Origin: Fibrobacterota bacterium
GTDB lineage: Bacteria; Fibrobacterota; Chitinivibrionia; Chitinivibrionales; FEN-1185
DNA: 37,000 nucleotides
Assembly (NCBI GenBank): GCA_003165595.1
Contig: PLWQ01000023.1
Coordinates: 1 to 37,000 of the forward strand
Direction: 5' to 3'
Shown here: positions 1 to 37,000 of the stretch, in pieces
Numbering within the stretch: the first letter of the stretch is position 1
How the letters are laid out: each line of letters begins with the position of its first letter
Notes under the pieces: generated by a model
Database searches by the model: none
Told to the model about the DNA's origin: nothing
What the model saw: only the letters and a program-made list of their open reading frames with translations
Program-made: the position numbers and the translations under genes

Positions 1-16
1 GGACCTTTATCTATAT

Positions 17-24
17 GTTATGCC
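17..24 (-). other. attC site of third cassette, R''-type box only (cut by window edge)
   Basis: On the minus strand this reads GGCATAAC, the R''-type core box that begins an integron attC. It directly follows an AAATGCAAAAGG stretch, just as the attC of the cassette next to attI follows AAATGCAAAAGAG. The rest of the site lies left of the window, so the folded attC cannot be checked. The array therefore continues beyond the window. Confidence 0.5.
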
Positions 25-359
25 TTCCTTTTGCATTTTCCCTTGAATTTTCCCTTCAATAATTCCGTCTGGTGAGAACCGATTCCCTTGCATCCCCCGG
101 ATTAAACCGCCATTTGTTCCCAATTCATTGCATTTCGTCTTTATTACTTCGGTCTGAGTTGAACCGATTCGGCCCGTTCCAAGCTTTCACCGGAATGAAG
201 CCCCGAAATGCCGTCTTGGCTTTCCCGAATTAATAACATTTCCTTTTTCTTCATTCAGTCTCGTGAGAACCGATTCCTATGATTCCAGTTTCGTCCGGAA
301 AATCCTTTTCCGTATAAATTGGTCTTATCTTTTTCCGATTTATTGCCTTTCATTTCCAG
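25..359 (-). other. Integron cassette without an intact gene, carrying a three-copy degenerate repeat
   Basis: This cassette body lies between two attC-type boxes and shows no convincing ORF on either strand. It contains three copies of GAACCGATTC (76-85, 161-170, 267-276), each next to a variant of CAGACCGAA on the minus strand. Read on the minus strand, two copies translate as an I-G-S-x-Q-T-E-[LV]-[LI]-K motif; the last runs to a stop codon inside the attC core box. The copy at 267-276 is followed at once by a stop. It may be a decayed gene for a repeat peptide, or a non-coding cassette. Confidence 0.5.
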
Positions 360-435
360 GCATAACGTGCGGGTAACCCGCCGCCACGGGAAACGCGACC
401 AAAGGGAGCGGCGGCGATCCAGAACTGGTTGTCGG
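360..435 (-). other. attC recombination site of the second cassette (degenerate)
   Basis: On the minus strand the site ends with GTTATGC (366-360), a good R' box. It starts with CGACAAC (434-428) as a weaker R'' box. Between them an internal GCCGCC/GGCGGC pairing can fold into a stem. Length (about 76 bp) and architecture suit an attC, but the outer arms pair less well than at 2476-2615. Confidence 0.5.
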
Positions 436-517
436 CTTTGAATCAGCTTTCAATTAGTTTCGAAGGCAGGATATCGCTCAAATGACAGAAGAGAAAAGAC
501 CGTTTACACAGAAAAAA

Positions 518-1198
518 TTACAGAGCCTTAATTGGTGCCACTTCAGTTACACTAGGTCGATTGTGTTGTTCTCTTCTCCATTGACTTAGCATTTGTATGC
601 CCTCGCATTGATACCCAAGCCATTCAATGAATTCATTATTTATTGAATCCACCATAAACTCCAACATTTCTTCCCAAATGCCGTAACCCACTCTTAAGTC
701 ATTTCGTTTTTTGTCAAACAATTTGATGCATTCTAAGCAGTTCCGTACCTTTTCCCTAGGAACAATATAAAGCAGCGCCCTATTATCATATTCCTCCACA
801 GCCTCAAGAAATTCATAATATTTCATTTCCTTTGGGTTTTTCCAAGTGCTGTCTGGAATAAAAACGCCACACTTTGCCTCGATAAGGATAAGATTTGTTT
901 TATCTTTTTCATTTATAACCATAAAGTCTGGACGTAATCCCCAATAGGTCTTTTGATAAAGTTCTTTTTTTATTCCCCATTTATCAAATTCTGTCTTCAA
1001 TAATGGTTGGTCGGGTTTAAGTTCAGCCTCGGATATGTTTGGAAAAAAGCCCGACAACTTTGTTGTCTTATCATCAATATGAAACCTCAGGTTTCCTAAA
1101 TGATCTTTGTTTGCTTTTATTGATTTCGACAAAGCTGAACACATTAGCCATTCGGGAAATAGCCCTGTAAAATTGCTTGTATTGCGCTCTCTTGGCAT
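518..1198 (-). CDS. Cassette-encoded PD-(D/E)XK nuclease-like protein
   Basis: This 226-residue protein has no signal peptide or membrane segment. Residues 89-110 hold a PD-(D/E)XK core: R89-P-D91 on one strand, then I-L-I-E107-A-K109 after a short hydrophobic stretch. This is the D-x(n)-E-x-K metal-binding arrangement of restriction-like endonucleases and some Holliday-junction or tRNA enzymes. No specific subfamily is recognised. A strong GGAGG lies just upstream of the ATG. The gene is last in a ~2.1 kb integron cassette, read away from IntI, 56 bp after the stop of the secreted-protein gene; no clear attC separates the two. It is AT-richer than the downstream chromosome, as usual for cassettes. 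A defence or DNA-processing role is inference; the fold call rests on the motif only. Confidence 0.7.
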   Translation of the reverse strand: MPRERNTSNFTGLFPEWLMCSALSKSIKANKDHLGNLRFHIDDKTTKLSGFFPNISEAELKPDQPLLKTEFDKWGIKKELYQKTYWGLRPDFMVINEKDKTNLILIEAKCGVFIPDSTWKNPKEMKYYEFLEAVEEYDNRALLYIVPREKVRNCLECIKLFDKKRNDLRVGYGIWEEMLEFMVDSINNEFIEWLGYQCEGIQMLSQWRREQHNRPSVTEVAPIKAL

Positions 1199-1254
1199 AT
1201 TGCTTTCCTCCTTTTGTTGTGTTGACCATCTATAACAATTACATTTCTAGCAAC

Positions 1255-2235
1255 CTAGCGAGAAAAAACTTTTATAATTCCAATCTTATCAAGCAAATAA
1301 CTTTTATTAATTTGTCGTCCCATAACGTCATAGCATTGATGACTGACTAGCAAAGGTAACTTTAAAATTCTTTGAGTTAGCTTATATTTTATACCAGATT
1401 TACTAGCTACAGTTATTTTAATTGTAATACTTCTAAATGTCGCACCTGACCCAGTAGATGCATTCAAAAATTCAGATCCTGCTAACATTGGAGAGAATGT
1501 CCATAAGCCTGTCTCAGTTGAAGGTAAAGGATTAGAGACTACTATAAGAGGAATTAATTTCCAGTATCGCAGTGCTACTGTATCATTGTCATTGATATAA
1601 GTAGAATCTTGAGTCATAAACCATGATCCAGCAACATCTGTCCAGGTATGAGTTATATCGCTAGATATTACTCCCTGCAGCTTAACCGTTATTTCCTGGT
1701 CGGTGTTGATGTTGATCCCAGTAACAGGCTGCCCAGTGGCCATATTGACAAATCTGAGCTGATTGATGTATGATGCGCTGTCTATATAAGAAGGAGCCAT
1801 CTTAACTATATTAAATTTTCTACCTTCCGATGCATAGTCTATGCAGTTTGATGAGATACAATTGTTCAGGTCCAAGTTACTTCCCATGACATCCCATGAA
1901 TAAGAATTACTATCTACAATAAACTTAGATGAATCTGTCCAAGACATTGAGTCATGAGGAGTTAAATAACTAAATTTTATTGTCACTGATGCACTATCAG
2001 TATTTCTAATTGTATCAGTGTATATGCATATTGAACGGGCAGAACCTTGGTATATCTGAAGAATATAATAGCTAACAGAAGAAATCTTATCCCAAGAAAA
2101 TGTAATTGGAATCTGAACTCCAGGATTTAAGCTAACCTCTAGTCCTTGAGCTGGAGTAAGGAGAGTAATCGGATAAGGATCTTGAGCCATCAAGTTCACT
2201 GCCAATAATCCCACAAAAATTAGAGTCTTCTTCAT
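1255..2235 (-). CDS. Cassette-encoded secreted protein with Ig/Fn3-like region and C-terminal sorting-type motif
   Basis: This 326-residue protein begins with a clear signal peptide (MKKTLIFVGLLAVNLMAQ) and a strong GGAGG ribosome binding site. Residues 22-80 (P-I-T-L-L-T-P-x-x-G, then F-S-W-D, then Y-Y-I-L-Q-I) look like one Fn3/Ig-type beta-sandwich. The rest is beta-rich with many S, T, N and D residues. The C-terminus has Y302-D-V-M-G-R, the same 'YD-x-x-GR' element found at the ends of other secreted proteins in this window, as in FlgD-like or type IX secretion tails. It lacks most of the usual downstream strand, so the tail may be shortened. Enzymatic activity is not apparent. It shares a cassette with the downstream nuclease-like gene. 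Confidence 0.7.
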   Translation of the reverse strand: MKKTLIFVGLLAVNLMAQDPYPITLLTPAQGLEVSLNPGVQIPITFSWDKISSVSYYILQIYQGSARSICIYTDTIRNTDSASVTIKFSYLTPHDSMSWTDSSKFIVDSNSYSWDVMGSNLDLNNCISSNCIDYASEGRKFNIVKMAPSYIDSASYINQLRFVNMATGQPVTGININTDQEITVKLQGVISSDITHTWTDVAGSWFMTQDSTYINDNDTVALRYWKLIPLIVVSNPLPSTETGLWTFSPMLAGSEFLNASTGSGATFRSITIKITVASKSGIKYKLTQRILKLPLLVSHQCYDVMGRQINKSYLLDKIGIIKVFSR

Positions 2236-2263
2236 ACCAACCTCCAGTCTAGGGAAATAACCC

Positions 2264-2479
2264 TCATCGAGAGGGTGCTAAAGTGTTTGAGCCGATTTTT
2301 TCTCTGGAGCAAAGATAGTAGGGCTGGGATAGAGTAACCCATGCATCGAGTTTGTCTTCTGAAATTGAATCTTTAGCTTCCATAATAGTCCTGTTTCTGA
2401 TTGTAATTTCTAAAATTGTTTTCCGTCGGCGGTCCTCGCCGGATTCGATTTGATTTAATCTCTTCAATATTTCAGGCAT
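2264..2479 (-). CDS. Small hypothetical protein starting in the attC core box
   Basis: This 71-residue ORF begins at the ATG inside the R' box GTTATGCC of the attC at 2476-2615, so translation would start at the cassette junction. The first ~40 residues are charged and look helical (K-R-L-N-Q-I-E-S-G-E-D-R-R-R-K). The C-terminal part contains an I-G-S motif, recalling the repeat in the neighbouring cassettes. A short CCCTC/GAGGG hairpin (2260-2276) overlaps its stop. No family is recognised. A start within the recombination site means expression depends on upstream sequence, so this could be chance. Confidence 0.35.
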   Translation of the reverse strand: MPEILKRLNQIESGEDRRRKTILEITIRNRTIMEAKDSISEDKLDAWVTLSQPYYLCSREKIGSNTLAPSR

Positions 2480-2615
2480 AACGTGCGGTTAATATGCCCG
2501 ACTAAGACTGCATTTTACCTTTGCAAACCACGAAATCTTGTGTAAAGAACCAACCGCTCGCATACCAAAGCTGTTTGCAAACGCGGAGGGTCATGATTGA
2601 ACCGCTTGTTATAGC
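2476..2615 (-). other. attC recombination site of the first cassette
   Basis: On the minus strand the site opens with GCTATAAC, AA, GCGGTTCA (R'' and L'') and closes with TTAACCGCAC, GTTATGCC (L' and R'). The outer arms pair imperfectly, GCGGTT against AACCGC and ATAAC against GTTAT, as in a folded bottom-strand attC. The ~140-bp length is within the known range. This is the clearest attC in the window and supports the integron assignment independently of IntI. Confidence 0.85.
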
Positions 2616-2803
2616 TCTTTTGCATTTGGTTCTGAATTGATTGATTGCCTTGTCCGAATTGATTTGCATTTGTCTTGAATAATTCGGTCTGATTTTGAAC
2701 CCTTCCCACCGAGTCCCACGAATCTAACGGAAAGTTCCCCGGAAATATTGGATTTCGCCTTGATTAATTCGTAAGTTGTTTGACCCCATCCAACCGAGTC
2801 CAA
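2609..2803 (-). CDS. Possible cassette-encoded repeat peptide (start TTG, stop in attC)
   Basis: This 64-residue ORF uses a TTG start and stops at the TAA inside the attC R'' box, a placement often seen in real cassette genes. It contains two ~28-residue degenerate repeats (S-V-G-W-G-Q-T-T-Y-E-L-I-K-A-K-S-N and the later G-S-K-S-D-R-I-I-Q-D-K-C-K-S). An overlapping frame reads Q-N-Q-T-E-L-F-K-T-N, closer to the motif in the 25-359 cassette, which suggests frameshifts. There is no good ribosome binding site. It is best treated as a decayed or marginal gene. Confidence 0.25.
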   Translation of the reverse strand: MDSVGWGQTTYELIKAKSNISGELSVRFVGLGGKGSKSDRIIQDKCKSIRTRQSINSEPNAKEL

Positions 2804-2885
2804 CGATTTAACCTGAAGATCTTCCCGAATGTGTTTTCTTGTCCGATTGTTTTTGATTTTTCCGATAAATTGTATTTAAATTTAG

Positions 2886-2994
2886 GCTATAACAGATATT
2901 AGATGTTAAATGACATACATAATTATGTCGCTAGACGACATAACGTTAACTATTTTAATCGGTAAAGGGTTCCCTTTTCCACAGGAGGCCGGTT
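2886..2994. promoter_or_regulatory. attI-like region and intI leader
   Basis: The junction with the first cassette is GTTATAGC on the minus strand (2893-2886). Between it and intI are repeats of a TGACATA element: TGACATA at 2911-2917, TATGTCG at 2924-2930 and CGACATAAC at 2936-2944. The last two form a perfect 8-bp hairpin, TTATGTCG/CGACATAA, around a CTAGA loop. Integron attI sites carry such integrase-binding repeats beside the crossover box. A GGAGG lies 7 bases before the intI ATG. No confident cassette promoter could be picked out. Confidence 0.6.
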
Positions 2995-4293
2995 ATGCCC
3001 CGGGAAACAACGAACTTACTCTTGACCGACTTTGCCGCTACCTTGCAAAAACTACGTATTCCTGAAGCAAAAAGCAAGTTCTACGTCCACTGGGTCAAGC
3101 GGTTCGGGCGATTCCTTAATGGCCTTCCGTTTGTACAAGCCTCACCGGAGATGGTGGAAGCCTTTTTGATTGATCTGGCCGCCGATCCGCTCATACAGGA
3201 CTGGCAGGTTGAACAGGCCAAAGAAGCGGTGAGGGTTTTGTATTCCGATCATCTCAAGGTCAACATGCACAACTCGGGATTTCGGGAAAATGAGGGCTTC
3301 AAGGATTCAATTGCGGAGCCGGACAAGGTAGAAAAGCTTCATGGCGGTATGCTCAAGAAGGTTGCGTCCGAAATCAGGGTGCGGCATTATTCCATCCGTA
3401 CCGAAGAATCCTACCTGGCCTGGATAAAGCGCTTTATTTCCTTTAATGATCTCAAGGACCCGCGGGTGCTCGACTCCGGCGATATCAGGAAGTATCTCGA
3501 TTTTCTGGCAAGCGAGCGCAATGTCTCCTCAGCCACGCAGAACCTTGCGCTCAATTCGCTGGTGTTTTTGTACAAACAGGTTCTTAAGAAGGATCCCGGG
3601 GAATTCGGCGATTTTACCAGGGCAAAAGCGAGCACTCGTATTCCCACGGTGCTTTCCAGGGACGAGATCGGCCTTTTGCTCAAGAACATGGATGGCGTGT
3701 ACAAAATCATGGCCGGACTTTTCTGGGGATCCGGGCTGCGCGTGATGGAATGCGTTCGGCTCAGGATACAGGACATAGACTTTGATATGCAGCGGATCAT
3801 CGTTCGAAACGGCAAGGGCGCCAAGGACAGGATCACCATGCTTCCGGCGCGATCCGTGGCGCCGCTCAGGGAGCAAATCGAGGCCTCGAGGAAGATATTC
3901 AAGGCCGATGCGGCGCAAAAAGTGGCCGGCGTATACCTCTGGCCTTCAATTGAGCGGAAGTTCCCGAACGCGGCAAGAGAGTGGATCTGGCAGTATGTCT
4001 TTCCCTCGGAAAAGCTCTCGGTTGACCCGCGCACCCGGCTTGTGCGGCGTCACCACCTTGACCCGAACGTGCTCCAGCGACGAATCAAACAGGCCTCGCT
4101 GGACGCGGGCATCGCCAAACGCGTGAGCTGCCACACCCTTCGCCATTCCTTCGCGACGCACCTGCTGCAAGCCGGCGCCGACATCCGCACGGTGCAGGAG
4201 CTGCTCGGCCACTCCGATGTGTCAACTACCATGATCTACACGCACGTCCTCAACCGCCCCGGCGTGCCGGTTGCCAGCCCCGCGGATGCCTGA
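2995..4293 (+). CDS. intI: Integron integrase IntI (tyrosine recombinase) with extra N-terminal domain
   Basis: IntI catalyses attI x attC recombination to insert and shuffle cassettes. The catalytic set is complete: R249 (S-G-L-R), K274 and K277 (G-K-G-A-K-D-R), H380-x-x-R383 (H-T-L-R-H), H406 (G-H-S-D) and the nucleophile Y415 (M-I-Y-T-H). The insert specific to IntI that separates it from XerC/D is present at about 324-345 ([12 protein letters not shown]). A standard core-binding domain spans about 115-205 (R-H-Y-S-I-R-T-E-x-S-Y). Residues 1-95 look like a second SAM-like domain, making the protein 432 residues against about 320-340 for classical IntI. Its divergent orientation from the cassettes is canonical. 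The ATG sits in a GTTATGCC sequence identical to an attC R' box. Confidence 0.93.
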
Positions 4294-4318
4294 GCAAAAA
4301 GGGCAACGATCATATTCC

Positions 4319-4341
4319 CCCCTCTCCCTGTGGGAGAGGGG
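4319..4341 (+). repeat. Dispersed GC-rich palindrome after intI, possible terminator
   Basis: CCCCTCTCCC and GGGAGAGGGG form a perfect 10-bp stem around a TGT loop, followed by a G-rich GCCGGGGGTGAGG tail. A close relative occurs at 32216-32273, so this is a member of a dispersed palindromic family. It lies 26 bp after the intI stop and could slow or end transcription, but there is no T tract. Confidence 0.6.
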
Positions 4342-4392
4342 CCGGGGGTGAGGTCCGGGGGTGTGCTCAAGAAGGGCCGGGGCCTACGCCGG

Positions 4393-4440
4393 TCCGTAGC
4401 GCTCCCTCAGGGAGATGAAGGGGACGCAATGAGCTTGGCC
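4393..4440. repeat. 48-bp direct repeat, left copy
   Basis: A 48-bp sequence beginning TCCGTAGCGCTCCCTCAG recurs at 5588-5635 in the same orientation with two mismatches. It contains the small palindrome CTCCCTCAGGGAG. The two copies bracket the duplicated HNH-like gene. Confidence 0.85.
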
Positions 4441-4468
4441 AATTCGGGCAGGGAATGTTTCTCGACTC

Positions 4469-5380
4469 TTACCGCAATATTTTCCCCCTCTCTGTGTCCT
4501 GTTTTCCCGCCACTGTCCCGCACAATCCCAGAAAATCCTCCCGATTCAAATGGCTCTTGCACATGTTGATCAGCCACGAGCATATTTCGAAATCGAGCTT
4601 GTCCGGGTCGGTGTGGTCAGCGGTGGGGAGCAGAAGGTATTCCTTCTTCATCGCGGGGTCATGAGACTTTGTGTCGTCCCAGGTGCCTATGAGGTCCCAC
4701 CTGAGGGCGTCGCCCGTGTACGGATCGCACAGCCCGGTTTCCAGGATCGCGGCCTGGAGTTTCGCCTTGTACATGCCCTGGCTCGCCTGCGCTACAAACG
4801 GGCGTTTTTCCTGCTTGTCTATTTCCCACAGCCGACCCGCCTTCTTGAGCAGCCAATGGGAATAGAACTTGTGCGTCACGATGCCCTGCAGAAACGGCGG
4901 CACCTCGTACTTGATGGGCCCGCCGCCGCAGGATCTTTCGGCCCCGGGCTTTTCCGAACGATGCGCCGTGATCTTCCGGCACAGGGCAACGAATTCCACG
5001 GCCGAGAGTTGGTTCTTGCAGGAGTTGACAAGAAGGGAACATATTTCAAACTCGAAGAGCGCCGGGTCGGTGTGGTCAACGGAGGGAAGCAGGTAGAATT
5101 CCCGGAAGTACTCCTGGCCGATGTCGTGCGCGCGCTTGTCGTCCCAGGTGCCTATAAGCTCCCACGACAGCGCCACACCCGTAAAGGGATCGCGCTCGCC
5201 GCCCGCAAGCACCGCCTCGTGGATCGCTTCCCGGTACAGGGTCCAGGTGCCTTTCGCCGCGTACGCCCGCCCCAGCTTCAGGTCACGCAGATGCAGGCTC
5301 TTGGCCTTCACAAGCAGCCAATTCCGGTACACGTCCACCGTGCACCGTCCCTGCAGGAACGCGGGAAGAGAATATTTCAT
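4469..5380 (-). CDS. Protein with two tandem HNH-like domains, unknown function
   Basis: This 303-residue protein consists of two clearly related halves (about 1-145 and 155-292). Each half has Y-x-x-P-x-F-L-Q-G, D-P-[FY]-T-G-x-x-L-x-W-[ED]-L-I-G-T-W-D-D, L-L-P-[ST]-x-D-H-T-D-P, and a helix with N-x-C-K. The D-H pairs (102-103 and 255-256) followed by N119-K122 and N272-K275 resemble the D-H...N...K layout of HNH nucleases, though the final zinc or His ligand is not obvious. Whether it cleaves DNA is unknown. No signal peptide is visible. Its ribosome binding site (GGAGG, 11 bases from the ATG) lies within a partial copy of the dispersed 'CACGGAGGCACAGAG' repeat. Flanking 48-bp direct repeats suggest it may move or be duplicated as a unit. 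Confidence 0.65.
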   Translation of the reverse strand: MKYSLPAFLQGRCTVDVYRNWLLVKAKSLHLRDLKLGRAYAAKGTWTLYREAIHEAVLAGGERDPFTGVALSWELIGTWDDKRAHDIGQEYFREFYLLPSVDHTDPALFEFEICSLLVNSCKNQLSAVEFVALCRKITAHRSEKPGAERSCGGGPIKYEVPPFLQGIVTHKFYSHWLLKKAGRLWEIDKQEKRPFVAQASQGMYKAKLQAAILETGLCDPYTGDALRWDLIGTWDDTKSHDPAMKKEYLLLPTADHTDPDKLDFEICSWLINMCKSHLNREDFLGLCGTVAGKQDTERGKILR

Positions 5381-5587
5381 GGCGCTCTGTGCCTCCGTGG
5401 TGAATCCCGCAGCGAGCGCATTGCAGGCTGCTCACTGGGGCGTGCATCCGGTTGTAATCGCGGTCCCCAAAGTTCGTAAAAAGCGGCTGTTCCCGGTATT
5501 CGTACGCGGTTGCAGTCGCGGTCGACAAGCTCATGATGAGCGGATTTTCCGCGTTTGGATGCCGGAGGAATACGTCCTGCCGGTCGA

Positions 5588-5635
5588 TCCGTAGCGCTCC
5601 CTCAGGGAGATGGAGGGCACGCAATGAGCTTGGCC
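5588..5635. repeat. 48-bp direct repeat, right copy
   Basis: This matches 4393-4440 at 46 of 48 positions in direct orientation. Together with the left copy it brackets the gene at 4469-5380. Confidence 0.85.
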
Positions 5636-5663
5636 GGGGAACGGCGGGTTTGCATTGCGACTC

Positions 5664-5735
5664 TTTACTGTCAACTGTCAACTTTTAACTTTCAACTCTC
5701 TGTGTCCTCTGTGTCTCTGTGGTGAGTCTTCTCTT
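5664..5735. repeat. Composite dispersed repeat at the 3' end of the GH2-like gene
   Basis: The unit combines TTTACTGTCAACTGTCAAC, a TTTCAACTCTC block and the CTCTGTGTCTCTGTGGTGAG element. The same order occurs at 11416-11524, and the last block alone at 26379-26420. It lies immediately downstream of the minus-strand gene at 5753-8530. No transposase is linked to it. Confidence 0.8.
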
Positions 5736-5752
5736 ATCTTCTCCTTGGTAAA

Positions 5753-8530
5753 TCACCGCACCAAAACAAGACGCTTCACATACCGGTCCCCGCCGTCAAC
5801 GGAGCAACGGAAGAAATAGACGCCGTTGCCCTTTGTCAGGCCTGTGCGCTGCGACGCGCCGAGCCGAAGCCGGTGCCAGCCCGCGGCCGCGCGTTCGCGC
5901 GGAACGCCGGCAACAATCCTGCCCCGGGCGTCGAGTACTTGTATTCCGATGGATGCCGCCCTGCTCAGGAAATAGCGGATCTCGCTGCCTGCGGCGGCCG
6001 CAATAATTTCCGGCGCCCCGGACGAAAGAACGGCCCCGCGCATCGGTCTTTGCAGCGCAACCACCGGGTTCACCGCGCCCGTGATGAACGTTGCCGTTCC
6101 CCCGCCTAACCCGTCCGCCGCGGCGGTGACCGTCACCGTACCCGAATCGAAGGACGAGCGTACCGCTATTTTGCACATGCCGCCCTCGGCAAGCATATAC
6201 GGATCGCCGGGATTGGCGCCGGCGTCCTGATTGGCGCCGCCGCGATAAATGCAGGGCCCCGAAACACTGAAGTTGATTTGATTCGTCGCGGTCGGGCACC
6301 AGAGGCCGCTTGCGTCCACCACGGTGGCGAGGATGAACGCGCAGTCGGAGCCGTTGGCGGTAATCCTGAAGACCTCGCCGTCGGGCTTTACAAGCGGCGG
6401 TTCCACGGTGAGCACGACGTGGTCGGGCGCTCCCGCCGTTTTCTTCTCGTCAAAGCACACCACGTTGCCGGCCGAGTCGAGCCCTTCGGCGCGCAGCGTG
6501 CCGGCCGCCCAGGTCACATTGTTCCACCAGCATTGGTACGGCAAAGACGTAGAGGTATTCGATTTGTCGTCGCTTGCAGGGTTCCAGGGATTCGGGGTTT
6601 TCTTGCCCAGGCTCGTTCCGTTGAGCAGGAGGTCCACGGTCGGGCAATTGCTGAATGCATTCACCGTCACGCTGCCCGAACGGTTCCAGTGATGCGCAAG
6701 GCACACCGTGGGTTTTACCGCAAAGTCGATCCAGCACGCCTTGTTGATAAAGTAGAGCAGCTTGGGAATGCGGCTGAAATCCATGAGGGAGGTCCCGAAC
6801 GACCTGCCCAGGCCGGTTTCGCCGGGAGATTCGGCCAGGTACCAGTGAGCGAGGCCGAACGCGTTGGCCTTGATGTCGTTCTTCCAGTCCTGCATGTATT
6901 CGCCGGCAAATAACAGCTCGTTGTCGTAGTCGTACCGGAACGTCTTGGTGCCCCAGCCCTCCGCGCCCCAGCCGGGGAAGTCGGTGCACAGCGAGTTCAG
7001 TTTCTGGCCTGCTTCGCATCCTGTCAATGAGCACGAGATCAGGTCCGAGACCCTGTCCTGGCAGGCGCGCAGGTACCCGCGGTCCGACTGCGGGTGCTGC
7101 GTGATGGGGTCCCAGAGTTTCGCAAGGTCCTTGAGAGACTGGGCGTAGCTCGCGGTGATGCCGGCGTTGCTCACTTCCCAGGCGAGAATGGAGGGGTTGT
7201 TGCGGTCGCGCACGATCATGTCGCGGTGGCACTCGTTTTTGAGAAGGCACGAGGGTTCGGTGCCGGTCACGTTCGCAAACGACCCTTCGCCCTCGCTGCT
7301 TGGCTGGACGATCATGACGCCGTACGCGTCGCCCGCCTCCACCAGCTCGTGGCTGTGCGTGGAGTGCCCCGGCCTCCAGAGCCGGGCGCCGCATGCCGCG
7401 GCGAGCTTAACATCGCGCCACTGTTGCTCCTCGGGCACCGCGGAACCGAGCGCGGGATAGTCGTACCTGCTGGCCACGCCCCACAGGTAATGCTGGTGGC
7501 CGTTGATATAGGGGAAGTTCTTGTCCCAGGTGATCACGCGGATGCCTAGCGGGCTTTGGAAGACGTCGACCGTTGTGTTCCCGACTTTCACGATGTGATA
7601 CACCTTGTACAGGTACGGCGTGCCCCACATGCTGTTTGCCGGATACCACAGGTGCGGGCTCGTGATGTCGCCGGATTGGTCGAACACGAAACTCGAGTCC
7701 GCGGCGATGGACTGGGAACTCTGTTTTGTCAAAACAACGTTATTGTCCGCGTCCACCACTTTCGTGGTAAGCGAGACCACCTCGGCCGCGCCGCTCTCGT
7801 TCTGCACGTTGGTCATGATCCGCACCGTTGCGGAGGCGTCGGTCGCCGACACGGTTCCCACGCACGTGCCCCATTTACTCACCACCGAATACACGTTCGC
7901 CGGAATGTACACTTTGTCGGTGATGTGCATGTACACGGGCCTAAAAAGCCCGCCGTCCTGCTGGCCGAATCGGAACGACATGGAGAAATTCGGGTCGGTA
8001 AAGAGCACGCCGGCGTTGTTGCTGATGCGCACGGCAAGCACGTTGTCGGCGCCGCCGAAGGTTACCTTGCCGGTAACGTCGACGATAAACGGGAGGAAGC
8101 CGATCACGTGCGTCGCCTGCGGGTTCACCACGCTGTTGCCGGGGATAAAGGTGCCGTTGATGTACACGGCGCAGCCCACGTGCGCGCCCTCGAACTCGAT
8201 GAATATTTTTCTTGACGCATAGGCATTATCGAGCGTAAAGTGCTTCCGGTACCATGCCATGCCGGCCCAGGCGTTGCCCGTGCCGGCAGGCGTGTTGGTA
8301 TAGGTGTCGTTTTCGTTCCAGCAGTGAGGTATGCCCACCGTGGTCCATGCCGCGTCGCTAAAGGCCGGAGCCTGCGCTCCCGTGGGGTCGGATTTGATGA
8401 ATTTCCAGGGCGTGGCCCCCAGATTGATTTTCACCCTGTTGCTTTGTTCGGGAAAATAGGTTTCTGCGTGACACGCCACGGCCGCGATGCCGGCGGCGAT
8501 CAGCATGGACATGAGCGTTCTTGAAACCAT
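5753..8530 (-). CDS. Secreted glycoside hydrolase family 2-like protein with altered acid/base site
   Basis: This 925-residue protein has a signal peptide (about 1-22). It has a GH2 sugar-binding jelly roll (about 35-205, with W-Y-R-K-x-F and G-x-x-V-G-C-A-V-Y-I-N-G), an Ig-like domain (about 210-335), a TIM-barrel-type region (about 336-620), further beta domains and a C-terminal sorting-type tail (V-L-D-A-R-G-R ... G-V-Y-F-F-R, to residue 925). GH2 enzymes are retaining beta-galactosidases, glucuronidases or mannosidases. The usual W-x-x-x-N-E acid/base motif reads W451-E-V-S-N-A456 after N-N-P-S-I-L-A, so the expected Glu is Ala. The likely nucleophile E544 (F-A-G-E-Y-M) is kept. It may be an atypical GH2, use another acid, or be a binding protein. 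Substrate is unknown. It diverges from the GH43 remnant. Confidence 0.85.
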   Translation of the reverse strand: MVSRTLMSMLIAAGIAAVACHAETYFPEQSNRVKINLGATPWKFIKSDPTGAQAPAFSDAAWTTVGIPHCWNENDTYTNTPAGTGNAWAGMAWYRKHFTLDNAYASRKIFIEFEGAHVGCAVYINGTFIPGNSVVNPQATHVIGFLPFIVDVTGKVTFGGADNVLAVRISNNAGVLFTDPNFSMSFRFGQQDGGLFRPVYMHITDKVYIPANVYSVVSKWGTCVGTVSATDASATVRIMTNVQNESGAAEVVSLTTKVVDADNNVVLTKQSSQSIAADSSFVFDQSGDITSPHLWYPANSMWGTPYLYKVYHIVKVGNTTVDVFQSPLGIRVITWDKNFPYINGHQHYLWGVASRYDYPALGSAVPEEQQWRDVKLAAACGARLWRPGHSTHSHELVEAGDAYGVMIVQPSSEGEGSFANVTGTEPSCLLKNECHRDMIVRDRNNPSILAWEVSNAGITASYAQSLKDLAKLWDPITQHPQSDRGYLRACQDRVSDLISCSLTGCEAGQKLNSLCTDFPGWGAEGWGTKTFRYDYDNELLFAGEYMQDWKNDIKANAFGLAHWYLAESPGETGLGRSFGTSLMDFSRIPKLLYFINKACWIDFAVKPTVCLAHHWNRSGSVTVNAFSNCPTVDLLLNGTSLGKKTPNPWNPASDDKSNTSTSLPYQCWWNNVTWAAGTLRAEGLDSAGNVVCFDEKKTAGAPDHVVLTVEPPLVKPDGEVFRITANGSDCAFILATVVDASGLWCPTATNQINFSVSGPCIYRGGANQDAGANPGDPYMLAEGGMCKIAVRSSFDSGTVTVTAAADGLGGGTATFITGAVNPVVALQRPMRGAVLSSGAPEIIAAAAGSEIRYFLSRAASIGIQVLDARGRIVAGVPRERAAAGWHRLRLGASQRTGLTKGNGVYFFRCSVDGGDRYVKRLVLVR

Positions 8531-8884
8531 GATACCCCCCCCCTTTAAGACATTTGAAGGCAGATGGAACGGATACTTTATTAATTATAAGGCTTTTTAC
8601 CTAGTAAGGGATTTTTTTTCTTCAGAACGGCCGCCGCATTGTATCCCCGATCACAGCACTCGATTACGAAAAATCGGATTACCTGCCGGTCAAATCCATT
8701 CAACGATATAATAATATATCAATAGAGTAAACAATTCCCTTGGGTCTTGTTTCTTGTCAGCGGATATATTGATAGTACTTTAGGCTGTGTTTTGCATCTT
8801 GACAATTCGGGAAGGCAAACCCGGACCTTCCGCATGAGGATTATCCGGATCCCTGTGAGGCTATCGGTAAAAAGGGGAGTTCAG
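8531..8884. other. Divergent intergenic region upstream of GH2-like and GH43 genes
   Basis: This 354-bp region separates two divergent glycan-degradation genes and should contain both promoters. It has an A/T-rich stretch around 8570-8620 and another at 8700-8740. A TTGACA at 8799-8804 has no acceptable -10 at the right spacing. No operator or riboswitch was recognised. Confidence 0.4.
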
Positions 8885-9723
8885 ATGAAAAAGCCGACCG
8901 GACATTTTTTTTCCGCCAGGATATTTCCCGTTTGTGCATTTGCCATGCTTCACTCCGTTTGCATTCATGCGGCGAATCCGATCATTACCTCGACGTATAC
9001 GGCCGACCCATCACCCCATCAATGGAGTGACGGCACATACTATATGTACTGCTCACACGATCAGGACGCGGACGTCGACTGGAATATGGTGGATTACCAC
9101 GTTTTTTCATCCACGGATCTTGTAAACTGGATCGACAACGGAATCGCGTTCAAAAACACGGACTCGCCTTTCGGCAATGGCGCCGCGCTGTGGGCGCCCG
9201 ATTGTATGTATAGAAACGGGCTGTATTATCTTTATTATCCCCAAAACTCCGCTATCGGCGTGGCCACAAGCGTTTCTCCCACAGGCCCTTTTACGAATGC
9301 CAGGAAATTATATCAAACAGCCAACTCGCAATACAGCTATGATCCAATGATATTTGTCGATGACGACAACCAGGCGTATCTGCTTGTCTCCTCCTGCATG
9401 AACCCGAACGGTGCGTTCAAACCCGTGTTGTGCAAATTGGGCTCCGACATGATGAGCATTACGCAGGAAACCATCCTGGCAACGACGGGCAATTTACCGG
9501 CACGAGCGGATACCTCATTAATCTTAATTGGTTCAAGTTTTTGGCAAGTACGCGTACCTCAACGTCAACTTCTCCTTCGAAAAGTGCGTCAGGCCGGGCG
9601 GGCAGGACGTTCAAGCTGGGATCAAATCCCGTGTACGATGTTCTGGGGAGGAACATCCCGGCGCAGAGGAGAAATCTTTCACGCACGGTGGGACAGCCGG
9701 GAGTCGTTGTGGAGAAACAATAG
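8885..9723 (+). pseudogene. Glycoside hydrolase family 43 pseudogene
   Basis: The ATG at 8885 follows a GGGGAG ribosome binding site and opens a signal peptide ending near H-A-A-N. The next ~170 residues match the first blades of a GH43 five-bladed propeller: T-A-D-P-S with the general-base Asp, W-S-D-G-T-Y-Y-M-Y, F-S-S-T-D-L-V-N-W, L-W-A-P-D and Y-D-P-M-I-F-V-D-D-D. After about 9490 the family reading is lost. Short related pieces continue in other frames (F-T-G-T-S-G-Y-L-I-N, then F-G-K-Y-A-Y-L-N-V, then V-Y-D-V-L-G-R-N-I, a sorting-type tail ending at 9723). Most of the propeller, including the Glu acid region, is missing. Several frameshifts plus an internal deletion are the simplest reading; assembly error is less likely because sequence is also missing. 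Confidence 0.8.
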
Positions 9724-9896
9724 GAAAACAGGACGCCGATTGCCCATGACGGGAGCAGAGGCTTTGCCAATCCATTCGCTCATCCTCAATGGATGCCCGT
9801 TTTCCCGGGCATGACAACGAAGACAGATGTATAGCCAATTGAGAAACACCACACTCGGGGCTTTCGCCAGGAGGCGTCCGAAGGAAGCAAGACCGC

Positions 9897-11273
9897 TCAG
9901 TCATGCAGTCGCACGATAAAGCGGTGTCCCTTGACAGGGGTTTTGGTGAGGGTCTCTGCCACGTCTTTTGCAATGGACCTGTCTATTGCAACATAGGTGT
10001 AGAGATCAAAAACGTTGATTTTGCCGACCAGCTTTGCATCTATTCCCGCTTCTTTGGTAAGCGCACCCAGAATGTCTCCGGGCCGTATTTTGCTTTTTCG
10101 CCCGCCATTGATTGAGATGGTCATCATGGGCGGCAGCAGGGCCTTTTCTCCGGCCGCAACAAGCCTATGGGTATTTTCCGCGCGGAAGTTGCTTTTTTGA
10201 AACCTGTTTATGTCGTCGAGCCGATGCTGTTCTCCGGGCGTCATAAGGGAAAAGGCCAGGCCTTCTTTTCCCGCCCGTCCGGTACGGCCGATGCGGTGGA
10301 TGTACATTTCGGGATCGAAGGACATATCGAAGTTTATCACGGCGCTCAAATCCTTTACGTCAAGACCGCGCGCCGCAACATCGGTTCCAATGAGAATAGA
10401 TGTGCTGTGATTGGAAAAGAGCGTCAGCATTTCGGTGCGCTCTTTCTGCTCAAGGTCGCCGTGAATGCTCAGCGCATGGAATTTGGCCTTCGACAAGTAC
10501 TCGAGAAGATCGCGGCATTGCTGTTTTGTATTGCAAAAGATGAGTGTTGACTCGGGTTTAAAGGTCCACAAGATCGAAGCGGTTGCGGCCAGTTTGTCTT
10601 TCCATTCCACCTGAAAAAAGCGCTGAGCAATGACATTTTCCGCATGAATGGATTCAACGGTGATTTCTTTTGCGCTGTTCTGGAATTTTTTGCTGAGCGT
10701 CTTGATCGCATCGGAAAAGGTGGCCGAAAAGAGCAGCGTCTGTCTTTTTTTTGGAGCGAACGGCATGATCCCGTTTATTTCTTCTTCGAATCCCATATCC
10801 AGCATTCGATCCGCTTCGTCAAAGACAAGCGTCGTGAGATAATCAAGATGAAGATTGCCCCTTCTCAGATGATCTCCAATGCGCCCCGGCGTTCCTACCA
10901 CGATGTGAGCACGATGTTCCAAAGACTGTGTTTGCGGACGTATGGGCGTGCCGCCGCACAAGGTGAGAATCTTGATGTTGGATGTAAATCGGGCGAGGCG
11001 GCGAATCTCCGTAGCTACCTGCTCCGATAGCTCCCGGGTTGGGCAAAGCACCAGGGCCTGCACCTGATGCTGCGACACAATGAGACTATGGAGAATGCCG
11101 ATGGCAAAGGCCGCGGTTTTGCCGCTTCCCGTTTTTGCCTGCGCGAGCACATCGTCTTTGTTGAGGATCGCAGGAATGCTCTCCGCCTGTATCGGCGTCA
11201 TCGCGGTATAGCCGACAACTTTCAGGTTCGCCATCATCGCGGGAGCAAGCGGCAGTAAAGAAAAATCATTCAT
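9897..11273 (-). CDS. dbpA: ATP-dependent RNA helicase DbpA (DEAD-box)
   Basis: This 458-residue protein matches the length of E. coli DbpA, which acts on 23S rRNA during 50S subunit assembly. Motifs in order are the Q motif (G-Y-T-A-M-T-P-I-Q), Walker A (A46-K-T-G-S-G-K-T53), P-T-R-E-L, T-P-G-R, D152-E-A-D155, S-A-T, and helicase motif VI H-R-I-G-R-T-G-R. Residues about 385-458 form the DbpA-type RNA-binding domain (K-I-R-P-G-D-I-L-G-A-L, then V-A-I-D, then G-H-R-F-I-V-R). A Shine-Dalgarno sequence is not obvious at the ATG. It appears monocistronic, with dispersed repeats upstream. Confidence 0.93.
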   Translation of the reverse strand: MNDFSLLPLAPAMMANLKVVGYTAMTPIQAESIPAILNKDDVLAQAKTGSGKTAAFAIGILHSLIVSQHQVQALVLCPTRELSEQVATEIRRLARFTSNIKILTLCGGTPIRPQTQSLEHRAHIVVGTPGRIGDHLRRGNLHLDYLTTLVFDEADRMLDMGFEEEINGIMPFAPKKRQTLLFSATFSDAIKTLSKKFQNSAKEITVESIHAENVIAQRFFQVEWKDKLAATASILWTFKPESTLIFCNTKQQCRDLLEYLSKAKFHALSIHGDLEQKERTEMLTLFSNHSTSILIGTDVAARGLDVKDLSAVINFDMSFDPEMYIHRIGRTGRAGKEGLAFSLMTPGEQHRLDDINRFQKSNFRAENTHRLVAAGEKALLPPMMTISINGGRKSKIRPGDILGALTKEAGIDAKLVGKINVFDLYTYVAIDRSIAKDVAETLTKTPVKGHRFIVRLHD

Positions 11274-11415
11274 CGGGTATGGATTTCATTTTGATAAAGG
11301 GATGCAACAATCGGCGCAGGCATAATATACCTCCGGCGCCGGCCGGAGCCGGACGCGCAGCGTGAACGAGACCGACCTGAGCACGGCGATATGCAGTCTA
11401 TTTGCATCGTGCCCC

Positions 11416-11524
11416 TTTACTGTCAACTGTCAACGTTTGACTTTCAACTCTCTCTGTGTACTCTGTGTCTCTGTGGTGAATCTTCTCTTGTTTTCTCCGT
11501 GTCTCCGTGGTGAGTCTTCTCTTG
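11416..11524. repeat. Composite dispersed repeat with doubled terminal block
   Basis: It begins with TTTACTGTCAACTGTCAAC as at 5664, continues through the TTTCAACTCTC block, and ends with two tandem copies of a ~35-bp CTCTGTG/CTCCGTG...GTGGTGA-TCTTCTCTT block. The right part lies inside the coding sequence of the DTW-domain gene (stop at 11444). Confidence 0.8.
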
Positions 11525-12181
11525 CAGCTCCCGAAACCGTCGTCCTTCCCACGGCCGGTACTTCTGCCGCGCCGGATCCTTCATGCTCGCAATCTGATAC
11601 TCCTGCATCCTTGCAAAAAGGTCGAGCATTTGAGCGGGTCGGGGGTAGCGGTCGAGCCCCGCTTTCTCAAGGGCGTTCATGAGTTCGTGGGCGGCCTCGA
11701 TGGTGGAAAGGCACCAGTCGTGAGGCTGTTTCTTGATGAGATAGCGGCTCTTTTCCCGGGGCACGAACATGATCTTCGGAAGCGCCTGCAGCGTACGGCT
11801 CCTGAGAAACATTTTTTTTGCCAGGCTCCATGTGCCGTCGAGCAGAAACACGATCAGGCGGCGATCGCCGGGCACCGCGGCAAAGAAACCGTGTTCCGAA
11901 ACAGTGACGGCTTCCTTGCATGGGTAGAGGAGAACGGGAAAGTTGGACGGGTCCCGGATGAGGGCCTGCACCGGCTCTTGCCGGTCAAAGCATATGCCCA
12001 TGTGGATTTCGCTGTTGTTAAGGCAGATATGGGCGAGGCGGCCCGTTCCGGCCTTTTCCTGCTTGTATTCCTTGGGATGCATGAGTATCACGATCTTCGT
12101 GCGGGTGTCGATCGGCGTAACCGACGAACACCAGCACAGGCTTTTCGGCCAGAAACACCGGTAGCACATTTCGCGGCTCAT
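11444..12181 (-). CDS. DTW-domain protein, likely tRNA-uridine aminocarboxypropyltransferase
   Basis: DTW-domain enzymes of the TapT type transfer an aminocarboxypropyl group from SAM to tRNA uridine (acp3U). The 245-residue protein has the N-terminal Cys cluster C6-x-x-C9...C16-x-C18, the signature D115-G-T-W118, and the conserved L-S-T-I-E-A segment near 158. The catalytic part ends by about residue 220. The last ~25 residues (E-K-T-H-H-G-D-T-E-K-T-R-E-D-S-P onward) are encoded by the dispersed repeat at 11444-11524, so the natural C-terminus has been replaced or extended by repeat DNA. The family is confident; the tRNA position modified is inferred from family knowledge. Confidence 0.85.
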   Translation of the reverse strand: MSREMCYRCFWPKSLCWCSSVTPIDTRTKIVILMHPKEYKQEKAGTGRLAHICLNNSEIHMGICFDRQEPVQALIRDPSNFPVLLYPCKEAVTVSEHGFFAAVPGDRRLIVFLLDGTWSLAKKMFLRSRTLQALPKIMFVPREKSRYLIKKQPHDWCLSTIEAAHELMNALEKAGLDRYPRPAQMLDLFARMQEYQIASMKDPARQKYRPWEGRRFRELQEKTHHGDTEKTREDSPQRHRVHRES

Positions 12182-12335
12182 GTGATTTGCCCGCCTTCCT
12201 TACGTCAATCCAACGCCCGGTTATTCCTGGAGCTCTTCTCTTTTCTCCCGTCACTAAGATACGCTGCGGAAGATGGGTACGTCCACATGTTCACGGGCCA
12301 TCGAACACCAAGCCGGGACATCGCCGTTTGCAGAT

Positions 12336-12364
12336 TTGACAATGATGGGCAAAACACCTATATT
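12336..12364 (+). promoter_or_regulatory. Sigma-70-type promoter for the 12550 gene
   Basis: A perfect -35 TTGACA (12336-12341) is followed after 17 bp by TATATT (12359-12364) as -10. Transcription would begin near 12371, leaving a leader of about 180 bases before the lipoprotein gene. The 12182-12549 interval is otherwise without a recognisable gene or structured element. Confidence 0.5.
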
Positions 12365-12549
12365 TTTCCTCGAAACCGGTCAGGCTGCAGACGTGGCGTG
12401 CTGGGAAATTGTAGGTCAATGAGCGTCTGCAAAGGACCTCCCGCCAAACGCCCGCCCGCGAAAATGGAAATCTTCCGGCAATACGTGTTCACATAAGCGA
12501 ACAACCCGGACAATAGATTCGAAAGCGATTTCCGGAATGAACAGGGGAG

Positions 12550-15426
12550 ATGTGGAATAGCATGGAAAATGGAAACTGTTGCCATTTGTCACTCAAGGGT
12601 TTGGGGTCCCGGATGCCGCCTCATCTGGCAATGTTCTTTATTGCCGGTTTCCTGCTGTCGACAGGCTGCGCGCCCAACAAACCGGACGCGACCGGGCAAC
12701 TTCATCCCGCTGCCGGCATGAAAAAGATAACCGCGGCCGGCAAATCTTTTTTGCAGGGAGCTGCCGATTCCAATGCATCGGGAGACGAGAAACCGGTGAT
12801 GACCGCCTCCTTTTCCTATGATTACTGGATCGATACGGTCGAGGTTACGCAGCTGGAATATGCCGCCTGCACGGGGAAGCGCCCGGTAAAAGATTCCAGC
12901 GCCTTCGGCGTGGGTGATGACCATCCTGTCTATTATGTCAGCTGGTTCGACGCGATTTTGTTTTGCAATGCAAGAAGCAGGAAAGAGAACCTCGACACTG
13001 TATACAGCTATTTCGGATCTCCGCTTGAACAAAACGGCAGCGTGTACGATCTTGCAGGCCTGCAAATCCATTATGACCGGGATGGGTATCGGCTTCCCAC
13101 AGAATCGGAATGGGAATATGCCGCGCGCGAAGGCACTTCAGTGATCCCTTTCCCCGGACTTTCCGACAGTTCACAGGCGGATCAGTATGCCTGGTATTTT
13201 GCAAACTCACTCGGCTCCACCCACCCGGTCGCAACGCGTGAAAAGAACAGTTTCGGGTTGTACGACATGGCGGGCAACGTGTACGAATGGGCAAATGACT
13301 GGCGGGGCCTCTATTCCGTGTCAAGTATCACCAATTCCATCGGCGCTATGCAGCCCAACAGCGGCAATGAACGGGTAGTCAAGGGTGGTTCGTTCGAGCA
13401 TGGTTTTCTGAACCTCCGATTCTCCCGCCGATCGTCCACCTATGGAACGCCCCAGTCGAGCACCGCCGAATACATCGGGTTTCGGTGCGCACGGGGGCCC
13501 ATTGCACACCCGTCGTTCATAACCACCGACACGGCAACCGTAACCACCTATCCGGTGAGCGTCGTCGTCACCTCACTCCAGTCGATGCTGCCGGCGTCAC
13601 TTGCCAAAGCGGTGTTTGTGAATGTCAACAACGATGTCCGGACGCTGTGCGCCGTCGATTTTGCAAGGTCCTTTCCGGTCGTCGTGGAATACCGGGACTG
13701 CAAAACGGTCTTCACGCCGGCTATTTCCCCCAACGGGAAATTCGTCGCGTTCGGCACCCGCAATTGGGGCTTTGCAGGCGCGGCAACCGTGTACCTGCGA
13801 AGTCTCGATTCCCTTGGGTCGCCGCTTGTCAAAATCCCAGCCGACAGCGCCTATGACCCGCGGTTCTGGGTTGACCCGGCCTCCAAGGACACCTTTCTGA
13901 TCTATACCAATTCGTCAATAGACAATGCTTCGCCGTTGTGGGCCGTGTCACAAACGTATATGATAAAGGTGTCCGGCGCAAGTCCGGTCGGCATCCCGCA
14001 AGTGCTGGTGGCGAGCGGCAGCTTCCATGACGGCAGATCGGCCAACGGACAATTTATTGTAACCGGTTTCACTAAACTTTTAATGCGTGACCTGAACACC
14101 AACACCGACGCAAACCTTTTCACATACCCCAACAACGGTAAGGAGGCAAACGGTTCAACGCAGGTCTGCAACACGTCAATGTCCCCTGATTCCGGCAATA
14201 ACGGCGTGTGCCTGTTCTTGGATTTCGGCTGCCCATCGGTGAGCACGCTCACCGGGGAACCGTATGGCGTCCATGCCTACCTTTTTACCGCACGCTATTC
14301 CGGCGGGGTCACGTCGTGGTATAAATGTCCGGCAGGAGACATTGCGTGGGATTACCCCGAATGGTCGAATGTTGCACCCTTGGCAATCGCAAGCGGCATG
14401 AACGGCGCCAGCGAGGCGCACGCCGTGTACCTGATCGATCTGGAAAATAATACGACGCTCAAGATCCTGGAAGGCGTTGACCTCGAAGAGCCGTTCTTAT
14501 GGGTCAATCCCTCACTGTATCTGTCCGGGAACAAAATATCCCTGGACAGCCTTGGCGGCTACAACAACCCGTCGATCAGTTATACGCAGCCCTTCTTTGC
14601 GGCGCGGATGCTGCCGTTCTGGCAGGAATTCAGGAATATGAAAGTCGTCTTCACCGGCAGTTCTCAAACCGCATTCGGCGTGGATCCCGGGAGCTTCACC
14701 ATTCCGGGAGTGTATAACATGGCAATTTCCGGGGGGGATTTTCCGGTTGAAACGTCCATGATAACGGGGTATCTGCTCAATCACTGCGATTCTCTGCAGC
14801 TCGTGGGCATGGATTTGATTCCTGCGCTCCTGTTCGCGCAGAATGTTGCATTTGTGCCCGATTGGGATGCTGGTATTATGTCAAGTAAAGGCTACAACTA
14901 CGATAAGAACCATCAGTTCTGGAGCCAGGGGCTTCCCCTGAGCTTCTTAAGCCTCATGAATCAGATTCCCGTTCCCGCTATTCCCGATCTCGATACCCTT
15001 GGACTGTACCGACATACGTGCCAGGGATGGGGAGGCGCCACACCCGATCATGGAGCCTACCCCACTTGGACGACGGAAGATTCCTTGTACAAATACAACC
15101 TCACGCTCATCACAAATTTTGCACGAACTCTGGCGCAGCGAGGGGTTCATTTCCTTCTTTACCTCACTCCCGTGAGCCCGTACTACAAGGCCTTTGACGA
15201 ATTTGAAAATGGCGGACCCAGTTCGGAAACTGCAGCGATGATCTGCAATGACCTGGTTGCTCTGCAGGACAGTGTCCCCGGATACTTCCACTTTTACGAC
15301 GCCGACAAATTGGGCAATCACGACTACACCGACGCCGATGCCTATGATGCGAACCACCTTTGTACCGTTGGGGCGCAAAAGTTCAGCGCCAGGCTGGATT
15401 CCGTGGTGAAGACGATCCTCAAGTAG
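12550..15426 (+). CDS. Large lipoprotein, FGE-like + beta-propeller + SGNH-like (TIGR02171-type)
   Basis: This protein of up to 958 residues fits in length and plan the Fibrobacter succinogenes paralogous family TIGR02171 (~900 residues, often lipoproteins, function unknown). A lipobox L-L-S-T-G-C40 follows a hydrophobic segment; the true start may be Met5 or Met22 because the GGGGAG abuts the first ATG. Residues about 50-315 are a formylglycine-generating-enzyme-like domain (W-I-D-T-V-E-V-T, Y-R-L-P-T-E-S-E-W-E-Y-A-A-R, Y-D-M-A-G-N-V-Y-E-W, G-G-S-F, G-F-R-C). About 330-690 looks like a TolB-type propeller (I-S-P-N-G-K-F-V-A-F). About 698-958 looks SGNH-hydrolase-like, with T-G-S704-S near its start and a D933-A-N-H936 pair at its end. 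Neither enzymatic activity is established. Outer-membrane or periplasmic location is inferred. Confidence 0.85.
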   Translation: MWNSMENGNCCHLSLKGLGSRMPPHLAMFFIAGFLLSTGCAPNKPDATGQLHPAAGMKKITAAGKSFLQGAADSNASGDEKPVMTASFSYDYWIDTVEVTQLEYAACTGKRPVKDSSAFGVGDDHPVYYVSWFDAILFCNARSRKENLDTVYSYFGSPLEQNGSVYDLAGLQIHYDRDGYRLPTESEWEYAAREGTSVIPFPGLSDSSQADQYAWYFANSLGSTHPVATREKNSFGLYDMAGNVYEWANDWRGLYSVSSITNSIGAMQPNSGNERVVKGGSFEHGFLNLRFSRRSSTYGTPQSSTAEYIGFRCARGPIAHPSFITTDTATVTTYPVSVVVTSLQSMLPASLAKAVFVNVNNDVRTLCAVDFARSFPVVVEYRDCKTVFTPAISPNGKFVAFGTRNWGFAGAATVYLRSLDSLGSPLVKIPADSAYDPRFWVDPASKDTFLIYTNSSIDNASPLWAVSQTYMIKVSGASPVGIPQVLVASGSFHDGRSANGQFIVTGFTKLLMRDLNTNTDANLFTYPNNGKEANGSTQVCNTSMSPDSGNNGVCLFLDFGCPSVSTLTGEPYGVHAYLFTARYSGGVTSWYKCPAGDIAWDYPEWSNVAPLAIASGMNGASEAHAVYLIDLENNTTLKILEGVDLEEPFLWVNPSLYLSGNKISLDSLGGYNNPSISYTQPFFAARMLPFWQEFRNMKVVFTGSSQTAFGVDPGSFTIPGVYNMAISGGDFPVETSMITGYLLNHCDSLQLVGMDLIPALLFAQNVAFVPDWDAGIMSSKGYNYDKNHQFWSQGLPLSFLSLMNQIPVPAIPDLDTLGLYRHTCQGWGGATPDHGAYPTWTTEDSLYKYNLTLITNFARTLAQRGVHFLLYLTPVSPYYKAFDEFENGGPSSETAAMICNDLVALQDSVPGYFHFYDADKLGNHDYTDADAYDANHLCTVGAQKFSARLDSVVKTILK

Positions 15427-15519
15427 GCTTCTTGACAGGGCGGCAGGGGGAGCTTGGAGGAAAACGGTTTCTTAACGGCACGGCGATCACCCGCATTTCG
15501 TCTCGTCGGGTGACGCCGG

Positions 15520-16572
15520 TCAGGGCCCTGCAAAAGAAAACACCCGGCACACGCCATTGGGCATCACCGCAATTCCGATACCCGGCGCAATGGGCAAATG
15601 CCTGTTGTCAATCGCCGGCGTCGCCGCCAGCCGACGGCCCCGGATGTCATACCACGCCACTTTGCCCGCAGGCATGGCCCAGCGTTGTGCCTGCGCGCCG
15701 GCGCGGGGCGGCTGGCGGACAGCGGAGGGCGAAAAGACAAAGACCGAGTCAAAGAATCGCAGTACGCGGACCATTGAAGATTCCGGAACGCCCGCGTGGA
15801 ATTCATCGGTTTCAAAAAAGAGATGCGGCATGGAAAGGCCGGTCATGATGGTGTCGAGCTCCCGGTTCTCCGCGGCAAAATATTCGTCATTTTGCCCGCC
15901 GTACAAACCCAGGTGGACGCTGTCGCCTTTAAGACGGTGAATATTGCGCAGTATGTTGACGGCATTCCAGTTAACCGTATCAGCCGAATCGTTTCCCAGA
16001 TCGTTGAATAATCCAAAATTGGTGTTTTGCCATTCCGGGTTGAGCGGAAGCGTGGGATCTACGCCGCCTTTCATGCTGAAAGCCGAGCCATACACATCCG
16101 GATGTTGAATGATGTTATGCAGGGCGCCGAAACCACCCATGCTGTGGCCTGCCACACCGGTACTGAGGCGGCCCGGAAGCGTCGCATACAATGAATCGAT
16201 CCTCGGCTTAAGCTCTTCCACCAGGAACCGGGAATGAGCGTAATTCGGGATCTTGGGGCTGTCGAGCCACCATCCCAATCGATTGTTGTCGTAAGGCGCA
16301 ACCGCGATAAAATGCACGCTTTCAATGAGCGTGCCCATGTTGCCGCAACAGGGTTGGAGCCAGTATGTATTGTCACCCCCGGCGCAGTGCAGCAGGTACA
16401 GAACGGGGAACCGTTTGCCCTGTGCGGCGTCTCGCACGTAGGAGTCCGGCAGAATAACATCGTAGGAAACGGTGATGCCCAGAAGCGCACTCACATACGA
16501 CGACGGGTAACCCTGCCCTGCGAACAGGACAACTACCTGCACCAGAAGCGCCAGAACCACGCGTTGTATCAT
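15520..16572 (-). CDS. Secreted esterase (esterase D / feruloyl-esterase-like alpha/beta hydrolase)
   Basis: Starting at the ATG at 16572, which follows AAAGGGGAAA, gives 350 residues with a signal peptide (M-I-Q-R-V-V-L-A-L-L, to about residue 20). The PF00756-type alpha/beta-hydrolase domain has F-P-V-L-Y-L-L-H, G141-G-H-S144-M-G-G as nucleophile elbow region, D229 (G-G-Q-N-D) and H259 (E-F-H-A-G) as the likely triad. Relatives cleave acyl or feruloyl esters on plant polysaccharides or are S-formylglutathione hydrolases; secretion and context favour polysaccharide de-esterification. The C-terminus (about 290-350) has a W-Y-D-I-R-G-R sorting-type tail. It converges with the lipoprotein gene, 93 bp apart. 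Confidence 0.85.
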   Translation of the reverse strand: MIQRVVLALLVQVVVLFAGQGYPSSYVSALLGITVSYDVILPDSYVRDAAQGKRFPVLYLLHCAGGDNTYWLQPCCGNMGTLIESVHFIAVAPYDNNRLGWWLDSPKIPNYAHSRFLVEELKPRIDSLYATLPGRLSTGVAGHSMGGFGALHNIIQHPDVYGSAFSMKGGVDPTLPLNPEWQNTNFGLFNDLGNDSADTVNWNAVNILRNIHRLKGDSVHLGLYGGQNDEYFAAENRELDTIMTGLSMPHLFFETDEFHAGVPESSMVRVLRFFDSVFVFSPSAVRQPPRAGAQAQRWAMPAGKVAWYDIRGRRLAATPAIDNRHLPIAPGIGIAVMPNGVCRVFSFAGP

Positions 16573-17386
16573 GCAGTTTCCCCTTTGGTAAGAGCAATTC
16601 CCGCTCTGCCGACGGGTCGGAATTTGTTGAACTGTCAAGGCCGCACCGGAGTCTTCACTTGGACGTGTATTGCCGCGGCTCTCTAATGCTCCAAAATCAA
16701 GTTTTCCAATTCAGAATACGGGTCTTTTGTCTTTCGAACCCGAACCTCCTCTCACAAAATAGCTTTTTGTCAGGCATTGACGTCAAACAAACAAACCGCA
16801 ATCCGACCAATTCTCACCTTACAACTGCTCTTGCCAAGCAATCAATGAGTAAATTCGAATGCCCGGGCGAGCTGCGCGTGGTGCGGCCCGGTTGCGGGCC
16901 CGGAATACCTGTTGGGCCCACCATCGAAGGGCGGTTGTAAAGCAAGGATGTCGCATCGTTTCTGCTGCGCGAATTGATGCCGGGGCGGATTGCAAAGCGG
17001 ACGGTTATGATTCAGCGGCATATTGGCTGCAGACCAAAAGATCAAAGAGGTGTTCGCGGATTGTTTGTGTTCGCGCATGTTACGAGATTGTATATAATTA
17101 AATATCAATATGTTACAGATTAACATGTTCGCAAATACTTTGGACAATGTTGGAAAAATACATAATTTTGCTTCCAATTGTTATTATATTTAGGGGTATA
17201 AAAAGCACGAGAGCGAAAACAAACATGGCATTCCTGGCGAATTTTTCGTAAGATTAACATTGTTCTGGCTGCACTGGTTGAAAATTAAGATGATTACTGT
17301 AACTCTTCTCATATCAGGGTTGAAACATAGCCAATAACTTTATCGGTTAAACAACCTACCCACCCCCTACAAGGAGGCTTGTTTAA
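16573..17386. other. Long intergenic region before the beta-helix gene
   Basis: About 800 bp lacks a supportable gene. The segment 16855-16950 is GC-rich, with GGCCCGGTTGCGGGCC-type palindromic character, and frames around it are open but match nothing. From about 17090 to 17240 the DNA is strongly A/T-rich and probably carries the promoter of the gene at 17387; no -35/-10 pair with good spacing was found. A strong AAGGAGG ribosome binding site stands just before that gene. Confidence 0.4.
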
Positions 17387-19648
17387 ATGAAGAATGCATC
17401 AATAACCGTCCTGTTCCTCGCGTCCGCCATTTTCGGCCAGACGATCAATATTTCGGGAACAGTTTCCAATTCTTCGGCGCAGCCGATTTCCGGCGCGGTT
17501 GTTAAACTGTTTTCCGCGGCGCTGTCATGCACTACCAAGGCAGACGGAACATACCTCTTGTCCGGTTCAACAGCGGTCCTGAACGGAATTTCCAAGGCAT
17601 CGTCGTTTGGCATTACCTACAAAAAAGGCTTATTCGTTGTAAACTCGGCAGTATCGTCGCCCGCAAATATCAGCGTGTACGATTTTCGCGGCAGAATGGT
17701 CGCAAGCGTTTTCTCCGGTCTGCTGCATCAGGGCGCTACCACTGTGCAACTTCCGCAGGAACGCCTGGGGCACGGTATGCTTCTTCTGCGCGCAGATATC
17801 GGCGGCGCTATTCGAACCTACACCTTATCGCCGGCTTCAGCGGGCGGCTTTGGAATTTCCGGCCCATCATTTGCAAACGGGAAACTTGCAAAAATTATGG
17901 CAACCGACTGGCTGCAGGCAAGCAAGACAGGGTATCAAGCCAATGTGCAGCAGATTTCCTCTTATACCGGCGTTGTCAATATCACCCTCGGTGCGCTCAC
18001 TGCGCCCAATTTCGGACCGAACGTCAGTATTTTCGATCCCACGATGTCGATGAGTACGATACAGTCTAAAATGGATGGAATCAACGGCGCCTCGGGTGCG
18101 CAATTCAACAGTAATCGAAACGCATATTTCTTCAAGCCCGGGACGTATACCGTCAATATTTCACTGAATTTTTATATTCAGGCCTATGGACTAGGGCTTT
18201 CCCCCGAAGACGTGCAGATAGCAGGTTCAATACAGGATATTACGGGGCAGAACCAAAATTCTTTTTGGCGCGGCGCGGAAGGGATGACCACGACCCCAAC
18301 GAGCGGCTCGGTTATGTGGGGAGTATCCCAGGCTTGTCCATTTCGCAGAATACATGTAAAAGGTAAAGTAAGTATTTGTGATGGCGGTGCCAGCGGTGGC
18401 TTCTTGTCCGATTCAAAAATCGACGGTATGATAACCTCCGGTTGTGCACAACAATTTTATATACGAAACACCGTCCTAAGTGGAATCAATGCCGGCGGTA
18501 ATTGGAATTTTATGGTGCAAGGCTGCGACAATCCGCCAACGGAAACTTGGCCAACAGGAGGCATTTCCGTTGTTGCAAAAACCCCACTTGTTCGCGAGAA
18601 ACCCTATATCACATTTGATGCAACCAGTAATGCCTATTCGGTATTTGTACCGGCCTTGCGCACAAATTCGCAAGGAATAACATGGGGAAACGGCGCGCCT
18701 GCCGGAGACCTTTTGCCTATTGACCAGTTTTACATCGCAATTGCGGGGACGGATAATGCCACCACGATTAACGCGGCACTCGCATCCGGTAAGAACTTGA
18801 TTCTAACGCCCGGCACGTACCTTATCAGTACGCCCATACTGGTTCAGCGTCCGGGAACTGTTGTGCTGGGTCTCGGCATGGCCACTTTACAAGCGCAAAA
18901 CGGCACAACATGTCTCAAAACCGCCGACGCCGACGGAATTACTATTGCCAACCTGCTCGTCGAAGCAGGCTCAGGCGGCGATTCGCCCGTTCTGTTCCAG
19001 GTTGGAGATGCCGGTAGCGCAGCAGACCATAGCGCCAATCCACCGTTTGTTTTCGACCTCTTTATCCGCGCGGGCGGTTCTGTCGCAGGTACCAGCAAAA
19101 TTGGTGCAATCTTTAACAGCAACAATACCGTTCTAGACCACTGCTGGATCTGGCGCGCCGACCATGGGGCCGGTGCAGGGTGGCTATCGGATACCACCAC
19201 TGTTAGAAATGGTATCGTCATCAACGGGAACAACTGCATAACCTATGCACAAATGGTAGAACATTGGCAAAAGTATAATACCATCTGGAATGGCAACAAC
19301 GGCCAACAGTATTTCTACCAAAATGAGATTTCATACAACGTGCCGAATCAGGCGTCGTTCATGGAGGGTTCAACGTTGGGAATACCTTCCATTAAAGTAA
19401 CCGACGGCGTTACGAAATTCTACGGATGGGGCCTAGGCGTGTATTCAAATTTCCAAACATCGGGGCTCGTCGAAACCAACGCCATTGAAACCCCAAAGGT
19501 GCCGGGATGCGAAGTCCATCGAGTCGTCACCTTCTCTTTGGGCGACGACAAGGGGACCATTCTGCATGCGGTAAACGATACCGGCGCTGCGGCAAAACAG
19601 ATTGGGGGTACGGCAATGATCAGATTTGGCGATTATGTTGGTCATTGA
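17387..19648 (+). CDS. Secreted beta-helix protein (actinobacterial/fungal 'adenylyl cyclase'-named family)
   Basis: This 753-residue protein has a signal peptide (1-18), a carboxypeptidase-regulatory-like beta domain (about 19-60), and a sorting-type FlgD-like domain at about 79-148 (S-V-Y-D-F-R-G-R) that here is internal. Residues about 205-753 form a right-handed beta-helix related to pectate-lyase/GH55-like proteins: F-G-P-N-V-x-I-F-D-P, F-K-P-G-T-Y, F-W-R-G-A-E, D-S-K-I-D-G, F-V-P-A-L-R-T-N-S, L-T-P-G-T-Y, D-H-C-W-I-W-R-A-D-H-G, Y-F-Y-Q-N-E. From memory this closely resembles exported Streptomyces and fungal proteins misannotated as adenylyl cyclase or coagulation factor 5/8 proteins. 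Their activity is unclear; glucan binding or cleavage is plausible. The conservation across phyla suggests horizontal transfer of the helix domain. Confidence 0.8.
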   Translation: MKNASITVLFLASAIFGQTINISGTVSNSSAQPISGAVVKLFSAALSCTTKADGTYLLSGSTAVLNGISKASSFGITYKKGLFVVNSAVSSPANISVYDFRGRMVASVFSGLLHQGATTVQLPQERLGHGMLLLRADIGGAIRTYTLSPASAGGFGISGPSFANGKLAKIMATDWLQASKTGYQANVQQISSYTGVVNITLGALTAPNFGPNVSIFDPTMSMSTIQSKMDGINGASGAQFNSNRNAYFFKPGTYTVNISLNFYIQAYGLGLSPEDVQIAGSIQDITGQNQNSFWRGAEGMTTTPTSGSVMWGVSQACPFRRIHVKGKVSICDGGASGGFLSDSKIDGMITSGCAQQFYIRNTVLSGINAGGNWNFMVQGCDNPPTETWPTGGISVVAKTPLVREKPYITFDATSNAYSVFVPALRTNSQGITWGNGAPAGDLLPIDQFYIAIAGTDNATTINAALASGKNLILTPGTYLISTPILVQRPGTVVLGLGMATLQAQNGTTCLKTADADGITIANLLVEAGSGGDSPVLFQVGDAGSAADHSANPPFVFDLFIRAGGSVAGTSKIGAIFNSNNTVLDHCWIWRADHGAGAGWLSDTTTVRNGIVINGNNCITYAQMVEHWQKYNTIWNGNNGQQYFYQNEISYNVPNQASFMEGSTLGIPSIKVTDGVTKFYGWGLGVYSNFQTSGLVETNAIETPKVPGCEVHRVVTFSLGDDKGTILHAVNDTGAAAKQIGGTAMIRFGDYVGH

Positions 19649-19677
19649 TCCGCGAAAAAAAAGTTGCAGCTAAGGGA

Positions 19678-19709
19678 AAGAAAAGGCGACCTGTCGGTCG
19701 CCTTTTCTT
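19678..19709. terminator. Bidirectional intrinsic terminator
   Basis: A perfect 14-bp stem (AAGAAAAGGCGACC with GGTCGCCTTTTCTT) surrounds a TGTC loop. The A tract and T tract flank the GC core, so it works on either strand. It sits between the converging genes ending at 19648 and 19769. Confidence 0.9.
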
Positions 19710-19768
19710 ATAAACCGAAGAGAAGCATTTTACAAGGTTCTCCTGTAGAATTACCATTTAGGGCAGCA

Positions 19769-22700
19769 TTACCAGGTCCTGACGCACCGAACAGACAATC
19801 CATTAATTTTCTGATCATTTTGACTTGTTGAAAAAGCAGCATCAGATGAGGTAATCACGTAGCAACTCGCAAACCGTCCCAGGTCGGTGGAGCCCCACCA
19901 CTTCGATACAGCTTTCCAATTTTGGAACCCCCAAAAATCTTCAAGCGGGGTGGCACCAAATTCGCCAGCACCGACTGCCGTAAATCCGCTTGAATTTGTT
20001 GCTCCTTGGTTTGGATCAAACCAATAAGCATTACCGGTCGCTTTCATCTTTCCGCCGGCGCTATCGCCCAAAAAAGTGGCAAGCGCGTTCCAATCGTCAT
20101 CATTCGCAACGCGCCACCCATCAGGCGCAAGTTTCCCCGTATTTACAACATCCCATATATACAGCGCGCCATAAGGATCTTTATTGGCAATATTGCTGTT
20201 CACCCAGCAGCAATTTAGTCCATACCCCCATTGACTGAAGCTTGTATCATTTATCAAAGCCGTACCGTCATTCAACTTGGTTGTCTTTAAATTCTGCACC
20301 ATCCATACTTGATTTCCGATTTTAACTTCAGTATACACGTTCCCATCAATATCTTTGATTTGCCAATAAGCATAAACGGTCATTCCCTGGTTGATTTGTG
20401 TTGTTCCCGTGATGGGTGACCCGCCGCCATTGGGTTGGGTGTACCATCCTCCGAAGATATAGCTTGTTTTCGTCGGCGCCGGAGGTAATGTACCGAGTGT
20501 TATCGTTGGGGTGGTGATCGTTATCGACTGTGGATCGGGCTGTGCCGTCGCACCTTGGCCGTCAAATGTAACCGTCGCCGTCCATTTCGCGTACATGTTC
20601 ACATTTGCGGTAATAGTAAACTGGGTTCCAGGTATGTAATCGATTCCTGTTCCGGCCGCGTTCGTGTTCCACTTTGTTGCAAACGTCCATCCCGTTCTCG
20701 TCAGTGGATTTGTTCCCGTATTGTCAAGTACCGTTACCGTCTCCCCGCTCGCATACAATTTGCTGTCTACAGGCGGCAATCCTAGGGTGCTGTTATTCCC
20801 GAAATACGTCACCGTGTAAACCGCCATCCATTTCGCATATAGCGTAACGTTCGAATTGCCTATTGAAAACGTAGCTGCAGCGGCGTAGGAAGTACCGGAG
20901 CCGTCCGCAGCAGTGTTCCATCCGGCAAAGGTGAACCCGGTTTTTGCCAGGTTCCCGGTGTTCGCAATAACGGTTACGGTGGCACCCTGCAAATACGCGT
21001 TTTGGTCGGTTGGCGCTGTGCCGCTGGTATTGTTGTTCCCGTTGTAGGTAACAGTGTAGGTCGGATTCTGCGTCCATTTGGCGTAGAGGATAACGTTCGC
21101 AGCACCCATTGTAAACGTGCCTGCTGCTGCATAAGATGTACCAGAACCGTCTGCAGCAGTGTTCCAACCGGCAAAGGTATAGCCGGTGCGAACAAGGTTT
21201 CCCGTGTTGGCCTTAACCGTAACGCTTGCGCCTTGTTCGTACATATTGCCGTCTACCGGCACTGCGCCACCGGTACTGTTGTTTCCGCTATAGATTACCG
21301 TGTAGGTCGGGTTCTGGGTCCATACTGCATACAAGGTTACATTAGCTGCGCCGATATTGAATGTTTCTCCGCCCGCATGTGGTGTTCCGCTGCCGTCGGC
21401 TGCCGTGTTCCAGCCTGCAAAGGTATAGCCGGTTTTTGCCAAATTGCCCGTGTTGGACTTGACCGTTACGCTTGCGCCTTGCTGATAGGCATTTGCATCT
21501 GTCGGCGCTGTGCCGCTGGTATTGGTATTGCCGTTGTAGGTGACGGTAAAGGTAGGATTTTGGGTCCAGACTGCATAGAGCGTGGTATTGGAACTCCCCA
21601 TTGTCAAATTTGACCCGGCGGCATACGTTGTACCCGAACCATCAGCCGCGGTATTCCAACCGGCAAAGGTGTACCCGGTGCGAGCAAGATTTCCCGTGTT
21701 TGCCTTGACAGTTACGCTTGCACCTTGCTGGTATGCATTTGCATCTGTCGGCGCAGCACCGCTGGTGTTGCTGTTTCCGCTGTAGGTTACCGTATAGGTC
21801 GGATTCTGCGTCCAGACTGCATACAGGGTAACGTTTGCAGTACCGATATTAAAGGACGTTCCCGCTGAATACGAAGCGCCGGTGCCGTCTGCAGCAGCGT
21901 TCCATCCTGCAAACGTGTATCCGGTGCGAGCAAGGTTTCCGGTGTTGGCCTTGACATTCACACTTGCACCCTGCTCGTACGCGTTTGCATCGCTTGGCAC
22001 GGTTCCGGCAGTGCTGCCGTTGCCGTTGTAGGTGACGGTATAGGTGGCATTCTGCGTCCACACGGCGAAAAGCGTATCGTTCGCAGTTGCGATCTTAAAT
22101 GTTTCGCCACCGGCATAGGTAGTGCCTTTGCCGTCGGCAGAAGTATTCCACCCGGCAAAAGTAAAGCTGGTCTTTGTAAGACTTCCGGTGTTTGCCAATA
22201 CCGTTACGTTTGCGCTTTGTTCATAAGCATTGGAGTCTGTCGGAGCGGTTCCGCCGGTATTTCCATTCCCGCTGTAGACGACCGAGTACGTTGGATTTTG
22301 CGTCCATTTTGCGTAAAGCGTTGCATTGGTTGCGCCCATAACAAACGTTTCTCCGCCGGCATATGATGCGCCGGTACCGTTTGCTGCAGTGTTCCATCCT
22401 GCAAACGTATACCCGGTTCTAACCAGTGCGCCTACATTTGCCTTAACGGTTACGCTTGCTCCTAGCGGATAATACGTCGGGTCAACAGGCGCTTTGCCGC
22501 CAGTGCTGCCATTGCCGTCATAGGTGATAGTGGACGGCCTTGCATATATAACTATTTTGGCAGTAAGGCTGTAATTCGGTTCACCCTGAATAGCGGCGGA
22601 CGCCGTTACCGTTCTTGTACCTGCGGAATTAAGAGTTATGGAAAACCAGGCAGTGTCTGTCCAGGTGCTTGGGGCAAGAAAGGTGAACGTTGTGTCTGTA

Positions 22701-22954
22701 TCGCCTACGCCTTTTGCAATTGAAACCGTAACCGAGTTGATGTACTTGGAAAGATAAGGGGCCAGGCCGATTTTGACTACCTTGCCAACCGTGTCGGAAA
22801 GGGAATCTGCATTTCTAATGCTCTTGGAATTTTCCATCATCATGGATATCGACGCGTTTGATGCTGTGAAGGGGCTGGGCGTGTCTGAACAGGAAAACAC
22901 AAAAGGCAGAAGAAATGCCGGAAGAACGAACAGCCACCACAATTTTTTGCGCAT
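19769..22954 (-). CDS. Lipoprotein with InlB-type repeats and C-terminal Fibrobacter paralogous domain
   Basis: Starting at the ATG at 22954, preceded by ACGGAGAAAATAGT, gives 1061 residues. A lipoprotein signal ends at V-F-S-C22. After an Ig-like stretch come eight ~81-residue copies and one divergent copy of the Listeria-Bacteroides repeat (InlB_B type: Y-T-V-T-Y-N-G-N, G-Y-T-F-A-G-W-N-T-A-A-D-G, V-T-L-Y-A-x-W-T). The last ~180 residues match the TIGR02145 'major paralogous domain' of Fibrobacter (V-K-I-G-N-Q-V-W-M-V-Q-N-L-K, Y-G-A-L-Y-I-W, G-W-R-V-A-N-D-D-D-W, S-V-R-C-V-R). The repeats likely form a beta-grasp stalk displaying that domain at the surface; binding target unknown. Middle repeats are similar in DNA, favouring copy-number change. 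Confidence 0.88.
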   Translation of the reverse strand: MRKKLWWLFVLPAFLLPFVFSCSDTPSPFTASNASISMMMENSKSIRNADSLSDTVGKVVKIGLAPYLSKYINSVTVSIAKGVGDTDTTFTFLAPSTWTDTAWFSITLNSAGTRTVTASAAIQGEPNYSLTAKIVIYARPSTITYDGNGSTGGKAPVDPTYYPLGASVTVKANVGALVRTGYTFAGWNTAANGTGASYAGGETFVMGATNATLYAKWTQNPTYSVVYSGNGNTGGTAPTDSNAYEQSANVTVLANTGSLTKTSFTFAGWNTSADGKGTTYAGGETFKIATANDTLFAVWTQNATYTVTYNGNGSTAGTVPSDANAYEQGASVNVKANTGNLARTGYTFAGWNAAADGTGASYSAGTSFNIGTANVTLYAVWTQNPTYTVTYSGNSNTSGAAPTDANAYQQGASVTVKANTGNLARTGYTFAGWNTAADGSGTTYAAGSNLTMGSSNTTLYAVWTQNPTFTVTYNGNTNTSGTAPTDANAYQQGASVTVKSNTGNLAKTGYTFAGWNTAADGSGTPHAGGETFNIGAANVTLYAVWTQNPTYTVIYSGNNSTGGAVPVDGNMYEQGASVTVKANTGNLVRTGYTFAGWNTAADGSGTSYAAAGTFTMGAANVILYAKWTQNPTYTVTYNGNNNTSGTAPTDQNAYLQGATVTVIANTGNLAKTGFTFAGWNTAADGSGTSYAAAATFSIGNSNVTLYAKWMAVYTVTYFGNNSTLGLPPVDSKLYASGETVTVLDNTGTNPLTRTGWTFATKWNTNAAGTGIDYIPGTQFTITANVNMYAKWTATVTFDGQGATAQPDPQSITITTPTITLGTLPPAPTKTSYIFGGWYTQPNGGGSPITGTTQINQGMTVYAYWQIKDIDGNVYTEVKIGNQVWMVQNLKTTKLNDGTALINDTSFSQWGYGLNCCWVNSNIANKDPYGALYIWDVVNTGKLAPDGWRVANDDDWNALATFLGDSAGGKMKATGNAYWFDPNQGATNSSGFTAVGAGEFGATPLEDFWGFQNWKAVSKWWGSTDLGRFASCYVITSSDAAFSTSQNDQKINGLSVRCVRTW

Positions 22955-23022
22955 ACTATTTTCTCCGTAAAGAAGTGGATTTTGACACAACACAATATAA
23001 TATTGGGTTATGGGGTCCGGCC

Positions 23023-23036
23023 GTGACGGCCGTCAC
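23023..23036. promoter_or_regulatory. Perfect 14-bp palindrome near a TATAAT box, possible operator
   Basis: GTGACGGCCGTCAC is a perfect palindrome in the divergent region between the lipoprotein and the effector-like gene. It lies 21 bp after a consensus TATAAT (22996-23001) on the plus strand. No -35 with proper spacing was found. A repressor site is possible but unproven. Confidence 0.3.
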
Positions 23037-23095
23037 AGTCCTTACTGCCGAAGAGATACTATTTTAGGTCCAAGTACCGGAAAAGGAAGGTTTTG

Positions 23096-24916
23096 ATGTC
23101 TGAACCTTGGCGTGACATAAACGACCCCGGCCCACTGTTCAAGCCAAAGCCGGAAACAGACGAACCAAAGAAACCAAATACCGGCATCGACGACAGCCCA
23201 GCCGATGCCAAAGAGCCGCTGGCCAAGGAATACCGATTCAAGGAAGTAAGCATTGTTGAATCCGCGCAAGGGTTCGAACGCAACAAGCCATTCGACATCG
23301 AGGGTTCAATTGAGCTTCTCGGTGATAAGGTGGTCGCCTCAAAGATCTTGCTTTATCCCATCGGCCTCTACAACGGTCAGGAAGACAACTTCGTGCCCGG
23401 CGGCATAGAAGCTGACCTCGACACAAGTTCGAATACGTTCTGCGGGACGTGCGACCATCTTTTTGATCCCGATGCATATGCCAATGATAAAGACAAACCC
23501 GCCGATGCCACTTGGAAATTGTTTGTTCGCGCCAAGGGCGCGGCAGCGGAAAAACCCATGGAAAGCGAACAACTGACTTTTCCGAAGCCATCGAAGTTTG
23601 TAGAGTTGCGTAAAGGCCACTACGATGAGAACGGTGCAAGCGCCTACAATAAGCCACAATCGGGTGACGATTTCAAGCCGAACGAAGTTGTGAAGGCATT
23701 GCAGGGGGATTTCATCAAGATTTGCTTGTTGCCCGATGGTTCCAAAGACGGATTCTTTGGCGACCAAACAGATGCGGCGGTTCGCAAGTTTCAACATTTT
23801 GCGATAAAATCGAACCGAATGAAACGGAACGCCGGAACCATTGAAAAGACGGATACAACCCTCGACAAACAGCAGCCAGACGGTGTTGTGGATAAGACGA
23901 CCCGCGACGAGCTTGACCGATGGCTACAAAACGACTGGATCAAGCCCATCCCGACGCTCCGGCATGGTGAATATGACGATACCGGGGTTAACAACGGCAA
24001 GGGAAAGCGCGGAACCGATGACCACCATCAGGGTACGCCGGTTGTAGATAACCAGAAAAACTTGCAAAGCGTTTACGTCTACACCGGTTGCGCGCAGGAC
24101 GGATGGTTCTTCGACAAGATGAAGGACGCCGTGAAGCTGTTTCAAGAGGCGGCGGGAAAGGGAGAATTCATGATCGACGGCGTTTTGACTGACATCGGCG
24201 AGAAACTGACCGGCTATCGCAGAGGTGATCTCTGTCCGAAGACTCAAGAATATTTACAGACGGTGGTGGATAAGGGCGGGAAGGTGCCGAAGGATGACGT
24301 CCATACCGATTGGAAAAATGGATTTGGAAGGAACATCACCGATCAGAACAAGTACAATGATGCTATTAGTCGTGCTGCGAAAAAGAACAACGTTGATCCA
24401 TTTCTTCTTAAATCGCTTATTGCCCAAGAGAGTAGTTTTGATCCAAAATCAACCAATAATTTTGGATTCGCCGGACTAACACAAATTGGGGGCGGAGCAA
24501 TCCAAGACGCGGGATTAAGCATAGGTGCTACTGCCAAGATAAACGGACAGTGGGTTTTTGATTTCAATAACGACGAAAGATTTATGCCAGAGAAATCAAT
24601 CAATGGCGGTGCAGTTATCTTGACTAAAAAGCACAACTCCATCAACAAACTCGTTTTTTCGCATTACACAACTTCACCCTCAGCAGGTGACCAAATGAAG
24701 TTTGTGCTTGCAGCCTATAACTCTGGGGAAAAAACTATTTCGGACGCATACGCTATCGGTAAACAACAAAACGCTTCATGGGAACAAATCATTAATCGAG
24801 CGGACAAGGTGAACTCTCCGCTTTGGAAAGCAATTCCTGAGGAATGGGGTAACGCAGGTAAATACTCAGAGATTACTCAATATGTGGACAACATAATCCA
24901 AAGGAAGAACCAGTGA
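23096..24916 (+). CDS. Peptidoglycan-targeting protein: Ig-like + two PG-binding domains + lytic transglycosylase (effector-like)
   Basis: The ATG at 23096 follows AAGGAAGG at good spacing and gives 606 residues with no signal peptide. Residues 1-45 are proline- and charge-rich. About 46-165 looks like a beta-sandwich. About 196-280 and 315-392 resemble peptidoglycan-binding repeats (D-G-F-F-G-D-Q-T-D-A-A-V-R-K-F-Q and D-A-V-K-L-F-Q). About 418-600 is an SLT/lysozyme-like domain with catalytic E445 (L-I-A-Q-E-S-S-F-D-P), G-F-A-G-L-T-Q-I and A-A-Y-N-S-G-E. The architecture resembles cargo effectors of contractile injection (type VI-like) systems, but no such genes lie in the window. G+C is 30-32 of 60 in sampled N-terminal blocks and 21-24 of 60 in the SLT part. 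The stop overlaps the next start (GTGA). Confidence 0.8.
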   Translation: MSEPWRDINDPGPLFKPKPETDEPKKPNTGIDDSPADAKEPLAKEYRFKEVSIVESAQGFERNKPFDIEGSIELLGDKVVASKILLYPIGLYNGQEDNFVPGGIEADLDTSSNTFCGTCDHLFDPDAYANDKDKPADATWKLFVRAKGAAAEKPMESEQLTFPKPSKFVELRKGHYDENGASAYNKPQSGDDFKPNEVVKALQGDFIKICLLPDGSKDGFFGDQTDAAVRKFQHFAIKSNRMKRNAGTIEKTDTTLDKQQPDGVVDKTTRDELDRWLQNDWIKPIPTLRHGEYDDTGVNNGKGKRGTDDHHQGTPVVDNQKNLQSVYVYTGCAQDGWFFDKMKDAVKLFQEAAGKGEFMIDGVLTDIGEKLTGYRRGDLCPKTQEYLQTVVDKGGKVPKDDVHTDWKNGFGRNITDQNKYNDAISRAAKKNNVDPFLLKSLIAQESSFDPKSTNNFGFAGLTQIGGGAIQDAGLSIGATAKINGQWVFDFNNDERFMPEKSINGGAVILTKKHNSINKLVFSHYTTSPSAGDQMKFVLAAYNSGEKTISDAYAIGKQQNASWEQIINRADKVNSPLWKAIPEEWGNAGKYSEITQYVDNIIQRKNQ

Positions 24917-25344
24917 AGTATCCTATGCTTGTTTTCGTCTTTTGTCTTCTGTTGATGTCATGCAAGAGCGCAACCACTTCCACAAAATCAAATCATGTTA
25001 TCAATATCTATCAGAATATGCAGAAAGCGGACACGATATTCGCGGTTTACGAAGATTCCTCAGCAAAACCAATTTTGGCAAACCATGATACCGCTCTAAA
25101 CGTCCTCAACAGGACCCCGGATAATAAGTGGCTAATTGTAGAACTTGAGCCAGTTGCCGGTGGAAAAGATCAAGTTGTCTTGTTTTATGTTCCCCAACAA
25201 AAGATCGTTACAAACCGAGTCGTCGGGCTGAGTGACGATTGGTTTTTCGACGATTTCAGCGACTCCTCAAAGATCAACGTCACGAACGGCAAAACCTCCG
25301 AAAAGAAATACCTACAATTGAATGAAGTGATCTCCAAATTTTGA
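24913..25344 (+). CDS. Lipoprotein overlapping the transglycosylase gene, candidate immunity protein
   Basis: The GTG start shares bases with the TGA stop of the preceding gene (GTGA), so the two are translationally coupled. The 143-residue product has a good lipoprotein signal (V-F-C-L-L-L-M-S-C17) and a mature part of mixed charge with several beta strands. No known family is recognised. Periplasmic lipoproteins encoded just after a signal-less cell-wall hydrolase often act as its immunity protein; that role is inference from position, overlap and location. The gene is AT-rich like the toxin-like half of its partner. Confidence 0.7.
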   Translation: MKYPMLVFVFCLLLMSCKSATTSTKSNHVINIYQNMQKADTIFAVYEDSSAKPILANHDTALNVLNRTPDNKWLIVELEPVAGGKDQVVLFYVPQQKIVTNRVVGLSDDWFFDDFSDSSKINVTNGKTSEKKYLQLNEVISKF

Positions 25345-25386
25345 AAAGGATGATTTTAAATTTTACAAATACAAATAAGGTCAACA

Positions 25387-25992
25387 ATGAAGAACATAGC
25401 TCTTGTAGGCGTGCTGTTTGTTTTGGCGTTATGGTTCAATTGTGCAAAGGGAAAAGCAATAGGCAATAAAAACATCACGCACCCAAGCGAGCCTGTAAGT
25501 CAAAGTAGTGGGGCAATTGAGGATTCATTAAAGAATCCTTACGACACCAAATGTGCAGACGGGGAATGCAGTACATTTGTGTTTTTAAAGAATGGTACCA
25601 GAATATTCGCAACTGAATATTCAAAGGAACCATCTTGCCGATTGGTATCGCAAAATTTGTTGAAAATATTAATGAGTTGTGGAAGCCCATGTAACTACAC
25701 ATTGTTTGTCAATTTAACGTCCGGAGCAATATCCATCCCATTTTTCATGGCGTTGGCAATCGATACATTGCATGAATATGTTGCATTTTGCGATACCAGC
25801 AAAATAAAAATAGCGGCAATATTTGATTCAGCCAAAGCGCCGATAGCCATTAATAGACCTTTTTCCCAAACTGCCACGATGTCGTCTGTAGTCGATACCG
25901 CAATATTTAGAAACAATGGACTTTTTGTTTTCCATTATTATGCGGGGAAGGATTTTGTCGGAACTTGGGACAGTCTTGAAATCACGTTCTAA
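25387..25992 (+). CDS. Exported cysteine-containing protein, unknown function
   Basis: This 201-residue protein begins 42 bp after the lipoprotein gene with a TAAGGT ribosome binding site. Its N-terminus is a signal-type segment (M-K-N-I-A-L-V-G-V-L-F-V-L-A-L-W-F-N-C); a Cys follows, but Asn at -1 is unusual for a lipobox. The mature part has six further Cys, including D-x-K-C-A-D-G-E-C and S-C-G-S-P-C, suggesting disulfides in the periplasm. No family is recognised. The position in an apparent operon with the transglycosylase makes a second immunity or accessory factor possible. Composition is AT-rich, as in the gene before it. Confidence 0.65.
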   Translation: MKNIALVGVLFVLALWFNCAKGKAIGNKNITHPSEPVSQSSGAIEDSLKNPYDTKCADGECSTFVFLKNGTRIFATEYSKEPSCRLVSQNLLKILMSCGSPCNYTLFVNLTSGAISIPFFMALAIDTLHEYVAFCDTSKIKIAAIFDSAKAPIAINRPFSQTATMSSVVDTAIFRNNGLFVFHYYAGKDFVGTWDSLEITF

Positions 25993-26021
25993 GAAGTTTT
26001 GAACACCGGGTGGAAGTCAAA

Positions 26022-26162
26022 ATGAGAATATCCGTTGTGTTGTTCCTTTACTTATTGCCGTTTGCAAAGCAGTTTTCATGGATAAAAGCGCAATTTATCT
26101 CACGGATTCAGGTTAAGAAGTCTTTGCGAAAAAATGGTGTCGGCTCTGCGACCATTAAATGA
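26022..26162 (+). CDS. Short ORF with signal-like N-terminus, probable remnant
   Basis: A 46-residue ORF starts 29 bp after the preceding stop, with TGGAAG as a weak ribosome binding site. The first 14 residues are hydrophobic (M-R-I-S-V-V-L-F-L-Y-L-L-P-F) and the rest is basic. It looks like the start of another exported protein cut short and joined to unrelated DNA. It may be a leftover of the same module. From 26163 to 26378 I see no gene. Confidence 0.3.
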   Translation: MRISVVLFLYLLPFAKQFSWIKAQFISRIQVKKSLRKNGVGSATIK

Positions 26163-26378
26163 AAATGCAATAGTTGTACTGTCGTTCCGATAATTGGCGT
26201 ATAGGTGCGACACAAATTGACTTGCACTATCGTTTGCCTTTGCGCAACAAAGGCTCGACAGGACACGACAAAATAGATGCATCAATGTATTTGGATTATC
26301 TCTTTGCCAGCCGCTCGGGTATCCGAGGTGCATGACTACGCTGCACCCGCTCAGCAAGCCAGAATTGAATTCAATTCG

Positions 26379-26420
26379 TCTTCTCCGTGCCCTCCGTGTC
26401 TCCGTGGTGAATCTTCTCTT
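26379..26420. repeat. Dispersed repeat at the 3' end of the GH16 gene
   Basis: CTTCTCCGTGCCCTCCGTG followed by TCTCCGTGGTGAATCTTCTC matches the terminal block of the repeats at 5664-5735 and 11416-11524. As there, it lies directly past the stop of a minus-strand gene. Confidence 0.75.
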
Positions 26421-26427
26421 GATCTGA

Positions 26428-27474
26428 TTATCGCCGCACCACAATCCGCTGCGCCACCACCCCAAACGCGCCTCGCACATTCACAAAATATGCACCCGGC
26501 GCAAGCTGTTCCGTTGGAACCGTCACAAATCGCGCAAAGCCTTTCCGGCAAAGGACCGCCTTGCCATTTACGGTTGCGACTTCCACCGAATAGGCCTGCT
26601 CGTCCGGAAGCTCAACCGAAAGCCGTGTTCCGCGAAGTGTGGCCGCCGCAGCAGGCGCGACCGCGCGCGGCGCAGGAGGGGCAGCGGCGGTAAGCGAAGG
26701 GTCCCAGTGGTAAACCCGGACGTAATCGACGATCAGGCTTTCGGGAAAGACGGTGGTGTTATCGCTGGCGCCGTCGAAATTGCCGCCCACGGCAAGATTA
26801 AAGATGAACCAGAAGTTATTGTCAAATGGCAGGTTCGGGTCACTCGCCTTGCGCAGGGTCCCGAAGTTCACACTGTCGCAAAACCAGCGTATCGAATCGG
26901 TGCTCCATTCGGCGGCATAAATGTGAAAACTGTCGTGAACGTTCCCGCTGGGTAATGTGTACTGGTTAAAGACGTCGAAACCCGGAAAGTGGTACGATCC
27001 GGACGTCCAGTTCGGCAGTCGTCCCCGTCCTTCCATTATGTCAAGTTCCCCGCATCCCGGCCATCCAACCGAGCTGAAATTGGAACCGAGCATCCAAAAC
27101 GCGGGCCACATTCCCTGGGTAATGGGAAGACGCATGCGCGCCTCCATGCGTCCATACACAAAGTTCCTTTTGTTCTCCGTATTGAGACGGCCGGAGGTGA
27201 TCCCGCCGTTATTCCGTGCAACGATGATCAGGCAGCCGTTCTTGACGAATATGTTGGAACTTGCCTGATCGTGTCCGCTTGTGTAATGCTCCTGTTCGCC
27301 ATTGTCCGGATTGTTGGATGGATCCACCGTCCAGTTACTCTCGTTGAGCGCGGTGCTGTCGAATTCGTCTGACCAGAACAGCTTCCATCCGCCCGCCATT
27401 GTATTTGTCAATATCACCGTTACAAGGAGCGCCGTGGTGCGCAAGGCAGTTCTCAAAGATGTCGGAAGATTCAT
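26428..27474 (-). CDS. Secreted GH16 beta-glucanase (laminarinase-like)
   Basis: GH16 enzymes of this type cleave beta-1,3 or mixed-linkage beta-glucans by a retaining mechanism. From the ATG at 27474 the protein has 348 residues: signal peptide (1-27), then the beta-jelly-roll catalytic domain to about 260. The catalytic signature G-E143-L-D145-I-M-E148-G is intact (nucleophile, auxiliary Asp, acid/base), preceded by W-P-A-F-W-M-L-G and F-V-Y-G-R-M-E-A-R-M. An A/P-rich linker leads to a C-terminal sorting-type tail (G-A-Y-F-V-N-V ... I-V-V-R-R). An upstream start at 27492 or 27498 is possible but weaker. The dispersed repeat begins just after the stop. Confidence 0.92.
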   Translation of the reverse strand: MNLPTSLRTALRTTALLVTVILTNTMAGGWKLFWSDEFDSTALNESNWTVDPSNNPDNGEQEHYTSGHDQASSNIFVKNGCLIIVARNNGGITSGRLNTENKRNFVYGRMEARMRLPITQGMWPAFWMLGSNFSSVGWPGCGELDIMEGRGRLPNWTSGSYHFPGFDVFNQYTLPSGNVHDSFHIYAAEWSTDSIRWFCDSVNFGTLRKASDPNLPFDNNFWFIFNLAVGGNFDGASDNTTVFPESLIVDYVRVYHWDPSLTAAAPPAPRAVAPAAAATLRGTRLSVELPDEQAYSVEVATVNGKAVLCRKGFARFVTVPTEQLAPGAYFVNVRGAFGVVAQRIVVRR

Positions 27475-27760
27475 TTCACCCGCCTTTTCCATTTTCAAAA
27501 GGGGTTAATCGCTTAGATTGGCAAGCAATGCTGCATCCTTGTAATTATAAGGATAAATGCCGCATTTTGCCCACATATCAGATAGATGACGCAAACTTTC
27601 TCAGATTCGCCGTCTTGCTAATCATTTCACAACCAATTTCACCAAAAGCGATAATAACCGAAAACCGTGGCCCTCAAAATACTATTTTTTCCGATCTGCG
27701 CCGGCTGAGACGGACCCGCCGGCAAACATGCGACGCACTCTTTAACAAAAGGGAAGAACA

Positions 27761-30265
27761 GTGAACATTTCGTACTCCCCTGAGGTTCGCCGGGAACTTG
27801 AACTGAGCTACCGCAGTTTGAACCTTTTTCGGCCCGCGCCCGCTTCCCGCTACGAAGAAGGGGCGATTTTGACATACGACATGGAGCCCGTTGCCGCGCA
27901 GGGCGCCCAAAAAAAATGCCGTGCCGAGGTGAGAGTGGAGCGTTTCGTGGGCGGCGGTTTTGCGGGTCAGGTGTATAAGGTGCGCGTCGAGAACCTGGGA
28001 CCGCAGGGACTGAAGGGCGTGGCCGTGGGCGGCGTGTACGCCTTGAAAATTCTCATACCGCCCTCGACATTCTCAAAATGGTTTCGCGATGCACTCTATG
28101 CGATCGGGTTCCAGGGAGCCTTTCAGCTCCAATGCAATCCGGCCGCAGCCCGAAGCGGCGCCCTGTGGCAGAAATTCATCCGCCGGGCGGCCCGCCTGAG
28201 GTTCGGCGACGAATCCTTTGTCAACGACGTCCATGGGACCTTTGCCGACAAAACGCTCGGCAGCATGGGAGAGATGAGCGATTGGATCGCCGGCCGCACC
28301 TGGCGGCTGGAGATTGACGAACGCATGGATCTCCTTGGCAGGTGGATGCGGGGCAAAAGGGTTGACGAACCGAAACTCGGATCGCCGGAGTTTCGCGGGA
28401 AGAAGCGGTTCATGGCCGATTTTGTCTCTCTATTGCACGGCATCGGCGCGCATGAATTTGCGCGGCAGTACGAATGGAGCACATGGAAGAGCCAGCCCAA
28501 CTGCCTCAAACGCCTCGAAACCGACAGCGATCCGGCCACCGGGCTTGTCGCGGTCGATTTCAGGTCGGGCCTGGTGCTCCTGCCCTTTTTGCCCATGAGC
28601 CCCGGCGACGTGGTGCTGATTCTTAAAGGGCTTGCCCGCGGAAGCATTGTCCAGTTCGACCGCGGCGACGTGAAGAAGCTCGAATCGTTCGTGGCATCCC
28701 ACCGGGAACAGTTCCGGGACATGGACGGCATGCTTGACGAACTCAAAGCCATGGAGGCAATCTATCGCGATTCGGTTGCGGATATCACGCACAACCACAT
28801 CCGCCTTCTTTTTAGCCCCAGCCTCTGGAAAACTATGCAAGACAGCGCAGTCACCGGGTGGAGCGTTAGGGGCTTGGTTGACACCGCAGGCGAGCAGGCG
28901 CTTCGAAAGAACAGCTTCAAACCCCTGCTCTTTAGCCTGGCCGGATGCGTTCCGGTTGCGGGGAAAATTGTCCGCCGCCTGTGGGCCCACCAGGGGTGGC
29001 GCCGCCACTACTGCCGGCTGGTGACAAACGGGAAATACCTTGGCGACGCGGTCAGGGGAAAGATGATTGAAAAGGCGGTCACATGGCACAGGGCGGGCCG
29101 TATTGATGAGCGAGAAACCAGGGCCGTTGCGTCGTCCTTCGGCCGTTTCACCCTCCATGCCTGCCTGTCGATCCTGCCTGCAGGTATCCACACATTCCTC
29201 ACCAATTGGGAATTCGCCAAGGACCGCGTCGACTACCTCTTTGTCCGCCCGTTTCGGCTCTTATTCAACAGCGCCGCGCGTGAGCAATGGCTTCTGGACA
29301 TGGTGCGTGAGGGCCGCGAGAAGCGGCAGATCAGCCAAGGCGATGCCGTGACGATCACGTCGCAGGTTCATGAGCCTTTCATTCAAAAGTACCTCAGGAG
29401 CCTTGCCGTCCACCTCTGTCTGATGCCCACCACCCATGTGGTGGCGATCGCCTTTGCCATCTGGTATGTCGTCACACACCCCGGCATGCCCCATGCGCAG
29501 GCCTGGGCGGTCGGCGCGGGCATCGTCGCGCTTTTCCAGGTGATCCCCATTTCCCCGGGATCGATCGCGCGGGGCCTGTACGTGCTCTATCTTGTCATCA
29601 GGGAGCGCAACATCAAGGACTACAACATCGCGCTCGTACTTGCCTTTTTCAAATATGTCGGGTACCTGGCTTTTCCCATTCAGATGGCATATCGTTACCC
29701 GGTTCTTGCCCGTTTTATGGCAGTGCATTGGGCCACGAGTGCGGTGCACATCGTGCCGGTGTTCGGCGAGTCCGGAGCGCTCTTGGAACATGGGGTGTTC
29801 GGTTTCTTTTACAACTGGCCATTGACAATTCGAAGCCGCCTTGTCCGCCGCCAGCAGCGGCGCGCTGCGCTGCCCGCCCGCCGCTGGCATATCGTCGCAT
29901 GGGCGATCGTCGGTGCGGCGGCGATGGGCGCAACAGAGTATCTTTTTCAGAACAAATTCCACGCTCTGCCCACGCTCAAGGACATGGCATTGCCGATGGT
30001 TCTTGTGCCATTCTTCACGGGCGCGGCTGTCACTTTGGGGTGCAGCGGTGCTTCGCTTCAGAAGCGCATTGTGTCGGCGGCGATCGCAGGCGTACTCATG
30101 GGAATTCTCGCGACAGGAACTTCCGTCTGCCTGGGCACGGTGCAGACAGGGGTCAATCACCTGCTTGTCGGTTTTATGTGGCGCGTATTCCTTTTCGCCC
30201 TCTTTGCCGCGATCAGCGCCATGTTGACGGAAGTATTCCTTCCGGACCGCGACGGCGTGCTGTGA
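27761..30265 (+). CDS. Kinase-like domain fused to multi-pass membrane region, unknown family
   Basis: A GTG start after AAAGGGAAGAA gives 834 residues. The N-terminal ~350 residues resemble a protein-kinase fold: glycine-rich loop V63-G-G-G-F-A-G-Q-V-Y-K, a VAIK-like lysine K96 (Y-A-L-K-I-L), and V-A-V-D-F-R-S-G near 263-270 at the DFG position. The catalytic-loop region (L-L-H-G-I-G-A-H-E-F, then S-T-W-K-S-Q-P-N) lacks a clear HRD aspartate, so it may be inactive or atypical. From about 450 to 834 there are roughly seven to ten hydrophobic segments, with P-I-S-P-G-S and F-G-E-S-G-A-L-L-E-H between them. I do not recognise the family. A membrane-sensing or lipid/glycan-related role would be speculation. 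It stands alone, 102 bp before parE. Confidence 0.6.
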   Translation: MNISYSPEVRRELELSYRSLNLFRPAPASRYEEGAILTYDMEPVAAQGAQKKCRAEVRVERFVGGGFAGQVYKVRVENLGPQGLKGVAVGGVYALKILIPPSTFSKWFRDALYAIGFQGAFQLQCNPAAARSGALWQKFIRRAARLRFGDESFVNDVHGTFADKTLGSMGEMSDWIAGRTWRLEIDERMDLLGRWMRGKRVDEPKLGSPEFRGKKRFMADFVSLLHGIGAHEFARQYEWSTWKSQPNCLKRLETDSDPATGLVAVDFRSGLVLLPFLPMSPGDVVLILKGLARGSIVQFDRGDVKKLESFVASHREQFRDMDGMLDELKAMEAIYRDSVADITHNHIRLLFSPSLWKTMQDSAVTGWSVRGLVDTAGEQALRKNSFKPLLFSLAGCVPVAGKIVRRLWAHQGWRRHYCRLVTNGKYLGDAVRGKMIEKAVTWHRAGRIDERETRAVASSFGRFTLHACLSILPAGIHTFLTNWEFAKDRVDYLFVRPFRLLFNSAAREQWLLDMVREGREKRQISQGDAVTITSQVHEPFIQKYLRSLAVHLCLMPTTHVVAIAFAIWYVVTHPGMPHAQAWAVGAGIVALFQVIPISPGSIARGLYVLYLVIRERNIKDYNIALVLAFFKYVGYLAFPIQMAYRYPVLARFMAVHWATSAVHIVPVFGESGALLEHGVFGFFYNWPLTIRSRLVRRQQRRAALPARRWHIVAWAIVGAAAMGATEYLFQNKFHALPTLKDMALPMVLVPFFTGAAVTLGCSGASLQKRIVSAAIAGVLMGILATGTSVCLGTVQTGVNHLLVGFMWRVFLFALFAAISAMLTEVFLPDRDGVL

Positions 30266-30367
30266 ACTTGCCTACAAACCAAATCGGGGTTTTTCCGCCT
30301 TTCCATTTATTATATTATTCATACAATCCCTAGTATAAACCTGGAAAGACACCACCACATATCATCT

Positions 30368-32173
30368 ATGTCCGATACACGACTCTCCATCCCCATTTAC
30401 GACGAAAAGACAATCAAGACCCTCAGTTCGCTCGAGCATATCCGTTTACGTCCAGGAATGTATATCGGACGCCTGGGCGACGGAACCAACCCCGACGACG
30501 GTATCTACATCCTGATCAAAGAAGTGATCGACAACGCGATTGACGAATTCATCATGGGGTACGGCAAGAAGATCGACATTGCCATCGAAGAGGGCATCGT
30601 TTCGGTCCGCGATTACGGCCGCGGGATTCCCCTGGGCAAGGTGATCGAATGCGTGTCGGTCATCAATACCGGCGCAAAATACAACGACGACGTATTCCAG
30701 TTCAGCGTCGGGCTCAACGGCGTGGGCACCAAGGCGGTCAACGGCATGTCGTCGCATTTCCGCGTCGCGTCGTTTCGCGACGGGGAGTTCTTCGAGGCGA
30801 CATTCTCAAAAGGAAAGCAGCTTTCAAAGCGCAAGGGAAACGTGAAGGGCGAGCACAACGGAACGCTTATCGAGTTCACGCCCGATGCGGAGCTGTTCGG
30901 CGAATTCGCGTTCAACTACGAATACGTGGAACGCCGGTTGTGGAACTACGCCTGCCTCAACACGGGCCTCAAGCTTCTCTTCAACAAGCAGACGTTCGAG
31001 TCGAAGAACGGCCTGCTGGATCTGCTCTCCAACGAAGTGGGCGAGGCAACGGTGTATCCCATCGGGCATTACAAGACCAAGTTCCTCGAATTCTCGTTTA
31101 CCCACACCGCAAGCTACGGCGAGACATACTTCTCGTTCGTGAACGGCCAGCTCACGAGTGACGGCGGCACGCACCTCTCGGCGTTCCGCGAGGGCATTCT
31201 CAAGGGGATCAACGAATTCTACAAGAAAGACTATTCGGGCCTCGACGTGCGCGAAGGCATGTCGGGCGCCATAGCGGTAAAGCTCAAGGCGCCTGTGTTT
31301 GAGAGCCAGACCAAGAACAAGCTCGGCAACACCGAGATCCGCGGCTGGGTCATCTCCGAAGTCAAGTCGGGCGTTGTTGATTATCTCCACAAGAACCCGG
31401 AGAGTGCCAAGGCGCTGGAGAACAAGATCGTTCAGAACGAGCACCTGCGCAAGGAACTCAGTGCGGTCAAGAAAGAAGCCAAGGAAGCGGCCCGGCGCAT
31501 TGAGATAAAAATCCCGTGCCTCAGGGACTGCAAGTGTCACCTGGGCGACGCAAAGCTCGGCGGGGATTCGACCATCTTCCTTACCGAAGGGCTGTCGGCA
31601 GCCGGATCGATCGTCTCGGCGCGCAACGTGCAGACCCAGGCGATATTCACGCTCAGGGGCAAGCCGGAAAACGTGTTCTCGCGCAACCGCGCCGCCATCT
31701 ATCAGAACGAAGAATTGTACAACCTGATGATGGCGCTCGGCATCGAGGAGACCATCGACACGCTCCGGTACAACCGTATCGTGATCGCCACCGACGCCGA
31801 CGTGGACGGGTTCCACATCCGCTACCTGCTCATGACGTTTTTCCTCACCTATTTCGAAGACCTGGTTTTGTCGAACCATCTTTACATACTGGAAACTCCG
31901 CTGTTTCGCGTGCGCAACGGCAAAGAAACGCGCTACTGCTACAGCGAAAAGGAACGTGATGCGGCGGTGAAGGATCTCCGGGGCGCGGAAGTGACGCGGT
32001 TCAAGGGGCTCGGCGAAATATCGCCGAGCGAATTCGGCCAGTTTATCGGCGAGAAGATCCGGCTGGTGGAAGTGAACGTCAAGTCCATCAAGAATGTCCC
32101 GGAGACGCTCGAGTTCTACATGGGCAAGAACACGCCGGAGCGCAAAGATTTCATCATGGAGAACTTGGTGTAA
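30368..32173 (+). CDS. parE: DNA topoisomerase IV subunit B (ParE, Bacteroidota-type)
   Basis: ParE supplies the ATPase and part of the cleavage core of topoisomerase IV, which decatenates daughter chromosomes. The 601-residue protein has the GHKL ATPase motifs E52-V-I-D-N56, D-Y-G-R-G-I-P and G-L-N-G-V-G-T-K-A-V-N, the transducer, and a TOPRIM domain with D476-A-D478-V-D480 and G-L-G-E. The opening H-I-R-L-R-P-G-M-Y-I-G-R-L-G-D-G is typical of Bacteroidota ParE. The first TOPRIM motif reads L-T-E407-G-L409-S where E-G-D-S is usual. It lies upstream of parC, separated by 141 bp that holds a strong palindrome. A GyrB assignment is less likely given length and neighbour. Confidence 0.9.
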   Translation: MSDTRLSIPIYDEKTIKTLSSLEHIRLRPGMYIGRLGDGTNPDDGIYILIKEVIDNAIDEFIMGYGKKIDIAIEEGIVSVRDYGRGIPLGKVIECVSVINTGAKYNDDVFQFSVGLNGVGTKAVNGMSSHFRVASFRDGEFFEATFSKGKQLSKRKGNVKGEHNGTLIEFTPDAELFGEFAFNYEYVERRLWNYACLNTGLKLLFNKQTFESKNGLLDLLSNEVGEATVYPIGHYKTKFLEFSFTHTASYGETYFSFVNGQLTSDGGTHLSAFREGILKGINEFYKKDYSGLDVREGMSGAIAVKLKAPVFESQTKNKLGNTEIRGWVISEVKSGVVDYLHKNPESAKALENKIVQNEHLRKELSAVKKEAKEAARRIEIKIPCLRDCKCHLGDAKLGGDSTIFLTEGLSAAGSIVSARNVQTQAIFTLRGKPENVFSRNRAAIYQNEELYNLMMALGIEETIDTLRYNRIVIATDADVDGFHIRYLLMTFFLTYFEDLVLSNHLYILETPLFRVRNGKETRYCYSEKERDAAVKDLRGAEVTRFKGLGEISPSEFGQFIGEKIRLVEVNVKSIKNVPETLEFYMGKNTPERKDFIMENLV

Positions 32174-32215
32174 TGGGCACGTTGTACGACTTGTTCTCCG
32201 CTGCAGCCGTTTTTT

Positions 32216-32273
32216 ACCTCACCCCCTTTCTCCCCCTCTCCTTGACAAGGAGAGGGGGTCAGGGGGGTGAGGT
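32216..32273 (+). repeat. Large GC-rich palindrome between parE and parC
   Basis: An outer arm pair (ACCTCACCCCCT with AGGGGGGTGAGGT) encloses a perfect 12-bp stem, CCCCCTCTCCTT with AAGGAGAGGGGG, around a GAC loop. It is related to the palindrome at 4319-4341. As RNA it would form a very stable hairpin between the two genes and could attenuate parC or stabilise the parE message. There is no downstream T tract. Confidence 0.75.
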
Positions 32274-32314
32274 GGAAACCGTCTCGAAAAACAATTTCTT
32301 CGAGGTGCCCTAAT

Positions 32315-34225
32315 ATGGCCTTTGTTCCTGCCCTTTACAAAAACTACTTCATCGAGTATGCCAGCTACGTCATAAAGGATCGCGCGATTCCCGATATCGA
32401 AGACGGTCTCAAACCCGTGCAGCGCCGCATTCTCCATACGCTGTACGAAATGGACGACGGCAAATTTCACAAGGTCGCCAATGCCGTGGGCCAGTGCATG
32501 AAGTACCACCCGCACGGCGACGCGTCAATTTTCGCCGCGCTCGTGGGGCTGGCGAACAAGGACCTGTTTATAGACAAACAGGGAAACTTCGGCAACGCAA
32601 TCACCGGCGACGAAGCATCGGCGATGCGCTACATCGAATGCCGGCTCACGCCGCTTGCCCGGGAGACGCTCTTCAACGCCGAGGTCACCGAATTCGTCGA
32701 TTCCTACGACGGCCGCAACAAGGAGCCCGTGGTTCTGCCGGCCAAGGTGCCCGTGCTCCTGGCGCAGGGCGCGGAAGGCATTGCGGTGGGCATGGCCACC
32801 AAGATTCTTCCGCACAACTTTATAGAGCTGCTCCAGGCCCAAATAGCCATTCTCAACAAGGACCCGTTCACGCTCAGACCCGATTTCCCCTCGGGCGGCA
32901 TGCTTGACATGTCGGAATACAACGACGGCAACGGCAAGGTTCGCATCCGCGCGCGCCTCGACACCAAGGACGACAAGCGGATCGTGGTGCGCGAGATCCC
33001 GTTCGGCACCACCACCGAAAGCCTCATCGCCAGCGTTGAGGCGGCCGCGCGCAAGAACAAGATCAAGATCGCGGGCATTTCCGATTTCACCTCCGACCGG
33101 GTGGAAATCGAGATAACCCTCGCGCGCGGGGTGCACACGCAGGACACGGTCGACGCGCTGTACGCCTTTACCGACTGCGAAGTGTCGACCACGGTGAACA
33201 TCGTGGTGATCAAGGACAACAAACCGGTCACCATGAGCGTGTCCGACGTGCTCAAGCACAATACCGACCGTACCGTGGAGCTGCTGCGGCGGGAGCTCAA
33301 GATCGAGGACGGCCACCTGCGCGACAGGCTCCACGCCAAGACGCTGGAGCAGATCTTCATCGAGAACCGCGTGTACAAGCGGATCGAAGACAAGAAGACC
33401 CAGGAGGGCGTGAATAAGGCGGTAATTGACGGACTGGAACCCTTCAAGAAAGACATCAAGCGCGAGGTGACCGCCGAAGACGTGGAGACCCTGCTCAAGA
33501 TCCCCATCCGCCGTATTTCGGCATACGACATCAACAAGGCGCGGCACGAAATGGACGAGATCGCCACCCGCCTCAAGGAGATCCGTCATTCGCTCGACAA
33601 CATCATCGATTACACCATCGGCTACCTGCAGGATCTCATTCTCAAGTACGGGAAGGACTATCCGCGACGCACCGAGGTGCTTTCCTTCGAGAAGGTTGAC
33701 GTGCGGGAAGTGGCGCAGCGCAACCTCAAACTCCGCTACGACCGCGACAACGGCTACCTCGGCTACGAGGTAAACGGCAGCGCGCTGTTCGACGTGTCGC
33801 TGTACGACCGTGTTCTCGTGATCCGCAAGAACGGAATGTATTCGGTTACCAACGTGCCCGATAAATTGTTCGTCGACAAGGGCATGCTGTACTGCGGGTT
33901 TATCGACAAAGACATGGTGTATTCCCTGGTGTACAAGAGCCCCGAGAATCAATACCCCTATGTGAAGCGATGCAAAATCGAGCAGTTCATTATGCAGAAG
34001 GCCTATTTGCTTGCGCCCGAGGGCGCCACGGTCCAGATGTTCACTACCGAGACCGACGGCGCGCTCGAGGTGGAGTACAAACCCCGGCCCTACCTGCGCG
34101 TGCTCGAAGAGAAATTCAACCTCGCAGATTACCTTGTCAAGGGCGTCAAGGCTCAGGGCGTGCGGCTTTCCAACAAGGAAGCCAGGACGGTGAAGTTCGT
34201 GCCAATGCTAAAGTTGACAAACTAA
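32315..34225 (+). CDS. parC: DNA topoisomerase IV subunit A (ParC, Bacteroidota-type)
   Basis: ParC carries the DNA-cleaving tyrosine of topoisomerase IV. The ATG at 32315 is preceded by GAGGTG and gives 636 residues; an in-frame upstream extension would run through the palindromic repeat and is rejected. Motifs include the QRR-like D-G-L-K-P-V-Q-R-R-I-L, the quinolone-determining segment Y-H-P-H-G-D-A-S-I-F, and the catalytic Y106 (A-M-R-Y-I-E-C-R-L-T). The C-terminal part is shorter than in GyrA and lacks an obvious GyrA box, which supports ParC. ParE and ParC are adjacent and likely co-transcribed. Confidence 0.9.
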   Translation: MAFVPALYKNYFIEYASYVIKDRAIPDIEDGLKPVQRRILHTLYEMDDGKFHKVANAVGQCMKYHPHGDASIFAALVGLANKDLFIDKQGNFGNAITGDEASAMRYIECRLTPLARETLFNAEVTEFVDSYDGRNKEPVVLPAKVPVLLAQGAEGIAVGMATKILPHNFIELLQAQIAILNKDPFTLRPDFPSGGMLDMSEYNDGNGKVRIRARLDTKDDKRIVVREIPFGTTTESLIASVEAAARKNKIKIAGISDFTSDRVEIEITLARGVHTQDTVDALYAFTDCEVSTTVNIVVIKDNKPVTMSVSDVLKHNTDRTVELLRRELKIEDGHLRDRLHAKTLEQIFIENRVYKRIEDKKTQEGVNKAVIDGLEPFKKDIKREVTAEDVETLLKIPIRRISAYDINKARHEMDEIATRLKEIRHSLDNIIDYTIGYLQDLILKYGKDYPRRTEVLSFEKVDVREVAQRNLKLRYDRDNGYLGYEVNGSALFDVSLYDRVLVIRKNGMYSVTNVPDKLFVDKGMLYCGFIDKDMVYSLVYKSPENQYPYVKRCKIEQFIMQKAYLLAPEGATVQMFTTETDGALEVEYKPRPYLRVLEEKFNLADYLVKGVKAQGVRLSNKEARTVKFVPMLKLTN

Positions 34226-34819
34226 TCAATACAAGTCGGCTTTTGTGGGGGAAGTAGAGGTCGTCTCGTAGCCTCCTTAAATTTGGGCGCCTGCCTTGTG
34301 GCACCGGTTCTTTGTTCATGCTTCGCGTCCCGCTCGGCACCCTTTGGGCGCACTTCGTGCGTGGTCTCCGCACGTCCTGTGCTCCGGCTCTCCAGGCTCG
34401 GCTATTCGCCTCGGTGCCGGTCCGCCCTATGCCTGTCGGCCGGATCGGCCGGCACTGTGCTCGGGCACACCTTCCGTCGCCCCTGGCGCAAGAAACTACC
34501 CCTTTGTTTTCATGTCACTATGACCTGTCCCTCCGTCATTGTCCATATCTTTCGTATATTGTAAACCGTACTCACCTCTCCGCACTCACTTTCCGGCCAT
34601 GCTGCACTAGTCGCTCGCACGCATGCGTTAGGCCGGACTGGAGTGGTGCGCTGGGGCGCAGGGCCGCCCGACCGCGGCCGAAGGCCCTGGCGGCGGGCGG
34701 CACCGAGGCCCACAGGCCGAGCCCGCAAGGAGGGCCGACCTGAGCGCAGCGAGGGGAACGCCCAAACCTAATGTCAAGATTTGAGACAGGCTGCGTTTCT
34801 CCCCACCAGAATCATAATT
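34226..34819. other. GC-rich palindromic intergenic island
   Basis: About 590 bp after parC shows no supportable gene. Two GC-rich blocks (about 34275-34500 and 34611-34765) flank a plainer segment. The first has many short hairpins such as GCGCACTTCGTGCG and GTGCTCGGGCAC. The second has GCGGCCGAAGGCC and GGCGGCGGGCGGC and is bordered by GTTAGG (about 34628) and CCTAAT (about 34768) in inverted orientation. Long open frames here have compositional character only. It may be a dispersed element or a structured RNA. Confidence 0.45.
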
Positions 34820-35725
34820 TCATGATTTATAATTGGAGCCCTGCCTCAAACCTCTCATCTCCATCGCCTCATGGATCTTCTGCAGCGACTTCATCTTCTC
34901 GCCGCTCCACAACGGCGCCACAAGCCCGTTCTTCGCGTTTGAGTCGGCCATGATCCGGTGTATAAGCTGGTCGGGCCTCAGGCGCGCGAGAAAATTGCAA
35001 AGGACGTCTGTATACTGCTCGATAGTCAAGGGGGTGATCTTACCTTCCTGGTACCATTGGTGGACGAGCGTTCCTTCGATCACCATGAGCTGATGAATTT
35101 TGACGCCGCTCACAGGAAGCGAAGCGAGGAGCCGGGCGGTCGGGACCGCGTCGTTTGTGGTGTCGGGCGGAAGGCCTATCATGACATGGGCGACGGTCTC
35201 TATGTTCTTTGCATGCAAGGTATTGACGGCATCGACAAAGGCGGCAGTATCGTGTCCTCGTCTGTTGACCGACAGGGTCTTGTCGTTGGCGCTTTGGAGC
35301 CCTATTTCCACCGAGAGGTATGTTCGTTTCGCAACATCGGACAGGTAGTCGCAGACGTCCGCCGGCAGACAGTCCGGGCGCGTTCCCACGGCCAGGCCGA
35401 CAACGCCCGGAACGGCAAGAAGCGGCTCGTACAATTCGGAAAGTCGTTTGACGGAAGCGTATGTATTTGTAAACGGCTGCAGGTAGGCGATGAATGCGGC
35501 ATGGCGTCCGCGGTCTTTCTTGATCGCGCATGCGAGCTGGTCCAGAACGGCCCCGCCGGCAAGCGCCACGGGCGAGAACGACCGGTTGTCGCAGAACGAA
35601 CAGCCTTCTTTACTAATAGTACCATCTCGGTTGGGACACGAAAAACCCGCGTTGAGCGGAATCTTGAGGACGGGCGTTCCGAAGCGTTTTCGTAGATATG
35701 AACGATAGGAGTTGTAGCGGATCAC
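34820..35725 (-). CDS. Radical SAM protein, TIGR01212/YhcC family
   Basis: This 301-residue protein matches the TIGR01212 (E. coli YhcC) radical SAM family, of unknown reaction. The cluster-binding region is C30-P-N-R-D-G-T-x-S-K-E-G-C42-S-F-C45-D-N, the wider spacing typical of this family. Further family features are Y-L-Q-P-F-T-N-T-Y, G-T-R-P-D-C-L, E-I-G-L-Q-S-A and H-V-M-I-G-L-P. Length is as expected. It lies 110 bp downstream of the TPR gene on the same strand, with an inverted repeat between them, so it may have its own promoter. Confidence 0.9.
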   Translation of the reverse strand: MIRYNSYRSYLRKRFGTPVLKIPLNAGFSCPNRDGTISKEGCSFCDNRSFSPVALAGGAVLDQLACAIKKDRGRHAAFIAYLQPFTNTYASVKRLSELYEPLLAVPGVVGLAVGTRPDCLPADVCDYLSDVAKRTYLSVEIGLQSANDKTLSVNRRGHDTAAFVDAVNTLHAKNIETVAHVMIGLPPDTTNDAVPTARLLASLPVSGVKIHQLMVIEGTLVHQWYQEGKITPLTIEQYTDVLCNFLARLRPDQLIHRIMADSNAKNGLVAPLWSGEKMKSLQKIHEAMEMRGLRQGSNYKS

Positions 35726-35734
35726 GTGAAGATT

Positions 35735-35830
35735 ATTCCAGATTCCAGATTACGAATTCAAAATTGCAGATCATGCACGCTTGCTTCCCTGGTGGTTGCA
35801 ATCTGGAATCTGGAATTTGCAATCTGGAAT
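35735..35830. repeat. Inverted repeat of ATTCCAGATTCC units
   Basis: The left arm (35735-35759, ATTCCAGATTCCAGATTAC) pairs imperfectly with the right arm (35798-35830, GCAATCTGGAATCTGGAAT then another GCAATCTGGAAT). About 38 bp of loop separates them. It looks like a dispersed palindromic element between two same-strand genes, and the hairpin might end transcription of the TPR gene. Confidence 0.65.
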
Positions 35831-35835
35831 TTTTT

Positions 35836-36921
35836 CTATTGTCCTGCCGCCTTTTTCTTCGCTTCTTTTTTGAAATCGATGCCCTGCGCGGTGTCCTTGC
35901 CGATGTTGGCGAGATCGGACCCGACATCCACCGACTGGGCGTCGATATGTTTCGCCTCGGCCTTGTTATCCCTGTGCAGGTCGCTCTCGAGCTGCTCCAT
36001 CTGCGCCTGGTTCGCCTCCGACGCCTTTTCCCGGTTGGCTTTTGCGTCGGCCTTGCCCGTGGAAACCGGCTCGCCGTTCTCCAGTTTGTCAATGCGCCGC
36101 TGCACTTCCTCTTTCTTGATGGCTTCGTTCAGGTAGATCAGGTATTTCTTCCAGGTCGCCAGCGCATCACCCTTTTTTCCCATTTCTTCCTGGAGCAGGG
36201 CCAGGTTCTCGTAAAAGACCTGTGAGTTTTCGTCCAGCGCCACGCTTTTCTGGTATTCCTTGAGCGCGTCGGCCTGTTTGTTTTCCTTTTTCCACAGGAT
36301 ATTGCCGAGCAGCCAATGGGCGTCGCCGTTCTTCGGGTCGGCGGCTATTCCCTCTTCGCAATACTTCTTCGCGCCCGCGATGTTTCCCTTTTCGGTGAGG
36401 CAGCGCGCCACGCCGCAGTACGCTTCTCCTTTGGAGCCGTCGGTGCGGATCACGGCCTCGTATTGGGAGACCGCCTTGTCGAATGCGTTGGCGTTCTCGT
36501 ACATGGCGGCAAGGTTCATGCGGGCCTCAACGTTGTTCGGATTGAGTTCCACGGAACGGGAAATGGCGTCCGCGGCTTTGCCGGTCTTGCCGAGCCGTTC
36601 GTAGGCGAATCCAATGTTGGCCCAGCATTCCGCGTTTTTCGGATCAAGACCTATCGCCCTGTTGTATTCGACAACCGCCTTGTCGTAGCGTTCCGCTTCG
36701 AGATAAGAGAACGCCAGGTTGGCCTGCGCTTCGAAGTTCCGCGGCTCCTTGCCAAGGACCTGTTTGAACACGGAGGCGGCTTCGGTATACGCGCCGTTCT
36801 TGAGAAGGTTGTTGCCCGACGCCATGAGCTCTTCAACCGAATTCTGACTTCTTGCCGGAAGAACGAACACGAGCATGACGGCAAGAACCGACATGATACC
36901 GACGATAGTGGATTGCTTCAT
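35836..36921 (-). CDS. Exported tetratricopeptide-repeat protein
   Basis: The ATG at 36921 gives 361 residues with a signal peptide ending near L-P-A-R-S-Q. Seven or so TPR units follow (for example A-Y-T-E-A-A-S-V-F-K-Q-V-L, P-R-N-F-E-A-Q-A-N-L-A-F, N-A-E-C-W-A-N-I-G-F-A-Y-E-R-L-G). The last ~80 residues are charged and probably helical, ending K-K-E-A-K-K-K-A-A-G-Q. Such proteins scaffold periplasmic or outer-membrane complexes; the partner is unknown. An upstream in-frame Met at 36966 would place charged residues before the signal peptide and is less likely. Confidence 0.85.
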   Translation of the reverse strand: MKQSTIVGIMSVLAVMLVFVLPARSQNSVEELMASGNNLLKNGAYTEAASVFKQVLGKEPRNFEAQANLAFSYLEAERYDKAVVEYNRAIGLDPKNAECWANIGFAYERLGKTGKAADAISRSVELNPNNVEARMNLAAMYENANAFDKAVSQYEAVIRTDGSKGEAYCGVARCLTEKGNIAGAKKYCEEGIAADPKNGDAHWLLGNILWKKENKQADALKEYQKSVALDENSQVFYENLALLQEEMGKKGDALATWKKYLIYLNEAIKKEEVQRRIDKLENGEPVSTGKADAKANREKASEANQAQMEQLESDLHRDNKAEAKHIDAQSVDVGSDLANIGKDTAQGIDFKKEAKKKAAGQ

Positions 36922-37000
36922 ACAGCCCCGCTTGTAAGGATAGAGAATTGGATGAAAAAGCGTCAAATCAATCCCAAAGTTTGCGGATTGCAGGCTGCTC

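Follow-up and report, generated by a model that had tools for sequence, protein, structure and literature searches.

A kinase-like, multi-pass membrane protein family shared by many uncultured bacterial phyla

The window, a 37,000-nucleotide stretch from a Fibrobacterota bacterium (assembly GCA_003165595.1, contig PLWQ01000023.1, positions 1 to 37,000), contains an open reading frame (27761..30265, forward strand) that raises the question of what a kinase-like domain joined to a membrane protein might do when a key catalytic residue seems to be missing. A sequence-only reading of this DNA had pointed to a Gly-rich loop, a YALK lysine and a DF-R element, to the lack of a clear HRD aspartate and to a long polytopic membrane part with no known family, and had suggested a membrane-bound kinase or pseudokinase. 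It had set structure prediction and the conservation of K96 and of the aspartate near residue 266 as the tests that could refute it, with family-wide gene neighbourhoods as a further check.

A constrained gene and its relatives

The gene encodes 834 aa, has a GTG start directly preceded by a GGGAAG stretch resembling a ribosome-binding site, and ends in a stop codon within 27761..30265. Most of the differences between it and its 80%-identical orthologue from the same genus lie at third codon positions, with dN of 0.126 versus dS of 0.694 (dN/dS about 0.18), and the ORF is thus a real, constrained gene that is under purifying selection. A 121-aa ORF just upstream (27399-27764) was rejected as spurious, as it overlaps both the GGGAAG stretch and the GH16 gene. 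Consistent with the absence of a known family proposed earlier, the 834-aa protein matched no family in Pfam (E ≤ 10) or NCBIfam (E ≤ 0.1), and had no usable match in PADLOC and no match beyond chance in sequence searches of the PDB. A PHROGs holin match (E 0.23) is at chance level, and an isochorismatase-like PDB match (E 0.01–0.2), which spans just 28–36 residues, was likewise dismissed as chance.

The gene nonetheless has many relatives. Species genomes scanned for one peptide pattern yielded 121 loci, of which we kept 80, spanning Phycisphaerae, Desulfobacterales, Chitinivibrionales, Cloacimonadota, Aminicenantes, SAR324, Armatimonadota, KSB1 and others. The family, which has no name in any database searched, occurs in many uncultured bacterial phyla, Planctomycetota, Desulfobacterota, Fibrobacterota, Cloacimonadota and Aminicenantes among them; a literature search for the kinase-like plus membrane architecture in Phycisphaerae found nothing. 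Of 61 related genomes, 11 gave a match in a protein search, and profile searches located the gene in 12 of 168 genomes of the window's own phylum (the named relatives being Fibrobacterota), 10 of 246 from the phylum of a Sedimentisphaerales (Planctomycetota) locus, two of 198 from that of a Desulfobacteraceae locus, four of 199 from that of an Aminicenantes locus (one of the four being a partial, very divergent match) and one of 201 from that of an Anaerolineales locus. Since nearly all of the records are metagenome bins, single odd taxa (e.g. Chloroflexota) could be misbinned.

As a rule there is one copy per genome, and identity to the window protein is mostly 50–60% across family members. 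The Fibrobacterota members, including that of the window, group together in the tree with strong support, and the tree as a whole is clustered by phylum, though not cleanly. These sequence data are consistent with mostly vertical descent, combined with loss and some transfer; a plasmid search found no relative on any plasmid.

A kinase-like half and a membrane half

AlphaFold2 already produced a kinase topology from only 11 input sequences, and protein kinases were its fold matches in the PDB; deepening the alignment to 82 sequences gave a model with a mean pLDDT of 90.2 and a pTM of 0.85. It places the kinase-like domain at about residues 20–310 (27818..28690), with an additional helix after beta-3 and before helix C. 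The top 50 Foldseek matches in the PDB are all kinase-like folds (GSK3, MPS1, Nek2, PknB, choline kinase), and protein kinases are again among the best matches in a viral structure library. The best PDB E-value is 1.7e-3, with probabilities up to 1.0 and target-normalised TM-scores of about 0.3, and it is these modest E-values (about 2e-3) and TM-scores that mark the fold as a distant version. As modelled, then, the N-terminal half is a genuine yet distant kinase fold. Profile–profile comparison with the ABC1 and Pkinase alignments gave local matches only, at the Gly loop and over the stretch from the Asn to the DFG position, too little to place the protein in either family.

The residues that would hold nucleotide and metal are, as judged from the alignments, intact. 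The glycine-rich loop GGGFAGQVY (residues 64–72, 27950..27976) is identical in all 87 homologues having the position, as is the beta-3 lysine K96 of YALK (28046..28048; 81 of 82 when distant members are included), and G64–66, K96, N247 and D266 show no exception among the 87–88 homologues with the respective position. Even with members at 22–42% identity included, the Gly loop, K96, N247, D266 and most of the catalytic-loop stretch are kept in 79–82 of 82 sequences. The hinge W175-G178-R179 (WxxGR, 28283..28297) is invariant in 82 of 82, as are both D266 and G270 of the DFG equivalent D266-F-R-S-G270 (28556..28570). The catalytic-loop equivalent QYEWSTWKSQPNCLK (residues 236–250, 28466..28510) belongs to a stretch, EFARQYEWxTxKSQPNxLK, that is largely invariant among 88 sequences; within it N247 is invariant and the W242 position variable. 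Position 242 is where the HRD aspartate would fall; of 82 sequences, 58 have C and 14 have W there, the remainder being mostly L, A or I, with no acidic residue among those listed in the 82-sequence alignment. Nor is there a conserved acidic residue at 127–148 across the family that could serve as the helix-C glutamate. The near-invariance of this pocket in eight or more phyla speaks for a retained ligand and not for decay.

Beyond the kinase-like domain, an all-helical linking region in the model (residues 311–540, 28691..29380) leads to a membrane core (residues 598–690, 29552..29830), and both the hydrophobic peaks between 386 and 827 and the helices in the model agree with the polytopic part described earlier. 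The core could not be assigned to a known family. It is the most conserved block of the whole protein, with a mean majority-residue fraction of 0.85 versus 0.82 for the kinase catalytic region, and S601, R604, G634, P639, Q641, P666, G669 and E676 are invariant in it. Lowest in conservation (0.45) is the C-terminal part (residues 706–834, 29876..30262) with its four predicted membrane helices; this tail is missing in the divergent members L111 and L112, and is dispensable. In two genomes the protein (L113, L114 and also L137, 8485-12147) instead runs on in frame to a length of about 1220 aa, through an unassigned C-terminal region of about 500 residues that has no Pfam match.

Both cores also occur in a highly divergent sister group (L130; L206, 799-2679; L207, 4353-6185), and are retained where identity has fallen to about 22%. 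The kinase part of this group keeps the Gly loop, a Lys and the DFG-type Asp, with WQ about eleven residues N-terminal of the catalytic Asn, while the membrane part keeps the Arg, Pro-x-Gln and Gly...Glu-His positions. That such divergent relatives keep both cores implies that their pairing is old. The divergent L130 gene adjoins an MMPL transporter gene resembling the hopanoid transporter HpnN.

With a kinase fold in the model and the named residues conserved (K96 in 81 and D266 in 82 of 82 sequences), the earlier view of a membrane-bound kinase or pseudokinase was right in substance; each motif it named is present, and the missing HRD aspartate holds family-wide. What the present analysis adds is that the helix-C glutamate is absent as well, that the membrane module outranks the kinase site in conservation, and that the family extends well beyond this genome.

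Gene neighbourhoods

Examined family-wide, the neighbours vary by lineage and are repeatedly envelope genes. In Planctomycetota the order is HIT-Dgt-PgpA, the family gene, two unknowns and then PurA-UppS-CdsA-PhoH. In 24 loci PgpA is the gene immediately before it on that strand, most often within 25 bases, and UppS and CdsA lie further downstream in loci of this PgpA type; the run may be one inherited housekeeping operon. The two unknowns (exemplified by L064, 4237-5028, and L066, 4924-5379; about 264 and 161 aa), which follow the gene directly in about 21 Planctomycetota loci, have no Pfam or NCBIfam match. In five Fibrobacterota loci an LpxH-like gene, below the NCBIfam cut-off, lies two genes away, and one is found near the family gene in two further Fibrobacterota genomes. 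A phosphomannomutase/phosphoglucomutase gene adjoins the family gene in five loci of Desulfobacterota and Aminicenantes, and in Cloacimonadota a divergent polysaccharide deacetylase gene lies upstream. One locus (L209) has a row encoding DAHP-synthase-family (KdsA-like), SIS-CBS (KdsD-like), HAD (KdsC-like), PMM and ManC proteins, in which the family gene comes last and overlaps ManC at ATGA.

In the window the gene has a GH16 gene and two topoisomerase genes as its neighbours, which are uninformative on function; none of these neighbours recurs in the same-genus relative. The first of the two topoisomerase genes (30368-32173), directly after the family gene, encodes a GyrB/ParE-like protein that reaches no curated cut-off; the product of the second (32267-34225) passes the cut-off for ParC of the PRK09631 type and completes a type II topoisomerase pair.

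Possible functions

How, then, might such a protein work? By the features tested, it is neither a classical kinase nor a UbiB. Like the Ser/Thr kinases (PF00069; PknB, GSK3, Nek2), it has a predicted bilobal fold with Gly-rich loop, beta-3 Lys, Asn and DFG-type Asp; unlike them, it lacks the HRD Asp, the helix-C Glu and any Pfam match, and its C-terminal half is very different. Our preferred reading, held tentatively and at somewhat less than an even chance, is that of an ATP-binding, non-canonical kinase-like protein of the inner membrane that works on or regulates envelope-lipid precursors. Such a single-copy protein would hold its kinase-like half in the cytoplasm, where it would bind ATP (or ADP) and magnesium. 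The working step would be either catalysis by the non-canonical loop (conserved E238, W239, K243, S244, Q245) or an ATP-driven conformational change, by which a lipid or lipid-linked sugar in the membrane module (R604, Q641, E676) could be acted on or gated, perhaps supplying precursors for envelope phospholipid or lipopolysaccharide. The kinase topology at a pLDDT of 90, with only kinase-like folds among the top 50 PDB matches, supports this proposal, and the envelope-lipid part of it draws on the PgpA, UppS/CdsA, LpxH-like, PMM/PGM and kds-PMM-ManC neighbours; that part is weakened by the lineage-specific nature of the neighbourhoods and by the unsupportive neighbours in the window and the same-genus relative.

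Pseudokinases have been defined by the absence, in a kinase fold, of one or more of three residues, the VAIK Lys, the HRD Asp and the DFG Asp (PMC4718504), and by that definition the family is of pseudokinase type through its missing HRD Asp, with the nucleotide-site residues kept. The protein could be catalytically dead, binding a nucleotide or a partner protein and so regulating its membrane module, as does the pseudokinase domain of MviN (MurJ) in Mycobacterium tuberculosis. The family-wide loss of both the HRD aspartate and the helix-C glutamate favours this, as does the precedent of bacterial membrane proteins with pseudokinase domains (PMC12599244); the MviN/MurJ fusion of Mycobacteriales (ActPs3 family) likewise couples a kinase-like domain to a polytopic envelope-biogenesis protein, but the kinase-like domain is N-terminal here and no sequence relation was detected. 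The MviN domain has all three motifs degraded (PMC12599244, table 1), whereas K, N and D are invariant here over many phyla, and we regard a dead pseudokinase as somewhat unlikely. Less probable still is a UbiB/COQ8-type ATPase (PF03109) that spends ATP moving or presenting membrane lipids. The two share a membrane-linked kinase-like fold, the GQV loop ending and, in the model, the additional helix that precedes helix C; a local alignment with ABC1 also covers the sequence around and beyond the DFG position (P about 1e-3 versus 0.33 for the control). UbiB proteins, however, are defined by an Ala-rich in place of a Gly-rich loop, KxGQ in an N-terminal extension and an ExD insert (PMC4718504), whereas the loop here is Gly-rich, KxGQ occurs in only one of 82 sequences, no acidic residue is conserved at 98–148, between beta-3 and helix C, in the 82-sequence alignment, the HRD aspartate is absent, the membrane part is far larger and ABC1 gives no Pfam match at E ≤ 10. 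We give a similarly small chance to a different transfer chemistry on the kinase fold: SelO (AMPylation) and SidJ (glutamylation) lack the catalytic motif and use ATP differently (PMC12599244), and a different, conserved sequence stands in for the catalytic loop here, but searches of Pfam, NCBIfam and the PDB give no sequence link to either.

A bolder version of the envelope-lipid reading, which we think unlikely though worth stating, would have the family be a new superfamily of ATP-using membrane enzymes, in which a kinase fold with a reinvented catalytic loop (EWxTxKSQPN in place of HRDxxxxN) would act jointly with a conserved intramembrane site (R604/Q641/E676) on an envelope lipid; it would span many uncultured phyla and include a still more divergent branch among Acidobacteriota/Aminicenantes. 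Given the kinase fold, the membrane module and the envelope-gene surroundings, the family would represent a new enzyme acting on lipids or else a new means of regulating envelope synthesis. It is under strong selection, and it provides a natural experiment on the capabilities of kinase folds that lack the catalytic aspartate.

Elsewhere in the window, a 958-aa protein (12550-15426) carries an FGE-sulfatase-like domain in its first third only, the rest being without Pfam match, and another gene (19769-22993) encodes a large, probable surface protein that has InlB-like repeats and a Fib_succ_major domain alongside nine Listeria-Bacteroides repeats.
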